From NCBI GenBank assembly GCA_001604565.1, contig LVBV01000005.1, forward strand, positions 1 to 64,000: DNA of 64,000 bases, given 5' to 3'. The position numbers and the translations under genes are program-made. The notes beneath the pieces were generated by a model. It ran no database searches, was not told the DNA's origin, and worked only from the letters and a program-made list of their open reading frames with translations. Source of the stretch: Puniceicoccales bacterium Verruco_01 (GTDB lineage Bacteria; Verrucomicrobiota; Verrucomicrobiia; Opitutales; Oceanipulchritudinaceae). Below are positions 1-64,000 of the stretch, piece by piece (within the stretch, counting starts at the first letter, position 1; every line of letters begins with the position of its first letter).

Positions 1-84
1 CTCGAAAACAAACGTGACTACTCAAAAGAAGCGGCGAAATCCGGTGTTGTTAGAGGTGGCCGTAAATCTGTGCCGATTTCTTGA
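1..84 (+). CDS. C-terminal end of an unidentified protein (partial)
   Basis: Frame 1 is open from the window edge to a TGA at 82-84 and encodes the last 27 residues, ending in SVPIS. The tail is basic (Lys/Arg-rich) and hydrophilic. It is too short to assign a family. The gene downstream starts polysaccharide synthesis, so this could be the end of another exopolysaccharide gene, but that is only inferred from position. The strong promoter directly after its stop suggests the two are not simply one operon. Confidence 0.45.
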   Translation, partial: LENKRDYSKEAAKSGVVRGGRKSVPIS

Positions 85-90
85 TAAGAG

Positions 91-118
91 TTGAACAGTC
101 AGGGGGATGATGTATAAT
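91..118 (+). promoter_or_regulatory. sigma70-type promoter for the sugar-transferase gene
   Basis: TTGAAC at 91-96 and a perfect TATAAT at 113-118 are separated by 16 bp, in an AT-richer stretch just after the upstream stop codon. Transcription would start near 125, leaving an untranslated leader of about 125 bases before the ATG at 250. No clear ribosome-binding site precedes that ATG, and the leader shows no riboswitch or terminator that I can recognise. Confidence 0.65.
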
Positions 119-249
119 AGCAGGGTGTAGTTTTTCGTCCTGACGGCTCCATGTGAAACAGGAGCGAGATTGCACAAATCGATGACAATGAAGTCGCACC
201 GTCTGTTAACATCAGGTTATTGACCGCGCGATATTAATCTAAATGGCGC

Positions 250-1713
250 ATGAGTTCATTATTGAATAGCAATAATATCGCAGAACTCTTCTCCACTCGT
301 TTGATCAAACACGAAATGGATTCGTGCAATCCGCGCCTGTCGTTTCGCAAGAGACAAAGCAGCGTGGTTTCTTTTCTGGTCCTCCTTGATCTGGCCTTGA
401 TTCTGATCGCCTACATCTCGGCGCTTGGTCTGGTCGGGAAAACAGGACTGTCAGGTTTTCGCATCTGGGTGCTGATGATCATCACCGTCCCGTTCATTGC
501 CTCGACGGCGATTGTCGGCGGGTACAAACGCCGCGTGACGATCGAATCCGCCCGTTTCATCAGTGAAAATGTCCTCGGATGGATGACGGCTGTAACCGTT
601 TCAATCGTCACCATTTTCTTCGTTTTCGAGAAGGTTTACATGACCAGCCGCATGCCGGTCGTCGCAACACTGGCAGTGGCTCCTGCTTTCTCGATTGTCC
701 TGCGTTACTTCCGCATCCGTTTCATCCGCCGTCACTCCCGGAAGAAGTCCGTCGTCATCATCGGTGACGGAGTCGCACGCGACCGCATCACCAACTGGAT
801 GCGGATCAAAAAGGCGAATTTCGACGCCTATTTCGCCGCCTCGAAAACCGCGCTGATCGACGCCGCCTCGGAGGAAAACAGCAGGAACATGACCGGTGCT
901 ACGATCGAGGAGGCGGTGGTGCGCCTTGGTGAGGAGCTGGAGGCGGTCATCATCGCAGACAAGCCCGAAAACCTCTCCCCCCGCCTTCTCAACCGCTTGG
1001 TGGTGATCAACTTCAATACTCTGCCCGTCTATACGCTGGAGGCGTTTTACGCGCGTGAATGGCAGGTGGTCCCCCTTTCCACCCTCTCTTCGCAGTGGGC
1101 GTTGAACGAAGGTTTCGCCCTGAGCCAAAGCGAGAATTACACCCGACTGAAGCGGATGTACGATGTCACCATCTCGGGCGCCGCGCTTCTTCTTCTTTCA
1201 CCTCTTCTGGGGCTCATCGCCCTCGCGGTGAAGCTGGACAGCCGCGGCCCTGCCATTTTCAGGCAGACGCGCGTGGGCCTCAATGAGAGGAAGTTCACTC
1301 TCTACAAGTTCCGGAGCATGACGGTGGGCTCCGAGAAGGGCCCTGCCTATACGGCGGAGAAGGATTCCCGCATCACGCGCATCGGCGGGTTTCTGCGCAA
1401 GAGCCGCCTCGACGAACTGCCGCAGCTCTTCAATGTTCTGCGAGGCGACATGAGTCTCATAGGACCGCGCGCGGAATGGGACAAACTCGTGGACGATTAC
1501 GAGCGCATCATCCCCTATTATCATTTCCGGCACTTGGTGAAACCGGGCATCACCGGTTGGGCTCAGATCAACTACCAGTACGGCGCCAGTCTTGAGGACA
1601 CGCAGGTGAAGCTGCGTTACGACCTCTTCTACGTGCGCTACTACAGCTTCACCCTCGACCTCAGCATCATGTTTGACACGGTCTATGTGATGCTCTTCGG
1701 CAAAGGCCGCTGA
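250..1713 (+). CDS. polyprenyl-phosphate sugar-1-phosphate transferase (WbaP/WcaJ type)
   Basis: It transfers a hexose-1-phosphate from a nucleotide sugar onto undecaprenyl phosphate at the inner membrane, the first step of exopolysaccharide, capsule or O-antigen assembly. The 487-residue protein has the family layout: about four N-terminal membrane segments (residues ~38-150), a Rossmann-like middle region beginning at VVIIGDG (~168), and a C-terminal bacterial sugar transferase domain. That domain opens with a hydrophobic helix (~310-328), then [15 protein letters not shown] and [10 protein letters not shown], which are the conserved catalytic blocks. The start is the first ATG in frame, after a long leader from the promoter at 91-118. 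The sugar cannot be told from sequence (glucose or galactose are usual). Partner polysaccharide genes would lie to the left of the window. Confidence 0.9.
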
Positions 1714-1750
1714 TGTTTTCCGCTCAGAGGTTTCGGGCGAAGGAAGCGGA

Positions 1751-2146
1751 TTACTTCCCCTTCTTCTTGAGGTCCGCGATCTCGCTTCCGGCCTTTGCCA
1801 GCGCCTCGTTCAGGTTGCGTAGCTCGCGCTGCGTCTTCGCCCTCGCGCCAAGGAAGTACACGAGAACCCCGCCCATCAGAACGCCGCAGATCACAATTGT
1901 GGAAACGACCGTGATGGACGCCCGTTCCTTGGCGGCCTTCGCCTCCTGAATCTGCGAAGAGGCCTCGTCCAGCTTCTTCTGCAGGTCGGCCTGCTCCTGC
2001 GAGAGCTTCTGCACCTCGGCCTTGTGCTGGGCCACGGAATCCTCCGGGCGGGCCATCTGCGCGGGGCTGGAGAAAACGGGAACGGCCAGGAGCGCCGCCG
2101 CAAGCAGCGCCTTGCCGAAGAACGGGGAAGTGCGGGGGTTCTTCAT
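1751..2146 (-). CDS. exported single-pass protein with coiled coil, unknown function
   Basis: A 131-residue protein of unknown function. It has an N-terminal signal-like segment (residues ~10-30, ending SSPAQ), then a Lys/Glu/Gln-rich stretch (~35-75) with heptad character, a clear membrane helix (~79-102, SITVVST to VYFLGA), and a second short charged helix ending in KKKGK. Alternatively the first segment is cleaved and the protein is anchored by the second helix with a periplasmic coiled coil. It follows ybeY by about 40 bp on the same strand, so it may be the last gene of the HIT-phoH-pgpH-ybeY operon. I recognise no family. Confidence 0.65.
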   Translation of the reverse strand: MKNPRTSPFFGKALLAAALLAVPVFSSPAQMARPEDSVAQHKAEVQKLSQEQADLQKKLDEASSQIQEAKAAKERASITVVSTIVICGVLMGGVLVYFLGARAKTQRELRNLNEALAKAGSEIADLKKKGK

Positions 2147-2185
2147 GGGGCTAAATAGATACGGGCCAATGAAGTATCTCCGAAA

Positions 2186-2653
2186 TCAATCGGAGGCGAG
2201 GGAGAAATGCGGGATCAATCCCGCATTTCGCAGCGATTCCATCGCCCGTTTCTCGCCCTCGCGCATCTTCGGGCGGTCCTCCTCGGCGATGTCGTCGTAC
2301 CCGGCCAGATGCAGCCAGCCGTGAGCCAGATAGAGAGCCAGTTCCGAGGAAAAGTCCTGCGAGAAGCGCGGCGCCTGTTCCAGGGCAAAGTCCGCGCAGA
2401 CGCAGATCTCTCCAGCCAGATCCTCGTCGGGATCGCCGGGGAAGGTGATGACGTCGGTCACTGTGGGGTCGCCCAAAAACTGCTCGTGCATGCGGATGAT
2501 TTCGTCGCGACCCACGAGGGCGATGGAAAGTTCCCCCGGAGGCACTGCATCGGGAGCCATCGATGAGTCGAGGTGGTGGAAGAGCGCCCGCACCTCCGAC
2601 GCGCGGAAAAAAAGCCCCTCTCGTAGGTTGTTGACAGAAATTCTACGCTTCAC
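2186..2653 (-). CDS. ybeY: endoribonuclease YbeY (rRNA maturation)
   Basis: YbeY is a single-strand-specific, metal-dependent RNase needed for 16S rRNA 3'-end maturation and ribosome quality control. The signature near residue 120 reads HGWLHLAGYDD, giving two of the usual three metal-binding histidines with Asp in the last place, a variant I recall from several phyla. Upstream, VTDVITFP is the other conserved block. I chose the GTG at 2653, which overlaps the end of the pgpH-like gene by 11 bases; a TTG at 2683 would extend the protein by ten residues and overlap more. Neither has a strong Shine-Dalgarno site. Position directly after phoH and pgpH matches the common bacterial order. Confidence 0.9.
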   Translation of the reverse strand: MKRRISVNNLREGLFFRASEVRALFHHLDSSMAPDAVPPGELSIALVGRDEIIRMHEQFLGDPTVTDVITFPGDPDEDLAGEICVCADFALEQAPRFSQDFSSELALYLAHGWLHLAGYDDIAEEDRPKMREGEKRAMESLRNAGLIPHFSLASD

Positions 2654-5099
2654 GTCCGTCGATCGTCCCGTTTTTCTCCTCAATCACAATCTTTTCCGGG
2701 GTGTTTGTCATACCCTCTACCACGGCGGGAGGCTGTGGCAGTGAGAAAGCGGCCTCGCCGGCGGGATTTGCGGCGGCTTCCGCAGGGGTGACGTTCACCT
2801 TTGTGACCTGCTTTTTGAGAGGCTCACCCTTCGGATACTCGATGCGGGAATGCAGCATGTTGAGGAGGGTGAAGACAAAACTTTCCTTGATGAGGGTGAT
2901 CTGCCGCATGGTGATCGGCGCCTCGTCGAGCTGTCCGTCCTCGATGCGCCCTTGCACGATTCTGGTGACAAAGTCCTCGATGGACTGCGGCGTTACCTTT
3001 TTCAGACTGCGGCTGGCGGCTTCGGTGGCATCGGCCAGCATGACGATGGCGCTTTCCAGCGTCTGCGGCTTGGGCCCCTCGTATCGGTAGTTGCTCTGCG
3101 CCACCTCGTCGAGCTCCGAACCCTCGCCCTGCGCCTCGATGAGGGCGTTGGCATCCTGCTGGCGCTGGAGGGCCATGAAGTAGAAATACTGGATGAGGCT
3201 CGTGCCGTGGTGCTGGAGGATCACATCCGTCACGATTTTCGGCAGGCCGTACTGGCGGGAAAGAACCACGCCCTCCTTCACGTGGGCCTTGATGATGAGG
3301 GCGCTCATGGAGGGATTGCGTTCCATGTGCGGGTTGCCCTCGCGCTGGTTTTCGATGAAATACTCGGGTTTGATGATCTTGCCGATGTCGTGATAGAGCG
3401 ACGCCGCGCGGCAGGCCAGTGCGTTCGCCCCGACACTCAGGGCTGCGTTTTCAGCCAGATTGGCCACCATCAGGCTGTGGTGGTAGCTGCCCGGCGCGGC
3501 CACCTGAAGGCGCCGCAGAAGCGGATGGTTGAAATCCGTCAGTTCCAGCAGTGTGATATCGGTCGTCTTGTGAAAGAGATGCTCGAAGAGCGGAATGAGC
3601 CCCACCGCCACGACACCGCTCAAAAAGCCGTTCGCCAGCATCGCCACCGCAAGCCAGCCGATCTCCCGCAAGCCGCCCGATCCGTCGCGCAGCAAGAGGA
3701 GCATCGCCAGCGCCGCGAGCGTCACGCCGCTTGCCATGCCCGCGCGGACGATCCGCGTGCGCACCTGGACGACGCGGCAAGCGAACACACCCGCGAGGCC
3801 AGCCAGAAGCGACGCGATGGCCACGGCGAAGGATCCTCCCTGCATGAGGGAATTCATCGCGGCGATCACACAGGCGATGAGCGCCCCGGCGCCCGGCCCC
3901 ATGAGAACCGCGATCAGGATCGGGCCAAGGGCCACCGGCGCAATCCATGGAAGGATGGTCGCCAGCGTGGGCAATGTCTGCGCCAATGTCCCTTCCGAGA
4001 CACCAAGAAGCGCGCGGATGATTGCCAAATTCGCAAGGATGGCGATGGCAGCCATGGAAAGGTCGAGCAGGTTCTCCCCCTCGTTACCCTTGCGGCGCAT
4101 TCGTATAAACACGGCAACGGCAAGCATCACGGCCCCGGCCAGAATCGCCCTGTCGAGAAACTGGGAATCGACAATAAGGCTCTTCTCGCTCTCGCGCAGG
4201 GCCTTGCGATAGGCCTGAAGCTGCTCGAACTGCATTTCCCCCACCCGCATGCCTGGTTCGATGATCGTATCGCCCAGACGCACATGGATGAAACGTTTCT
4301 GCATGCGGGAAAGCGCCTCGTCGATGATCTCGCCTGTTCGCTTCTGATCGAAGATGAGATTTGGCTCAAGCCCTGCGCGCATGACGCGGAAGAGCGCCAC
4401 GTACGCCTCGCGCGGAACGTCGATTGCGCCGATGTTGATCTTGAGGTCAGAAAGCGCCTCCTCGCGCGAAAGCACATCCGCATCGACGATGCCGCGACCC
4501 GAGTTGTCGGCGATCTTCATGTAAGAAAGGCTGCCGTCGGGTTGCACGGGTATCTGGTTTTCGCCGTACACGCCCTGACGGTACAGGTCGGCCAGAACCT
4601 TCAACCCCTCCTCTAGGGAGCCGCGTCTTTCGTCGCTACCAAGGGTGTTGGCGAGCACTGCCAGATCCTCGCCACTTAGATTGTAGCGGTTTCCGCCGGG
4701 CAGTTCGCGCAAAAAGGAGTCCATTTCCTCTCCGGTCACATGCAAAATTCCCTTCTGCGGACCTTCGGATATCGCCTGCCCCACCCCGGGAGCCGCAAGA
4801 TACTTAGCCAGGGCCGAATCCATCGAAAGGACCCATTTGCGGAAGTTGACCATCGGCGCCTGATCCAGACGGTACACGGGCGGGGTCCGCTTGCGGATCT
4901 CCGCGCGGGTGCGCTCGGTCTCGATCTCGCTGACGTAGGAAAAAGGGATTTCCGCGATGATGCGGGCCCGGGACGTCTGATTGAGAACCACCTGCGGCCC
5001 CGCGGGGGAAAGACCGGCAAAGCAGATCTCGATAACGAGAACCGTGAAGACGATAAACAGCAGGACAAAGGGCAGGAGTTTCCCTGAAAACAGGCGCAT
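2643..5099 (-). CDS. pgpH: 7TM-HD phosphodiesterase, PgpH-like (cyclic di-AMP hydrolase family)
   Basis: The protein (~818 residues) has one N-terminal membrane helix, a long extracytoplasmic 7TMR-HDED region, seven membrane helices (middle third), and a C-terminal HD domain. The HD motif residues are visible: SYHHSL, LYHDIGKI, the His of KAHV, and ILQHHGT. Family members such as PgpH of Listeria hydrolyse cyclic di-AMP to pApA, so this enzyme probably lowers c-di-AMP and ties into osmotic and wall control. A diadenylate cyclase is not in the window. The ATG at 5099 is preceded at good spacing by GGTGAGG (complement of 5105-5111); an alternative in-frame start at 5171 would add 24 polar residues before the first helix and looks less likely. 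It sits between phoH and ybeY. Confidence 0.88.
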   Translation of the reverse strand: MRLFSGKLLPFVLLFIVFTVLVIEICFAGLSPAGPQVVLNQTSRARIIAEIPFSYVSEIETERTRAEIRKRTPPVYRLDQAPMVNFRKWVLSMDSALAKYLAAPGVGQAISEGPQKGILHVTGEEMDSFLRELPGGNRYNLSGEDLAVLANTLGSDERRGSLEEGLKVLADLYRQGVYGENQIPVQPDGSLSYMKIADNSGRGIVDADVLSREEALSDLKINIGAIDVPREAYVALFRVMRAGLEPNLIFDQKRTGEIIDEALSRMQKRFIHVRLGDTIIEPGMRVGEMQFEQLQAYRKALRESEKSLIVDSQFLDRAILAGAVMLAVAVFIRMRRKGNEGENLLDLSMAAIAILANLAIIRALLGVSEGTLAQTLPTLATILPWIAPVALGPILIAVLMGPGAGALIACVIAAMNSLMQGGSFAVAIASLLAGLAGVFACRVVQVRTRIVRAGMASGVTLAALAMLLLLRDGSGGLREIGWLAVAMLANGFLSGVVAVGLIPLFEHLFHKTTDITLLELTDFNHPLLRRLQVAAPGSYHHSLMVANLAENAALSVGANALACRAASLYHDIGKIIKPEYFIENQREGNPHMERNPSMSALIIKAHVKEGVVLSRQYGLPKIVTDVILQHHGTSLIQYFYFMALQRQQDANALIEAQGEGSELDEVAQSNYRYEGPKPQTLESAIVMLADATEAASRSLKKVTPQSIEDFVTRIVQGRIEDGQLDEAPITMRQITLIKESFVFTLLNMLHSRIEYPKGEPLKKQVTKVNVTPAEAAANPAGEAAFSLPQPPAVVEGMTNTPEKIVIEEKNGTIDGREA

Positions 5100-5174
5100 G
5101 CGTGCCTCACCCGTCATGCGGCGTCGCAGTGGCGAGGACGGAGTCGGATTTCTTGTTCCGGGCAGGACCATCGG

Positions 5175-6167
5175 TTATCTCGTCGAACTTTCGCGGCGCT
5201 GGTGGGCGCCGGTGGCGTCCATGTAATGCTGGTAGGCCTCGATGATGCGGGCCACGAGGGGATGTCGCACCACGTCCGCCGTGTCGAAGTAATGGAAGGC
5301 CACCCCCGGCACGCCTTCGAGGACGTCGATCGCCTCCTTGAGGCCAGAGTATTTGTGGCGCGGCAGGTCGATCTGCGTGATGTCGCCGGTGATGACCATC
5401 CGACTACCCTCTCCAAGGCGCGTGAGAAACATCATCATTTGCTCGGGCGTGGTGTTCTGTGCCTCGTCGAGGATGACAAAACTGTGGGGGAGCGTCCGTC
5501 CGCGCATATAGGCCAGAGGGGCAATCTCCACCGATTCCTTCTCCATGAGGCTCTTGGCGTGGTCGTGGCCGAGCATGTCGAACATCGAGTCGTACAGCGG
5601 GCGCAGGTAGGGCTGGATCTTTTCCTCAAGGTCTCCCGGCAGGTAGCCGAGAGCCTCGCCCGCCTCCACAGCCGGGCGCGTGAGGACAAGGCGGTCCACC
5701 TCGCCCTTCATCAGGGCGTCGAGGGCGCTCGCCACGGCAAGATATGTCTTGCCCGTACCTGCCGGGCCGATGCCGAAAACCACGTCGTGAGTGCGAATCG
5801 CCTGGGCGTAATTCTTCTGCCCGATCGTCTTCGGGACGATGCTCTTCTTCTTGAAATGGAAGGAGACGGCGTTCTTGCCGTACATCTCCAGAAGCTCGCT
5901 GACCCGGCCTTCCGACACGTCGCGCAGCATGTTTTCAAAGTCCATCTGCCGGATGTCAAGCCCCTGCCCGCGTCCCCGCTGTAACGCCTCGAAGAAGGAC
6001 TCCGCAAGCGCCACCTCCGCATCGCCGCCCGCGATGGAAAGCCAATCGTCGCGCGCAACGAGCTTCACCCCCAGCTTCTGTTCGGCAAGGGTGATGTTCT
6101 CCTCGCGTCCGCAGTGGACAAGCGAGAGGGCGCGCGGGCTGTCGAAATGTACGATTCGCTCAGTCAT
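5175..6167 (-). CDS. phoH: PhoH-like P-loop ATPase
   Basis: A 330-residue cytoplasmic ATPase/RNA-linked protein. The N-terminal ~100 residues form the KH-like domain seen in PhoH-like proteins. The ATPase core follows, with Walker A GPAGTGKTYLA (~138), the family block RPAVEAGEALGYLPGDLEEK, Walker B FVILDEAQNTTP and the downstream MVITGDITQIDLP. Members are thought to act in RNA metabolism together with YbeY, which lies two genes downstream. The biochemical role remains poorly defined in the family. Its ATG overlaps the stop of the HIT gene (6160-6167), so the two are probably co-translated. Confidence 0.93.
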   Translation of the reverse strand: MTERIVHFDSPRALSLVHCGREENITLAEQKLGVKLVARDDWLSIAGGDAEVALAESFFEALQRGRGQGLDIRQMDFENMLRDVSEGRVSELLEMYGKNAVSFHFKKKSIVPKTIGQKNYAQAIRTHDVVFGIGPAGTGKTYLAVASALDALMKGEVDRLVLTRPAVEAGEALGYLPGDLEEKIQPYLRPLYDSMFDMLGHDHAKSLMEKESVEIAPLAYMRGRTLPHSFVILDEAQNTTPEQMMMFLTRLGEGSRMVITGDITQIDLPRHKYSGLKEAIDVLEGVPGVAFHYFDTADVVRHPLVARIIEAYQHYMDATGAHQRRESSTR

Positions 6168-6663
6168 TTTTGGCGATGTCTCGGCAGGCTGCGGAAAGTT
6201 TCTCCCAAGTTTTTTCCAGCGCCTCGGAAAGCACCCTCGAATTTCCGATCACGCTCATGAAATTGTTGTCGCCCCTCCAGCGCGGGACGATGTGCAGGTG
6301 CAGGTGGGTCGGGATCCCAGCACCCGAAGCCGATCCCAGGTTGAGGCCGATGTTGAACCCGTCGGGATGCATCTCGCGCGTGGCCGCCTTCTTGGCGAGC
6401 ACCGCCAGCTCGAACAATTCCGCGCGCTCTTCGCCGGTCATGTCGTCCAGCTCGGCCACCTGTCTGTAGGGGACGGACAGGATATGCCCCGGGTTGTAGG
6501 GAAATCGGTTCAGAACCAGATAGCAGAGCTTTCCGCGGTGAAGGATCATCGCAGCCTTGTCGTCCCCCTGAAGCGGCAGTTCGGCAAAGGGGTTTTTGTG
6601 CCCCTTGTCGCCGTCGGCGGGGGACGTGACATATTCCATCCGCCAGTATGAGTGAAGAAGATC
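6160..6663 (-). CDS. HIT-family nucleotide hydrolase/phosphorylase
   Basis: A histidine-triad protein of about 167 residues. The active-site motif THLHLHIVPRW lies near residue 105 and is preceded by the usual NPFAELPL and YNPGHILSVPY blocks, as in bacterial Ap4A-phosphorylase-like HIT proteins. Likely substrates are dinucleoside polyphosphates or nucleoside phosphoramidates. I chose the ATG at 6663 (MDLLHSYWRMEY), which matches where this subfamily usually begins; the open frame runs on to 6855 but the extra 64 residues look unlike protein. It is the first gene of the minus-strand operon; the ~210 bp up to mfd must carry the divergent promoters. Confidence 0.87.
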   Translation of the reverse strand, partial: DLLHSYWRMEYVTSPADGDKGHKNPFAELPLQGDDKAAMILHRGKLCYLVLNRFPYNPGHILSVPYRQVAELDDMTGEERAELFELAVLAKKAATREMHPDGFNIGLNLGSASGAGIPTHLHLHIVPRWRGDNNFMSVIGNSRVLSEALEKTWEKLSAACRDIAKND

Positions 6664-6873
6664 CATTTTGTATCGGAAGGTGCGGCAGGGCGCTTTCTCG
6701 CGCTCGCAAGGCGGGCCTTGTGCATTCTGCCATGCCCGGGTGTGAAGTAAAGAACGTTGTGCCTTGATGACAAGCAGTTTCCACTTGTATAAAGAACCGT
6801 TCCTGCTTGCCGCGGAGCCGGTGGAGGACAAGAGTGCTTCCTTCATTTTCCTCACGGAGCCATTCAGTTCCGC

Positions 6874-9800
6874 GTGGACCGTTTCCGTTTCATGCGCGAG
6901 TGCATTCTGAACGCGCCGGGTAGGGCCACCCTCGTCTCGGGCGTGGCGGGGCCGGCTGTGCCCGCGGTGTTGCAGGCGTTCCTTTCCCGCCCCGGCGCGC
7001 CGGAACTGGCGATCGTCGTTTGCCGCAAGAGCGGCGAGGCCGAGGCGTGGGCGGAAACACTAAAGTTTTTCGATGCCGCCTTCGGAAGCGGAAAACTTGA
7101 AACCCTGCTTCTGCCGCCTGATGACGAATCCGGTGACGACGCCCGGGCTTTCGACATCCGCTGCGATCGGCTGGACACGCTGGCCCGTCTCGCCGCACGG
7201 GAGAAATCGGGCGGTTCGCTCGCCGTGTTCACCACACCCGGTGGGCTCCTTTCCCCCGTGGAGGCTGTGGAAAGTCTTGTCCGGGACGAAGTGACGATCA
7301 AGAGGGGGCAGCGCATCGCCCCCGCCCTGCTCGCCGAGAAATTCGGCAGTGAAATGGGCTACGATCACGAGCCCCTTTGCGAGACGCCCGGCCAGTACGC
7401 CCTGCGTGGCGGAATCCTCGACGTCTATCCCTTCAACGCGCCCGCTCCCGTCCGCATCGACTTCTTCGGCGACGAGGTGGAAAGCGTGCGCGCCTTCGAT
7501 CCCACTAGCCAGCGGACGACCTCCGTTCTTGAGTCCGCCACGATCGCGCCGATGCACGCTTCCGCCTCGAAAAGGGCGGACGCGCGCAACATTCTCGGCT
7601 ACCTAGGCAAGTCCGCGAGCTGGTTCTTTGAGGAGCCCGAGGAACTGGCCGCCCAGTTCCCGGACGCCTTCAACGCCTTCGAGCGGGGCCGGGGCAAGGC
7701 AACCTTCGAAGATCTATTCACGGAGCGCGCCCAATCGGACGAATGGTACGGTCTTTCCACGTTGGCGGAAAAAGACACGCTCTTCAGCTCCCCGGCCAAA
7801 CGGATTGAGATCCGCGCGGAGGCCACAGCGGATCACCTGCCTGCCACTCCTGAGGGCGTCCTCGGCATCGACCGCGTCGCGGCAGAGGAAACCGCCCGCC
7901 GCGTCATGATGCGGGAGCTGGCCGCATGGCGGCGCGAGGGCTGGCGGATCCTTTTTGTTCCGCAGAACGAGGGCGAGGCGGAGCGCCTCAAAACCCTTGC
8001 TGCGCAGGTCCCCGACTGGAAGGACGCCGCGCCCGAGTTCCTCCCTGGTAGTCTGCGCCGAGGCTTCCGCCTTTCCGGAATGCCGTGGAAACCGCTTGGC
8101 GGAACCAAGGGCGTGGCTCTGGTCCCCGTGGCAGAGGTTTTCGGCACGGTGAAGCCTCGTCCGGCGGGACTTCGCCGCAGGCTCCTGCCGCGTCGCACGC
8201 AGGTCGATCAGGCGCTCGATTTCTCTGAACTGGCGCCGGGGGATCCCCTCGTGCACCTCTCCCACGGCATCTGCCTGTACCGCGGCCTCTCTAGGATGCA
8301 GGGCGTTTCCGGCGAGGAGGAGGTGATCTCCCTAGAATTCGCGGACGGACTCATCCTCCACCTGCCGCTCCATGAGTCGCATCTCCTCACGCGCTACGTT
8401 GGCCTCACGAAGAAGTCCCCCAAGCTCGGCAAGGTGGGGAGCGGCGGATGGGAGAAGGCACGCGCGGCGGCGGAAAGAGCCACGCTCGACTTCGCGGCGG
8501 AGCTTCTCCGCATGCAGGCTGTGCGCGAGACCGGCGTCGGCTTCGCCTTCGAAAAGGACGACCGCCTTCAGGAAGTGTTTGAAAAGACCTTCCCGTGGCA
8601 GGAGACGCCCGATCAGGCAAAAGCTATCGCCGAGACCAAGGCGGACATGGAATCCCCCCGCGTGATGGACAGGCTCATCTGCGGCGACGTGGGCTTCGGC
8701 AAGACCGAGGTGGCCCTGCGCGCCGCGTTCAAGGCCGTGATGAGCCGCAAGCAAGTTGCCGTCCTTGCGCCGACAACTGTTTTGGCACAGCAGCACTTCA
8801 ACACCTTCCGCGAGCGCTTTGCCGAGTTCCCGGTGACGATCGAGATGCTCAGCCGCTTCCGCACCGGCCCGGAGCAGGACAAGATTGTGGCGGATCTTGC
8901 CGCAGGAAGAGTGGACATCGTGATCGGCACCCACCGGCTTCTCGGTGCCGACGTGGTGTTTAAGGACCTGGGCTTGCTCGTCGTGGACGAGGAGCACCGC
9001 TTCGGCGTCCGCCACAAGGAGCGCATCAAGGCGATGAGCGCGCAGGTGGACGTTCTCACCATGAGCGCCACGCCCATTCCGCGCACCCTGTACCTCGCCC
9101 TGATGGGGGCGCGCGCCCTCTCCGTCATCGAGACCGCGCCCGTGGACCGCCTGCCGATCCAGACGATCGTCAAGCAGTACAGCCACGATATCGTGAAGGA
9201 GGCAATTTCCCGCGAGGTGGAGCGCGGCGGACAGGTTTTCTACCTGCACAACCGCGTGCAGACGATCGACGCCGTGGCGGAAAGATTGCACGAGATGCTG
9301 CCGAATCTCCGGATCGGCGTCGGTCACGGACAGATGGATGAGGGGATGCTGGAGAAGGTGATGACTAAGTTCGTCGCGGGCGATTACGACGTACTCGTCT
9401 GCACGACGATTATCGAGAGCGGCCTGGACATCCCCAACTGCAACACGATCCTGATCGAGGGCGCGGACCGCTTCGGCCTCGCACAGCTTTATCAGCTTCG
9501 CGGACGCGTGGGACGCTTCAAGCGGCAGGCCTACGCGTACCTGCTTTTGCACCACCACGCCCGGATGCTGGACCCGGCCCGTCGGAGGCTCGCGGCCCTC
9601 AAGCAGTACCGCAGCCTCGGCGCGGGCTACCGCATCGCCATGCGCGACCTAGAACTGCGCGGCGCAGGGAACCTCATCGGGGCGAAGCAGTCCGGCCACA
9701 TCGCGGGCGTGGGTTTCGATCTATACTGCCAACTTCTGCGCCAGAGCATCTCGCGCCTCAAGGGCGAGAAGGGAGCGGCCCTAGTGAGGGCGAACGTTCA

Positions 9801-10230
9801 TCTCGACTTCGTCTGCGAGGGCGAGGACACAGGGGCGCGCGCATTGCCCAAGGGCGCACTCGCAGCCTACATTCCGCCCTCCTACGTGGGCGAGGCAGAA
9901 CTACGCATCCGTTTTTACCGGGAACTGGCCATGTGCGCGTCCCCCACCGAGGTCGATTCGGTTGTCGAAGCGATGCGCGACCGCTTTGGGAAACTGCCGC
10001 CACAGGTGGAAACCCTCGCGATGGTGACAAGGATTCGCACGCTGGCGGAACAGGCCGGAATCGTGCTTGTCGAAACCGAGGGCGACATCCTTCGCTGCGT
10101 CCGCGCAACCGGACGCAGGGGCGATTACCTCAAGATCGGAAATCGCTTTCCCCGCTTGACCGCCCCATCAACTGCTTTAAGGTTGCGTGAAATTGTCTCG
10201 TTTCTGAGAAGACACTCCACAGGTTCATGA
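6874..10230 (+). CDS. mfd: transcription-repair coupling factor Mfd
   Basis: Mfd releases RNA polymerase stalled at DNA damage and recruits UvrA/UvrB. The 1118-residue protein shows the full architecture: N-terminal UvrB-like region (~1-400), a CarD-like RNA-polymerase interaction domain (~430-500, GDPLVHLSHGICLYRG), a superfamily 2 translocase core with Walker A GDVGFGKTEVA (~606), VVDEEHRFG and TMSATPIPRTL, then the second RecA lobe ending in QLRGRVGR, and the TRCF C-terminal domain. The start is GTG at 6874; the ATG at 6892 is a possible alternative. The stop codon overlaps the start of the SurA-like gene (ATGA), indicating translational coupling. Confidence 0.97.
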   Translation: MDRFRFMRECILNAPGRATLVSGVAGPAVPAVLQAFLSRPGAPELAIVVCRKSGEAEAWAETLKFFDAAFGSGKLETLLLPPDDESGDDARAFDIRCDRLDTLARLAAREKSGGSLAVFTTPGGLLSPVEAVESLVRDEVTIKRGQRIAPALLAEKFGSEMGYDHEPLCETPGQYALRGGILDVYPFNAPAPVRIDFFGDEVESVRAFDPTSQRTTSVLESATIAPMHASASKRADARNILGYLGKSASWFFEEPEELAAQFPDAFNAFERGRGKATFEDLFTERAQSDEWYGLSTLAEKDTLFSSPAKRIEIRAEATADHLPATPEGVLGIDRVAAEETARRVMMRELAAWRREGWRILFVPQNEGEAERLKTLAAQVPDWKDAAPEFLPGSLRRGFRLSGMPWKPLGGTKGVALVPVAEVFGTVKPRPAGLRRRLLPRRTQVDQALDFSELAPGDPLVHLSHGICLYRGLSRMQGVSGEEEVISLEFADGLILHLPLHESHLLTRYVGLTKKSPKLGKVGSGGWEKARAAAERATLDFAAELLRMQAVRETGVGFAFEKDDRLQEVFEKTFPWQETPDQAKAIAETKADMESPRVMDRLICGDVGFGKTEVALRAAFKAVMSRKQVAVLAPTTVLAQQHFNTFRERFAEFPVTIEMLSRFRTGPEQDKIVADLAAGRVDIVIGTHRLLGADVVFKDLGLLVVDEEHRFGVRHKERIKAMSAQVDVLTMSATPIPRTLYLALMGARALSVIETAPVDRLPIQTIVKQYSHDIVKEAISREVERGGQVFYLHNRVQTIDAVAERLHEMLPNLRIGVGHGQMDEGMLEKVMTKFVAGDYDVLVCTTIIESGLDIPNCNTILIEGADRFGLAQLYQLRGRVGRFKRQAYAYLLLHHHARMLDPARRRLAALKQYRSLGAGYRIAMRDLELRGAGNLIGAKQSGHIAGVGFDLYCQLLRQSISRLKGEKGAALVRANVHLDFVCEGEDTGARALPKGALAAYIPPSYVGEAELRIRFYRELAMCASPTEVDSVVEAMRDRFGKLPPQVETLAMVTRIRTLAEQAGIVLVETEGDILRCVRATGRRGDYLKIGNRFPRLTAPSTALRLREIVSFLRRHSTGS

Positions 10231-11213
10231 AGCACATTGCCCCTTTCACGGCCATCGCGGCCCTGCTCCTTTCCGCGTCCACCGTCCCTGCCCAGACCGT
10301 CCACAAGGTTTGGACCCTGCCCATCGTCCAGGGGGCTGCGGCTGTCGTGGAAGATCATATCATCACGCTGGAGGAGGTGCGCGGCGAGGTACTTCAACTG
10401 GCTCCCCGCGTGGAGCAGGAGTCCAAATCGATGGAGGACTTCGACCGCAAGATGTCCCAGCTCTATCTGGACACGGTCCAGAACCTGATCGACCAGTATT
10501 TGATCGTGAAGGAATTCGGCGAAAAGAAATACAATTTCCCGAACAACATCGTTTCCGCCGAATACGAGCGTATCCTCATCGAGGACTTCAACAACGACCG
10601 CACGGCTTTCCACAAGTATCTTCAGGCCCTCGGCATGAATACGCGCGAATTCAAACAGGACTTGCGCGACAAGTTCATCGTGAGCGCCATGCGCAGCAAC
10701 CAGCGCAAGAGCATGTCGTCGGTCTCCCCGGAGAAGATCACCAGCTACTACCGCGATCACCAGCAGGAGTTTTTCCGCGAGGAATCCATCCACCTGCGCT
10801 TGATCATGCTCAAGCCCATCGGCGACGAGTCCCCCGATCTCATGCGCCAGCAGGTGGATACCATTCTGACGGACCTGGATTCGGGCAAGCCTTTCGCCGA
10901 CGTGGCGCGCCTGTACAGCCAGGACTCGCGCCGCAGCCGCGGTGGCGACTGGGGCTGGATCACCCGCAAGGATTTGAACTCCGCCCTCGCGGACATGGCC
11001 TTTTCAATCCCGACGGGCGAGCACAGCAAGGCCCTCACCATCGGCAAACAGATCTACATCCTTTTTGTGGAGGATCGTCGCCCCGAAGGCGTGCAGCCGC
11101 TCGCAGACGTGCGGGAACAGATCGAGGACAATATCGCAGGCGAACTTTCCCGTCAGGCGCAGCAGGTCTGGATTCAGCGGCTGCGGCAGAAGGCCTACAT
11201 CAAGTATTATTGA
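10227..11213 (+). CDS. SurA-like periplasmic peptidyl-prolyl isomerase
   Basis: A 328-residue exported protein with a signal peptide (residues 1-23, cleaved after VPAQ). A helical SurA_N-type chaperone region follows (~30-180), then one parvulin-type PPIC domain (~190-285) with FADVARLYSQDSRRSRGGDWGW, the typical parvulin core. A basic C-terminal helix closes the protein. Members escort outer-membrane proteins across the periplasm. SurA of E. coli has two parvulin domains; this one has a single copy, which is common outside proteobacteria. It starts inside the mfd stop (ATGA), so both are made from one message; the functional link to mfd is unclear. Confidence 0.87.
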   Translation: MKHIAPFTAIAALLLSASTVPAQTVHKVWTLPIVQGAAAVVEDHIITLEEVRGEVLQLAPRVEQESKSMEDFDRKMSQLYLDTVQNLIDQYLIVKEFGEKKYNFPNNIVSAEYERILIEDFNNDRTAFHKYLQALGMNTREFKQDLRDKFIVSAMRSNQRKSMSSVSPEKITSYYRDHQQEFFREESIHLRLIMLKPIGDESPDLMRQQVDTILTDLDSGKPFADVARLYSQDSRRSRGGDWGWITRKDLNSALADMAFSIPTGEHSKALTIGKQIYILFVEDRRPEGVQPLADVREQIEDNIAGELSRQAQQVWIQRLRQKAYIKYY

Positions 11214-11215
11214 TT

Positions 11216-11256
11216 CTCTTCCTCCGCCGTTTCTTGACATGAGGAGAGTTTTTTTT
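11216..11256 (+). terminator. probable intrinsic terminator after the SurA-like gene
   Basis: CTCTTCCTC at 11216-11224 can pair with GAGGAGAG at 11241-11248 (one bulge), followed at once by eight T residues at 11249-11256. The loop is long (16 bases), so the stem is not ideal. It would separate the mfd message from the HPr gene, whose ATG lies 50 bases on. Confidence 0.5.
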
Positions 11257-11305
11257 CAGAGCTTTGCATCGCACCAGGGTTGAGGAACTCTTTCCGTTTA
11301 GCCAG

Positions 11306-11605
11306 ATGTCAACGACAGACAGCACTTCCCAGGGCTCGCAGATTTCCGTCGAGCTGATCGTAAAAAACAGGATGGGGATTCACGCGCGCCCGGCGGCGAT
11401 GATCGTGAGGATCGCCAACCGCTTCCCGGCGGAGCTGTATGTGGAGAAGGACGACGAGCAGGTGAACGGAAAAAGCATCATGGGCCTGATGATGCTGGCG
11501 GCGGGACAGGGTTCCAAACTGCGCTTCACCACCCTTGGTGAGGGCGGTCAGGATATGCTCAAGGAGATGGAGAAGCTGTTTGAACGCAAGTTCGACGAGC
11601 CGTAG
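11306..11605 (+). CDS. ptsH: HPr-like phosphocarrier protein
   Basis: A 99-residue HPr. The phosphorylatable histidine is His26 in GIHARPA, and the regulatory serine is Ser57 in GKSIMGLMML, so both the EI-dependent and the HPr-kinase-dependent sites are kept. The N-terminus carries about ten extra polar residues compared with classical HPr. In bacteria without a full sugar PTS, such HPr proteins serve in PTS-Ntr or HprK signalling. Neither enzyme I nor HprK is in the window, so which applies here is open. I chose the ATG at 11306; GAGGAA at 11283-11288 is rather far upstream for a ribosome-binding site. Confidence 0.92.
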   Translation: MSTTDSTSQGSQISVELIVKNRMGIHARPAAMIVRIANRFPAELYVEKDDEQVNGKSIMGLMMLAAGQGSKLRFTTLGEGGQDMLKEMEKLFERKFDEP

Positions 11606-11614
11606 TCTTTCCCC

Positions 11615-12622
11615 ATGTCCTTTATCCCCTCCGACTCCCGATATTCGAATTCCTCCCTGTTTGTCCCGTGTGGTGCAAGTGGGCTGCGTCTGCCCAGAAT
11701 CTCGCTGGGACTGTGGCACAACTTTGGCGGGTCTGCCGATCCGGAGAAGGCTCGCGAGATTGTCCTTGGTGCCTTCGATCGCGGAATCGTTCATTTCGAT
11801 CTGGCGAATAACTACGGTCCGCCTCCCGGCGAGGCGGAACGCACCTTTGGTGGAATTCTCGCCTCGGACCTTCGCGCGTTGCGCGACGAGCTGACGGTTG
11901 CCACCAAGGCGGGATATGGCATGTGGGAGGGCCCGTACGGGGACGGCGGCAGCCGCAAATACCTTCTCGCCAGCCTCGACCAGAGTCTTCGCCGCATGGG
12001 GCTGGAATACGTGGATGTGTTCTATCACCACAGACCGGATCCGAACACGCCTCTTGAAGAAACGATGGGAGCTCTGGCAAGCGCCGTGCAGAGCGGCAAG
12101 GCCCTCTACGTGGGACTTTCCAACTACAACGCGGCCCAGACACGTCGGGCCGTGGCAATCCTGAGAGAGATGGGGATTCGTCCGCTCGTCCATCAGGGCC
12201 GCTACAACATTCTGGATCGCCGGATCGAGGCGGACGGGCTCCTTTCCACCCTGACGGAGACCGGACTGGGCTTTGTCGCCTTCAGCCCGCTTGCGCAAGG
12301 CCTGCTTTCGGGCCGGTATCTGGAGGGTGTCCCCGCGGATTCCCGCGCCGTGCGCGACGGTCGTTTTCTTTCCATGCGCGACCTGACGGAAAACCATGTC
12401 AGCGTTCTGAAAAGTCTGGCTGCCGTCGCCGAAAAACGTGGCCAGAGCCTAGCGCAGATGGCCCTCGCTTGGGTCTTGAAGGATTCCGCCGTGACAAGCG
12501 TCATCATCGGGGCGAGCCGACTGTCGCAGATCGACGACAACCTCGGCGCTGTGAAGAACACGAATTTCTCGGCGGAGGAACTGGCGGAAATCAACGCCCT
12601 CGCCGCTAGGTATTCGAAGTAG
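11615..12622 (+). CDS. aldo/keto reductase, YghZ-like
   Basis: A 335-residue NADPH-dependent aldo/keto reductase. The catalytic tetrad is visible: Asp and Tyr in FDLANNYGPP, Lys in VATKAGYGMW, and His in FYHHRPD. The cofactor-binding C-terminal block is SVIIGASRLSQI. Closest in style to YghZ (L-glyceraldehyde 3-phosphate reductase), with the diagnostic long GYGMWEGPYGDGGSRK loop. It probably detoxifies small aldehydes such as methylglyoxal or L-glyceraldehyde 3-phosphate. It starts 10 bp after the HPr stop and may share its message. It converges on the LytTR regulator with only 9 bp between the stops. Confidence 0.92.
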   Translation: MSFIPSDSRYSNSSLFVPCGASGLRLPRISLGLWHNFGGSADPEKAREIVLGAFDRGIVHFDLANNYGPPPGEAERTFGGILASDLRALRDELTVATKAGYGMWEGPYGDGGSRKYLLASLDQSLRRMGLEYVDVFYHHRPDPNTPLEETMGALASAVQSGKALYVGLSNYNAAQTRRAVAILREMGIRPLVHQGRYNILDRRIEADGLLSTLTETGLGFVAFSPLAQGLLSGRYLEGVPADSRAVRDGRFLSMRDLTENHVSVLKSLAAVAEKRGQSLAQMALAWVLKDSAVTSVIIGASRLSQIDDNLGAVKNTNFSAEELAEINALAARYSK

Positions 12623-12631
12623 CGGGGTTCG

Positions 12632-13372
12632 TCAGAGACTCAGGCGATCGCGGAAGGTGGCGGCCTGCCTGCGGGACAGCTCCACGGCAAGATCCCCCTC
12701 CATCGTCACCTTGAGGCTTCCACTGAACCAGAGGTCCACTTTCTTCACCTTGTGGATGTTGATGAGCTGGGATCGGTTCGCGCGGAAAAAGATCGTGGGG
12801 TCCATCCGCTCCTCCAGTGACGAGAGTGAGCGCGGCAGCATCGCGGAATTTCCGGCGAAGCGCACGATGGAATAGTTGCCGTCGCTCTCCACAAGCACGA
12901 TCTCGCGCAGCGGCAGGAGCCAGCAGCGGTCGCCGTCGCGCAGGAAAACGCGGTCTTCGGCGCTGAGCTTGCTCGTGGGCGGGGCGGGATTCTTCTCCTC
13001 CTCGTCCCTGCGGGAGACGATGCCATCCTTAGCCCGTTGAACGGCCTCCGCCAGACGTGCCGGATCGATGGGCTTGAGGAGGTAATCAAGAGCGTTGAAT
13101 TCGAAGGCGCGGAGCGCATGTTCGTCAAAGGCGGTGACGAAGACCACTTCCGGCAGGGCGCCTTCCATCTTCTCAAGCAGGTCGAAGCCCGTTCCCCCCG
13201 GCATCTGCACGTCGAGGAAAACAAGGTCGGGATTGAGAGCACGGATCGCCTCCGCCGCCTCGGTGACATGAGCGGCCTCCCCCACCACCTGAATTTCGGG
13301 GAAGGCATCGAGCAACCGGCGTAGTTCAACGCGCGCAAGCCTTTCGTCGTCAACGATGAGCGTTCGGATCAT
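12632..13372 (-). CDS. LytTR-family response regulator
   Basis: A 246-residue two-component regulator. The receiver domain (residues 1-120) has the acidic pocket IVDDE, the phospho-acceptor Asp in LVFLDVQMPGG (~55), FVTAFDEHAL and the Lys of YLLKPI. A linker with RRDEEEKN leads to a LytTR DNA-binding domain (~140-246; ILVESDGNYSIVRF, RANRSQLINI). LytTR regulators bind pairs of imperfect direct repeats upstream of targets. It overlaps the sensor kinase stop by four bases (ATGA), so the kinase upstream is its partner. Confidence 0.95.
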   Translation of the reverse strand: MIRTLIVDDERLARVELRRLLDAFPEIQVVGEAAHVTEAAEAIRALNPDLVFLDVQMPGGTGFDLLEKMEGALPEVVFVTAFDEHALRAFEFNALDYLLKPIDPARLAEAVQRAKDGIVSRRDEEEKNPAPPTSKLSAEDRVFLRDGDRCWLLPLREIVLVESDGNYSIVRFAGNSAMLPRSLSSLEERMDPTIFFRANRSQLINIHKVKKVDLWFSGSLKVTMEGDLAVELSRRQAATFRDRLSL

Positions 13373-14442
13373 ACGGTGATTCTCCTATAGGGCATCTGGA
13401 TCGTCGCTGTGACAATACCGTCCTTTTCGGCGAGTTCAATTGAGGAAGATGGACCGACAAGGCGGTCGAGGCGCGTGCGTGCGTTCAGGAGCCCTAGCCC
13501 ATTGCCACCGGCGGCACCCTTGAGAGTGCCGGGATTGGCCACCACGATCGAGCAGGTGTCGCCGTCGATGAAGCCCGTGATCGAAAGAAGTCCGCCGTTC
13601 ACCATCGTTGCGATGCCGTGTTTGACCGCGTTTTCCGCAAGAATCTGGACGAGCATCGTGGGAACGGGCACGTCCATCATGCCCGCCGGGATGTTGATGT
13701 GGACGCTCAGGCGTTCCTCGAAGCGGAGTTTTTCAAGCTCCAGATAATGCCGCACTGTGCCGAGTTCCTCCCGCAGCGGGCGGAGCATGCTCTCCGATTG
13801 AAGCGCCGCGCGTAAAAGCAGGGAAAGATGCAGCACGGCCTCCTGCGCCCGGTCGGGGTGCTCGTTCACTAGGGCGCGGATCGTGTTTAGACTGTTGAAG
13901 AGGAAGTGCGGATTGATCTGCGCCTTGAGAACACGCAGTTCCGCCTCGCGCAACGCCTTTTCCGCCTCCAGTCGGCTCACTTCCGCCTTGTTGGATCGTT
14001 TCACGGCAAGGCTGGAAACATATACACCCGCCCAGCCGCCGAAGAGCACGGCCTTGAAGAACCAGAGGCCGAAAAACGCCCGGGGAAGCTCGAAACGCTG
14101 ATCCACCGACTTCAGTTGGAAGAAGGCGAAAAGCTCCAGCGATAAAACGGTCATGAGCAGCGAACAGACCGGAATTCCCACGAGAAAGGCATGCACATAC
14201 ACACTGCGCCACGATGCGGTTTCCCCCGCGCTTTGGATGAACATACGCAGCAGATGCGTCCCCAGCATGCAGCAGAAGAAGAACCGCATGTCGCTCTTGA
14301 GCTCCTCATCCATCGGACGATCGTGCAGCATCACGTTCAAGACCATCATGATCACGCAGAAGGTGAGCCATGCGGCGAAGTTGCGGATGAAAAAGGATCT
14401 ATCGAATTTGAGGGAACGAGGGAGATTTTCCGAAATTCTCAC
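13369..14442 (-). CDS. LytS/YehU-type sensor histidine kinase
   Basis: A 357-residue kinase of the His_kinase (LytS) class. Four membrane helices occupy residues ~20-160 with no large extracytoplasmic domain, so the signal is probably sensed in or at the membrane. The phospho-histidine box is QINPHFLFNSLNTIRALV (~200), followed by the N-box NAVKHGI and the G-box GNGLGLLNAR of the ATPase domain. It lies first in a two-gene unit with the LytTR regulator. The 140 bp upstream separates it from a divergent small gene; no target operon can be named. Confidence 0.94.
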   Translation of the reverse strand: MRISENLPRSLKFDRSFFIRNFAAWLTFCVIMMVLNVMLHDRPMDEELKSDMRFFFCCMLGTHLLRMFIQSAGETASWRSVYVHAFLVGIPVCSLLMTVLSLELFAFFQLKSVDQRFELPRAFFGLWFFKAVLFGGWAGVYVSSLAVKRSNKAEVSRLEAEKALREAELRVLKAQINPHFLFNSLNTIRALVNEHPDRAQEAVLHLSLLLRAALQSESMLRPLREELGTVRHYLELEKLRFEERLSVHINIPAGMMDVPVPTMLVQILAENAVKHGIATMVNGGLLSITGFIDGDTCSIVVANPGTLKGAAGGNGLGLLNARTRLDRLVGPSSSIELAEKDGIVTATIQMPYRRITV

Positions 14443-14582
14443 GACAACTTCAATTTATCCTATCTTATCCCATGGTCGAGCCGGCTGATTACAAACGGTC
14501 AAAAGACGCCGCAGACGGGGTGTTTTGACTGATTTTTGTCCGATTCTTTGGAGATATTCGTCAATGCCGATATAGTGGGGTA

Positions 14583-14945
14583 ATGAGCGAGCGCGCCCTA
14601 CTCTATCCCTCCGGCGCCGTGATCGAAGGCACCGTCCACTACCGCCGCAAGCGGCAGTCGCGGACGAGCTTTGACGTCGAAACGACGCGGCGCTTCCGGT
14701 TTTTCACCCCCCTGCCGACTAAATGGCGCGCCATGCAGCGGCTCAAGGACGTGATCGAGGCCGTGTACGGGAGCGATCTGGCACCGGGTTGGGAATTCTC
14801 CTACGAGATGGAGCTTCCCGTGGAGGCTCCCGAGGAAATGCGCGGCGAAAAAGAACGTTTTCTCCCACTTTCCGCTGCTACGTCGGGACGGATGGACGAG
14901 TCCGGCAGAGCGGCGGAATCCACGGGCCATTCATGCGTGGCCTGA
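14583..14945 (+). CDS. small protein of unknown function
   Basis: A 120-residue open frame starting with ATG after GTGGGG. Codons end mostly in G or C up to about residue 90 (EEMRGE), as in real genes here, and the frame is rich in Arg and aromatic residues (RFRFFTPLPTKW). No family is recognised. The last ~25 residues have a weaker coding look; a shift into the next frame near 14855 would give an alternative tail running FRCYVGTDGRVRQ to 14977, which looks at least as protein-like. A frameshift or an incorrect tail is therefore possible. Confidence 0.5.
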   Translation: MSERALLYPSGAVIEGTVHYRRKRQSRTSFDVETTRRFRFFTPLPTKWRAMQRLKDVIEAVYGSDLAPGWEFSYEMELPVEAPEEMRGEKERFLPLSAATSGRMDESGRAAESTGHSCVA

Positions 14946-14973
14946 GGTGCTCCTCACCGTCGTTCTGCGTTTT

Positions 14974-15002
14974 TTGACAGACACGAAGAACGTACGTAAG
15001 AT
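14974..15002 (+). promoter_or_regulatory. near-consensus sigma70-type promoter
   Basis: A perfect TTGACA at 14974-14979 and TAAGAT at 14997-15002 are spaced by exactly 17 bp. The ATG of the next gene is at 15021, so the message would start only about 10 bases before it. This is one of the strongest-looking promoters in the window. Confidence 0.72.
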
Positions 15003-15020
15003 AAGGGTGCGGGACGGGCG

Positions 15021-15500
15021 ATGACGACGGGGAATGTCAGGCTCACGGCGGATCAGTTGACGCATGGAACGGCGCGGGAATTGCTGACACTTCTGAGGGC
15101 GGTTTCTGCGGACGGACGCCTTACCGACGAGGAGATTCAGCTTCTGGGCGACTGGTTGGAAGCGGCTCAGGAGAAGGAGCTGCCGGCACTGAAGTATCTG
15201 AAGGCTCTCGTCAAAAACGTCTTGCACGACCAGACCGTCACCGAAACGGACCGGCGCGATCTGGTTCACGCCATTCTGGACGTGATGCCCGAAAACCTGT
15301 GCAGGGAGGCGCGGCTGCGCTTCGGCAGCGCGGCACGCTCAGCACACGGCGGCATTGTGGAGCCGCGCGACGATACTCCCCGGCTGCCCGTTTCGGAGGA
15401 GCAGTTGCTCCTCATGGCGGTCCTAGGAATTTCCTTCCCGGACGACTGCACCTATGCGCAGGCCTGCGAACTGATCGCCAAAAGGCTCGAAGGAAGGTGA
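15021..15500 (+). CDS. small acidic helical protein, possibly TerB-like
   Basis: A 159-residue cytoplasmic protein, all-helical by composition. Residues ~20-95 (LLRAVSADGRLTDEEIQLL, then DQTVTETDRRDL) have the twofold ADGRLTDEE-like acidic motif seen in TerB/TerB-like domains, which bind divalent metal in tellurite-resistance and membrane-stress proteins. The assignment is tentative because the repeat is only loosely matched. The C-terminal third (SEEQLLLMAVLG onward) is unassigned. It has its own strong promoter (14974-15002) and ends one base before the gatB stop on the opposite strand. Confidence 0.62.
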   Translation: MTTGNVRLTADQLTHGTARELLTLLRAVSADGRLTDEEIQLLGDWLEAAQEKELPALKYLKALVKNVLHDQTVTETDRRDLVHAILDVMPENLCREARLRFGSAARSAHGGIVEPRDDTPRLPVSEEQLLLMAVLGISFPDDCTYAQACELIAKRLEGR

Positions 15501-16988
15501 TTATATTTCCGCGATCAGTCGGCGGAGCAGTTCGTCGATCGCCTTCGGGTCGGCCTTGCCGCGCGTGGCCTTCATGATCGGCCCCTTGAGGGCGTTGATC
15601 GCCTTGTCGTTGCCGCCCTTCACCTTGGCGACGGCGGCGGGATCGGCGGCGAGGGCGGCGCGGGCCAGCTTCTCCAGTTCGCCCGTGTCGTTCTGCGCGC
15701 GCAGACCCTTCTGATCGACGATGGCAAGGGGGTCTCCGCCCGTTTTGAAGGATTCGACAAACACCTCGTGCGCCACCTGCTTGGTGATGACGCCCTCCGC
15801 CGTAAGCTTTACGAGCTGGGCGAGGCGTGTCGGGGTCAGGCGGCACTGTGCCAAAGGCAGGGGCCCCTGCCCTTCCTCGCCCGCGGCGGCAAGTTCACGG
15901 AGCAGGTCATTCACCACATAGTTCGCAACTTCCTGCGGCTTGCCGCATAGGCGTGCGGCCTGCTCGAAGTAGGCGCAGAGCTCCGGGTCGCCAATCAGGG
16001 CGCTCGCAGCCGTGTAGGGAAGGCCGAGCGCTTCCATATAGCGGCGCTGGCGGTCAAAGGGAAGTTCACCGATCGTGGCGCGGATCTCGTCCTTCCACGC
16101 CTGATCGACGCGCACCGGCATAAGGTCGGGATCGGGGAAGTAGCGGTAATCCTGGCTATCTTCCTTGCTGCGCATCGTATAGCCGTAGCCCTGCTCCGCG
16201 TCCCAGCGGCGCGTCTCCTGCACGATCTCGGCGCCGCGGCCCGCCTCGTACAGGGCGATCTGCCGCTTCGACTCCCACTCGATGCACGCTTTGACGGCGG
16301 AGGCGCTGTTCAGGTTCTTGGACTCGGTGCGGGTGTTGAGCGTTGTCTCGCCAAGTTTGCGGACGGAGACGTTCGCATCGCAGCGCATCTGGCCCTTCTC
16401 CATGTCGCAGTCGGAAATCCCCTGCTGGGAGAGGGCCATGCGCAGGGCGTTGAGGAACGCCGCCGCCTCGTCGCCGGAGCGGAAGACAGGCTCGGTCACG
16501 ATCTCCGCGAGACTCGCACCGGTGCGGTTGTCGTCGATGTAAGAAAAGTTGCCGTTATGGTTCAGCTTGGCGGGGTCCTCCTCAAGATGGATGCGGGTGA
16601 GCTCCATCTTCTTGTGCTCGCCCATCACGCTGCGCGAGGCTCCGGGAAGCTCGATCTCCACCGCGCCGCCCTTGCAGAGGGGCTGGTCGTACTGAGAAAT
16701 CTGGTAATTCTTCGGCGAGTCCGGATACCAGTAGTTTTTACGGTCCCACTTGCACTCCGCCGCGATGTCACATCCGAACATCAGACCCATCTTGATCATG
16801 AGGTCGATGGCTTTCTTGTTGATGACGGGCAAGGTTCCCGGAAGGGCCAGCACGACGGGGTCGCATAGGGTGTTCGGCTCCTCGCCATAAACGTAGGGAG
16901 CCGGGCAGAAAGCCTTGGCCTTTGTCTTGAGCTGCACGTGGACTTCGAGTCCGATGATGACTTCGTAGGGCATGATGATGCGCTGCAT
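15501..16988 (-). CDS. gatB: Asp/Glu-tRNA(Asn/Gln) amidotransferase subunit B
   Basis: GatB is the kinase/tRNA-recognition subunit of GatCAB, which converts Glu-tRNA(Gln) and/or Asp-tRNA(Asn) to the correct amide form. The protein (495 residues, normal length) begins YEVIIGLEVHVQLKTKAKAF and contains the family blocks KNYWYPDSPKNYQISQYDQPLC, HLEEDPAKL and DYRYFPDPDL. The C-terminus holds the YqeY-like tRNA-binding domain. The ATG at 16988 has GGGAG (complement of 16995-16999) at proper distance and is preferred to a second ATG five codons on. gatA and gatC are not in the window. The presence of this gene implies that at least one of GlnRS or AsnRS is absent. Confidence 0.97.
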   Translation of the reverse strand: MQRIIMPYEVIIGLEVHVQLKTKAKAFCPAPYVYGEEPNTLCDPVVLALPGTLPVINKKAIDLMIKMGLMFGCDIAAECKWDRKNYWYPDSPKNYQISQYDQPLCKGGAVEIELPGASRSVMGEHKKMELTRIHLEEDPAKLNHNGNFSYIDDNRTGASLAEIVTEPVFRSGDEAAAFLNALRMALSQQGISDCDMEKGQMRCDANVSVRKLGETTLNTRTESKNLNSASAVKACIEWESKRQIALYEAGRGAEIVQETRRWDAEQGYGYTMRSKEDSQDYRYFPDPDLMPVRVDQAWKDEIRATIGELPFDRQRRYMEALGLPYTAASALIGDPELCAYFEQAARLCGKPQEVANYVVNDLLRELAAAGEEGQGPLPLAQCRLTPTRLAQLVKLTAEGVITKQVAHEVFVESFKTGGDPLAIVDQKGLRAQNDTGELEKLARAALAADPAAVAKVKGGNDKAINALKGPIMKATRGKADPKAIDELLRRLIAEI

Positions 16989-17051
16989 TTTACGCTCCCA
17001 AGACGCAAAGGCCAGTCATCAGTTTGTTTTCCGGCTTCGCGCGGGCATGAA

Positions 17052-17080
17052 AAGGGGCGCTCCTCTGCGGAGCGCCCCTT
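17052..17080 (-). terminator. perfect 12-bp hairpin, probable terminator of the xylanase gene
   Basis: AAGGGGCGCTCC (17052-17063) and its exact complement (17069-17080) enclose a 5-base loop. It lies 20 bp past the xylanase stop and before gatB on the same strand. The T tract after it is short, so termination may be partial. Confidence 0.6.
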
Positions 17081-17099
17081 GAAAGCGGAACAAGGCTGA

Positions 17100-19001
17100 T
17101 TACTTCTGCATCCAGACCCACGCGCCGGCAGCGGTGTATGTGTCCGTGAAGAGATACATCCAGCCGAGCTTTTCGGTCAGAATCCACGGGGAGTAACCCA
17201 CGTACACGTCACCCAGCCATGCGCCCGTGTCCACCCAGCCGTCGGTAACCGTGTAGCCGAGCCAGGTGGAGTCGTTCGTCGCCATGACATTGCGCGCGAT
17301 CGGGCTGGAAACGTAGGCCCAGGCGCCGGTGCCTGCCTCCTGCGTCAGGAAATAGACCCATGTGGACCCATCAGCCACGTAGATCCACGGGTTGAAGCCC
17401 ACATAGACGCGGCCCAGCCAGCTTCCCGTGTCGGCCCAGTTGTCCGTCACGTCGTAGCCGAGCCAGTTCTCGTGGCTCTGCACGTAGTGGCGCAGCCATT
17501 CAAAGGCCGGGCGCTCCTGTCCGTTCCAGTCCACGAGGAAGCATCCGAAGTCCGACCGCCAGAGGCCGACGCGGTAGCCCCACATCGTGACACCGGCCAC
17601 GCCCGGGTCCTCCCAGAAGATCGGGAACACCCGCTGGAATTCGGAAAGCTGGTACTCGTCGGTGATGCCGTTCACGTCCATCTCCGTCACATAGACGGGC
17701 AGACCCGTGTCGGTCAGCTTCTTGAGGCATGTCTTGATGGTGTCCGTGGACGCATAAGCATAGGAGAAGCCGTGCCCCTGTATGCCGATCGTGTCGATTA
17801 ATCCGCGATCCTTGAGAAGGTTGATGATCGTGACATATGTGTTCGCGCGCGAAACATCGCTAATGATGTTGTAATCGTTGATCATGAGCGGGGTATTCGG
17901 AAAGTACTGGCGAGCAAGCGTGAAGGCTGTGATGACCCAGTCCCAGCCCGTGGAACCGTCGCCTCCGAGGGCCGCCTTGTAGGCGGGCGGCGCGCTCAAG
18001 GGCTCGTTCACCACCTGAAGAATGTCGATTCCTGGATAACGACTGGCCACGGCCTGAAACCATTCCTTGATCTCGTCGAGCTGATCACTTGCGGAAAGGT
18101 TGGTGATCCAGTTCGGCTGCTGCGAGCCCCACACGAGGACGTGGAACATGAAGGGATAGCCGTTGCCCTTTGCAAAGTTGTAGCAATCGTCCAATAGCCC
18201 CCAGTTCATGGAGTCGCGCGAGGCCTCCACGCTGCCCCACTTGCCCGCATTGCCCGGAATCACCTGATTCCAGTAATCCGTGAAATATACATTCTGGTCG
18301 GGGTCCTCTGAATACACGCAGCCAAGGAACTTGCTCTTGCCCGAAGCGAGTGCGGGCCCCGTGGGAACGTCGGCGGGAAGCGTGACGCGCGTTCCGGAAA
18401 GACCGTTGTCGAGCTGGTTCACGGTAAAGGTGGACCCGATCGGGCACAGGGCGAACTTGTCGATCCGCAGGCCCCCTTCCCTCGCCGCGAAGGTGAAGCT
18501 ACGCGTAGTGGTCCACGAAGGGCAGGCAAGATAGATCGCTCCGTAATACATGCCGGAAATTTTGACCCACTTCCAGACGTTGGTTCCGGCGGTGCCGCCG
18601 TTCGTCACGGTATCACCCGAGGCGGTGAATCCCTGTGTGCCGAGGTTGTCGATGGAAACCCAAGTCCAGCTCTGGTTCACGTTGCCGGTTCCGAAGCCCG
18701 CGCCGTAGAAAAAGCTGTCTGCGGACGCGGAGGGGGCATACACCCTTGCGTAAAGCTCGTACGTCGTGTTGGCGAGCGGGAGCGTAATGCTCTTGCTGGC
18801 CATGGCCGCAGTCTTTGTGGGGGCATAACCGGATATCGTGTCACTGCAGGTGATGTAGGTTACCGATCCGTCGGTACCTATGGAAAAATCGGCGCCGAGA
18901 GTTGCCGTCTCAGCCTCGATGATCGTTGGAACATCCGCAGCCCTTGCCGAGGGGGAGGCAAGAAGAAGCGCAAGCACGGAGGAGCACGCTAGCTTTTTCA
19001 T
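17100..19001 (-). CDS. secreted GH10 endo-1,4-beta-xylanase with N-terminal carbohydrate-binding-like module and C-terminal repeats
   Basis: A 633-residue secreted enzyme that should cut the xylan backbone. Residues 1-21 are a signal peptide (cleavage after ARA). Residues ~25-190 form a beta-sandwich module starting IIEAETATLG, typical of family 6/35-like carbohydrate-binding modules. The GH10 domain spans ~215-500: the acid/base Glu is in LQVVNEPL and the nucleophile Glu in PVYVTEMDVNG, with HVLVWGSQ and GIQGHG as further family marks. Residues 512-633 carry two copies of a ~55-residue Trp/Tyr-rich repeat. No transporter or other glycosidase lies beside it, so it is not in a visible polysaccharide-utilisation locus. 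Confidence 0.92.
   Translation of the reverse strand: MKKLACSSVLALLLASPSARAADVPTIIEAETATLGADFSIGTDGSVTYITCSDTISGYAPTKTAAMASKSITLPLANTTYELYARVYAPSASADSFFYGAGFGTGNVNQSWTWVSIDNLGTQGFTASGDTVTNGGTAGTNVWKWVKISGMYYGAIYLACPSWTTTRSFTFAAREGGLRIDKFALCPIGSTFTVNQLDNGLSGTRVTLPADVPTGPALASGKSKFLGCVYSEDPDQNVYFTDYWNQVIPGNAGKWGSVEASRDSMNWGLLDDCYNFAKGNGYPFMFHVLVWGSQQPNWITNLSASDQLDEIKEWFQAVASRYPGIDILQVVNEPLSAPPAYKAALGGDGSTGWDWVITAFTLARQYFPNTPLMINDYNIISDVSRANTYVTIINLLKDRGLIDTIGIQGHGFSYAYASTDTIKTCLKKLTDTGLPVYVTEMDVNGITDEYQLSEFQRVFPIFWEDPGVAGVTMWGYRVGLWRSDFGCFLVDWNGQERPAFEWLRHYVQSHENWLGYDVTDNWADTGSWLGRVYVGFNPWIYVADGSTWVYFLTQEAGTGAWAYVSSPIARNVMATNDSTWLGYTVTDGWVDTGAWLGDVYVGYSPWILTEKLGWMYLFTDTYTAAGAWVWMQK
17103..17468 (-). 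repeat. tandem Trp/Tyr-rich repeat in the xylanase C-terminus
   Basis: Repeat 1 (residues 512-569) begins NWLGYDVTDNWADTGSWLG and repeat 2 (579-633) begins TWLGYTVTDGWVDTGAWLG. Both go on VYVG(F/Y)xPWI and end with a GAW(A/V)(Y/W) block. The two are clearly homologous at protein level. Similar GWLY/PWIY tails occur at the ends of secreted proteins in Verrucomicrobiota, where they might anchor or sort the protein; that role is my inference. Confidence 0.8.
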
Positions 19002-19139
19002 GTTGGGGTTTGGTGAAACTACCCGGGATCATGCTTTCACAGCCCGGTTTCCCGCAACGGAATGCTTGTGCTAATTTGTGAATGTACCCAATTACCGCCT
19101 TTGCTTCACAAGCGGGAACATCTCTCGTATGCTGCGGGC

Positions 19140-19904
19140 ATGAAACTCGTCTCATGGAACGTGAACGGTGTTCGCTCGGCGCTTGGCAAGGGGCTAGCGG
19201 AATTCCTGCGAGAATGCGACGCGGACGCCTATGCGTTCCAGGAGGTGAAGGCGCTGCCCGAACAGGTTGAGGGGCTCGACTTTCCCCCGCAGGGATATCG
19301 CGCCTACTGGAACCCGGCGGAGAAGAAAGGGTATTCGGGCACGCTCGTCCTCTCGAAGACGCAACCGATCTCGGTTGCGAAGGGGATGAATAACCCAGCC
19401 CATGACAACGAGGGCCGCATCCTCACCTGCGAATACCCGGATTTCTTCTTCGTGAACGTCTATACGCCCAATTCCAAGGACGACCTCTCGCGCCTCGCCT
19501 ACCGGCACGACGAGTGGGATCGGCTCTTTCTCGCCTACCTCAAGAAACTTGAAGAGAAAAAGCCCGTGATCTTCTGCGGGGACCTGAATGTGGCGCACGA
19601 GGAGATCGACATTGCCCGGCCAAAGGAGAACACCCGCAGCGCGGGCTTCACCATCGAGGAACGCGAGGGTTTTTCCAACTTCGTTGCGGCGGGATTTGTC
19701 GATACCTTCCGCCATTTTCACCCCGGCGAAACCGGGCACTATTCATGGTGGAGCTACCGCGCGCAGGCCCGCGAACGCAACGTTGGATGGAGAATCGACT
19801 ACTTCCTCGTCTCGGCGGCGCTGCTGCCGAGGGTCAAAAACACGGCGATCCTTCGGGAAGTGACCGGCAGCGACCACTGCCCGGTGCTGCTGGAGATCGA
19901 GTGA
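19140..19904 (+). CDS. xth: exodeoxyribonuclease III (AP endonuclease)
   Basis: A 254-residue enzyme of the exonuclease III/EEP family, which cuts at abasic sites in base-excision repair. Conserved blocks are VSWNVNGVRSA, FQEVKA (metal-binding Glu), GYSGTLVLSK, IFCGDLNVAH, YSWWSYR, NVGWRIDYFLVS and the catalytic His in GSDHCPV near the C-terminus. The ATG at 19140 fits the usual family N-terminus (MKLVSWNVNG). It is divergent from the xylanase gene. Confidence 0.95.
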   Translation: MKLVSWNVNGVRSALGKGLAEFLRECDADAYAFQEVKALPEQVEGLDFPPQGYRAYWNPAEKKGYSGTLVLSKTQPISVAKGMNNPAHDNEGRILTCEYPDFFFVNVYTPNSKDDLSRLAYRHDEWDRLFLAYLKKLEEKKPVIFCGDLNVAHEEIDIARPKENTRSAGFTIEEREGFSNFVAAGFVDTFRHFHPGETGHYSWWSYRAQARERNVGWRIDYFLVSAALLPRVKNTAILREVTGSDHCPVLLEIE

Positions 19905-19948
19905 GTTTACCCTCTCGGTAATTGATCAACTAGAAAGACATTACGATT

Positions 19949-20521
19949 ATGATAGCTTATCTCAATCAAAACCAAGGATTTGTGTTATCAGTCCTGACCT
20001 TTGTTTATGTTGTTGCTACGGTCGTGCTTGTCGTTATTGGCACAAGGCAGACAAATGCTGCGTATCGTTCGCTGGAATTTGCACGTGAATGTGAACAGCG
20101 CCGGAATCGCCCCGTCATTCTTTTTGATGTCCGATCTGATTTTCCATTTTACCACGCAGAAATCAAAAATATCGGCGCATCTCAGGCGATAAACGTCTCA
20201 GTCATCCTTGATGAAGCATGTAAATCCGGGCTAATGGAACAAACGGGGTTTTTGGAAACGGGATTGTCACTGGTGGGACCAAATTGCTTGTTTTCGGTGC
20301 CGATCGCTGATGAAGAGGAACTCTCGGCTGAGAAACACAATCACTGCTTCAGCGGGCAAATCCACTACGCGGATATATACGGACAATCATATTCCGAAAA
20401 TTTTCACATAGATCTTTCGTATGTTCTCAAAATGACATACACGGAGACCTCTGGAATTTCGAAAGACGCCAAGGCGATCGTTGATGCGATAAAGGTCAAT
20501 CGTGGAGAACGTGTGATCTGA
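19949..20521 (+). CDS. AT-rich single-pass membrane protein, unknown, probably acquired
   Basis: A 190-residue protein of unknown function. One membrane helix lies at residues ~8-31 (GFVLSVLTFVYVVATVVLVVIG); a charged stretch follows (REC...RRNRPV), then a soluble beta-rich C-terminal part. The base composition is much richer in A+T than all neighbours, and codons such as ATA, TTA and AAA are frequent, so recent transfer is likely. Proteins with this layout turn up as singletons in accessory regions of many bacteria, but I know of no proven role. No integrase, direct repeats or tRNA flank it. Confidence 0.72.
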   Translation: MIAYLNQNQGFVLSVLTFVYVVATVVLVVIGTRQTNAAYRSLEFARECEQRRNRPVILFDVRSDFPFYHAEIKNIGASQAINVSVILDEACKSGLMEQTGFLETGLSLVGPNCLFSVPIADEEELSAEKHNHCFSGQIHYADIYGQSYSENFHIDLSYVLKMTYTETSGISKDAKAIVDAIKVNRGERVI

Positions 20522-20552
20522 CAATTACTGCCAATGGAACTCTAGTTGGGAT

Positions 20553-20558
20553 TATAAT
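20553..20558 (+). promoter_or_regulatory. possible -10 element upstream of lpxD
   Basis: A perfect TATAAT lies about 80 bases before the lpxD ATG. No good -35 element is visible at 16-18 bp. A GC-rich hairpin (CCGGC-TCC-GCCGG, about 20571-20583) follows and would lie in the leader. Confidence 0.3.
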
Positions 20559-20637
20559 GCCGTCATCAGAACCGGCTCCGCCGGGCGGTTCATTATGCGT
20601 GTGACTCGACGGGCGTCCTCTGCTAGCGTTCGGGGGC

Positions 20638-21717
20638 ATGTCCCCACTCATCGGTTTTGATGACATCCTTGCGCTCTTTCCCGGAGCGGAACTTCGCGGC
20701 GACGCGCACCCGGATATTTGCGGCGTGCAGTCGCTGGAGGACGCGGGCGAAGGCGAGGCCACTTTTGCCAGCGGTGTGAAGGCCGCAGCCCAGCTTGAAG
20801 GATGCAACGCCTCGCTTGTCTTTGTGCCAAAAACCCTGAATCGGTCGCCAAAACCCGGACAGCTTTACATGGTCGTCGAGAACCCGGCGCTGGCCGTCTC
20901 GAAGGTAGCGGAGCTGATCGAGAAGATTCAGCGCCCGGCGTTCGCTCCCGGGGTTCATCCCTCGGCAGTGATCGAAAAAGGCGCGAAGGTGGACCCATCC
21001 GCAAGCATCGGCGCTCTCACCTACGTGGGCGAAGGCGCGTGCGTCGGCGCACGGACGGTGCTGGAGGCCGGGGTGAAGCTCGGACGCGGCGCCATTGTGG
21101 GCGAGGATTGTCACCTCTTCCAGAACGTTGTCGTCGCGGACCTTTGCCGTGTGGGAAACCGCGTCCACCTCCACCCCGGCACGGTGATCGGCGCGGACGG
21201 CTTCGGTTACCTTCAGGTGGGCAAACTGCCGGATGTCGTCCATTACAAGATCCCGCAGGTGGGCATCGTCGTCATAGAGGACAATGTGGAGATCGGTGCG
21301 AACACGACGATCGACCGGGCGCGCTTCGGCCAGACGCGCGTCGGCGAGGGCACCAAAATCGACAACCTCGTGCAGGTCGGCCACAACTGCATCATCGGAC
21401 GGCGCTGCATCATCTGCTCGATGGTGGGGCTCTCCGGTTCCACCACGATCGGCGACTACGTGGTCATGTGGGGCCAGTCCGCCTCCGCTGGGCATCTCAC
21501 GATCGGTGACTTTGCCTTCGTGGGCGGGCAGTCGGGTGTGGCCAAGGACATCCCCAAGGGCGCCAAGGTGACCGGTACTCCCGCGAGATCGCTCTTCGAG
21601 GTGCGCAAGGCCGAGGCCGCGATGGCCCAGCTCCCCGCCCTGCTCCCAAAGCTCAAACAACTTCTCGGCGAAACGGACGCACCCTCTCCGGACAACCCGG
21701 GAACGCCTTCTGAATAA
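20638..21717 (+). CDS. lpxD: UDP-3-O-acylglucosamine N-acyltransferase LpxD
   Basis: LpxD adds the second (amide-linked) acyl chain to UDP-3-O-acyl-glucosamine in lipid A synthesis. The 359-residue protein has the N-terminal uridine-binding domain (~1-100) and a left-handed beta-helix of hexapeptide repeats (~105-310, for example VDPSASIGALTYVGEG). The catalytic His lies in LVQVGHNCIIG. The extended C-terminal helix carries the acyl-carrier contact. The length is normal. With lpxB at 39855-41033 it shows that the organism makes lipid A. Confidence 0.95.
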   Translation: MSPLIGFDDILALFPGAELRGDAHPDICGVQSLEDAGEGEATFASGVKAAAQLEGCNASLVFVPKTLNRSPKPGQLYMVVENPALAVSKVAELIEKIQRPAFAPGVHPSAVIEKGAKVDPSASIGALTYVGEGACVGARTVLEAGVKLGRGAIVGEDCHLFQNVVVADLCRVGNRVHLHPGTVIGADGFGYLQVGKLPDVVHYKIPQVGIVVIEDNVEIGANTTIDRARFGQTRVGEGTKIDNLVQVGHNCIIGRRCIICSMVGLSGSTTIGDYVVMWGQSASAGHLTIGDFAFVGGQSGVAKDIPKGAKVTGTPARSLFEVRKAEAAMAQLPALLPKLKQLLGETDAPSPDNPGTPSE

Positions 21718-21778
21718 AAGACTCGGCTTTACATTTTGCGCAAAGCCGCAGAGAAGTATCCTTTCAACCCTCCATCAA

Positions 21779-22729
21779 ATGACGCAAATCGGCGAAATGA
21801 AGATCATCTCGGGCAGCGCGAATCCGCAGCTTGCCAAGGGGATCAGCGAGTACATCGGCACGGAATTGTGCCAGACAACCGTCAAGCGATTCCCGGACGG
21901 GGAGATCTTTGTCAAGATCAACGAGAACGTGCGCGGCAGCGACCTTTTCATCATCAATCCGACCTGCCCGCCGGCCAACGACAACCTCGTCGAGCTTCTC
22001 ATCATGATCGACGCCGCGCGCCGCGCCTCCGCCCAGCGCATCACGGCGGTGCTACCCTTCTACGGGTATGCCCGGCAGGACCGCAAGGACCAGCCCCGCG
22101 TGCCGATCACGGCCAAGCTCGTGGCGAACCTGCTTGTCACCGCGGGCGCCAACCGCGTCCTGACGATGGATCTGCACGCGCCGCAGATTCAGGGCTTTTT
22201 CGACATTCCCGTGGACCACCTCTACGCCTCCAGCGTCTTCTACGGCTACCTTTCCAAGTTCAACTTGAAGGATATGGTGGTCATTTCTCCGGACGTTGGC
22301 GGCCTCAAGATGGCGGCCACATACGCGGACCTTCTCGGCACGAGCTTCGGCTTTGTCGCCAAGCGCCGGACGGACGCCACCCATGTGGAGGCAATGAATC
22401 TTGTGGGCGAGGTCGCGGGCAAGAGCGTTCTGCTCGTGGACGACCTCACCGAATCCGCGGGAACCCTTCAGGCCGCCGCCAAACTCTGCCGCGAGAACGG
22501 CGCGCGCACCGTGCGGGCCTGCGTGACTCACGCCGTGCTCAACGAAAAGGGCTACGAACGCCTTTCCGAGGGCTTTTTGGACGAACTCATCACGACGGAC
22601 TCCACTCCCATCGACCCGCACGGCTTGCCGATCACGGTTTTGAGCGTCGCCGAACTGCTTGCCGAGGCGATCATCCGCATCTGCAACCACCAGTCGGTGA
22701 CGAGTCTCTTCAAGATCAAGGGCTATTAG
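21779..22729 (+). CDS. prs: ribose-phosphate pyrophosphokinase (PRPP synthase)
   Basis: It makes PRPP from ribose 5-phosphate and ATP for nucleotide, His and Trp synthesis. The 316-residue class I enzyme shows RFPDGEI, the flexible-loop block PFYGYARQDRK, the catalytic block TMDLHAPQIQGFF, VVISPDVGG and AKRR. The ribose-5-phosphate loop reads VDDLTESAGTL, where most homologues have Asp-Thr in place of Glu-Ser. The start may be the ATG at 21779 or the one at 21797 (MKIISGSAN), which fits the family N-terminus better. It follows lpxD by about 60 bp, with a small hairpin between. Confidence 0.96.
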   Translation: MTQIGEMKIISGSANPQLAKGISEYIGTELCQTTVKRFPDGEIFVKINENVRGSDLFIINPTCPPANDNLVELLIMIDAARRASAQRITAVLPFYGYARQDRKDQPRVPITAKLVANLLVTAGANRVLTMDLHAPQIQGFFDIPVDHLYASSVFYGYLSKFNLKDMVVISPDVGGLKMAATYADLLGTSFGFVAKRRTDATHVEAMNLVGEVAGKSVLLVDDLTESAGTLQAAAKLCRENGARTVRACVTHAVLNEKGYERLSEGFLDELITTDSTPIDPHGLPITVLSVAELLAEAIIRICNHQSVTSLFKIKGY

Positions 22730-22823
22730 ACGCCACTGGGTGTCGATACCGCCGAAAACGGCGCTTGAGGCCATGGAAGATGGAACGCAGGGGAACGGCG
22801 CTTGTCGTTCCAGAAAACAAACC

Positions 22824-24359
22824 ATGCGAAAACTCAGCATCGCCATTCTGTTCGCGGTCGTGGCGGGGTCGCTGACCCTCTGCGCCGAAAATTCAACCCG
22901 GAAGGCGGAGGCTGTTTCGGCCCCGACCGCAGCCATCGCCACTCCGATCGAGGGCTTTCAGGTGGATCGCACGCCGATCGACCGCTCGAATTCCCACCTG
23001 TTTACGAGCTACGCGCCCGTGCTCTCCAAGGTGACGCCCTCGGTCGTCACGGTGGCGACCTCCACGGTCGTCCGCGTGATGAAGAATCGTGGAGGGGCCG
23101 ACCCGATGCAGGAATTCCTGCGTCGTTACTACGGCCTGCCCTCACCCGACGAGAGCGAGGAAGGCGCAGCACCGCAGCAGGGTGCCCAGAGCGAGCAGCG
23201 CCGCGTGCCCAACGGAATGGGTTCCGGCGTCATTGTGAGCGCCGACGGCCTGATTCTGACGAACAACCATGTGGTGTGCGACCAGTCGGGCGAGGCTGCG
23301 GACGAAATCACCGTGACTCTACCTGACGGACGCGAAATGCCCGCCAAGCTCGTGGGCCGCGATCCGCAGACCGACGTGGCTCTCATCCGCATCGACGCGA
23401 AGAACCTTCCCGCCATCGCCATCGCCGATAGCGACAACCTTCAGGTGGGCGACGTGGTGTTCGCCGTGGGCAATCCCATGGGCCTTTCCCAAACCGTGAC
23501 GATGGGTATCGTTTCGGCGGTGGGACGTTCGCACCTTGGGATTCTCGGCGACCGCGGTTACGAGGACTTCATCCAGACCGACGCCCCGATCAATCCGGGC
23601 AATTCCGGCGGCGCACTCGTCGATGCCCAGGGGCGCCTCGTCGGCATCAACACGGCGATTCTTTCCCGCACCGGCGGCAGCATCGGCATCGGCTTTGCGA
23701 TTCCCTCGAACCTCGCAACAAACATTGCCTCGAACCTGCTCGGCGGCGGCAAGGTGGAGCGCGGGTATCTCGGCGTGACGATCCGGAACCTCGACCCGAC
23801 GCTCGCCGAATCCTTTGGTGTGGAGGGGACGCGCGGCTCGCTCGTTGAAAACGTGGTGCCGGACTCCCCGGCAGCCAAGGCGGGTCTCAAGCGCGGCGAC
23901 GTGATCACCGCCGTGGACGGACGCCCTGTCTCGGGCGAAGGCGACCTGCGCATTTACATCGTGCAGAAACGCCCCGGCAGCGTCATCAAGCTCACCTATG
24001 TGCGCGACGGGAAAACCGCCGACGCCGACGTAACCCTTTCCAGTCTCTCTGGTGCGATGACGGCTGCCGACGGCAGTGTGAGGCTCCTCCCTGGCGTGTC
24101 GGTTCAGGCCGTGAACGAGGAACTGGCCCGCAAATTCAATCTCGACTCCCGCGAAGGCGTGGTGGTGACAAACGTGGAGACCGATTCCGCCTTCGCGCCC
24201 GTCATGGTTCCCGGCATGCAGATCCTTGAGATCAACGGTACCCCGGTGAAGGACCCCGCGCAGGCCGCCTCCCTGATCCGCAAGGACGCCAGCAACCGTC
24301 TCTGGATCAATTTCCGGGGCCGCAGCGGCTTCCTCGGCATCCGCGTTCCGGGCGAGTGA
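22824..24359 (+). CDS. DegP/HtrA-family periplasmic serine protease
   Basis: A 511-residue exported protease/chaperone (Do family). The signal peptide is residues ~1-22 (MRKLSIAILF to TLCAE). The trypsin-like domain has all three catalytic residues: His in LTNNHVV, Asp in QTDVALIRID and Ser in PGNSGGALVD. Two PDZ domains follow (~300-390 with RGYLGVTI, and ~410-500 ending FLGIRV). It degrades or refolds damaged envelope proteins, likely in concert with the SurA-like protein. I placed the start at ATG 22824, where the signal peptide begins. Confidence 0.94.
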   Translation: MRKLSIAILFAVVAGSLTLCAENSTRKAEAVSAPTAAIATPIEGFQVDRTPIDRSNSHLFTSYAPVLSKVTPSVVTVATSTVVRVMKNRGGADPMQEFLRRYYGLPSPDESEEGAAPQQGAQSEQRRVPNGMGSGVIVSADGLILTNNHVVCDQSGEAADEITVTLPDGREMPAKLVGRDPQTDVALIRIDAKNLPAIAIADSDNLQVGDVVFAVGNPMGLSQTVTMGIVSAVGRSHLGILGDRGYEDFIQTDAPINPGNSGGALVDAQGRLVGINTAILSRTGGSIGIGFAIPSNLATNIASNLLGGGKVERGYLGVTIRNLDPTLAESFGVEGTRGSLVENVVPDSPAAKAGLKRGDVITAVDGRPVSGEGDLRIYIVQKRPGSVIKLTYVRDGKTADADVTLSSLSGAMTAADGSVRLLPGVSVQAVNEELARKFNLDSREGVVVTNVETDSAFAPVMVPGMQILEINGTPVKDPAQAASLIRKDASNRLWINFRGRSGFLGIRVPGE

Positions 24360-24382
24360 CCTCCATAGGCAACGACTCTTTC

Positions 24383-24413
24383 AAGGCGCTCCGGACTCCC
24401 GGGGCGCCTTTTT
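24383..24413 (+). terminator. intrinsic terminator of the DegP-like gene
   Basis: A 12-bp stem with one T-G pair (24383-24394 with 24399-24410), a 4-base loop and a run of five T residues ending at 24413. It lies 24 bp past the protease stop and reaches the stop codon of the convergent helicase gene. Confidence 0.85.
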
Positions 24414-27061
24414 CATTCTGCAACGGTAACGACCTCGCGCAGGAAAAGCCTCGGTTCACCCGCCTCGCGACTGGTCGTGAGGTCCAGATGGAAGACAAGG
24501 CTCCACCCGGTGGCCTCGTCCGTGTCGAAGAGGATTTGCTCCACCCGCAACCCCGGCTCGCTGGTCTCGTCGGAAAAGAGCGTGTTGGCGGCAGCGCGCG
24601 CGGCGGGGTCGAGACGCAGGGATTCGTGCCCGTCCCAGTAGGGTTCGAAGGCTTTTTCGAGGGCGATGTGGTGCCACTGGAAGGGGCCCCTGCCCTCGTT
24701 GAGCGTGGCGGGATCGGCCCCGGCGAGCGGCGGCGGCGCGGCATCCCCTTCGGGACGGCCCGCAAGTAGCGCAAGCTCTTCGGAAGCGTCCGCATAACTG
24801 CCCTGTGAGAGCGGGCGCAGCACGCGGAAGATCGCCGCACGCACCGTGCGCTCCAGCTCTTTACGGTCGCGCGTGATGTCGTGCGGACGCGGCGCTGGAG
24901 TGTCTGCAGGTTCCGCCGCCTCATAATCGGGATTGCGAATCTTCTCCCACTCGTCGAGGAGACTGGAGTCCGTCCCGCGCACGAGGTTTTCAAAGAAGAG
25001 GATCATCTCGCGGATCTCGTCGTTCCAGAAGGAGTCCGGCACGGTCTGCGTGAGGGTCTTGTACACGCCGGAAAGATGGCGCAGGAGCAAGCCCTCTGCG
25101 CGCTCCAGTTTGTAGAGGCGTACGTAATCCGCAAAACTCGCATACCTCTCGAACATCTCCAGGCCGATCGACTTAGGCAGAATGTTGTCCTTGCCCACCC
25201 ACGGGTGCGTTGCGGCGAATTCGTTGAAGACGTTGTAGATCCAGTCGCGATAGGGTTTGGGATGCTCTACGTTCTGGAGCTTTTCCATGCGTTCCTCGTA
25301 TTCCACTCCCTGTGCCTTGAGCTCCGCAACCATCTGCTCCTTGAGCTTGTTCACCTGCGCGTAGAGGATCGCCTGCGGGTTCTCCAACACCGCTTCGGCC
25401 AGGGCCAGAACCATCCGGGCGTATTCCGGGTTCTCCCGGTCCAGCCGCGCCACGGTATCGACGAGGAACAGCGAGAGCTGCTGGTTGAGCGAAAAGTCGT
25501 CCTGCAGGTCCACATTCACGCGCAGGGGGCTTTTTACGCGCTTTTCCTTCGGCAGGATTTCCACGATGTGGCGTTCCACGAGCGAGCGGAAAAGCTGCAT
25601 GGCGCGGCGGCGATGAGCGCGTTTGGCGGCGTCCGTGTCGTGACAGTCGTCGATGAGTTTCTTCATCGCGTGGCAGCCGTTTTCCGGGCGGCCAAGGACG
25701 TTCAAAAGCATCCCGTGACTGACGGCGAAGGAGCTGACGAGCGGCTCCGGCGGCGACTCTCGCAGGCGCTGGTACGTTTTCTCGTCCCAGATAATCGCGC
25801 CCTTTTCCGGCTGAGCGCGGTGGAGTTTGCCGGCCTTCTTTGGGTTCTCGGCGATCTTCTTTTCGATCTTGCGGTTCTCGATCACGTGCTCGGGTGCCTG
25901 CGCGATCACGTAGCCGATATTATCGAAGCCGCGCCGCCCCGCCCTGCCCGCGATCTGGTGAAAGTCCCGCACCGGTAGAATGCGCGACTTCTCGCCGTCG
26001 TACTTGGCCAATGCCGTAAACAGGACGGTGCGGATCGGCACGTTCACGCCCACGCCGAGGGTGTCCGTCCCGCAGATCACTTTGAGGAGGTTCGCCTGTG
26101 CTAGTTTCTCCACGAGAATGCGGTACTTCGGGAGCATCCCGGCATGGTGCAGGCCGATCCCGGCGCGCAGGAACTTTTTCACGTCCTTGCCGAAGGGGCT
26201 GGAGAATTTCACCTTTGCAAGAGCCGCCGCCAGCATCTCCTTTTCCTCGCCCGAGCAGAGGTTGAGGCTCAAAAGGTTCTGCGCCGTCACCGTGGCGCTC
26301 GCCTGCGTGAAGTGCACGAGATACGCGGGCAGGCGTCCCTGCGCGGCGAGGTCCTGCACGATCTCCTCCAGCGCCTCCTCGCTGTAACTGAATTCGAGGG
26401 GCACCGGCCTCTCCGCCGTCCAGACGGAAACAGTAGGTTCCCCGGTCAGCTCCGTCAGCTTTTTCTCGAAAAACTCCGTGTCTCCGAGCGTGGCGGAGAT
26501 GAGGAGAAAGCGCGCGTGCGGCAGCGTGAGGAGCGGTACCTGCCACGCCACGCCGCGCTCGCGGTCGCTATAGTAATGGAACTCGTCCATGATGACGTCG
26601 TCCACGGCTGCGCGCTCGCCGTCCCGCAGGGCGACGTTCGCCAGAACCTCAGCCGTGCAGCAGACGATCGGCGCCCCCGCATTCACCGTGGCGTCGCCCG
26701 TGGACATGCCGACGTTCTCCGGCCCGAAGTCGCGGCAGAGGGCCAGAAACTTCTCGTTGACGAGGGCCTTGATCGGGCATGTGTAATAGGAGCGCCGCCC
26801 CATGCAGAGACTGCGGTAATGCATCGCCGCCGCCACGAGGCTCTTGCCCGAGCCCGTTGGTGTCTTGAGGATCACGTTGTGCCCGGCGAGGATCTCAAGA
26901 ATCGCCTCCTCCTGCGCCGGATAGAGCTCCAACCCCTTGCCCTGCACGTAGGCGAGAAAGCCGTCCAGAATCGTGTCGGCGTTCACCGTCCCCTTTACGG
27001 GCGCAAGGGGGCGGACAATCGCCGTTGTTCCCGCATCGGGGGCATCGTGTTCCTGGGGCAT
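24413..27061 (-). CDS. Ski2-like DEAD/DEAH-box helicase with C-terminal DUF3516 region
   Basis: An 882-residue superfamily 2 helicase. The motor has Walker A TPTGSGKS (~60), motif [15 protein letters not shown] (DEFH), motif [11 protein letters not shown] and motif [14 protein letters not shown] (~350). The C-terminal half (~400-880) is the large helical region found in DUF3516 helicases, including [20 protein letters not shown]. The family is related to the Ski2/Mtr4 RNA helicases and is known mainly from actinobacteria and a few other phyla; its bacterial substrate is not established. I chose ATG 27061 over a longer frame to 27097. No partner nuclease is adjacent, although a PolB-like exonuclease lies about 0.9 kb away. 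Confidence 0.88.
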
Positions 27062-27147
27062 TGATGGAGGATGCCACAGCAGGCAAACCCCGGTCAAGGG
27101 CGAGCGCCGCCTCGAAGAAGTCGAATCACGGATCCCTCCGTTTCGCC

Positions 27148-27175
27148 TTGCAGATAAATCGGCATCAAGTATTAA
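27148..27175 (+). promoter_or_regulatory. candidate sigma70-type promoter for the outer-membrane protein gene
   Basis: TTGCAG at 27148-27153 and TATTAA at 27170-27175, spaced 16 bp, lie in an AT-rich patch about 55 bases upstream of the ATG at 27230. Confidence 0.45.
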
Positions 27176-27229
27176 TTATCTACCCGGCGCCGATGTCGGG
27201 TGAGCGACAAGAACCAGAACCACACCCGC

Positions 27230-27841
27230 ATGAAAAACCGGATTCTCCTTCTCCTCCCTGTCCTTCTCTTTTCCGCCGCACAGCAGCTTTCGGCGGACAT
27301 GTATGTGCGCGCCTCGGCCATGTATGCCAAGCCGGACGACCTCGGCGGCTCGTCATCCTTCCACGTGGCGATGGACGCCAGCGCCGCCTACAGCTTGGGC
27401 CTCGGCTACAAGTTCTCGATCCTGCGAGTGGAGGCCGAGAGCATGTTCCTCAAGAACGACGTGGGTGCCGTCACGGGTGCGGATTATGGCGTCGGCGAAC
27501 TCAAGAGCACGAATCTCTTTGTGAACGGTTTTGTGGAGCTGCCGGGAATCCCGGTCATCACCCCGTACATCGGCGTCGGCGCCGGGCTGGGCTGGATGGA
27601 CTTCAAGGGCGATTTCGAGCTGGTGAATAAGGATCAGGTCAAGTTCAGCGAGCGCAGCACCCTGCCGGGATACCAGGCAATCGTCGGCGTCCGCGCGAAG
27701 ATTCCGCTGACGGATATCAGCGCCTATGCCAACTGCCGCTATCTTCACATGAACTCCCTGCGCGCGAGCGATGGGGAGGGCCTGAGTCTCAAGTCCGGCG
27801 ATTCGATCCTGTGGGAACTGGGCCTCTCCGTCTCGTTTTAG
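27230..27841 (+). CDS. small outer-membrane beta-barrel protein
   Basis: A 203-residue protein with a signal peptide (residues 1-22, ending QQLSA). Alternating hydrophobic/polar strands follow, typical of an eight-stranded barrel of the opacity/OmpA-like porin class. The blocks AAYSLGLGYKFS, GVGAGLGWMDF and the C-terminal ILWELGLSVSF, with a terminal Phe, fit insertion by the BAM machinery. No plug or peptidoglycan-binding domain is present. Function (adhesion, barrier or small porin) cannot be told. The ATG at 27230 is chosen because the signal peptide begins there. Confidence 0.78.
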   Translation: MKNRILLLLPVLLFSAAQQLSADMYVRASAMYAKPDDLGGSSSFHVAMDASAAYSLGLGYKFSILRVEAESMFLKNDVGAVTGADYGVGELKSTNLFVNGFVELPGIPVITPYIGVGAGLGWMDFKGDFELVNKDQVKFSERSTLPGYQAIVGVRAKIPLTDISAYANCRYLHMNSLRASDGEGLSLKSGDSILWELGLSVSF

Positions 27842-27846
27842 GGGAT

Positions 27847-27866
27847 GCCGCCGGGCGCGGCCTTTT
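27847..27866 (+). terminator. weak hairpin after the barrel-protein gene
   Basis: GCCGC/GCGGC stem (27847-27851 with 27857-27861) with a 5-base loop, followed by four T residues. Short, so moderate at best. Confidence 0.4.
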
Positions 27867-27922
27867 CGCAGTTCTTCACCGCGCGGCTTGAGTTTTCCCC
27901 TTCGCGATGAAAGAATCGCCCC

Positions 27923-28780
27923 ATGTTCCGGACGATTGCGGACAAGGTGTTTTCCTTTGACGTGGAATGGGTTCCCGATCCTTTGACGGGCGAACTCCTC
28001 CACGGCATCGAGGACAACCCTCCTTTCAGTTACGAGGCGAGCTTCAACGCCCTATGGGCCGACGCGGGCGCAACGCCGGAAAAGCCGCGTCCCTACGTCA
28101 AGACGGTACTCTGCCGGATCGTCTCGATCTGCGGGGTGTATCGCGAGATGGGCAGAAAGGGAGTCCCGGAACTCAAACTCGTGAGCCTGCCCGCCGATCC
28201 GACGGATGCCTCGTGGACGGAGAAGCGCATTCTGGAAGCTTTTTTGCGCGCAGTCGGCGGGAGTCATCCGCAACTAGTCGGCTACAATTCCAACAGCGCG
28301 GACATCCCGATCATCGTGCAGCGGTCCATCATCCACGGTCTCGACAGTCACGGCTTTGCGGAGAGGCCGGAAAAGCCTTGGATGGGCGTCGATTACTTCG
28401 CGCAGGGCGAGGGTAGCGTGGACCTTGCGGCGATTCTGGGCCGTTGGAACGCCATGCCGCGTCTTGACGAGATCGCGACCCTCTCCGGCATCCCGGGCAA
28501 GATCGACGTCCATGGCGACAACGTGTGGCAGCTCTGGTTGCAGGGCCGCCTTGCCAACATCGTGCATTACAACGAATTCGACGCGCTGACGACGCACCTC
28601 TTGTGGGCGCGGATGGCGCACTTCGCGGGCCTGATGGACGACAAGGCGTATCAGGCCGAGCAGGACGCCGTGCGCGCCCTCGTTGAGGCGGAGCTGGCGG
28701 CGGGCAAGCCGCACATGCAACGATTCCTCGACCGCTGGGACTTCCTGAAGAAAACGATTGCCGAGCGCAGGCCCAACTAG
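27923..28780 (+). CDS. PolB-like 3'-5' exonuclease
   Basis: A 285-residue DnaQ-fold nuclease. The Exo I motif is FDVEW (residues ~11-15), Exo II is in GYNSNSADIPIIVQR (~117-131) and Exo III is YNEFDALTTHLL (~218, the YxxxD pattern). It belongs to the predicted PolB-like exonuclease group (DNA_pol_B_exo2), proofreading-type domains that occur alone without a polymerase. Its role may lie in DNA repair or RNA processing. The gene stands between the barrel protein and cysD on the same strand, with no clear link to either. Confidence 0.85.
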   Translation: MFRTIADKVFSFDVEWVPDPLTGELLHGIEDNPPFSYEASFNALWADAGATPEKPRPYVKTVLCRIVSICGVYREMGRKGVPELKLVSLPADPTDASWTEKRILEAFLRAVGGSHPQLVGYNSNSADIPIIVQRSIIHGLDSHGFAERPEKPWMGVDYFAQGEGSVDLAAILGRWNAMPRLDEIATLSGIPGKIDVHGDNVWQLWLQGRLANIVHYNEFDALTTHLLWARMAHFAGLMDDKAYQAEQDAVRALVEAELAAGKPHMQRFLDRWDFLKKTIAERRPN

Positions 28781-28845
28781 CCGCGTCCACGGCCCCTGAA
28801 ACCATTTTACCGGTGCCTCCGTTTGAATACGTGCCCCGCCCCACC

Positions 28846-29751
28846 ATGCCCGACTATCATTTAAGCCAGCTCGACCTGCTTGAGGCAGAGGCGATTTACG
28901 TTCTGCGAGAGGGCGCGGCGCAGTTCCAGCGGCCCGTCCTGCTCTTTTCCGGCGGGAAGGATTCGATTGTCCTCACCCACCTTGCCTGCAAGGCCTTCTG
29001 GCCGGAAAAGCCTCCCTTCCCGCTCCTGCATGTGGATACCGGGCACAACTTTCCCGAGACGCTGGAATACCGCGACGAGATGGTGCAAAGGCTCGGTCTG
29101 CGCCTCTTCGTCGCCAGCGTGGAGGAGAGTATCCGCACCGGTCGCGTGCGCGAGGAAACGGGGGCGAACGCCAGCCGCAACCGGCTCCAAAGTGTGACTC
29201 TTCTGGACGCCCTCGCCAAGTGGGGCTTTGACGCGGCCTTCGGCGGAGCCCGGCGCGACGAGGAAAAGGCGCGCGCCAAGGAACGATTCTTCTCCCACCG
29301 CGACGAATTCGGCCAGTGGGACCCGAAGAACCAGCGTCCGGAACTCTGGAACCTCTATAGTGGCCGCATGGCCCCGGGCGAGCACTTCCGCATTTTTCCC
29401 CTTTCCAACTGGACGGAACTCGACATCTGGAGCTACATCAAGCGCGAGGAAATCGCCCTGCCTTCCCTTTACTTCGCTCACGAGCGGGACACGGTGGTGC
29501 GCGGCGGCGTGATCCTCGGGCTCTGCCAGAGCGTACAGCCGCGCCCCGGCGAGGTCGTGACGCGCCGCACCGTCCGCTTCCGCACGATGGGCGACGCCCC
29601 GATCACCGGAGCCGTGCAAAGCACCGCTGCCACCATCGACGCTATCCTGGCGGAAACCGCCGCCGCAAGAACGACCGAACGAGGAGGCCGCGCCGACGAC
29701 CTGCGGAGCGACACCAGCATGGAAGACCGCAAGAAGGAGGGATATTTTTGA
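28846..29751 (+). CDS. cysD: sulfate adenylyltransferase subunit 2
   Basis: CysD forms adenosine 5'-phosphosulfate from sulfate and ATP, driven by the GTPase CysN. The 301-residue protein shows the PP-loop LFSGGKDSIVL (~38), LHVDTGHNFPE, AFGGARRDEEKARAKER, FRIFPLSNWTELDIW and the C-terminal RFRTMGDAPITGAV block. I placed the start at ATG 28846 (MPDYHLSQLDLLEAE). Its stop overlaps the cysN start by one base (TGATG). The pair indicates assimilatory sulfate activation. Confidence 0.96.
   Translation: MPDYHLSQLDLLEAEAIYVLREGAAQFQRPVLLFSGGKDSIVLTHLACKAFWPEKPPFPLLHVDTGHNFPETLEYRDEMVQRLGLRLFVASVEESIRTGRVREETGANASRNRLQSVTLLDALAKWGFDAAFGGARRDEEKARAKERFFSHRDEFGQWDPKNQRPELWNLYSGRMAPGEHFRIFPLSNWTELDIWSYIKREEIALPSLYFAHERDTVVRGGVILGLCQSVQPRPGEVVTRRTVRFRTMGDAPITGAVQSTAATIDAILAETAAARTTERGGRADDLRSDTSMEDRKKEGYF
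29734..29740 (+). promoter_or_regulatory. strong ribosome-binding site deciding the cysN start
   Basis: AAGGAGG at 29734-29740 lies ten bases before ATG 29751. It selects that ATG rather than the TTG one codon upstream, and it sits inside the cysD coding end, coupling the two genes. Confidence 0.7.
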
Positions 29752-31043
29752 TGGACGCGGCGCGCGACATGGGGCTACTGCGCTTCACGACGGCGGGAAG
29801 CGTTGACGACGGCAAATCGACGCTCATCGGGCGGCTTTTGTACGACTGCAAGGCCATCTTCGAGGACCAGCTTTCCGCACTGGAGCGCGCGAGCCTCTTG
29901 AAGGGCGGGAGCGGGATCGACCTCTCGCTCCTGACCGACGGGCTGCGGGCGGAGCGCGAACAGGGAATCACGATCGACGTCGCCTACCGCTACTTTGCGA
30001 CGCCACGACGGAAATTCATCATTGCGGACACCCCGGGCCACGTCCAGTACACGCGCAACATGGTGACGGGCGCCTCCACAGCGAACCTGGCCCTCCTGCT
30101 CGTCGATGCGCGAAGCGGTATCAGCGAGCAGACCCGGCGCCACGCCTTCCTTTCCTCGCTTCTCGGTATTAAAAGCATGGTCCTCTGTGTGAACAAGATG
30201 GACCTTGTGGACTGGTCGCGGAAACGCTTCGAGGAAGTATGTGGCGAGTTCCGCGCCTTCGCCTCGCGCCTTGCCACCGCCAGCATCACCTTCATCCCCG
30301 TAAGCGCCCTTTACGGCGACAACGTGGCGACGCGCTCCGCAAACATGCCGTGGTACGAGGGCCCGTCCCTCCTCTACCATCTTGAAAACACGTATGTCGG
30401 CGGCGATCTCGACATGGTGAACGCCCGCTTCCCCGTGCAGACGGTGATCCGCCCCCACGACGACGGTGCCTTCCACGACTTCCGCGGGTACGCGGGGCAG
30501 ATCGCGGGCGGCGTCTTCCGCCCCGGGGACGAGGTGGTGATACTCCCTGGCGGAAAGAAGACGCGGATCGGAGCGATTTTCTGTGGCGACAAGACGGTTA
30601 CCGAGGCATTTCCGCCGCTCTCCGTCGTCATGACGTTGACGGACGACGTGGACGTTTCCCGCGGCGACCTCCTCGCCAAGCCGCACAATCAGCCAACCGA
30701 AGGTCAGGATCTCGACGCGATCCTCTGCTGGTTTTCCGACAAACGTCCCCTTCGCGCGGGCGACCGCGTGATCTTACGCCACACAACGCGCGAGGTTCAG
30801 GCCGTGGTGAAGTCCCTGCGATACAAGGTGGACGTGAACACCCTCCACAAGACGGAGGCCGTGCCGGAACTGGCGCTGAACGACATTGGCCGCGTGCAAC
30901 TTCGCACCGCAAAGCCCATTCACTACGACGCCTATGAGCGCAACCGGCAGACAGGCAGCGTAATCCTCGTCGATCCTTTCGACAATTCCACCCTTGCCTG
31001 CGGCATGCTCTCAGTCAAGCAGCCGGCTTCCGCGCAGGAATAA
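29751..31043 (+). CDS. cysN: sulfate adenylyltransferase GTPase subunit 1
   Basis: A 430-residue elongation-factor-like GTPase that powers CysD. G-boxes are visible: GSVDDGKSTLIGRLLYD, DTPGHVQYTRNM and NKMDLVDWSR. The EF-Tu-like beta-barrel domains II and III complete the chain. It is the stand-alone form: no APS-kinase (CysC) domain is fused at the C-terminus, and neither cysC nor cysH lies nearby. Whether APS is reduced directly or first phosphorylated therefore cannot be judged. Confidence 0.96.
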   Translation: MDAARDMGLLRFTTAGSVDDGKSTLIGRLLYDCKAIFEDQLSALERASLLKGGSGIDLSLLTDGLRAEREQGITIDVAYRYFATPRRKFIIADTPGHVQYTRNMVTGASTANLALLLVDARSGISEQTRRHAFLSSLLGIKSMVLCVNKMDLVDWSRKRFEEVCGEFRAFASRLATASITFIPVSALYGDNVATRSANMPWYEGPSLLYHLENTYVGGDLDMVNARFPVQTVIRPHDDGAFHDFRGYAGQIAGGVFRPGDEVVILPGGKKTRIGAIFCGDKTVTEAFPPLSVVMTLTDDVDVSRGDLLAKPHNQPTEGQDLDAILCWFSDKRPLRAGDRVILRHTTREVQAVVKSLRYKVDVNTLHKTEAVPELALNDIGRVQLRTAKPIHYDAYERNRQTGSVILVDPFDNSTLACGMLSVKQPASAQE

Positions 31044-31107
31044 TCCCGAATCCGCATACGGGACTGATGGGCCTTCCGTGATATTCAATTACGGTATTGC
31101 ACGATAC

Positions 31108-31116
31108 TGTGATAAT
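31108..31116 (+). promoter_or_regulatory. extended -10 promoter
   Basis: TG at 31108-31109, one base, then GATAAT at 31111-31116 make a good extended -10 element in an AT-rich gap; no convincing -35 is present. The next ATG is at 31133, so the leader would be short. Confidence 0.45.
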
Positions 31117-31132
31117 CTTGTATGCGTTATGC

Positions 31133-32248
31133 ATGTCAACGGAACCGGAAAAACCAGCAAAGGTGATCAAGCCTGAAGTGGAGCGCGGGAAGAAGTACGT
31201 CGTCACCCTCATGGTGGTGACGGTGCTACTCGCCCTGTTGTACATCGGACTGCACAAATTCTATCCGGCTGCGGAAACCGGGGAGGTCGGCGCGCGTCTC
31301 GTCCATCTGGATGCGGTGGGACACGCCACCGTGGGTTCGGAGGAGGACATCAACTGGCACGTGGGGAGCACCACGGCGGCCCCACACCTCAAGGCGATGG
31401 AGGAGCGCAATGCCCGCATCGACGAACTGGCGGCGTCGCTGCCGGACGATCTCGGCAATATTGCTTCCGTCATCAACAGGGTTCGCGGCGGAGAGATTCC
31501 CGTCAACTGCCGTTATTTCACCCTGTCGGAAAAGCTCCTGCCCTATCCGGTCGCCGTTGCCTCGGCGAAGGAGGAGCCGCAGGAAGTGGGCGATTTCGGG
31601 CTGATTCTCACCACTCTCATCGACAACGTGGAACAGGCGCGCAGCGACGTGTATTCAAAGCTGACCGACGAAGACAAGGCACAGTTTTCCACTCTTCTGA
31701 AGAAACTCCGCCAGCTCCAGAGCCTGCGGCTGGCTCAGGAAGTGAGCGTCGATAACTTAAGGACTCCCTACGGCTACACTCTTTTCTGGATGAATCCGTC
31801 CGGGCTCATCGCGGAATCCGTCTTCTGGACGCTCTTCGGCCTTCTCACCACGCTGATTTTTGTCATCTGCGACAAGTTGCGGAACAATGAATACTCCGTG
31901 GAGGAGGAATGGCCCTGTCACGCCAAATTCATCCATGCGCCCATTCTGACGGTGGTGATCGTGATGATGGTGTGGAACGGCATCATGGATTCGATGGAGC
32001 CCTCGACGAGGACGTGGTCGATTCCGCTCCTAGGCTTTCTCATCGGCGTCAACTGCCGCAAGACCATGCGCATCGTCAGCAACCTCTCCGAAAACGTGCT
32101 CGACCGGATTGCGGACTGGGTGTCGAAAAAAGTGAATCCGCCTGCGGGAGCCGGGGGCGGCGGCGCCGATCCCGTCAAAACGACACAACCTTCCGGCACA
32201 GGCGCAACACCGCAGCCGCCCGCACCGATTGCGGAAGCGGGCAAATAA
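31133..32248 (+). CDS. multi-pass membrane protein of unknown function
   Basis: A 371-residue protein. It has a short basic cytoplasmic start, a membrane helix (~24-43), an extracytoplasmic helical region (~45-215), then about three more helices (~220-300, SVFWTLFGLLTTLIFVI, ILTVVIVMMVWNGIMD, WSIPLLGFLIGVNC). A Pro/Gly-rich low-complexity tail follows (~335-371). The C-terminal part after the last helix (RKTMRIVSNLSENVLDRIAD) looks amphipathic. I recognise no domain. The topology, with a large outer domain between helix 1 and helix 2, suggests a sensor or a channel-like role, but nothing proves it. Confidence 0.7.
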   Translation: MSTEPEKPAKVIKPEVERGKKYVVTLMVVTVLLALLYIGLHKFYPAAETGEVGARLVHLDAVGHATVGSEEDINWHVGSTTAAPHLKAMEERNARIDELAASLPDDLGNIASVINRVRGGEIPVNCRYFTLSEKLLPYPVAVASAKEEPQEVGDFGLILTTLIDNVEQARSDVYSKLTDEDKAQFSTLLKKLRQLQSLRLAQEVSVDNLRTPYGYTLFWMNPSGLIAESVFWTLFGLLTTLIFVICDKLRNNEYSVEEEWPCHAKFIHAPILTVVIVMMVWNGIMDSMEPSTRTWSIPLLGFLIGVNCRKTMRIVSNLSENVLDRIADWVSKKVNPPAGAGGGGADPVKTTQPSGTGATPQPPAPIAEAGK

Positions 32249-32289
32249 CCACGCTTGCCGGGCTGTGTCTGTCCTGATTGCCTGTCCTC

Positions 32290-32958
32290 ATGCGCGAGGA
32301 GGGGCGGGAATGGGAAACAATGGCCCCGGGAGAAATTCCGGGCACTCTTGCCCTGCCCTCGCACGCGCGGAGCCTGTTGAAGAACGCGGAGAGCCTGCTC
32401 GAATTCGGCTGCGGGCCGGAAGGCGGCGCGGCGGAACTGGCGCTTGCAGAGAAGGGCCTCTACCGGGGCCTAGATGTGAATGCGCCGTCCATCGCAGCCG
32501 CCTCGCTGAAATTCGCAGGCGAGCCCCGCGCGGAATTCCTTTGCCGCGACGCCTGTCTGCCACCGCCGGACGCGAGAAAGTTCGCCGTCATTCTCGCCAA
32601 AGCGTTCTTCACCTGTCTGGACCGGAGCGCGCAGCACCTTGCCGCCCTGCGGACAGCCAGAGCCTCCGCCGCGAAAGGCACTCTGCTTATCGTCATGGAC
32701 TTTTTGCAGGACTGGAATCATCCCCTTTACCGGGTCCGTTACGAGGAAGGTGCGCGGCTGGGTCTAGAGAAGGGATCCTTTCAGGCGCCGCCGCTCCCGA
32801 ACAGCCCCGGTTACGTGGCGCATCATTTTACCCGGGAGGAACTGGAGAATCTCGCCCGGGAATCGGGATGGAAAATCTCTCATTTTGAAACCCTACCCGT
32901 CCGCACAAGAAGCGGGAACCGGGCGACGGGTTTTTTCTTGATTGCGGATGCGGTTTGA
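32290..32958 (+). CDS. class I SAM-dependent methyltransferase
   Basis: A 222-residue methyltransferase. Motif I is LLEFGCGPEGGAAELA (~37-52), with the acidic SAM-ribose contact in YRGLDVNAPSI. Motif II is in FAVILAKAFF and motif III in KGTLLIVMDFL. The substrate is unknown. Length and Rossmann order resemble UbiE/Methyltransf_11-type enzymes. The start is the ATG at 32290 (an upstream TTG at 32278 is possible). It stands alone between an unknown membrane protein and a VanZ-like gene. Confidence 0.75.
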   Translation: MREEGREWETMAPGEIPGTLALPSHARSLLKNAESLLEFGCGPEGGAAELALAEKGLYRGLDVNAPSIAAASLKFAGEPRAEFLCRDACLPPPDARKFAVILAKAFFTCLDRSAQHLAALRTARASAAKGTLLIVMDFLQDWNHPLYRVRYEEGARLGLEKGSFQAPPLPNSPGYVAHHFTREELENLARESGWKISHFETLPVRTRSGNRATGFFLIADAV

Positions 32959-33013
32959 TCCGGACGCGCACTCCTGCTTCTATGTAAGCTTGGCACACGC
33001 CGCCCAACCTTTC

Positions 33014-33385
33014 ATGAATCTTCACAAAATCCGCATCAGTCCAGACTGGTTCTGGCCACTTGTCGTCACCCTGACCGTTTTCTTGCTGACGGTCATCCGG
33101 ATGCCGTCTTCCGAGCTTGGCTCCATCCCGCACCTAGACAAGGCGGGGCATCTGCTCTACATCGGCCTGATCGCGACGCTTTTGATCCGTTTTCTCAAGC
33201 CGTGGACCGTGATTATGATCGGCACGGCGATCTCCGTCGGCATCGAGGTCGTGCAATCATTCCTCCCTTGGCGCGAATGCAGCGCCGTGGACGCCGCCTT
33301 CGGAATTGTCGGAACGATTCTGGCGGTGCTCCTGTACCGCAATGTGCGCCTCTACCGGAACCTGATCGAGTTCAGAATCCGATAG
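33014..33385 (+). CDS. VanZ-like family membrane protein
   Basis: A 123-residue protein with about four membrane helices and the VanZ-family pattern: HLDKAGHLLYIGLIA (helix 2, conserved Asp-Lys-x-x-His) and GIEVVQSFLPWRECSAVDAAFGIVGTI (conserved Glu-x-x-Gln-x-x-x-Pro-x-Arg and Asp). VanZ gives teicoplanin tolerance in enterococci by an unknown mechanism; the general family role is not settled. The ATG at 33014 follows the methyltransferase stop by about 55 bp. Confidence 0.85.
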   Translation: MNLHKIRISPDWFWPLVVTLTVFLLTVIRMPSSELGSIPHLDKAGHLLYIGLIATLLIRFLKPWTVIMIGTAISVGIEVVQSFLPWRECSAVDAAFGIVGTILAVLLYRNVRLYRNLIEFRIR

Positions 33386-33398
33386 CGCCGAAAGCCCT

Positions 33399-34748
33399 CT
33401 ATTTGTAGAGCCAGAATTTGCGGCTGCGGTCCTGAAAAATGCGGTCGTCGCGGGCCCATGAATCGACCATGCCGCCCACGTCCGCAGCTTCCCCATGCCG
33501 GACGAGCGCATCCCAGAGCGCCTGCGAGCCGGTGTGTTTGTTGAAGAGAAGGGCATCGTCCGCAGAGGCCTTCGCAAAGGGATTTCCCTTGCCCGCCTCG
33601 CGGTTCCACTGCGCGGCGATGTGCATGAGGTGGAAACTGATCTCCGTGGGCCGGAAGGCGTTCCAGTCGCTCACCGAAACGTACACCCCGCGAATCGTCT
33701 TGCCGTTCTGGACAAGCGACATGATGCGGAAATCGAGACCGGGAATTTTTTCCGCGCGCAGGGCCGTCAGAACCTCCTCCGGCATCTTCCCCGGGTAGCG
33801 CAGCGTGCGGAAGGGATACTCGGAGCCGATACCATGCGAGAACCCGCCCATCATGCAGCCGAGTCCCGTCATGGAATACCCCACGGCGGCGTTCCAGTCC
33901 TGAATCGCGGGACTCGTGGGCTTCCAGACGAGGCCCGTGTCGGGCCAGCGCATGGAGCGCCTCCATCCAGACATGGGGATCACAGTGAGTTTGCCCGCCT
34001 TGCGGACGTTCTCCGGAACGTCGAGCCACCCGGGCGTGCCCTTCGCCATCAGGGCCAGTTCGCCGATCGTCAGTCCGAAGACGTAAGGCACGCGGTAGGC
34101 GCCTACGTAGCTCATCAATGCATCGTCCATCATCGGGCCGTCCACCTTCAGTCCGCCGAGCGGATTGGGACGGTCGAGGATCATGACCTCCTTGCCCGCG
34201 CGGAAACATTCCTCCATCACGTAGCGCATCGCGCTGATGAAGGTGTAGGAGCGCACGCCGAGATCCTGAAGATCGATCACCAGAACGTCGATCCGGTCGA
34301 GCATCGCCGCCGTCGGACGGCGCGTCTTGCCGTAGAGGGAATACACGGGAAGCTGGGTGCGGGCGTCGATCCGGTCGGCAACGGAATCGTTCGCCTTCGC
34401 GTCGCCGTACAGGCCGTGCTCCGGAGCAAAGAGCGCCACGAGGTTCACGTTGCGGGCACTCTTCAAGATGTCGATTGTCGGGACGCCCCGGCTATTCACG
34501 CCCGCTTGGTTGGTGAGAAGTCCCACCCGCTTGCCGCGAAGGGCGGAAAAGTCGCGCTGGGCCAGCACGTCGATCCCCGGAAGCACCTTTTGCGGGAGGG
34601 ATGCAGAGGGAGGAGTGGGTGCGGCGAGCGTGTGCGAAACACGAGTCAGTGCCGGGGTTGGAGGATTCCCGGTTTGAGCCGCACAGGCTGCCATGAGACA
34701 AAACACCCCAATCAGGAGGGGCGGAAGGATTCTCTTGAGGGACAACAC
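33399..34748 (-). CDS. namZ: exo-beta-N-acetylmuramidase, NamZ/DUF1343 (GH171) lipoprotein
   Basis: A 449-residue envelope protein with a lipoprotein signal (lipobox LMAAC near residue 21). The mature part matches DUF1343: GIDVLAQRDFSALRGKRVGLLTNQAG, FAPEHGLYG, VDVLVIDLQDLGVRSYTF and ILDRPNPLGG. Characterised members (NamZ of Bacillus) release terminal MurNAc from peptidoglycan fragments, so this one probably serves wall recycling. The acylation site suggests anchoring in the periplasm or outer membrane. It is divergent from the next gene, with about 100 bp between starts. Confidence 0.91.
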   Translation of the reverse strand: MLSLKRILPPLLIGVFCLMAACAAQTGNPPTPALTRVSHTLAAPTPPSASLPQKVLPGIDVLAQRDFSALRGKRVGLLTNQAGVNSRGVPTIDILKSARNVNLVALFAPEHGLYGDAKANDSVADRIDARTQLPVYSLYGKTRRPTAAMLDRIDVLVIDLQDLGVRSYTFISAMRYVMEECFRAGKEVMILDRPNPLGGLKVDGPMMDDALMSYVGAYRVPYVFGLTIGELALMAKGTPGWLDVPENVRKAGKLTVIPMSGWRRSMRWPDTGLVWKPTSPAIQDWNAAVGYSMTGLGCMMGGFSHGIGSEYPFRTLRYPGKMPEEVLTALRAEKIPGLDFRIMSLVQNGKTIRGVYVSVSDWNAFRPTEISFHLMHIAAQWNREAGKGNPFAKASADDALLFNKHTGSQALWDALVRHGEAADVGGMVDSWARDDRIFQDRSRKFWLYK

Positions 34749-34851
34749 GGAGGAAAAGCTAAGAGGAATTTCCGCACAAACGCCAGCATTGTCGCGTCAT
34801 GCGAGGACGGACCGGCTTGCCCTTCCCTTGAAGTTTCTTACGCTTGCGCCC

Positions 34852-35283
34852 ATGGACGCCCTGGAAATCCACGAGCTGGCCCAAACGCGCTCAGGCGGCA
34901 GCCGTGCCGCGGCGGCCCAGTGGGAGCTGGCGCTCACCCGGCTGGTCTCCACAGGTCCCGGGGACGCCGACACAAGAAGCGTCTTCCACGCTTCAAAATC
35001 CCCCTCGCAGCTCAGCCGTTTGGCGGCGATGCTCGGCGGGGGCGAAAGCCGGGCCCTGCGCGAGTTGATCGCCTACAGTGACGAGTCCGCCCACTCCCTT
35101 TCCGACTGGCTGGACGCTCTGGATGTTCTCCAAGCCTGGCTCGACGAGCAACACATCCGCGTCACGGCGGTGCGGGCGGCGGGTTATGTGTCCTGCTCTT
35201 CGCAGGCCGCCCCCGGCGAGTCCCTGCCCTCCACGGTGAAAAGAATGCTGGAAGAATACGGTTTCGACACCGTCACGGGTTAG
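34852..35283 (+). CDS. protein of unknown function
   Basis: A 143-residue, mostly helical, cytoplasmic protein. It is rich in Ala, Ser and Leu, with codons ending in G or C as in neighbours. Short segments such as SLSDWLDALDVLQAWLDEQHI look amphipathic. I recognise no family. The start is ATG 34852, since an in-frame extension upstream would lie inside the promoter region of the divergent namZ. It precedes the beta-CASP nuclease by about 40 bp and may share its message. Confidence 0.6.
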   Translation: MDALEIHELAQTRSGGSRAAAAQWELALTRLVSTGPGDADTRSVFHASKSPSQLSRLAAMLGGGESRALRELIAYSDESAHSLSDWLDALDVLQAWLDEQHIRVTAVRAAGYVSCSSQAAPGESLPSTVKRMLEEYGFDTVTG

Positions 35284-35321
35284 TTTTTCCCCACAGACAG
35301 CCGTTGTAAAAAAGATACCCC

Positions 35322-36719
35322 ATGACACGACTCACATTCCTAGGCGCGGCGGGCACGGTGACGGGCTCGCGGCATCTGCTTGAAACACGAGGCAAGCAGC
35401 TCCTTGTCGATTGCGGTCTCTTTCAAGGCCGCAAGGAACTGCGCCTCAAGAACTGGGATCCATTCCCGGTCGCGCCCTCCTCGATCGACGCGGTGATGCT
35501 GACGCACGCGCACGTCGATCACATCGGCTATCTGCCACGCCTTGTGAAAGAAGGCTTCACGGGGCCGATCCACTGCACCGAAGCCACGGCGCAGCTCGCG
35601 CAGATCCTCCTCATGGACACGGCGCACCTGCAGGAGGAGGAGGCGCGCTGGGCCAACAAACGCGGCTACTCCAAGCACCATCCTGCCGAGCCACTCTTCA
35701 CGCGGCGCGACGCGGAGAGGGTGATGAACCATTTCCAGCCGGTCTCCTACGGCACTCACTTCGAGCCGGTGACGGGCGTGCGCGGAAAATTCCGAGACGT
35801 GGGGCACATCCTCGGCGCGTCATTCCTGGACCTCAAGACGACGCAGAGCCGGGTGGAAAAGAAGATCGTGTTTTCCGGCGACGTGGGACGGCCCACCGAC
35901 ACGCTCCTGCGCCCGCCCGCGCAGCCCTACAACGTGGATTATCTGGTCCTTGAATCCACCTACGGCGACCGCCTGCACGAGGCGTGCGACCCGGTGGAGC
36001 ACATCGCCCGGGCGATCAACGAGGGGCTGGAGCGCGGAGGGGTGATCCTCGTGCCAGCCTTTGCGGTGGGGCGCGCGCAGATGCTCCTGTACGTCCTGCG
36101 GGAAATGCAGGAGGACGGGCGTATTCCAAGCGACGTGGCGATCTTTCTCGACTCCCCGATGGCGGTGGAGGCCCTCTCGTTACACAAAAGGTCGATCGGC
36201 GACCTCAACCTCACCTGCCGCAAGCAGTATCTGCACGGCATCGACCTCTTCCGTCCGCGTAACCTGAACCTTGCCGTGACCAAGGAGGATTCGCAGAAGA
36301 TCAACGACGTGAAAAAGCGCGCGATCATCATCTCCTCCTCGGGCATGATGGCGGGCGGACGCATCCTACACCACCTCTACGAACGCTTGCCGCGGGCGGA
36401 AAACACCATCCTCATCATCGGCTATCAGGCCGAGGGCACGCGCGGACGGTCGCTCGTGGACGGGAAGGAGTCGCTGCGCATGTTCGGCGAGGATGTGCCG
36501 GTTCTCGCCCATCTGGAACGCATCGAGGGCTTTTCCGGTCACGCCGACTACGAGGAAATCCTCGCATGGCTCCTCGGCTTCAACCGGGCGCCCACCCGCA
36601 CCTTCCTCGTCCACGGCGAGGGGAACGCTTCGCAAAACCAGGCCGACCTCATCCGCAAGAATCTTCGCTGGGATGTTTCCGTTCCCGCCGAGGGCGACCA
36701 CGTGGTGCTCGACTTCTGA
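35322..36719 (+). CDS. metallo-beta-lactamase/beta-CASP RNA-processing exonuclease-like protein
   Basis: A 465-residue metallo-beta-lactamase-fold protein of the Ysh1/CPSF73-like group. Metal-binding motifs are HAHVDHIGYLPRL (HxHxDH, ~64), a later His in GHILGASF and the Asp of FSGDVGRP. The beta-CASP domain (~220-380) has VPAFAVGRAQ and SSSGMMAGGRILHHL. The C-terminal RMMBL block has EGFSGHADY and FLVHGEG. Bacterial members process or degrade RNA; the exact substrate is unknown. The length fits this single-chain group and is shorter than RNase J. Confidence 0.93.
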   Translation: MTRLTFLGAAGTVTGSRHLLETRGKQLLVDCGLFQGRKELRLKNWDPFPVAPSSIDAVMLTHAHVDHIGYLPRLVKEGFTGPIHCTEATAQLAQILLMDTAHLQEEEARWANKRGYSKHHPAEPLFTRRDAERVMNHFQPVSYGTHFEPVTGVRGKFRDVGHILGASFLDLKTTQSRVEKKIVFSGDVGRPTDTLLRPPAQPYNVDYLVLESTYGDRLHEACDPVEHIARAINEGLERGGVILVPAFAVGRAQMLLYVLREMQEDGRIPSDVAIFLDSPMAVEALSLHKRSIGDLNLTCRKQYLHGIDLFRPRNLNLAVTKEDSQKINDVKKRAIIISSSGMMAGGRILHHLYERLPRAENTILIIGYQAEGTRGRSLVDGKESLRMFGEDVPVLAHLERIEGFSGHADYEEILAWLLGFNRAPTRTFLVHGEGNASQNQADLIRKNLRWDVSVPAEGDHVVLDF

Positions 36720-36802
36720 GTGCGGATCCACCCCTTCCGGAACGTTTCCGGGACATCCTCCCCTCCGGAACGGTCCAACAGGTTTCTTAAAATGAAAAAT
36801 AA

Positions 36803-36829
36803 GCGCGGCGGCCCAGATGGCCGCCGCGC
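36803..36829 (-). terminator. intrinsic terminator of the TonB-like gene
   Basis: A perfect 11-bp GC stem (36803-36813 with 36819-36829) and 5-base loop. Read on the minus strand it is followed by TTATTTTTCATT. It lies about 45 bp past the TonB-like gene stop and may also block read-through from the plus side. Confidence 0.85.
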
Positions 36830-36873
36830 GACGTTTCCCAATCATCCCCCTTTGGGATTCTCTGTGCCAAAAC

Positions 36874-37638
36874 CTATTTTCCGGCCTTCGGCGCGCTCTC
36901 GGCGGGTTCGCTAAAGACGAACTTCTGCTGGGCACGGACCATGACCGGGAGACCCTTCACGCGAGGAATCTCGAACTTCCACTTGAGAACCGCGTCGTAT
37001 GCCGCGTAGGCCAGACGGATGTCACCCTTGCACTCAAGAAGAACCGGCATGCGGACGTTGCCGTTCTGGTCGATGAAGAAGCAGAGGGTAAGCTCGCCGC
37101 TGCGCGAACCGACCGGGATCGCGGAATCGATGAAGGGCTGCGCCACACTGAGCGGCAGAGGCATGCGGTCGAGCTGCGAAATGTTCGCAACCAGCGGCTT
37201 CTCAACGGGATTGAATAGCCCGTTGAAGAAACTGAGGTAGAGCCCGACTCCGTTGTAGGAAACGTAACCGTTGCTGTGGAAATTGAAGGAAAACTGCATT
37301 CCGGATGGAACGGGCTTGCCGTCCCTGAGCGCCGGAGCGAACTTCCAGGTATTGATGACGGCTCCAATGGCTTCCACAAACTCCTTCCTTGTGGTAGAAA
37401 TGGCCAGCCAGTCGGTCATGGTGCCGGCATTGTCCAGCTCCACAATGATCGTGGCGCTTCCCTCGTGAATCCCCTGCGCGATCATTTCGCTGGGATAACG
37501 CGGGGTTTCCATCGAGACCACCTTGGGCTGCTGATAGGCGGAAGCGTTGGGTGCCGCGCTGAGCGAAGAGGTTGAAAATGCGGTCAGGGCCAGTGCCGCG
37601 AGAATCCGGAGGCCGTTCTGGATCATTCTGTTTTTCAT
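36874..37638 (-). CDS. exported TonB C-terminal-domain protein
   Basis: A 254-residue protein with a signal peptide (residues ~1-29, ending SLSAA). Two regions resemble the TonB C-terminal fold: ~40-135 (ETPRYPSEMIAQGIHEGSA then VINTWKFAPALRDGKPV) and a looser second one at ~165-240 (SGELTLCFFIDQNGNV, YDAVLKWKFEIP). There is no Pro-rich spacer and no N-terminal anchor after cleavage, so it is not a classical energy transducer. It may be a periplasmic domain protein of the kind common in Verrucomicrobiota. The start is ATG 37638; one 12 bp inward is also possible. Confidence 0.72.
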   Translation of the reverse strand: MKNRMIQNGLRILAALALTAFSTSSLSAAPNASAYQQPKVVSMETPRYPSEMIAQGIHEGSATIIVELDNAGTMTDWLAISTTRKEFVEAIGAVINTWKFAPALRDGKPVPSGMQFSFNFHSNGYVSYNGVGLYLSFFNGLFNPVEKPLVANISQLDRMPLPLSVAQPFIDSAIPVGSRSGELTLCFFIDQNGNVRMPVLLECKGDIRLAYAAYDAVLKWKFEIPRVKGLPVMVRAQQKFVFSEPAESAPKAGK

Positions 37639-38490
37639 GGCGTGCAAGTAATTCGAGGTTGCGTGTTCGGGTCCGGGACACTGTCCCATCGCCCTTCACT
37701 GGGACCTACACCGGGCGGGATCACATCCCTTCACCAGTTGCATCCAATTGTTGTCCGGCTCGTCAAAGTTTCGTTTTTTCATGTGAGGGTTCCCGATGCA
37801 TATTGAAGGGGAGCCTCTGGTATGGGTATTCCAAGCACGTAGGGGCTTTACGGGAATGGCCCACGGCGAATGCTACGGGAAACGCCCTTGAAATGGATTC
37901 TTGCGGGACACCACTCAGGAGAGCACCACAAGAATTGGCAGACCGATGGGCGGGATCATGGGAGAACGTATTTCCCGGCAAATGAATAAGCCCCGGCGCG
38001 CAACGCAACCGGCAATATTGACGTCTGTCCGCAATGGCGGCGCCGTTCTTGATGCAAAGATCTGCTTCCCTCCGGATTGCGTTCCTTGACGTTTTCAGCG
38101 ACATTCGCACGGACACGGCTCCACAGCACAACCCGTCTGGAACCTTCTTGCAGGAAGGCGACACAGCACGCTAGTGGCGCACACCGGGACTTTGTTCAAC
38201 CACTGTCATTCAGGCCACCTCGAAAAACTTTGATTTCTGCTACGAACGGTCTATGCGGCGGCTGACAGCGTTTGGGAAGTTCGCCGGATTTCTTTCAATA
38301 CAGCTCACTTCCAAAACCTTGTCATCCATCCGCAAATCCACGTTCTCGCGACGGAACCAGATGTTCGAAGTGGCCTACATGCTGTCTTGAAAACGAACCC
38401 GCGAAGAGGTTTCTTCTCTGTCTGCTCAATTATTTTGAAGTGGTTGGAGAATATCCGGTGTAATAACCGATGACTGGATAGAAAGTGCAC
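37639..38490. other. about 850 bp without a credible gene
   Basis: No reading frame here has the codon bias of its neighbours. Open frames of 60-135 codons exist on both strands, but they are rich in Cys, Arg, Ser and Pro. G+C looks lower than in the flanks. I see no tRNA, no RNase P, tmRNA or SRP RNA signature, and no IS ends. It could be a decayed gene or an untranslated region holding a small RNA. The last ~60 bp hold the promoter for the sensor/sigma pair. Confidence 0.5.
38435..38464 (+). promoter_or_regulatory. candidate promoter for the anti-sigma/sigma pair
   Basis: TTGAAG at 38435-38440 and TGTAAT at 38459-38464 with an 18-bp spacer, about 27 bases before the ATG at 38491. It looks sigma70-like. 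ECF regulons are often autoregulated, but I cannot pick out a clear ECF-type -35/-10 pair here. Confidence 0.35.
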
Positions 38491-39234
38491 ATGCCCATGA
38501 AAGATTCCGAAGAGAACAGGACAGGTATCGAAAAACGCCTTGCCGACTGGCACGTGTGCGTTCCTGCGGATCCGTCGCTGAAGAAACAGGTGCTTCGCAG
38601 AATCGACCTTCTGGAATCCCAGAAAGCCGGCTTGGGTTTCTTTGGCAGGATTCTCTCGTGGATCTCGCAAAACCAGCTTCCCGCCGCGATTTGTTCCTGC
38701 GCCGCCGCACTGCTTGTGTGCGCCGCATCCATCTTCTTCATCGGAAGGGCGGAACATCGTGCGGAGCTGATGAGCCGCAATTACTTCATGATGATCGACC
38801 CCGTGGCACACGTCGCTGCGGAAAACGCAAGTGCAACCGGCAAAGAGCAGTCCGTCGTGGAAATGCTCGCCTGGATGAAGACCCGCTTCAATCTCTCCCG
38901 TGCGCAGTTTTCGGAACTTGTCGCCCTTCACGAGGAATACAAGGACCATCTCATGACCCTGTACACGGAACTTTCCCGCGTACAGGACTCCTATCAGACT
39001 TTTGAGGATCAGCGTCTCTCTGACGACGCGATCGATTTCATGGCGCTCTACGACCTGCTGCAGAAGCGCGACAGCCTCCGCGAGGATTCTGTCGCTACTT
39101 CGCGCCAGCTTGTGGAGCTCACTCTGCGCGTTCTTACCCCCGAGCAGAAGAAGGAATATCTCTCGCTCATGGAAAGCGCCGATTCGCATCCAACAACTCC
39201 CAAGGCAACTCCCGAAACTCATGCAGGAGCATGA
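38491..39234 (+). CDS. membrane-anchored anti-sigma-like protein with CpxP/CnrX-like periplasmic sensor
   Basis: A 247-residue single-pass protein. Residues 1-60 are cytoplasmic and helical, with DWHVCVPADPSLKKQVLRRI, a pattern I associate with short anti-sigma N-termini. One membrane helix lies at ~63-84. The periplasmic part (~85-240) is all-helical with LHEEYKDHLMTLY and the LTPEQKKEYLSLM motif of the CpxP/heavy-metal-sensor class. The anti-sigma and sensor functions, split between CnrY and CnrX in Cupriavidus, would here be one chain. His residues at ALHEEYKDH could bind metal. Its end overlaps the ECF sigma gene by 14 bases. Start could also be 38497 or GTG 38485. Confidence 0.75.
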   Translation: MPMKDSEENRTGIEKRLADWHVCVPADPSLKKQVLRRIDLLESQKAGLGFFGRILSWISQNQLPAAICSCAAALLVCAASIFFIGRAEHRAELMSRNYFMMIDPVAHVAAENASATGKEQSVVEMLAWMKTRFNLSRAQFSELVALHEEYKDHLMTLYTELSRVQDSYQTFEDQRLSDDAIDFMALYDLLQKRDSLREDSVATSRQLVELTLRVLTPEQKKEYLSLMESADSHPTTPKATPETHAGA

Positions 39235-39847
39235 AACAGACAGCGACGCGCTTCTGATGATGCGCGTTGCCGACGGTGACCGGAACGCCCTTTGCAGTCT
39301 CATGGACAAGTGGGAATCCCCTTTGCTGGGGTTCATCTACCGCTATGTCCAAAACCGCGAGGCCGCTGCGGAACTGACGCAGGAAACCTTTGTTCGCCTG
39401 TACGAGGCACGCGCGCGTTTCCGCGGGGATATGCGTTTTTCCCCGTGGATCTTCCGGATCGCCGCCAATCTCTGTCGCAATTACCATCGCTGGCGCAAGC
39501 GCCATCCCGAGGACATGGCCTGGGACGAGGCATGTGAGGCGACGAACGCCCCCCAGCAGGGCACCATGCGCGAGGAGGACAACCCAGCCGCGGCACTCGC
39601 ACGGCGCGAGTCGATTTCCGAGCTCAAGGACGCCATCGCCGCCATGCCGCACGATCTGGCGACGACGCTGCTTCTTTACTACTATCAGGAACTCTCCTAC
39701 CGGGAGATCGCCGAGGTCATTGGATGTTCCGAACGCGGCGTGGAAACGCGTTTGTATCGCGCTCGCGCCTGGCTCTCCAAAGAGCTTGCCCAGCCCGTCG
39801 AGTCGCGCTCCGGCTGCGGAATTCTGGCCGCCGGCGGGATGCTGTAG
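39221..39847 (+). CDS. ECF-type RNA polymerase sigma factor
   Basis: A 208-residue extracytoplasmic-function sigma factor. Region 2 spans ~10-90: ALCSLMDKWESPLLGFIYRYVQNREAAAELTQETFVRLYE, then FSPWIFRIAANLCRNYHRWRKR. Region 4 spans ~130-190: MPHDLATTLLLYYYQELSYREIAEVIGCSERGVETRLYRARAWL, with the helix-turn-helix. The ATG at 39221 lies inside the end of the upstream sensor gene, so both are translated from one message, as usual for a sigma factor and its anti-sigma. The order here is anti-sigma first. The signal may be metal or envelope stress; target promoters are unknown. Confidence 0.93.
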   Translation: MQEHETDSDALLMMRVADGDRNALCSLMDKWESPLLGFIYRYVQNREAAAELTQETFVRLYEARARFRGDMRFSPWIFRIAANLCRNYHRWRKRHPEDMAWDEACEATNAPQQGTMREEDNPAAALARRESISELKDAIAAMPHDLATTLLLYYYQELSYREIAEVIGCSERGVETRLYRARAWLSKELAQPVESRSGCGILAAGGML

Positions 39848-39854
39848 CCGTCTG

Positions 39855-41033
39855 TCAAAGCCCCGGAGCGGATAGAAGCCAGCCCGCAAGGTCGTGCGAC
39901 TGATCCGCCGAGAGGATGCGCCGCAAATCCGCCGCCGCCTTTGCGGATGCAAGAGAGCGCGCGGGATCGCTCGTGGAAAGATCGATCTCGCGGGCCAGTG
40001 CTCCGGGACGTGCGGCTCCCTGCAGATATTCGGGATAGGGAGGCGAATCCGGCAGAAGCAGGTTTGCGATGCCTAGGTGCGGGATTTTGACCACCATCCT
40101 CCCGAACCAGTACGTCAGTGGATGCGCCCGGTAACAGATGGCTCCGGGGATTCCCGCAAGGGCCGAGGAAAGCGACATCGTACCGCTGCTCAAGAGGCAC
40201 GCCTTTGCCCCAGCGCCCTCTACCGCGGGTCGCAGCTCCACCGCGCCCTCAAGCCCGGGGAACCGCGTCAGGATGCGGAGCAAAAGTGCCTTGATCCGCT
40301 CGTCGGGATACAGCGTGAGCGCCTTCTCGCCGGGGTGTGTTTCCCGGTACCGCGCAAAGCCTGCGAGCATGACAGGATAGATGCGTCCGATCGGCTGGGC
40401 GCGGCTGCCCGGAAGGAGAAGAACCGGACCCATCGGGTCGTAAACAAGATGCGAAGAAGCGCCGTGCGTCACAAAGGGATGCCCCGTGAAATGCACGGGA
40501 AGGCCCGTGTCGGCATAGCAGGAAACCTCGAATGGAAAAATGACCGCGAGAGAATCGAGAAGGCGCGCCATCGTGAAGCGGCGCCCCTTTTTCCAGGCCC
40601 AGATCTGCGGACTGATATAGTAGTAAAGCGCGACATGCCCTCCCGCCTTGCGGGCAAGGCCCGCGTCGAAGAGCCGCTGCGCCAGCCGGAGGTTGAAGCC
40701 GGGGTAATCGACAAAACACACCACCTTGGGCCGGTGCGCGGCGATCCATTCCTGCGTGCGTGCCAAAAGCGCCGTGAAAACGGAAAGATACTTCAGCACC
40801 TCCGCGATGCCGACGACACTGAAGCGTGTGAGGTCAAAGAGAAGTTCCGCCCCTGCCGCACGCATCTCCTCCCCGCCCAGCGCGTGGATCGCCAGCTCCG
40901 GCCTGCGCTTGCGGATTTCCGCGACAAGGCGTGCGGCGTGCTGGTCGCCGGAATGCTCCCCTGCGATGAAAAGGATGTCGCTTCGTCCGCCGGAAGGCGG
41001 GGCGAAGGGGGCAACTGAGGCTCCACCCTTCAT
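39855..41033 (-). CDS. lpxB: lipid-A-disaccharide synthase LpxB
   Basis: A 392-residue glycosyltransferase (GT19) that joins UDP-2,3-diacyl-glucosamine to lipid X. Conserved blocks are LFIAGEHSGDQHAARL at the N-terminus, VGIAEVLKYL, VCFVDYPGFNLRLA, YYISPQIWAWKKGR, FPFEVSCYADTGLPVHFTGHP, LLLPGSRAQPI and the nucleotide-sugar end SGTMSLSSALAGIPGAICYRA. The ATG at 41033 is inside the stop of the upstream histidine kinase (ATGA), so lpxB is translationally coupled to it. The longer open frame to 41405 is only the other frame of the kinase. The gene converges on the ECF sigma gene with 7 bp between. Confidence 0.95.
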   Translation of the reverse strand: MKGGASVAPFAPPSGGRSDILFIAGEHSGDQHAARLVAEIRKRRPELAIHALGGEEMRAAGAELLFDLTRFSVVGIAEVLKYLSVFTALLARTQEWIAAHRPKVVCFVDYPGFNLRLAQRLFDAGLARKAGGHVALYYYISPQIWAWKKGRRFTMARLLDSLAVIFPFEVSCYADTGLPVHFTGHPFVTHGASSHLVYDPMGPVLLLPGSRAQPIGRIYPVMLAGFARYRETHPGEKALTLYPDERIKALLLRILTRFPGLEGAVELRPAVEGAGAKACLLSSGTMSLSSALAGIPGAICYRAHPLTYWFGRMVVKIPHLGIANLLLPDSPPYPEYLQGAARPGALAREIDLSTSDPARSLASAKAAADLRRILSADQSHDLAGWLLSAPGL

Positions 41034-42472
41034 GCCGCGGCGCCGTCTCCCTGTTTTGCAGGCAGATCGACAAAAAATGTGGCGCCCTTGCCGGGCGTGC
41101 TCTCCGCCCAAATGCGTCCCTTGTGCAGTTCGGCGATGCTCTTGGCGATGGCGAGGCCCAGCCCCGTGGAGGATTCGCCACCGGTGGGCCGCGTGCTCAA
41201 CTTCTGGAACTTGCCGAAGAGCTTCTGCATGTCGTCCCCGGTCAGGCCCGGTCCCTGATCGCGCACGGAGAGCTGCACCGTGCCCGGCGATGAATGGGAG
41301 AGGCGTATCGAAACCGTGGTGCCGGGCGGCGAGTATTTTACCGCATTGCTCACGATGTTGTCCACGAGCTCCTGAAGACGCTGGATGTCGCCCGGGACGG
41401 TGCATCCCGGCTCCGACTCGAAACGCAGGGCGATGTCCTTGCGCTTGGCGGCGGGTTCGTTGAGGGAAAGCACATTCCGGACGAGCGGGTCCATCTCGCA
41501 GTCGCTGATGTCGAGCGAAACAGTTCCGTCTTCCAGCGCCGAGGCGTTCAACAGTCCGTTGATGATGTCCAGCATGTGCCGCGCGGATTGCTCGATGGAC
41601 TCGGCCATGTCGATCATCTCGGCGCGGAAGGGTTCCAGTTTTTCCTCGTCAAGGCACACGCGGAGCGATCCGGCAAAGCCCACCACCCCGCCGAGCGGGT
41701 TCTTCAAATCGTGCGCGGCGATGCCCAGAATCTCGTTTTTCTGCGAATTGATCTTTTGCAGGACGGCGTTCGTCTCGTTCAGGGACTGGTTCACCATCAG
41801 GATTTCCGCCCCCAGCCTCTCGGCGTTGCGGCGCGTCTCCTTGATCTCGCGCTCGGCATCCTTGAAGCCGGTGATGTCCAGCATCAGGCCGTTGAAAACG
41901 ATGTCGCCCGCCGGAGTTTTCACGGGTTTGGCCATTCCGCGCCACCACTTCGTCTCCCCACCAGGCATAAGGATGCGCCCCTCGAAGGACCAGTCCTGCA
42001 TGGACAGGGAACACTTGCGCAAACTCTCGGCCCAGCGCGTCACGTCGCCCTGATGGATACGGATGCGGCGCCAGTCGGCAAGAGCGTCCTCCGCGCTGAA
42101 ACCGAACAACTCCTGCGAACGGCTGCTGCAATAAATGAACCCCGCGCTGCCGTCAGGACGCATGCGCCATTGGAAGAGGACGCCCGGGATGTTGTCCGTC
42201 ACCGCTTTCTGGCGGATCATCGCGTTTTGCAACCTGCGTTCCGCCTCGGACTGCCGCCGTGCCGAACGGAACCCGAGAAGCGACACCGACGCAAGCCCCA
42301 GAATCACCGCGCAGATCGCGGGAACCTGATAGTAGGCCTTGTCGAACTCCATCCTGAAGAAAGAGAGAATGATCGTCCCGAACCCGATGGCGGCGGCGAT
42401 GAGGGAAACCAAGCCCCATGCGATGCTGCCATCGGGCTTTGGAAATTCGTTTTCTCCGGATCTTCCTTCCAC
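41030..42472 (-). CDS. PAS-domain sensor histidine kinase
   Basis: A 480-residue kinase. Two membrane helices (~18-40 and ~49-68) with a very short loop are followed by a coiled linker, a PAS domain (~90-215, IPGVLFQWRMRPDG to GLMLDITGFKDAE), a coiled coil and the HisKA box ILGIAAHDLKNPLGGVVGF (~255). The HATPase domain follows, with N-box DNIVSNAVKYSPPG, G1 RDQGPGLTGDDM and G2 STGLGLAIAKSIAELHKGR. No response regulator is adjacent. The kinase gene overlaps lpxB by four bases (ATGA), so kinase and lipid A enzyme are made from one message. Confidence 0.93.
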   Translation of the reverse strand: MEGRSGENEFPKPDGSIAWGLVSLIAAAIGFGTIILSFFRMEFDKAYYQVPAICAVILGLASVSLLGFRSARRQSEAERRLQNAMIRQKAVTDNIPGVLFQWRMRPDGSAGFIYCSSRSQELFGFSAEDALADWRRIRIHQGDVTRWAESLRKCSLSMQDWSFEGRILMPGGETKWWRGMAKPVKTPAGDIVFNGLMLDITGFKDAEREIKETRRNAERLGAEILMVNQSLNETNAVLQKINSQKNEILGIAAHDLKNPLGGVVGFAGSLRVCLDEEKLEPFRAEMIDMAESIEQSARHMLDIINGLLNASALEDGTVSLDISDCEMDPLVRNVLSLNEPAAKRKDIALRFESEPGCTVPGDIQRLQELVDNIVSNAVKYSPPGTTVSIRLSHSSPGTVQLSVRDQGPGLTGDDMQKLFGKFQKLSTRPTGGESSTGLGLAIAKSIAELHKGRIWAESTPGKGATFFVDLPAKQGDGAAA

Positions 42473-42774
42473 TTGGGCAAAGAGTAACGAAAGCTTTCAG
42501 CCATGCAATCAGGAAGCATGCGAGTTTCCCGCGTTCAGGAAAGCGCTACTGAGGCCGATATCCGGATTTCCGGCCCACTTTGCCGGAGGAAATTGAGATT
42601 TGCGACCTTAACAGTCCGTTGAAAAAGATTCATTCGGCTGGAATTATGGCACCAGTTTCTCAAATCTCGAGCGCTTGACGACTCTATTTTCCGTCGAAAT
42701 GGTGCGTTCTTTAGCGTTTTTGGCCCGATTTGCCTCCTTTTCGAGGCCTTTGGACAGGGCGGGGCCTTTGCGGC
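42473..42774. other. upstream region of the kinase and left flank of IS remnant
   Basis: No gene is seen. The first ~130 bp should hold the kinase promoter. AACAGTCCGTTGAAAAAG at 42609-42625 resembles the outer end of IS5-group elements; a matching inverted copy is not visible on the far side of the transposase remnant. Confidence 0.4.
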
Positions 42775-43290
42775 TTACGCCGCCGCGGGGCGTAGCGGCA
42801 AATTTGCCTCTGCAAGCGACAGATTCGCCATCCGGGTCCGGTTCCACACGCTGCCCACAAACTGCGCCACAAAGTGCGTCTTCTCCGCCCCGATCCACCG
42901 GCTCTTTCGGAAGTTCCCGAACGCCTTCGCCCAGCCGAAGGGTTCTTCGACCCTCTTGCGCAGACTCACCTGATACGCACGGCTCCGCGCCGTCCGCCCG
43001 TCGAGGCCGGGCGTCTTTCGGCCCTTCACCCGCGCCACGTGCGGTGCGGTGTCCCGCTCCCGGCACTCCTTCACAAATGCCTTCGTGTGATATCCCCTAT
43101 CCGCCCCCACCGTCTTCACGTTGAAGTCCCGAACTGTCAGCTCGTCCATCTGGTCGCCCGCCGCCTCGTGTTCCGCGCAGCGCTCGCCCACGCCTCGACC
43201 AGCGTCCCGTCCACCGAAAAATGCTCATCGCTCACCCTGCCCCGCCCCTTCGCCAGTTCCAACGCGCACGTCCTCGCTTCAGAATTGTCC
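42775..43290 (-). pseudogene. decayed IS5-family transposase
   Basis: Two frames carry pieces of one transposase. The first (about 43290-43139) encodes ELAKGRGRVSDEHFSVDGTLVEAWAS, the DDE first-Asp region typical of IS5 elements, and then stops. The second (43191-42775) encodes TVGADRGYHTKAFV, DTAPHVARVKGRKTP, then RKRVEEPFGWAKAFGNFRKSR, the second Asp and the Y-x-K/R-x-E end of the DDE domain. Between the two, about a hundred residues expected in intact copies are missing and the frame shifts. The element therefore cannot move by itself. Only one plausible terminal repeat (42609-42625) remains. Confidence 0.82.
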
Positions 43291-43355
43291 GAAAATTCCG
43301 CATCCCTTTGGATTTTTTCGACACAGGATGTCTATGGCAAGCGCCCATCCGGCAG

Positions 43356-44840
43356 TTATTGATTCGCCGCCCCGGACTCCTGCCGTGCCCTGAGCGCCTT
43401 GAGGGCCTCGACGCCCTGCGTGTACCCGGGGTTGAGTCGCAGGGCCGTCTCGTAGGCGCGGATGGCGGCGGCGGTGTCGCCCTTTTTCACATATGCTTCC
43501 GCGAGACTGTCGAAGGCGTTGAACGAGGCAGGGCATTCCCGGGTGTTGAGTTCAAAGACCTGGATCGCCTCATCCACGGCGTTGTCGTAAAGGAGGATGT
43601 AGCCGAGGGTGTTCAGCTCGCGTTCGCCAAAGCGGTAGCCGGGCGCGTTTTCGGCCTTGAGGGTTGCATACAAAGACAGCGCGCCGTCGATGCCGCGGGA
43701 CTTCATTTCTTGCAGCATCGCATCGGCGATCGACCGGCCGGGTGCTTGCCAAGGCTTGTTGTCCAAAATCGCCTGCGCCGCTGCGGAAATTTCGTCGAGG
43801 CCGTCGTTGCGGTTGTCGAGAAGGATCAGCGTGCGGTTCCGCCGCAGGTCGCGCCAGAAGAGGACGCGGAAGCCGCCAAAGTTGCCCGTGTGGAACGCCG
43901 CGTCGGGTCCCGCGTCGACCGGCCCCTCATACTTGACGTTCCATCCGAGGCCCTGCCCCACGCCGTTGTAGAGAATCGGCCCCTTGTCCGCGCCGAGCGG
44001 CGTCAGTGCGTCGGCGGTCAGTTCGCCCGTCAGTTTGCCCGAAAACCATGCCTGCGCGAAGCGGTGAAGGTCGCCCGCCGTCGAATACACGCCGCCATCG
44101 CCCACGATGCCCGCGAGGTTGCGGTCGATCCACCAGCGTTCGTAACCGCGCCGGGTGAGCAAGGCGCCTTCCGCCGCGCCTTCGGGCAACTGCGGGCCAA
44201 CACCCGAATGAGTCATGCCCGTCGGGGTGAAAATGTGCGTTTGCAGGTAATCGGCATAGCTCGTGCCGGACGCTTTTTCGATGACGATGGCCAGCACCGC
44301 GTAGCCGGTGTTCGAATAATTCCAGCCCATGCCCGCCGGAAACTGGACCGGGGGGCGGCGTTCGATGATCCGGGCGATGAGGTCGGCATTGTTCGCCGGG
44401 GCGGGGCCGTTCCAGTCGCCAAGGATGGCGTGGATGTCCGGCAGGCCCGAGGTATGCGTCATGAGGTGCCGCAGCGTGATGCCCGGGTAAGGCCAGTCGG
44501 GAATGTAATGGCCCACTTCATCGGAGAGCTTCAGCCTGCCCTCGCGTGCAAGGCAGAGAATGGCCGTGGCTGTGAACGGCTTGGTGACGGAGGCGAGTTC
44601 AAAGACCGTGTCCGGAGTCAGCGGCTTCTGCCCGGCGATGTCGGCAACTCCGAAAGCCTTGGCGTAGAGGACCGTATCGCCCTCGGCGAGCAGGCACACG
44701 CCGTTGAAGATCCCGCGACGGGCACAGTCCGTCAGCATGTCGTCGAGCGTGTCTGCAGTCAGGGACAGTGCCGCGCAACAAGTGGGCAGCGGGGCAATCA
44801 GGGCATGGAATGCGAGGCAGAGGCGGGCCAACCGTTTCAT
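43356..44840 (-). CDS. exported serine beta-lactamase-like hydrolase with C-terminal TPR repeats
   Basis: A 494-residue protein with a signal peptide (residues ~1-24). The catalytic domain is class C beta-lactamase/DD-peptidase-like: SxxK in ELASVTKPFTA (~75), the YxN motif in WNYSNTGYAVL and, near residue 320, HTGNFGG in place of the usual KTG. The last ~85 residues form about two tetratricopeptide repeats (LNTLGYILLYDNAVDEAIQVF; AFDSLAEAYVKKGDTAAAIRAY). Such enzymes act as esterases, peptidases or D-amino-acid hydrolases rather than true beta-lactamases; the substrate is unknown. Start ATG 44840, with a GTG two codons upstream as alternative. The IS remnant ends about 65 bp past its stop. 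Confidence 0.9.
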   Translation of the reverse strand: MKRLARLCLAFHALIAPLPTCCAALSLTADTLDDMLTDCARRGIFNGVCLLAEGDTVLYAKAFGVADIAGQKPLTPDTVFELASVTKPFTATAILCLAREGRLKLSDEVGHYIPDWPYPGITLRHLMTHTSGLPDIHAILGDWNGPAPANNADLIARIIERRPPVQFPAGMGWNYSNTGYAVLAIVIEKASGTSYADYLQTHIFTPTGMTHSGVGPQLPEGAAEGALLTRRGYERWWIDRNLAGIVGDGGVYSTAGDLHRFAQAWFSGKLTGELTADALTPLGADKGPILYNGVGQGLGWNVKYEGPVDAGPDAAFHTGNFGGFRVLFWRDLRRNRTLILLDNRNDGLDEISAAAQAILDNKPWQAPGRSIADAMLQEMKSRGIDGALSLYATLKAENAPGYRFGERELNTLGYILLYDNAVDEAIQVFELNTRECPASFNAFDSLAEAYVKKGDTAAAIRAYETALRLNPGYTQGVEALKALRARQESGAANQ

Positions 44841-44938
44841 GCCCACATGAATGCGTTTGAATAATGAGGCGTCAATCCATCCTAGGCGGGTGGTTCAAAA
44901 GTCATTTGTGCGGCAGATACAAAGTAGAGCATGCGGTT

Positions 44939-44970
44939 GAAAAAGGCCCGGTGCTCGCCGGGACTTTTTC
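44939..44970 (-). terminator. intrinsic terminator of the aminotransferase gene
   Basis: Stem AAAAAG-CCCGG / CCGGG-CTTTTT with a small internal mismatch (44939-44970), lying 10 bp past the aminotransferase stop. The A and T arms make it usable from both strands. Confidence 0.75.
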
Positions 44971-44979
44971 AGTTACAAG

Positions 44980-46188
44980 CTAAAGAACGCTGACGAGAGC
45001 GTGGTGCTCGGCGAGGGCACGCACGCCATCTTTCCAAAGGTCCTCCGGAGTCAGGAGACTTAGCACGGCAAAGGCGTCATCCCCGAGGTCGTAGTAGTAA
45101 CCCGGATGGATGACGACACCCCGCTCCTCCAGAAGGCTGAGGGCGAAACCGTCCTCGTCGGCAATCCCTTCCATCGCGACAAGCCCGTACCACCCGCCCT
45201 CCACCGGTGGAACAGTCAGACCCGGCTTGCCTGCGAGTTCCGCGCGCAGGAACTCCATGTTCGCGGCGATGCGCCGTGCCACCTGCCCCTGAATGATTTC
45301 GCGGCGCGGCATCCAGAGAGGCAGTGCGTTCTGCACCGGTGCGTTCACGGACAAAAACGTGTCGGCGATCATCTCCAGCCTGCGGCAGGCCTCCTCGGCA
45401 TCCGTGCCCTGCGTGAGGATCCATGCGAGCTTCATCTGCGGCATGGCAAGGAGCTTGGAAAGCCCGCCAAGGACGAAGGACAAGGGTCCCTCCCGCCCAG
45501 CGAGGGTGCGTACCGCCGAGGCGCGCGGGGCGATCGGATAATCGGCAAATACTTCGTCGCAGATGAGGGCCAGCCCCCTCTCCTGTGCCGTGCGACAGAG
45601 AAAATCGGCATCGCCTGCGTCCAGATAGGAACCCGTCGGATTGTTCGGACTCACGACGATGATCGCCCTTGCCTTTGCGGAAAGAGCCGCGAGGAGACTC
45701 TTCCGGTCGATCCTCCATCCGTCAGTCTCCAAATGGAGGCGATACGGCATGAGGGTCACATCGCACACGTCCGCGAGAAACTGGAAGAGCGGGTAACTCG
45801 GCACAGGCGCGAGAAGCGCGTCCCCGTTGTTGCAGAGAAGGCGAAAGAGATGGCTGTACGCCTCCGACGTGCTGGCGCAGAGCATCAGGCGGTTTCCCGG
45901 CACGGGGACGCCCGCCTGCGCATACAGGTCCCGCACCGCCTTGCGCGCAACGGGCAGGCCGAGGGGATCGGGATTGTAATGGAGGTTTTCCAGAGAGGCG
46001 AAATCATGCGAGGGATCGAAGGCGCTGTAGTCGAATCCAGAGCGTGTGGGGTTGGAGATGGTGAGGTCGATGAGTTTTTTGTTCGATTCGCGGGCCGCGC
46101 GGCAGGCCGACGCCAGCACATTTTCACCCAGATCCCAGTTCGTCCTCCGGGAGAAAACGGGGCGTTTCGCTTTGCCTGCATCCTTCAT
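44980..46188 (-). CDS. class I/II pyridoxal-phosphate aminotransferase
   Basis: A 402-residue fold-type I aminotransferase. Landmarks are IDLTISNPTRSGF at the N-terminus, ASTSEAYSHLFRLLCNNGD, the VVSPNNPTGSYLD block, LICDEVFADY and the PLP-binding Lys in VLGGLSKLLAMPQMKLAW. The C-terminus holds GVVIHPGYYYDLG, where most relatives carry an Arg for the substrate carboxylate further on. It resembles AspC/AlaA-type enzymes; the substrate pair is not clear. The ATG at 46188 is chosen because the preceding residues (MLPPRRRRAG) look like leader. Confidence 0.9.
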   Translation of the reverse strand: MKDAGKAKRPVFSRRTNWDLGENVLASACRAARESNKKLIDLTISNPTRSGFDYSAFDPSHDFASLENLHYNPDPLGLPVARKAVRDLYAQAGVPVPGNRLMLCASTSEAYSHLFRLLCNNGDALLAPVPSYPLFQFLADVCDVTLMPYRLHLETDGWRIDRKSLLAALSAKARAIIVVSPNNPTGSYLDAGDADFLCRTAQERGLALICDEVFADYPIAPRASAVRTLAGREGPLSFVLGGLSKLLAMPQMKLAWILTQGTDAEEACRRLEMIADTFLSVNAPVQNALPLWMPRREIIQGQVARRIAANMEFLRAELAGKPGLTVPPVEGGWYGLVAMEGIADEDGFALSLLEERGVVIHPGYYYDLGDDAFAVLSLLTPEDLWKDGVRALAEHHALVSVL

Positions 46189-46255
46189 TAGGAAAAATCC
46201 AGCACGCCGGCGTCGCGGGGGCAACAAGTATGATGGCGTCGGGCACTACGGCGTC

Positions 46256-46280
46256 CACGTGGAATACGTAGTTTTACGTA
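46256..46280. promoter_or_regulatory. cluster of small palindromes upstream of flagellin
   Basis: CCACGTGG (46256-46263) is followed by TACGTA-GTTT-TACGTA (46265-46280), directly upstream of the sigma28-like promoter. Such a spot could be an operator; it could equally be chance. Confidence 0.3.
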
Positions 46281-46290
46281 CGCTTTTTTC

Positions 46291-46313
46291 TAAAGTTCAC
46301 CCGTCAAATCCGA
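46291..46313 (+). promoter_or_regulatory. sigma28 (FliA)-like promoter
   Basis: TAAAGTTC at 46291-46298 and CCGA at 46310-46313 match the flagellar consensus TAAAGTTT / GCCGATAA, with the spacer one base shorter than ideal and a weak 3' half of the -10. It lies about 60 bases before the flagellin ATG, where such a promoter is expected. Confidence 0.5.
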
Positions 46314-46374
46314 ATTGTGTCCTGTCGGCCAATCATTCCGGAAGAATCCGGGAGGCGAAACCGAGGGCAAAGAA

Positions 46375-47358
46375 ATGAGCGAAATCCATCTTACCGCGTC
46401 CGTGAGGAAAAACCTCCTCGTGCTGGAGAGGATGAACAAACAGTTGAACCGGACAACCGATCGTCTGACCGCCGAAAAGAAGGTCATTCGCGCGGCGGAC
46501 AACCCTGCGGCCTATTACGCCTCGAAGAATCTGGAATGGGCGTCGGACTCTTTGGAGCTGCGTCTCGACGGCATGAACGAATCCGCCTCGCTCATCTCCA
46601 GCGCGGACAACGGCATTTCCAGCATCCAGAACTACATCATCCAGATGAAGGGATTGGTTGACGACGCGCTCGCCAATTCCAATGCCGACACGCGGCGTCA
46701 GCTGGGCCAGGAATTCAACGTCCTCATCGGCCAGATCCGCGACACGACCAAGGACTCCGCTTTCGGTGGGATCAACCTCCTGTACAACAACGATTCGAGC
46801 ACCGTCCGCCTGAACCGCGACGGTTCCTCCTCGGTAACGCTGGAGGGCGTGAACATCTCCGCCGCCGCCGGCAATCCCGACGCCAACGGCGAGGTGGAAG
46901 CCTCGGGCATCAGCCGGGGTTACATCGCCACGGATTCCTTTGGCGTCACCTCGATGCAGTATGAGACCTACGCCCTCACCTTCGACCGCAACGGCGAATC
47001 ATTCGTGGGCATCAAGAGCGCGGGCGTGAACGGCGATAGTCACGAGATCGACTGGGGCGACGACAACTATCAGAAGCTGCTCACTTCGCTGGAGGCCGAT
47101 CTGCAGAAATTCGACGTGAACCTGCGGGCGGAATCGACGCTACTGGCTGCGGACCGCGCCGTGATCGTCATGAGGCAGAAGTTCACAGAGAACCTTCAGA
47201 CAGTGCTCGACGATGGTTCGGAGAAGCTCGTCGCGTGCGACATCAACGAGGAATCGGCCAACGCCCTCTCGCTGAAGACTTCGCAGGGGCTGGCAATCAA
47301 CTGCCTAGGCGGGGCAAGTCGCATGGCGCAGCAGGCGCTGACAATCCTCGGAGGGTAG
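46375..47358 (+). CDS. flagellin (filament protein)
   Basis: A 327-residue flagellin. The N-terminal D0/D1 helices (~1-140) show the family pattern: LERMNKQLNRTTDRLTAEKKVIRAADNPAAYYASKNLE, then ISSADNGISSIQNYI. The central variable part is small. The C-terminal D0 helix (~295-327) has ESANALSLKTSQGLAI and ASRMAQQALTILGG. It folds into the external filament once exported by the flagellar type III machine. Length is short-normal. No other flagellar gene lies in the window; the sigma28-like promoter just upstream agrees with late-gene control. It could be one of several flagellin copies. Confidence 0.88.
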   Translation: MSEIHLTASVRKNLLVLERMNKQLNRTTDRLTAEKKVIRAADNPAAYYASKNLEWASDSLELRLDGMNESASLISSADNGISSIQNYIIQMKGLVDDALANSNADTRRQLGQEFNVLIGQIRDTTKDSAFGGINLLYNNDSSTVRLNRDGSSSVTLEGVNISAAAGNPDANGEVEASGISRGYIATDSFGVTSMQYETYALTFDRNGESFVGIKSAGVNGDSHEIDWGDDNYQKLLTSLEADLQKFDVNLRAESTLLAADRAVIVMRQKFTENLQTVLDDGSEKLVACDINEESANALSLKTSQGLAINCLGGASRMAQQALTILGG

Positions 47359-47440
47359 CCCGCCTCGGGAAAAGGGACGGAATACTTGCCCCCGGGGCGG
47401 CTCCAACGTTTGCTGGAAAACCGGCAAACTTGTAACTCCG

Positions 47441-47932
47441 ATGACATTCAAACGCTCGATTCTCTCTCTTCTTCTTTTCCTTGCTCCGTTTTCTCAATCA
47501 TTCGCCGCGGCAGCCGGGGCGGAGCCTTCTTTTGACGAAGTCCTCGCAAAGGCCGCCGCCGAGCACAAGAGAGTCCTCATCGACTTTTCCGGCTCGGACT
47601 GGTGCTACTGGTGTCAGGTGATGGAGAAGGACGTCCTCACTAAGGACGAGTTCAAGGCCTATGCGGACAAGAACCTTGTGGTGCTCGTCGCGGACTTTCC
47701 CTCACGGACCCAGCTTTCGCGCGAGGTTCAGGAGCGCAATTACTTCCTCAAGAACAAATATCGCGTGAACGGTTTTCCGACCTTTGTGGTCCTCGCGCCA
47801 GATGGTCGTGAACTGGACCGAGTGGTGGGATACGTGCGCGGCGGTCCGCAAGCCTTCATCGAAATCCTGCGAAAGACCGAGAACATCCCCGCGCAGGGGG
47901 CCGAGAATCCTCCCGCGGCGGAAAAAAAGTAG
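47441..47932 (+). CDS. exported thioredoxin-like protein
   Basis: A 163-residue thioredoxin-fold protein with a signal peptide (residues 1-22, SQSFA). The redox motif is WCYWC (~51-55) in IDFSGSDWCYWCQVMEKDVL; the cis-Pro is in GFPTFVVL. The SDWCxWC pattern is the type found in DsbD-gamma-like or SoxW-like periplasmic reductants. It likely reduces disulfides in the envelope. A Pro/Ala-rich tail ends the chain. It lies between the flagellin and an ABC-F gene without evident link. Confidence 0.88.
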   Translation: MTFKRSILSLLLFLAPFSQSFAAAAGAEPSFDEVLAKAAAEHKRVLIDFSGSDWCYWCQVMEKDVLTKDEFKAYADKNLVVLVADFPSRTQLSREVQERNYFLKNKYRVNGFPTFVVLAPDGRELDRVVGYVRGGPQAFIEILRKTENIPAQGAENPPAAEKK

Positions 47933-47969
47933 TCTTGTTGACGCCGCCCGCGCCACTCTATGATGACGC

Positions 47970-49775
47970 GTGCCCATCTCCTTCCGCAAAGTGGAACTTG
48001 GCTTCGGCGGACCGAAGCTGCTTCTGGATGTCTCCTTCGTCATCGGCGAGGGCGAACGTGCCTGCATCGTGGGCCGCAACGGCGCAGGCAAGAGCACGAT
48101 TTTGCGTATCGCGTCGGGACTGGTGAAGCCCGATTCCGGCGAGGTGGGCCGTCCGTCGCCGGAGCGCATCGGCATCCTTCAACAGGAAATACCCGACTCA
48201 CGTCCCGGCACGGCCCTCGACCTTGTGACGGAGCCTCTTTTGGGTACCGGCGTTCCGGAATGGGATGCCTCGCACAGGGCGGAGCGCGTCCTAGAAAGCC
48301 TCGGTCTCAAACCGCGCGAGGTCTTCAATTCCATGTCCGCGGGCACCAAGCGGCGCGTCTTCCTCGCTAGGGCGCTGGTGACGGAGCCGGAGCTGCTCCT
48401 GCTCGACGAGCCGACAAACCACCTCGACATCGTCTCCATCGCGATTCTCGAAAAGGCGCTTCTTTCCTTCAAGGGGGCGATCCTCTTTGTCACGCACGAC
48501 CGGGCCTTCCTCCAGAATGTGGCCACCCGCATCCTCGACCTAGACCGGGCGCATCTCACGGCGTGGGACTGCGATTACGCGACCTATCTCGCCCGAAAGG
48601 AGGAATGGCTTGAGGCCGAGGAACGCAACGCAGCCGTCTTCGACAAGAAGCTGGCACAGGAGGAGGCGTGGCTGCGCCGTGGCGTGAAGGCCCGCCGCAC
48701 CCGCAACGAAGGCCGTGTCCGCGCGCTCCTGAAAATGCGCGAGGAACGCCGCGCCCGTCGCGAAAAGGAAGGCACTGCCCGCCTGCGGATCGAGAGCGCC
48801 TCGCGGGGTGGCGTGAAGGTCATCGCGGTGGAAAATCTCAATTATTCGTGGGAGGGTCGCCCTCTCGTACGCGATTTTTCAGACGTTGTGGAACGCGGGG
48901 ACCGCATCGGCATCGTGGGGCCGAACGGTTCGGGCAAGAGCACCCTTGTGAAGCTCCTTCTCGGCCTCTTGAAGCCGGATTCCGGCACCGTGGAGCCGGG
49001 CACAGGCCTGGAAATCGCCTACTTCGACCAGACTCGCGAGATTCTGAAGGAGGACCAGACCGTGCAGGAGGCCCTCGCGGAAGGACGCGACACCATCGAG
49101 GTCTTCGGGAAAAAGAAGCACGTCATGAGCTATCTTCAGGACTTCCTTTTCCCTCCGGAACGGGCGCGGAGCCCCGTCTCGATGCTCTCGGGCGGAGAGA
49201 AAAGCCGACTGATGCTGGCGAAGCTCTTCGCGAAAAAGTTCAATCTCCTCGTGATGGACGAGCCGACGAACGACCTCGATCTGGAGACGTTGGAACTGCT
49301 GGAAGAGCTGATCGCCTCCTACGAGGGCACGCTTCTGCTCGTCAGCCACGACCGCGCCTTTCTCGACAACGTGGTGACGGAGATCTACGCCCTCGACGGC
49401 TCGGGGAACGTGGAGTGCCTTGTCGGCGGCTGCAGCGACGCCCTTGCCGCCCTCGCCGCGAAATCGGCTTCCGCGCCGACATTGGAGAAAACCGCTTCCG
49501 TCAAAGGCAAACAGAAGGCGGAAAAGCCGCGCAAATTCCTGAACCGCGAAAAATGGGAGCTGGAGGCGATTCCCGGCGAGATCGAGACCCTCGAAAAGGA
49601 GAGCGCCACCCTCGCCGCAAAGCTGGCCGAACCCGCCACCTACCAGCAGAACGCGGACGAAGTACCCGCCCTCAACGCCCGGTTGCACGAAATCGAGGCA
49701 GCCACAGAGAAAAAATTCGCCCGCTGGGAGGAACTGGAGGCCCTTCGCAAACAACTGGAAAATTCACAAGAGTGA
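47970..49775 (+). CDS. ABC-F ATPase, Uup-like
   Basis: A 601-residue soluble protein with two ABC domains and no membrane part. Walker A motifs are GRNGAGKST (~35) and GPNGSGKST (~310). Signature motifs are MSAGTKRR and LSGGEKSR, and Walker B motifs are LLLLDEPTNHLD and LLVMDEPTNDLD. The linker is basic and helical (~225-290, the P-site-tRNA-interaction motif). A coiled-coil end (~530-600) matches Uup. Uup-type proteins act on ribosomes or DNA during replication stress. The start is GTG at 47970; I see no good alternative ATG and no strong ribosome-binding site. Confidence 0.94.
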   Translation: MPISFRKVELGFGGPKLLLDVSFVIGEGERACIVGRNGAGKSTILRIASGLVKPDSGEVGRPSPERIGILQQEIPDSRPGTALDLVTEPLLGTGVPEWDASHRAERVLESLGLKPREVFNSMSAGTKRRVFLARALVTEPELLLLDEPTNHLDIVSIAILEKALLSFKGAILFVTHDRAFLQNVATRILDLDRAHLTAWDCDYATYLARKEEWLEAEERNAAVFDKKLAQEEAWLRRGVKARRTRNEGRVRALLKMREERRARREKEGTARLRIESASRGGVKVIAVENLNYSWEGRPLVRDFSDVVERGDRIGIVGPNGSGKSTLVKLLLGLLKPDSGTVEPGTGLEIAYFDQTREILKEDQTVQEALAEGRDTIEVFGKKKHVMSYLQDFLFPPERARSPVSMLSGGEKSRLMLAKLFAKKFNLLVMDEPTNDLDLETLELLEELIASYEGTLLLVSHDRAFLDNVVTEIYALDGSGNVECLVGGCSDALAALAAKSASAPTLEKTASVKGKQKAEKPRKFLNREKWELEAIPGEIETLEKESATLAAKLAEPATYQQNADEVPALNARLHEIEAATEKKFARWEELEALRKQLENSQE

Positions 49776-49789
49776 AAGAAAAACCGGAA

Positions 49790-49972
49790 TTTTTAACCGC
49801 AGATATACGCAGATTCAGAAAACAAGACTCCAAAGTTTTTTATCCACAGATCAAAAGGGATTTACACAGATAGAAAAAGGAAGAGTCCGGTTTCTGTAAT
49901 CCCTGTTTCATCCCTTCTCATCGGTGGATAAAATTCTTCCTCTGGATATCTGCGTAATCTGCGGTTAAAAAT
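49790..49972. repeat. ~180-bp imperfect inverted repeat (long hairpin element)
   Basis: The left end TTTTTAACCGCAGAT at 49790-49804 and the next bases recur in reverse complement at 49946-49971 (GCGTAATCTGCGGTTAAAAA). Inner segments also pair: TTATCCACAGATCAAAAGGGAT (about 49839-49861) with ATCCCTTCTCATCGGTGGATAA (about 49910-49931). The whole folds into one long interrupted hairpin. CACAGAT-type motifs are repeated within the arms. It sits between the ABC-F and PBP2 genes and resembles a MITE or a REP-like intergenic family; its copy number in the genome is unknown. Confidence 0.75.
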
Positions 49973-50041
49973 CCTTCTTACCCATTCCTCTCCGATTCTG
50001 TGCTGCCCCACGCCGGTTTTTTGGTTTAATGGCTCTCAGCG

Positions 50042-51958
50042 ATGGCCCGACCCCAGGACAACGACCCCGATTCCTTTGTTGCCATCCGTCCGCGCATGTT
50101 CGTCGTGGCGGGGGTGTTCATCGTGCTGTTTCTCATCCTGCTGGCCGGGCTCTTCAAGGTGCAGATTCTCGACTACTCTGGGATGATGGAGCAGCAGCAG
50201 CGCCAGAACTACCGGCGCATCCTGATCCCCGGCCCGCGCGGCGACATCCGCGACCGCGACGGACGGCTCCTGGTGGGCAACCGTCCGCTCTTTTCTGCCG
50301 TCGTGTATTTGAACGAGCTTCGCAAGGAATTTCGCAGGGAGTACTTGGAACGGGTGCGCGACTATCGCGAGAGCGGAATCGTCATGAAGAGCGACGATGT
50401 GGAGATCGAGTCCCGTCAGGCGGTGGTGCAGCGCTACATGGACAAGGTGAACGTCATCACCGGACGGCACGATGTGGTCAGCTCGCGCGACATCGAGCGC
50501 CACTTCAGCCGCGACCTGCTCCTGCCCTTCACGCTGAAGGACGACATCCCTCAGGAGGAATACGCCCGCCTCATCGAACAGCTCCCGGTGGACAGCCCGG
50601 TGCAGATCCTGACCGAGAGCGCGCGTTACTACCCCTACGGACGCATGGCGGCGCACACGCTGGGCTTTGTGGTGAGTAGCGACGATACCTACGATGCCTC
50701 CGCCGCGATCGGCAACGAGGACCTGCGCACCTTCAAGAAAAAGGGCAAGGCGGGCCGCACGGGGCTGGAACTGCAATTCGACGACATTCTTCAGGGTGAT
50801 CCTGGCGGGGAAATCTGGGTGGTCGATCCGAGCGGCTTCCAGCACAAAAGGGTCGATTTCCGCCGCCCGGTGAAGGGGAGCGACATCGTTACGAGTCTCG
50901 ACGCGGACCTGCAACTGGCGGCGGAAAAAGCCCTCGGCAGCCACACGGGTGCCGTGGTGGTGATGGACATCAAAACGGGGGAGATCCTCGCCCTTGCAAG
51001 CGAGCCCGCCTACGACCTGAACGACCTCACCCCCTTCATCCCGACGAAAGTGTACAACGATATCCGCGACCGCGGCGCATGGATCAACCGCGCCACGCAG
51101 GGGCTTTATCCGCCGGGTTCCACCTTCAAGATGGTGACGGCCACCGCCGCCTACCGAGCCGGGACGTTGACGGAGACGATGCAGATCAACTGCCCCGGCT
51201 ACCTCACAATCGGCGGGCGCCGCTTCCACAACGACGACAAGACCGACCACGGCCTCTTGGACGTTCGCCACGCCATCGCGGAGAGCAACAACGTCTTCTT
51301 CTATACCCTCGGCGTCCAGACCGGCATCGACGCCATCGCGGACACAGCTCGGATGTACGGCTTCGACAAGCCGACGGGAATCGAGCTTCCCGGCGAGACG
51401 AGCCGCAGCGTCGTGCCCGACGCCGATTACAAAAAGCGCCGCTTCGGCGAGGGCTGGTTCACAGGCGACACGGCGAACGCCTCCATCGGGCAGGGATACC
51501 TGCTTGTGACCCCGCTCCAGCTCTGCACGTACACGGCCTCGCTCGCCCGGCGCCGAACGATCACGCACCCCACCTTGTTAAAAGTTGATCCGGCGCATCC
51601 GCGCGACCTCGGCGGCGAGCCGCTCCCCCTCACCGACTCGCAATACGCCTCCCTCATGGACGGGATGCGACTCTGCGTCACGCAGGGCACGGGCATCCTT
51701 GCCCAACGGAAAGTGAACATGCCAATCGCCGGCAAGACGGGCACGGCGCAAATCTACATTTCCGGACGCGAATCAACCATCGCGTGGTTCACCTGCTTCG
51801 CGCCGAGTTACGACCCCCGCATTGCCGTGACGGTGATGATCGAGGGCCTTGATCCCGGGGAGAATCTTTTCGGAGGATCGACCTCGGGCCCCATCGCGCG
51901 CGAGGTGCTGAAGGCATGGGAAAACAAGTATCTGTCCCCCACCCCGGCGGCGCCTTAG
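50042..51958 (+). CDS. mrdA: penicillin-binding protein 2 (elongasome transpeptidase)
   Basis: A 638-residue class B PBP that cross-links peptidoglycan for cell elongation with RodA. Residues 1-18 are cytoplasmic; one membrane helix lies at ~20-42. The pedestal domain starts near GPRGDIRDRDGRLL (~60). The transpeptidase domain (~300-625) has SxxK in PPGSTFKMVTA, SxN in AESNNVFFY and KTG in IAGKTGTAQIY. Length and order fit PBP2 rather than FtsI. rodA and mreBCD are not in the window. Confidence 0.95.
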   Translation: MARPQDNDPDSFVAIRPRMFVVAGVFIVLFLILLAGLFKVQILDYSGMMEQQQRQNYRRILIPGPRGDIRDRDGRLLVGNRPLFSAVVYLNELRKEFRREYLERVRDYRESGIVMKSDDVEIESRQAVVQRYMDKVNVITGRHDVVSSRDIERHFSRDLLLPFTLKDDIPQEEYARLIEQLPVDSPVQILTESARYYPYGRMAAHTLGFVVSSDDTYDASAAIGNEDLRTFKKKGKAGRTGLELQFDDILQGDPGGEIWVVDPSGFQHKRVDFRRPVKGSDIVTSLDADLQLAAEKALGSHTGAVVVMDIKTGEILALASEPAYDLNDLTPFIPTKVYNDIRDRGAWINRATQGLYPPGSTFKMVTATAAYRAGTLTETMQINCPGYLTIGGRRFHNDDKTDHGLLDVRHAIAESNNVFFYTLGVQTGIDAIADTARMYGFDKPTGIELPGETSRSVVPDADYKKRRFGEGWFTGDTANASIGQGYLLVTPLQLCTYTASLARRRTITHPTLLKVDPAHPRDLGGEPLPLTDSQYASLMDGMRLCVTQGTGILAQRKVNMPIAGKTGTAQIYISGRESTIAWFTCFAPSYDPRIAVTVMIEGLDPGENLFGGSTSGPIAREVLKAWENKYLSPTPAAP

Positions 51959-51991
51959 CGAACATCGGCACTGGCCGAAGTGAGGAGGACC

Positions 51992-52609
51992 TCAGGCGTA
52001 GATCTCCAGCGACCAAGGAACCTGCCTAGTGGAGACCAGTTCCCCGTACGCTCCGTCATACTCGTTGTACGATGCGGAAAGTGACGCGCGGCTCTCCGTC
52101 TCTTCCGCAGACTTCTCTTCCACTTTCTGTTCCCTGCGCTTTTCCTCAAGGCGTTTTTCATCCTCCTCGTCATCGGAAAGATTTTCGCTCTTGTCGGAAC
52201 CTCCTGCGGTGGTCACAACCGACCATGAGGACATGTTGCCGTCCTCATCAACGGAAACACCGCCCGCGACAAGTTCCATGCCGCGCGCGGCGCATTGGTT
52301 CTGGATCCACTTTTCCGCGTCGGGAATCCCGCTCAGATTCTTTTCGAGCTGGGCTGCAACCGCTGGGTCGCGTGCGGCTTTGTCGAGAAGTTTGGGAGAA
52401 ACTAGAACGTTTCCCCGAACGCCCGACCCCGTCGATCCGCCGGAGGATTCCCCTGCGGAAAGATTGAGATCCGGGAACTTGGTTTGGAGACCCTCAAAAT
52501 AACCGGAGTAGGCGCAGGATTCCTCATCGGCTCGGCTTTTCATCCTGTTCGCGCCGGTAAGTTTGCCGGCATATGTCGGAGAAACGGAATTCAGTGACGG
52601 GATGTTCAT
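51992..52609 (-). CDS. DUF6033-like protein
   Basis: About 205 residues. It opens with a short Ser/Thr-rich part (SLNSVSPTYAGKLTG), then YFEGLQTKFPDLNLSAG, NVLVSPKLLDKAARDPAVAAQLEKNL, GIPDAEKWIQNQCAARGMELVAGGVSVDEDGNMSSWSVV and a charged Lys/Glu coiled coil. This order resembles DUF6033 proteins, which are common in gut Firmicutes and some Verrucomicrobiota and have no known role. No signal peptide is visible. The start is uncertain: ATG 52609 lacks a ribosome-binding site, and in-frame starts up to 52708 would extend the protein by as much as 33 residues. Confidence 0.68.
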   Translation of the reverse strand: MNIPSLNSVSPTYAGKLTGANRMKSRADEESCAYSGYFEGLQTKFPDLNLSAGESSGGSTGSGVRGNVLVSPKLLDKAARDPAVAAQLEKNLSGIPDAEKWIQNQCAARGMELVAGGVSVDEDGNMSSWSVVTTAGGSDKSENLSDDEEDEKRLEEKRREQKVEEKSAEETESRASLSASYNEYDGAYGELVSTRQVPWSLEIYA

Positions 52610-52722
52610 GGGAGAATCATTTGATGCAAGTATCGGCACGTTTTTGCCGTAGCTTGATTCTTTTCCCATCAAATCGCATGTCTGACGCATGTCTTGTTCC
52701 ATCAGCACCGTTCGTCAGGCGG

Positions 52723-54114
52723 CTACGTCATCCGGTCCATCCTTCGGAAGGACGGTTCCACGAGGAAATCGACCGTGACGGTGGGCAGGGCATTCTGCTC
52801 GGGCAGGACCTTGAAAAGCAAAGCATCGATGACGCGCGTCGCGTAACCGGGTTTACCGTCAATCTCCGCCTCCACGCCCGCGTTCATCGCGTAGCAGCCC
52901 TGAGTGAGCAGGCACTGGAAGCGGAAGGAGACCTCGTAGTGACTCCCCGCAGGGACGCTCGCGATGGGTTTGTATGCGGGAAGGGTCCGCGCGCCGCCGA
53001 GCTCCACCCCCATCAGACTCTTGACGAGCATCGCGAAATTCGCCCCCTTCACCTCGCGCTCGAAATCTACTCTATAGCGGTAGGTGTAGAAACCACGCCG
53101 ACGAAGGTGGTTCACGCGGCGACCCTCCTCGTCAACGAGGCGTATGTCGGCGATTTTTGCGCCAAGGGAGTCGTACACCAGTGTACTTTCCGGGGAAAGG
53201 GAGGGATCGAAATGCTCCGGGTGTACCTCTTCGAGGCCTCCCGAGGACGCGTTCGCCTTCACCGGCGCGGCGCTCTCCCTCTCCGCACAAAGCTCCGCCA
53301 AAAGCGCCTCGGCCCGGTCGGCGGGCGCGTGGTTGAAGCGCTGATAGACCGACGCCACGCGCGCGGGCGCTCCGTCTAGGACCAGTCGCCCCTTGTGGAG
53401 CAGGATCGCTCGGTCGCAGAGGTTGAGTACGGGCGTCATGTCGTGCGAGACAAAGAGCACCGTGGCCCCCTTCTGACGCAATGCCTCCATCCGGGCGAAG
53501 CACTTGCGCTGAAAAGGCTCGTCGCCGACCGAGAGGGCCTCGTCCACGATCAGAAGGTCGGGGTCCACCAGCACCTGCACCGCGAAAGCAAGGCGCAGCA
53601 TCATGCCGCTCGAATACGTGCGGACCGGCTGCTCGATGAAGTCCCCGATGTCCGCAAAGGCGGCGATTTCCTCAAAACGTGCCTCCACCTCGTCCTTCGA
53701 GAGCCCGAGGATCGACGCGTTCAGGACCACGTTCTCGCGCCCCGTGAACTCCGGATTGAAGCCCGAGCCAAGTTCCAGAAGAGCCGCCACACGCCCTGCC
53801 ACATGCACGCTCCCTCGCGTCGGTTGCAGGATGCCGCAGATAAGCTGAAGGAGCGTGCTTTTGCCCGAGCCGTTCCGGCCCACGATGCCGACACATTCAC
53901 CACGCCGGATGGAAAGATCGAGGTTCGAAATCGCCGCGAAGTCGCGCCACAGGCCCCGCTCGCGCCGCAGGAGGGCCGAACGCAACCCCCGCGTCGGCGA
54001 CAGGAGCGCGCACAGACGAAGAAGCGGTGACCGCAGCCGTGCCCGCTCGCTGTTCCAAATGCGGTAACTCTTGGAGAGGGCGCGGGCTTCGATGACTGGA
54101 GGGGCGGATTGCAT
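52723..54114 (-). CDS. Wzt-type ABC transporter ATPase with C-terminal glycan-binding-like domain
   Basis: A 463-residue ATPase of the polysaccharide/teichoic-acid export class. The ABC domain (~5-250) has Walker A GRNGSGKSTL, signature YSSGMMLRLAFAV and Walker B LLIVDEALSVGD, and the LWRDFAAISNLDLSI start typical of this class. Residues ~300-450 form a beta-sandwich like Wzt-C, which in E. coli O9a binds the modified end of the O-polysaccharide before export. The Wzm-type permease that should pair with it is not beside it. It is divergent from the GT-C-like gene by 57 bp, so the two may share control. Confidence 0.9.
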   Translation of the reverse strand: MQSAPPVIEARALSKSYRIWNSERARLRSPLLRLCALLSPTRGLRSALLRRERGLWRDFAAISNLDLSIRRGECVGIVGRNGSGKSTLLQLICGILQPTRGSVHVAGRVAALLELGSGFNPEFTGRENVVLNASILGLSKDEVEARFEEIAAFADIGDFIEQPVRTYSSGMMLRLAFAVQVLVDPDLLIVDEALSVGDEPFQRKCFARMEALRQKGATVLFVSHDMTPVLNLCDRAILLHKGRLVLDGAPARVASVYQRFNHAPADRAEALLAELCAERESAAPVKANASSGGLEEVHPEHFDPSLSPESTLVYDSLGAKIADIRLVDEEGRRVNHLRRRGFYTYRYRVDFEREVKGANFAMLVKSLMGVELGGARTLPAYKPIASVPAGSHYEVSFRFQCLLTQGCYAMNAGVEAEIDGKPGYATRVIDALLFKVLPEQNALPTVTVDFLVEPSFRRMDRMT

Positions 54115-54171
54115 TCGCGTGCGTTCTACTGTTACCTCGCAGGAAAACCCCTGTTATTAGATAAAGTTGTC

Positions 54172-56667
54172 ATGCCTTTGCCGCACGCACGCGATCTACC
54201 CCGACTCCCGCACGGCTGCGCCGCGCAGGTGCTCGCCATGGGCGTCGCGGCAGTGGTGTTCGTTCTCTCGCTCGTTTTCTGGACGGGAGCGTTCGCGAAG
54301 GCGATCCATTCGCTGGAAGTGAGCTATGACGCCATGGGAGCGGAGAAGCTGCACCTCGTCCCCGCCGACGAGGACGACACGGAGGAAATCGCCACTTTCC
54401 CGATCGAATACGAGGGCCTGTCGCAGAAGTGGAAGGTGACGGTCACGGCCACGGGTGAAAAGAACGAAAAAAGCTGGGATGCGCAGGTGTGGATCCAGTC
54501 GATCGCCATCGACGGCAAACCCCTGCCGTGGGAGGCGGTTCTCCGCGACGAGGGCTGGCAGGTGGTGGATTCCCCGATGGGCACCAGCGACAAGGCCCTT
54601 GTTTCCTACGGGACGGGCACGGCGCGCAGCCTCCGTTTTGAAGCGGAGGGCGGAGAGCTCAAAATCGTCTATTCGCGCCACCAGTGGACCGGGCGGATGC
54701 GCCTTTCCGTGAACGGGGAGAGCATCGACATCGACACCTGGCGCGAGAACTTCGCCGTGGAATCCTTCGTGCGCCACGCTCCTCCGCTGCCGGAAAGCCG
54801 TGCTGAAAACCGGCACGGCACCCTGCGGATTCCCGCCGGGAATTTTGCCGGAATGTCCCTAAAACTCGCCTCCGAACGCGGGAGCGCCTCCATCAAAACG
54901 GTTTTCCTCGACGGCAAGCCCGTCCGGGTGGGAAAAGACGGAACCCTGGCCCTCCCCGGCTACAACCGCCTCGTGCGTCTTCCTGCGGCGGGAATCTCGC
55001 TAGTCACGGCAATCGCCGCGCCTTTCGTTCTCGTTCTTCTGGCAGGACCTTTCCGCAAACACCCCTTCGCCTCATTCGCGGTCCTTGCGACGATTCTCAA
55101 GCTCTGGATGGTCGGTGCGGACGAGATCGTGGCCACGCCCTACGATGCGACCGGCTACATGCTAAGTGCCCTCAAGGGCTACTGGGTCAGCGCCTTCGAC
55201 GCCCATTCCTACGATCGCCAGCCGGGCTACCCGCTCTTCATCGCGGCGGGGCGTCTCTTCGGGATTCCGCTGCGAGTCTGGATGGAGCTGGCCTACGCGG
55301 GCGGCTGCGCGGCGGTGGCGAGCGCACTGCCCCGCCTGCGCCTGCCGGTGTGGAGCGCCTGCCTCGCCTTTGCGATTTTTCTCTTCAATCCCCTGACGCT
55401 CCCGGCTTTCTCCTTCGCCTATCAGGACGCCGCGTATGCGCCCTTCTTCCTTCTTTTCTTCGGCAGCCTCCTGCATGCTCTGCCTTCCGGCGGGGGACGT
55501 TTGCCGGCCAGTGCGGCGATCGGCCTTTCCGGGGCGCTCGTCTGGAACACACGGCCCGAACACGTGCTCGTCATCGTCCTTTTGGTCGTCTTTGCGCTTC
55601 TGCTTCTTTTTCTCGACCATTCCGAGGGCCTTTCCTTCAAGAAGGCGGACAAGGCGGCCTCAATGGTTCTTCTGCCCGCGATCGCGATCATGCTGGCCGT
55701 CACCCTCACCTTCTCGGGTCTCAACCGCACGGGGCCGATGGGGCTTTTCGAGGCGAGCAACTTTCAGTGCGAAGGCTTCACGGCCCTGTATGACGAGCTT
55801 CTCGCCATCGACCCTGCCAGCCCGGAGCCCTATCACCCTGTGCCCGCCGACGCCCGGGCGAAAGCCTATGCGGCCAGTCCTTCCTTTGCCCTGATGAAGG
55901 ACGCCCTTGAGGGCCCCGTCTTGGCCGAATACGCCCCGATGGCCGCGAAGGGCGCGCATCCAGTGATGGGCGACTACGGCGTTTTCTTCTTCTGGGGCCT
56001 GCGTTTGGCCCCGTGGTACCAGCATGAATGGAACGACGCGGCAGAACTGGACCGCTATTACGCTCAATGCGCCGGGGAGCTGGAAAAGGCGCGGGAAGCG
56101 GGCGTCTATCCCTCGACGAAGGTTCGCGCGAGCTTCATCGACCCCCGCATGAGCCTCTGGCTCCCCTACCTGCCGGAGGGGGCTCTCGCCTACTGGAAGA
56201 TCCTCGCAAACCCCCGGCCCGAATTCCTCTACCCGGAGGACGGAAAGGCCGACGGCACGATCTTCGACCGCGCAGCCCTGCGACGGACAACCCTCTCGAA
56301 GGAGAATCAAGCCGTCTGGAACACAGCGGCCACTCCCGCGCGGCGTTTCGCCAAGGATTTGTGCGCCCGGGTTTCCTCGATCGTCACCTGGGCGGGGACG
56401 ATTCTCGCCCTGCCGCTTCTGGCCATTCTCGCCCTCTCTCTTCGCAAACGCGGGTCCGACACTGAAACCATGCTGGCGGGTGCGTTGTTGATCCTTGCAA
56501 TCGCAGCCTTTGCGAGCCGCTTCGCCATTCTCTCGGCGATGCACGCGGTGGCTTTCGGCGCGGAGACGCGCTACATTCTGCCCGTGGCGGCGTTGCCGGG
56601 CCTCGTCCTCGTGACGGGGCTCGTCACAGCCGCAAGGGCGCATACGGCGCGGAGATTGCTGAAGTAA
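54172..56667 (+). CDS. large polytopic membrane protein, GT-C glycosyltransferase-like
   Basis: An 831-residue protein. One N-terminal membrane helix (~19-42) is followed by a large soluble beta-rich domain (~45-265) with no recognised family. Then come about ten helices (~275-530 and ~700-825), separated by a second soluble segment (~540-700, with FQCEGFTALYDELLAIDP). The Asp/Glu in VGADEIVATPYDATGY and the YDRQPGYPLF block in the first outer loops fit the GT-C fold, in which an acidic residue near the membrane is catalytic and a polyprenyl-phosphate sugar is the donor. The adjacent GT2 may supply that donor. Start ATG 54172 is chosen because earlier in-frame residues overlap the divergent promoter. 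Confidence 0.7.
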   Translation: MPLPHARDLPRLPHGCAAQVLAMGVAAVVFVLSLVFWTGAFAKAIHSLEVSYDAMGAEKLHLVPADEDDTEEIATFPIEYEGLSQKWKVTVTATGEKNEKSWDAQVWIQSIAIDGKPLPWEAVLRDEGWQVVDSPMGTSDKALVSYGTGTARSLRFEAEGGELKIVYSRHQWTGRMRLSVNGESIDIDTWRENFAVESFVRHAPPLPESRAENRHGTLRIPAGNFAGMSLKLASERGSASIKTVFLDGKPVRVGKDGTLALPGYNRLVRLPAAGISLVTAIAAPFVLVLLAGPFRKHPFASFAVLATILKLWMVGADEIVATPYDATGYMLSALKGYWVSAFDAHSYDRQPGYPLFIAAGRLFGIPLRVWMELAYAGGCAAVASALPRLRLPVWSACLAFAIFLFNPLTLPAFSFAYQDAAYAPFFLLFFGSLLHALPSGGGRLPASAAIGLSGALVWNTRPEHVLVIVLLVVFALLLLFLDHSEGLSFKKADKAASMVLLPAIAIMLAVTLTFSGLNRTGPMGLFEASNFQCEGFTALYDELLAIDPASPEPYHPVPADARAKAYAASPSFALMKDALEGPVLAEYAPMAAKGAHPVMGDYGVFFFWGLRLAPWYQHEWNDAAELDRYYAQCAGELEKAREAGVYPSTKVRASFIDPRMSLWLPYLPEGALAYWKILANPRPEFLYPEDGKADGTIFDRAALRRTTLSKENQAVWNTAATPARRFAKDLCARVSSIVTWAGTILALPLLAILALSLRKRGSDTETMLAGALLILAIAAFASRFAILSAMHAVAFGAETRYILPVAALPGLVLVTGLVTAARAHTARRLLK

Positions 56668-56674
56668 TCCTTCG

Positions 56675-57871
56675 ATGACAACCACCCCCAACACACAGGA
56701 CGCCGGAATCGAGGTCTCCGTTGTCATGCCCTGCCTGAACGAGGCGGACACCCTTGCCCCCTGCGTGGACAAGGCGCGCGGCGCGATGGAGAAGGCGGGA
56801 ATCACAGGCGAAGTGATCGTGGCGGACAACGGCTCGACCGACGACTCTGTGGCCATCGCCCTCGCCCACGGCGCAAGGGTGATCCACGTGACGCAGAAGG
56901 GTTACGGCAATGCGCTCATGGGCGGCATCCGCGCCGCGTCGGGGCGCTACGTCATCATGGGCGATGCGGACGACAGCTACGACTTTTCCGAAGTGCCCAA
57001 ATTCGTGGAAAAACTCCGCGCCGGTGCGGATGTGGCGCAGGGCTGCCGGCTTCCCTCCGGCGGCGGAACGATTCTCAAGGGCGCGATGCCCCTCCTCCAC
57101 CGCTACTGGGGGAACCCGATGTTCACGATGATGGTGCGCCACTGGTTCGGCGGCGCGATTCACGACGTGTACTGCGGGCTGCGCGGTTTTTCCGTGGCCG
57201 CGTACAAACGCCTCGCCCTGCGCTGCACGGGCATGGAGTTCGCCACCGAGATGATGATCAAGGCGGCTCTCATGGGGATGCGGATCGACGAGGTGCCGAT
57301 CACCCTGCATCCCGACGGTCGCAAGGCGCACAAGCCGCACCTGCGCACCTTCCGCGACGGCTGGCGGACGCTGCGCTTCTTTCTCCTTTACTGCCCGCGG
57401 CGCCTGTATGTGATGCCCGGTCTCACCCTCTGGGGCCTCGGCGCCTTCTTTTACTTTGTCGTTCTTTCCGGGAGTCCCTTCTTCGGGGTCCGCATGGGGG
57501 CGCACACCCTCCTCGTGGCGAGCCTCTGCGTCCTCATGGGGTACCAAGCCCTGCTCTTCGGGGCGCTGACCAAGATCTTCGCCATCGGCGAGGGCATGCT
57601 TCCGATGGACCGCAAGGCGTCCTTCTTCCTCAAGATCGCGACGCTGGAGCGCGGCCTGCTCCTAGGCTGCGCGGGAACCTTGTCCGGACTGGCGCTCATC
57701 GGCGTTGTTTTGCGGCGCTGGATTGGCGCGGACTTCGGTCCGCTCGACTATGCTTCGGCAATGAAATTTGTCGTGCCCGGAGTCACGCTGGCGGCGCTCG
57801 GCTTCCAGACGATGCTCGCCAGTTTCTTCTTCAGCCTCCTCGGCATGAGGCGCACTCCGGAATACCCATGA
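56675..57871 (+). CDS. family 2 glycosyltransferase, DPM1-like with C-terminal membrane helices
   Basis: A 398-residue enzyme that probably loads a sugar from a nucleotide donor onto polyprenyl phosphate. The GT-A domain (~1-240) shows VVMPCLNEADTL, VADNGSTDDSV, the metal-binding DxD in MGDADDSYDF, and GLRGFSVAAYKRL. Four membrane helices follow (~250-395). This layout is like polyprenyl-phosphate mannose or glucose synthases. It starts 7 bp after the GT-C-like gene and overlaps the next methyltransferase (ATGA), so the block is one operon. Confidence 0.9.
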   Translation: MTTTPNTQDAGIEVSVVMPCLNEADTLAPCVDKARGAMEKAGITGEVIVADNGSTDDSVAIALAHGARVIHVTQKGYGNALMGGIRAASGRYVIMGDADDSYDFSEVPKFVEKLRAGADVAQGCRLPSGGGTILKGAMPLLHRYWGNPMFTMMVRHWFGGAIHDVYCGLRGFSVAAYKRLALRCTGMEFATEMMIKAALMGMRIDEVPITLHPDGRKAHKPHLRTFRDGWRTLRFFLLYCPRRLYVMPGLTLWGLGAFFYFVVLSGSPFFGVRMGAHTLLVASLCVLMGYQALLFGALTKIFAIGEGMLPMDRKASFFLKIATLERGLLLGCAGTLSGLALIGVVLRRWIGADFGPLDYASAMKFVVPGVTLAALGFQTMLASFFFSLLGMRRTPEYP

Positions 57872-58473
57872 ACCCGATCGAGCTTGTCCACGAAAAGAGC
57901 GTCAAGACGCGTCGCGTGAGGGTGCTTGCGGAGATGCTGGCGCCTTTGCTGCCCACGAGCGGACGGGTTCTGGACATCGGCTCCGGCGACGGGGCGATGG
58001 CCGCCGCGATTCTCAAGCGGAAGCCGAATCTGACGATCGAGGGCATCGACACGCTCGTCCGACCGGGAACCGCGATTCCCGTGAGGGCCTTTGACGGCGT
58101 GCATATCGACGCGCCAGACGGCGCGTACGACTGCTGCCTCTTGGTGGATGTGATCCACCACGCGGCGGAACCGGAGGCGCTGCTACGTGAGGCGGCGCGA
58201 GTTTCCTCTGGAAGCCTCGTCATCAAGGATCACCTGCGGGACGGCTTTGCCGCGAGGGAAACGCTGCGCTTCATGGACAGGGTGCACAACGCCCGCTACG
58301 GGGTGTCGCTCCCCTATTGTTACTGGAACAGCGGCGAGTGGCGCGGCAACATTGCGGCGGCGGGACTGACGATCGATCTTTGGTACGACCGCCTCGTCCT
58401 CTATCCCTGGTGGGCCAACTGGATTTTTGGGCGCAATCTGCACGTGCTGACCCGGCTGAAAAAAAAGGTCTGA
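57868..58473 (+). CDS. class I SAM-dependent methyltransferase (glycan block)
   Basis: A 201-residue methyltransferase. Motif I is VLDIGSGDGAMAAAIL (~36-51), the acidic contact is in IEGIDTLVRPG, and motif II is YDCCLLVDVIHHA. The target is unknown; its place after a GT2 and near a Wzt-type ATPase suggests a lipid or sugar acceptor. The gene ends in a run of eight A residues (58459-58466, LKKKV stop), a spot prone to slippage. It is translationally coupled to the GT2 gene by ATGA. Confidence 0.82.
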   Translation: MNPIELVHEKSVKTRRVRVLAEMLAPLLPTSGRVLDIGSGDGAMAAAILKRKPNLTIEGIDTLVRPGTAIPVRAFDGVHIDAPDGAYDCCLLVDVIHHAAEPEALLREAARVSSGSLVIKDHLRDGFAARETLRFMDRVHNARYGVSLPYCYWNSGEWRGNIAAAGLTIDLWYDRLVLYPWWANWIFGRNLHVLTRLKKKV

Positions 58474-58475
58474 GG

Positions 58476-59165
58476 ATGCCTCGTCACGAGAATCTCACCT
58501 ACTGGACCGAGGGGCTTGCCTGCTGCGACGCGGAATGGGAGGCGGCATACAACCGTTTCGAGACGCCCGAAGAAGAAAAGGCGAAGTTTTTACGCCGCCT
58601 GAAGGGCTTGGGCGTCGCGGATCTGCCGCGGCACCTGCGCGTGGCGGACCTTTTCTCGGGCCGTGGCGGGAACCTCGCCGCGCTGGAGGCTCTGGGCTTC
58701 GAGGACGTGTCGGGCGTGGACCTTTCCCCGGAGCTTCTTGGCCGGTACCGGGGACGGGCGAAGCTGTACGTGGGCGACTGCCGCGACCTTCGCTTTGCGG
58801 ACGGCTCGATGGACCTTGTCATCGTGCAGGGCGGCCTGCACCACCTGCCGGAATTGCCGGCGGACCTTTCAAAATGCCTCGCAGAGATGGTGCGAATCCT
58901 TGCACCGGGGGGCATTGTTCTCTTTGTCGAGCCCTGCGACACGCCCTTCCTGCGCTTCGTCCACGCCTGCTGCCACGTCAAGCTCCTGCACCGCGCGTGG
59001 CTGAAGCTGGACGCGCTTGCGGAAATGATCGAGAGGGAGAAGGCGACCTACTTCAACTGGCTCTCCCACAAGCGGGAAATCCGCGCCCTCGCGCGCGAGG
59101 CGTTCGACCCCGTTGTGGATCGCTCGGCGATGGGCAAGTGGTATTTTGTGGGACGCAAAAAGTGA
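58476..59165 (+). CDS. class I SAM-dependent methyltransferase (second of pair)
   Basis: A 229-residue methyltransferase with motif I VADLFSGRGGNLAALE (~52-67), DVSGVDLSPELL, then MDLVIVQGGLHHLPEL and GGIVLFVEP. TGAGG overlapping the preceding stop is its ribosome-binding site, two bases from the ATG. It differs clearly from the methyltransferase before it, so the two are not a recent duplication. The Cys-rich HACCHVKLLHRAW stretch (~165) may be a membrane-near or substrate segment. It is the last gene of the glycan block. Confidence 0.82.
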   Translation: MPRHENLTYWTEGLACCDAEWEAAYNRFETPEEEKAKFLRRLKGLGVADLPRHLRVADLFSGRGGNLAALEALGFEDVSGVDLSPELLGRYRGRAKLYVGDCRDLRFADGSMDLVIVQGGLHHLPELPADLSKCLAEMVRILAPGGIVLFVEPCDTPFLRFVHACCHVKLLHRAWLKLDALAEMIEREKATYFNWLSHKREIRALAREAFDPVVDRSAMGKWYFVGRKK

Positions 59166-59586
59166 GGATCACCGGAGCCCGGGAAACTTCACCAACACCT
59201 TCTTGCCGGGATGATTACTGCATTTCAACTGACCGTGCGAAAGCCCGGAGGAAACGGCATCACCACGGTTCGTGGCAATCCTTTCGACCGGGAAGCGTCT
59301 GCAAACAAGCGTGACGGGGAGGCGGGAAGGGGGTTCGGACGAAATAACCGGCCTTGAGACGCGGTGAATCGGGATTCTCCAAGTCGGAAAGGCTGGTTAT
59401 CGCCAAGAAGCCCCCCGCTTTCCGATGAGAGCCGCATTTGCAGACTCGCCACGGCGCGTCGACGTGCAGGACGGCCTCTTTTCATTTCGATGAACACCCG
59501 ACCGGTCTTTTTCCTTGCAGGAATTCCCCGGGCTGGTTTACTTGCGCTTTCCCCTGAAAAGGGGAATCTGTCGCCAAGCGTGACAG
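59166..59586. other. ~420 bp intergenic region before the tRNA
   Basis: No reading frame here has the local codon bias. The region is G+C-rich. It holds a GNRA-type hairpin at 59549-59566 and otherwise nothing that I can assign. It should contain the tRNA promoter; I cannot point to a firm one. A small RNA is possible but unproven. Confidence 0.4.
59549..59566. repeat. perfect 7-bp hairpin with GAAA loop
   Basis: TTCCCCT-GAAA-AGGGGAA, 21 bases upstream of the tRNA. No T run follows, so it is not a standard terminator. It may lie in the tRNA leader. Confidence 0.5.
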
Positions 59587-59687
<101 letters not shown>

Positions 59688-59805
59688 GGCTTTGCCAGTG
59701 TTGATATTCCGCAGAAGGGTTAGCGATGCCGTCTTGCTGGAGGCGCAAATTGCTGTTGCGACACGCGCCGTGACTTTTGAAACCAGCTCTAGATGACCTT
59801 CGCGT

Positions 59806-62424
<2,619 letters not shown>

Positions 62425-62638
62425 GCCTCACCTCCCTGCATTTGCCGCGCCAAAACAGGCGTGACGCGATTGCTTTCATTTCGCTGTTCATCAATAGGTT
62501 GTCGAACGTCGTTTATAAAGCCAACCGCGTTGCGCGACAAATTGACCCACTCGCGCCTCCCCGCCGGAGACCGCTTGGCACGGAATGCATAACCATCTGC
62601 ATTGCCTTTGCCGGGCATCACATCAAGAATGTCGCCTC

Positions 62639-63319
62639 ATGATCAAACCCACCGTCCTCGCTCTGGCCCTCTGCCTTGTTCCATTCGTCTGCCATGCCGA
62701 GGAATTCCCCACATCCCCGGCAAATCCTCCCGCTCCGTCTCCAGCCCCGCAAGCCGCCCCATCCGAACAGACCGAGGGTGAAAAACCGGCCCCAAAGCCC
62801 CTTTCCGACGAAGAAAAAGCGTCGCTCCGCCACGACGGGCTCTACCTTATCGAACACAAGGTCATGCCTTCCCTCTGGCTCGGCGATCGTCATGAAATGT
62901 TCGATGCGGACCTCCACAAGCGCGGCGTCGAGGTTCTGCGCTGGTTCATCGGCATGGTCAACGAGGATGTTGGAACAGCGATAGTCGAGACGGATGGAAT
63001 CACCGTTGAGGTGATCGACTTGGGGAAAGACTGGAAGGGATGGCTCGTCACCTTCCCGGAGCCGAAAGAGACACCCGAATCGAAGTATTCCCTTCTTCTT
63101 TCAAACGGGACGCAGTTCCGCTTCTTTGCGTGGGAATTCGATAATCTGATGGAGAAGACGACGTGGTTTCTCTGCGAGTGGGCAAACGGCGGTGAAGAGC
63201 ACCTCAACTACGGCGACTCCGAGGACGGATCGAAGGAGAAATTCATCGAGAAGACGAAACAGGCTCTCGCCGGGGACAAGAAAGTGGAAGGTGGAATCTC
63301 CACCAAGACGAACGGGTAG
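62639..63319 (+). CDS. exported protein of unknown function
   Basis: A 226-residue protein with a signal peptide (residues 1-21, FVCHA). A Pro/Ala/Ser-rich linker follows (~23-60, as in PANPPAPSPAPQ). A compact domain lies at ~65-210, rich in Trp (SLWLGD, DWKGWLVTF, EKTTWFLCEW). It has no family I recognise. The linker resembles those that span the periplasm or cell wall. It is divergent from clpB and lies ahead of a lipoprotein gene about 55 bp downstream, so both may be co-expressed. Confidence 0.7.
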   Translation: MIKPTVLALALCLVPFVCHAEEFPTSPANPPAPSPAPQAAPSEQTEGEKPAPKPLSDEEKASLRHDGLYLIEHKVMPSLWLGDRHEMFDADLHKRGVEVLRWFIGMVNEDVGTAIVETDGITVEVIDLGKDWKGWLVTFPEPKETPESKYSLLLSNGTQFRFFAWEFDNLMEKTTWFLCEWANGGEEHLNYGDSEDGSKEKFIEKTKQALAGDKKVEGGISTKTNG

Positions 63320-63373
63320 TCTTACCGCCGTTGCATCTTGACGCGGCGCTGTTGCGGCAAGCATGATTCCGAC

Positions 63374-64000
63374 ATGCGCCGATTGCTCCCGATTCCTGCG
63401 TACCTCTGGCTTTTTGTCCTCTGTCTTTTCGCCGCTTCTTGCGAGACGACCGCCCCCGGAGGTTCAGGCGACGCCGCCCTGAAAACGGAGACCGGCGCCC
63501 GCTTCAAGACAACCGTTGTCCAACGTGTCGGCATCAAGTGGGAGATTCCGGCCCAGCTCGGCAGCTTCGAGCAAAACCAGAATTACGACCGAGTCTTTGT
63601 GGCCGGTCGCAATTGTGTGTCGATCCTTTACTGCGTGGATCTGGGGAACCTCAAGCCCGACGATTCCGCCTGCGTGTATGCGCTCTTCCGCAACTTCGAC
63701 ATCGCCTACCCATCGGCAAACGTCCTGCGCCAGCCGGACGACGAAGTTCACGGAATCAAATGGAGTCATTACGTTTCCCGGAATCCGGAGACAAACGACT
63801 CCGTCAGCCTCAACGTGGATGTCGCTCAAATCGAGGGCGGACTTGTCGGCCTGATTTCCCTCACGCCGACCCAGAACGGCAAAAAAGCGGAATGGGGCGC
63901 GACAGAGATGTACAAGTATGTCTCTTCCGTAGAAAAGAAGTCCGGCATACAGCCCACATGGACGGAGCGCAATTCGCTCCGCAAGAATTCCGGCGACATC
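63374..64000 (+). CDS. lipoprotein of unknown function (cut by window end)
   Basis: The frame opens at ATG 63374 and is still open at the edge (209 codons seen). The N-terminus MRRLLPIPAYLWLFVLCLF ends in AASC, a lipoprotein signal with Cys at residue 23. The mature part is beta-rich with KTTVVQRVGIKWEIP and YKYVSSVEKK, and has two further Cys (~82 and ~87). No family is recognised. Codon use matches the region, so the gene is genuine. Confidence 0.7.
   Translation, partial: MRRLLPIPAYLWLFVLCLFAASCETTAPGGSGDAALKTETGARFKTTVVQRVGIKWEIPAQLGSFEQNQNYDRVFVAGRNCVSILYCVDLGNLKPDDSACVYALFRNFDIAYPSANVLRQPDDEVHGIKWSHYVSRNPETNDSVSLNVDVAQIEGGLVGLISLTPTQNGKKAEWGATEMYKYVSSVEKKSGIQPTWTERNSLRKNSGDI

Follow-up and report, generated by a model that had tools for sequence, protein, structure and literature searches.

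The window analysed here is a stretch of DNA of 64,000 nucleotides, and the block under study is a set of five genes in it. A check of the sequence and its open reading frames confirmed all five frames, which are given below together with the parts of the largest product.

52723-54114, minus strand: wzt, open reading frame with Pfam ABC_tran and Wzt_C matches
54115-54171, 57 bp: divergent intergenic region between wzt and GIANT, from the sequence
54172-56667, plus strand: GIANT, membrane protein of 831 aa without Pfam or NCBIfam match, probably GT-C by structural ranking
54304-54966, plus strand: N-terminal domain of GIANT (approximately residues 45-265), from hydropathy and the strands of a low-confidence model
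55039-56664, plus strand: probable GT-C core of GIANT (residues 290-831), from VIA-align, sub-cut-off PMT_2 matches in homologues and invariant residues
56675-57871, plus strand: GT2, probable polyprenyl-phosphate-sugar synthase, Glycos_transf_2 (Pfam, 98.1 bits) and PDB relatives
57868-58473, plus strand: MT1, soluble SAM-dependent methyltransferase of 201 aa, Methyltransf_23 (54.3 bits)
58476-59165, plus strand: MT2, soluble SAM-dependent methyltransferase of 229 aa, Methyltransf_11 (62.7 bits)

The plus-strand genes were separated by a 7-bp gap (GIANT/GT2), a 4-bp overlap (GT2/MT1) and a 2-bp gap (MT1/MT2), and the gene positions, the tight packing and the 57-bp divergence from wzt were all as described in an earlier note on this DNA. 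A promoter scan found no sigma-70-type promoter in 52600-59500, where 0.8 matches were expected by chance. A tRNA-Ser gene, considered as a possible integration site, lies 421 bp behind the block, and no tRNA was found in the corresponding loci of the congeners (L031 and L032).

The five genes kept their order and strands in both of the other genomes of the genus that were searched, G001 (L031) and G002 (L032), with amino-acid identities of 69% for Wzt, 46-50% for GIANT, 71% for GT2, 64% for MT1 and 61-62% for MT2. The neighbours of the block differed between the window, G001 and G002, and none of 28 other window genes compared matched the 20-kb loci L031 and L032 at E ≤ 1e-10. Relatives of two of these genes (21779-22729 and 22740-24359) do occur in G001, approximately 15 kb past the block on its contig (L159), which also carries the wzm and rho of that genome. 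By these comparisons, the co-occurrence of the five genes in the genus is more than chance; the order is kept in three of three genus genomes, and the earlier note's view of the genes as one block is supported there. At E ≤ 1e-5, GIANT, MT1 and MT2 were found in none of 12 wzt loci from other genera, some of which are cut by contig ends, and a genome of the same family (G012) carries GT2 and MT2 together on a contig that holds neither of its two wzt genes. The link between the module and wzt is therefore known from one genus only.

The ATPase was confirmed as Wzt-type with the C-terminal domain, since it matched ABC_tran with 86.1 bits and Wzt_C (PF14524) with 74.1 bits against a cut-off of 30.4, the latter over residues 314-440. 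Its best solved relatives in a PDB sequence search were the ABC transporter chains 6amx and 8dku, which we take to be Aquifex Wzt. This was the only Wzt_C match in the genome (a 2.5-Mb draft, 94.69% complete). The earlier note had called the ATPase an orphan and its Wzm permease missing. No permease gene lies in the block, but a genome-wide profile search found a Wzm-like permease on another contig (C14:9654-10283), where ABC2_membrane scored above its cut-off and the best NCBIfam match was galactan Wzm, with 44.9 bits against a cut-off of 380. Downstream of this wzm lie a GH26 gene and then rho, and on the other side an undecaprenyl-pyrophosphatase-like gene; the names of rho and the pyrophosphatase-like gene are presumptive readings of their sequences. 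The relatives of wzm in G001 and G002 directly adjoin rho (57% and 64% identity), and the C14 permease probably partners this Wzt.

A glycosyltransferase cluster, C26a to C26g, was also found elsewhere in the genome, on contig C26. C26a, b, c and g are group-1 (GT4-type) glycosyltransferases, C26f is a group-1/GT2 fusion, C26d could be given no family, and C26e is a GT2 whose C-terminal part is long and repetitive. In G002, C26a-g, wzt, GIANT, GT2, MT1 and MT2 are contiguous, while G001 has the block on contig C1 and C26a-f on C40, where no C26g was seen. Two genomes of another genus of the family, g4, keep such genes close: G005 has wzm, C26a, b, c, e, g and wzt within approximately 12 kb, and G012 has wzt and C26g, e, c, b, a together. 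As read from these gene orders, the counterparts of the Wzt here, the C14 Wzm and the C26 cluster form parts of one locus in relatives, wholly or largely. Because Wzm and the C26 cluster are present elsewhere in the genome, the "orphan" ATPase was rejected as such and is better described as part of a dispersed ABC-transporter glycan locus, which would export a lipid-linked glycan that the C-terminal domain of Wzt recognises. The earlier note had allowed that a complete O-antigen locus elsewhere might explain the ATPase fully; the ATPase is indeed part of a locus that lies elsewhere, but this locus leaves the GT-C/GT2/methyltransferase module unexplained. The simplest history would be a single wzm-glycosyltransferase-wzt locus that was later dispersed, with the four-gene module seen beside wzt only in this genus.

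Wzt_C was present in 17 of 24 genomes. Within the limits set by draft contigs, wzt and an ABC2_membrane gene were adjacent in 7 of these 17 (G006, G007, G008, G009, G013, G023 and G024), 10-74 kb apart on one contig in 3 (G001, G005 and G012) and without a shared contig in 7, our genome included, so a separated Wzt/Wzm pair is not peculiar to this genome.

The C26 cluster also offers a candidate terminator. C26e has 698 aa here, and its relatives have 505 (G002), 471 (G005) and 651 aa (G001, open frame); the one in G012 has 815 aa by its first start and is probably over-extended. The C-terminal part matched Apolipoprotein and Baculo_PEP_C, both of helical-repeat type and both under their cut-offs, and its score in a simple heptad test was 0.85, where shuffled sequences had a mean of 0.60 and a maximum of 0.85, so a coiled coil is suggested and no more. 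Klebsiella terminators have a coiled-coil ruler (PMC11231755, in excerpt), and C26e, rather than MT1 or MT2, may set and mark the chain length. An O-antigen-ligase-like Wzy_C protein is encoded on contig C52, and the product might therefore be ligated to LPS.

GT2 was DPM1-like, as the earlier note had it. Its best NCBIfam match was the haloarchaeal N-glycosylation enzyme AglJ (TIGR04182), aligned over residues 13-301 with 122 bits, far below the family cut-off of 325. ArnC and the archaeal DPMS were its best sequence relatives in PDB, and glucosyl-3-phosphoglycerate synthase, chondroitin synthase and GtrB ranked lower. The structure model (pLDDT 91.5) gave DPMS (E 4.9e-14), ArnC and GtrB as best fold matches and also matched soluble glucosyl-3-phosphoglycerate synthases, from E 6.6e-11. 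The superposition on DPMS covered 393 columns with an rmsd of 12.4 Å, so a flipping role shared by GT2 and DPMS cannot be deduced from it. With its sequence and fold relatives and its C-terminal membrane helices, GT2 is most likely a polyprenyl-phosphate-sugar synthase.

GIANT was harder to place. It matched no Pfam family up to E 10 with the HMMER filters on (PMT_2 and PMT included) and no NCBIfam family. Homologues of its core were found in 14 of 133 relative genomes, our own included. The family profile was iterated five times, and its weakest members (L097, L104, L083 and L087) may represent drift. An alignment of 17 of the 22 homologues (A4; L122, L087, L083, L104 and L097 were left out) was made, and D325, Y329, R349, Y353 and R461 were invariant in an alignment of 18 sequences. 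The whole-length model from 18 sequences reached a pLDDT of 46.9; congener sequences were left out of the alignments behind both structure models (GIANT and GT2). Foldseek gave no match to the GIANT model at E ≤ 0.001, with ArnT and Pmt ranked first. In VIA-align, the 17 best rows covered residues 284-831 with Z of 8.1-10.5, under the value of about 13 below which a match may mean merely a shared helical arrangement, and they comprised Pmt enzymes, oligosaccharyltransferase and translocon complexes, ALG3 and GPI transamidase; we take the chains of the complexes to be GT-C subunits, judging by their lengths. Row 18 was unrelated (Z 8.1 over 94 residues). PMT_2 matched just below its cut-off in three of the five homologues scanned from outside the genus, and a profile from a second alignment (A5; 26 of 36 sequences, some of them trimmed) retrieved no GT-C chain from PDB, its best hit being cellulose synthase operon protein C at E 0.017. 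The model thus points to GIANT as a likely GT-C glycosyltransferase, and the earlier note's "GT-C-like giant" stands in so far as GT-C tops the structural ranking, but not more firmly than a model of pLDDT 46.9 and a Foldseek search with no match at E ≤ 0.001 allow.

The unfamiliar domain of about 220 residues that the earlier note had seen in GIANT yielded no Pfam or PDB relatives and was found only in the genus. It is flanked by hydrophobic segments at 12-30 and 267-285 and is rich in strands in the low-confidence whole-length model. It gave no Pfam match up to E 10, and a profile search of PDB returned a neuraminidase at E 0.95 as the best hit, taken as chance. In the 11 homologues from outside the genus the match to GIANT begins at residue 292 or later, so the domain was seen only in the genus. 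Among 387 genomes of the phylum, the search at E ≤ 0.01 returned our own genome and one doubtful partial match; the latter, in G317 (E 0.004 over 61 positions), falls in a frame (L157) that we take to encode a PQQ/beta-propeller-like protein, and it was set aside as chance. By analogy with the carbohydrate-binding module of ORF12 of Citrobacter youngae, the domain may hold the acceptor glycan.

Both methyltransferases of the earlier note were borne out by their Pfam matches. MT1 carries the motif VLDIGSGDG at residue 34, and at E ≤ 0.1 MT1 and MT2 matched only methyltransferase families in Pfam, with no kinase or coiled-coil match. A crude hydropathy count gave no membrane segment in either, so they are expected to act in the cytoplasm, before flipping.

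The company that these enzymes keep elsewhere was read from the relatives of GT2 in a genome collection. The scan, which may omit near relatives, found at least 584, and the best 80 loci were used. An MT1- or MT2-like protein was present in 20 of these 80 (blastp, E ≤ 1e-8; MT1-like in 13, MT2-like in 10, both in 3), with identities of 32-51% for MT1 and 46-55% for MT2, and a looser profile count gave 24 of 80. All of the 20 but L103 have the methyltransferase within 1 kb of GT2, and by their record titles these loci come from planctomycetes, Verrucomicrobia, Myxococcota, Acidobacteria and other groups. For the genes with 2.5-kb flanks, an MT1/MT2-like protein lay within 1 kb of 16 of 52 GT2 genes versus 0 of 66 control ORFs drawn from these loci, and a multi-TM ORF of at least 380 aa lay within 2.5 kb of 45 of 52 versus 36 of 66, a mild excess. 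In a Gemmataceae MAG (L074) and a Phycisphaerales MAG (L082), MT1 and MT2 share one open frame directly behind GT2, and in L091 the order is GT2, MT2, MT1 and a multi-TM protein. In two cultured planctomycetes, Rhodopirellula sp. SM50 (L083) and Stieleria tagensis (L087), the locus has GT2, MT2 and one of the weakest members of the GIANT family. In a genome of the same taxonomic order (G109; L186), GT2, MT1 and a fragment of the GIANT family are adjacent, with the fragment at the contig end (E 5e-7), and in G012 GT2 and MT2 face each other approximately 1.6 kb apart. A self-made profile found Wzt_C in none of the 80 loci. Two of them, L075 and L090, were checked with Pfam: L090 had no Wzt_C, but in L075, a Binatia MAG, GT2 follows a Wzt_C protein (32.7 bits, cut-off 30.4) at a distance of a few bases. 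The count of 0 of 80 is thus an underestimate, because the self-made profile missed L075. As these neighbourhoods suggest, it is likelier that MT1 and MT2 work for the GT2/GT-C decoration arm than that they make a cap read by Wzt, and methylation on the donor side is preferred because the methyltransferases accompany GT2 and should act in the cytoplasm, before flipping.

We therefore propose, with a probability of about 0.5, that the block is a piece of a dispersed ABC-transporter glycan system joined to a periplasmic decoration arm, and that a methylated decoration is added after export. In the cytoplasm, the C26 enzymes would assemble a glycan on a polyprenyl carrier; Wzm/Wzt would export it, with the C-terminal domain of Wzt reading the finished end. 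GT2 would load a sugar onto polyprenyl phosphate, MT1 and MT2 would O-methylate that sugar, probably while lipid-linked and on the cytoplasmic side, and the donor would be flipped across the membrane. GIANT would then transfer the donor sugar to the exported glycan in the periplasm, its N-terminal domain perhaps holding that glycan, and the outcome would be a methylated-sugar decoration installed after export. No GtrA-family flippase (PF04138) was matched in our genome (94.69% complete), and 7 of 14 control genomes had a match. Decoration in ABC-transporter systems has precedent (PMC11127046, in excerpt), and the earlier note's idea that the block decorates a glycan is supported, though the methyltransferases are given another part in it. 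A wider reading, which we put forward only tentatively and hold well short of even odds, is that the GT2-MT1/MT2-GT-C unit might be a pathway that is widespread but undescribed: a sugar would be methylated on polyprenyl phosphate before its transfer outside the membrane. In this genus the unit would have been joined to Wzm/Wzt, and the GT-C protein would have gained a glycan-holding domain.

The four-gene module might instead decorate proteins, LPS core or another glycan and merely adjoin wzt. Most GT2-methyltransferase loci elsewhere showed no Wzt by the self-made profile, G012 keeps GT2 and MT2 away from wzt, and the best structural matches of GIANT include protein O-mannosyltransferases and oligosaccharyltransferase complexes, but the module divergently adjoins wzt in three of three genus genomes despite different surroundings, including the two in which the C26 cluster is found at another place, so we consider another target rather unlikely. 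The earlier note had proposed that the block could cap a glycan by methylation and flag it for export; MT1 and/or MT2 would then methylate the non-reducing polymer end, stop growth and make the mark for the Wzt domain, as WbdD/Wzt do in E. coli O9a. Chain terminators and a Wzt C-terminal module are indeed a classical pairing (PMC11127046, PMC11231755, both in excerpt), Wzt_C is present, the methyltransferases lie within about 5-6 kb of wzt in three of three genus genomes, and the Binatia MAG has a Wzt_C-bearing Wzt just before GT2. This proposal was weakened, however, by the relatives of MT1 and MT2 next to GT2 in other phyla, where an imperfect profile mostly found no Wzt, by the lack of a kinase or coiled-coil match in either protein, by their absence from all 12 wzt loci outside the genus and by C26e as another candidate terminator, and we judge it improbable. 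That GIANT is another multi-spanning protein, such as a flippase or ligase, would agree with its lack of Pfam and NCBIfam matches, its low-confidence model, a family profile that finds no GT-C chain in PDB and a genome without a GtrA flippase, but with GT-C heading the structural ranking and PMT_2 just under cut-off in three of five outside-genus homologues we give it very little credence.

Returning to decoration after export, the closest known likeness is the O-antigen of C. youngae O1, which combines an ABC-transporter pathway with a three-component periplasmic addition of ribofuranose (PMC11127046, in excerpt). Common to the two are Wzm and Wzt, the latter with a glycan-binding module, an enzyme for charging polyprenyl phosphate (here probably GT2) and a GT-C enzyme (here probably GIANT) that bears an additional domain outside the cytoplasm; in C. 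youngae this domain is the carbohydrate-binding module (same source). Unlike that system, the charging enzyme here is DPMS/ArnC/GtrB-like, two methyltransferases are added, no flippase was recognised, and the extra domain of GIANT precedes its core and has no detected relative. With GT2 and its probable GT-C protein, the block also resembles GtrABC of Shigella and its relatives and the galactose-adding three-component system of Klebsiella, in which a GtrB-like synthase and a GT-C enzyme modify O-polysaccharide in the periplasm (PMC11127046, in excerpt), but it differs from them in having methyltransferases in the unit, no GtrA-type flippase detected and a GIANT without Pfam match. With WbdD/Wzt of E. 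coli O9a and the Klebsiella terminators it shares Wzt_C, nearby SAM methyltransferases and, in C26e, a possible coiled coil (PMC11231755, in excerpt), but MT1 and MT2 are small single-domain proteins, and C26e carries a GT2 and no methyltransferase. The parts of the block are of known kinds; in the literature surveyed, largely by title, no system was met that joins them with two methyltransferases and such an N-terminal domain. No description of the GT2-MT1/MT2-GT-C unit was found there either (PMC11127046, PMC11231755 and PMC13390465 included, in excerpt), which does not prove that none exists.

As the block shows, a Wzt that looks like an "orphan" can have the rest of its locus dispersed across the chromosome, and exporter and decoration genes should therefore be sought genome-wide in this lineage. 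Should the proposed decoration after export hold, O-methylated side sugars of bacterial surface glycans would have a testable origin, and roles could be given to the two methyltransferases found repeatedly next to one family of GT2. If the wider reading is also true, methylated decorations would arrive as pre-methylated donors and not by methylation of the finished polymer.

Near the conserved block, the window holds two further features. The DUF6033 gene adjoins wzt and lies outside the conserved block, and the tRNA gene just downstream of the block is absent from the loci of the two congeners:
51992-52708, DUF6033 protein (60.8 bits)
59587-59681, tRNA-Ser (gct)
The DUF6033 protein also had a weak Ntox15 match, which was under the Ntox15 cut-off.

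The permease lies apart from the ATPase gene:
L004 (contig C14) 9483-10415, Wzm-like permease, close to rho
This position near rho, separate from wzt, was found in all three genus genomes.

Relatives of the GT2 gene were also seen beside methyltransferase or wzt genes in MAGs. A single open frame comprising MT1-like and MT2-like methyltransferases stands immediately 3' of the GT2 gene in two planctomycete MAG loci (L074, 2121-3632; L082, 10011-11450), and in a Candidatus Binatia MAG (L075, 887-3695) a few bases separate a GT2 relative from the Wzt with Wzt_C on its upstream side, and the contig stops after GT2. In a different family of the same order (L042, 9210-19252), GT2 comes after a first giant-family frame and overlaps another such frame (1257 aa) at the latter's start, and an MT1 relative follows about 6.5 kb beyond. 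In G115 (L187, 896-10341), a partial GT2 relative lies near a protein of 166 aa and three large frames of 655-717 aa that are multi-TM; this group appears to be a further membrane glycosylation cluster.

Contig C26 of the window's genome, which carries the linked glycosyltransferase cluster, encodes another GT2:
L150 10437-12533, GT2 with a long repetitive C-terminal part
The length of this part differs among relatives, and it is possibly a coiled coil. Within the linked glycan system, this protein may serve as a ruler of chain length or as a terminator.
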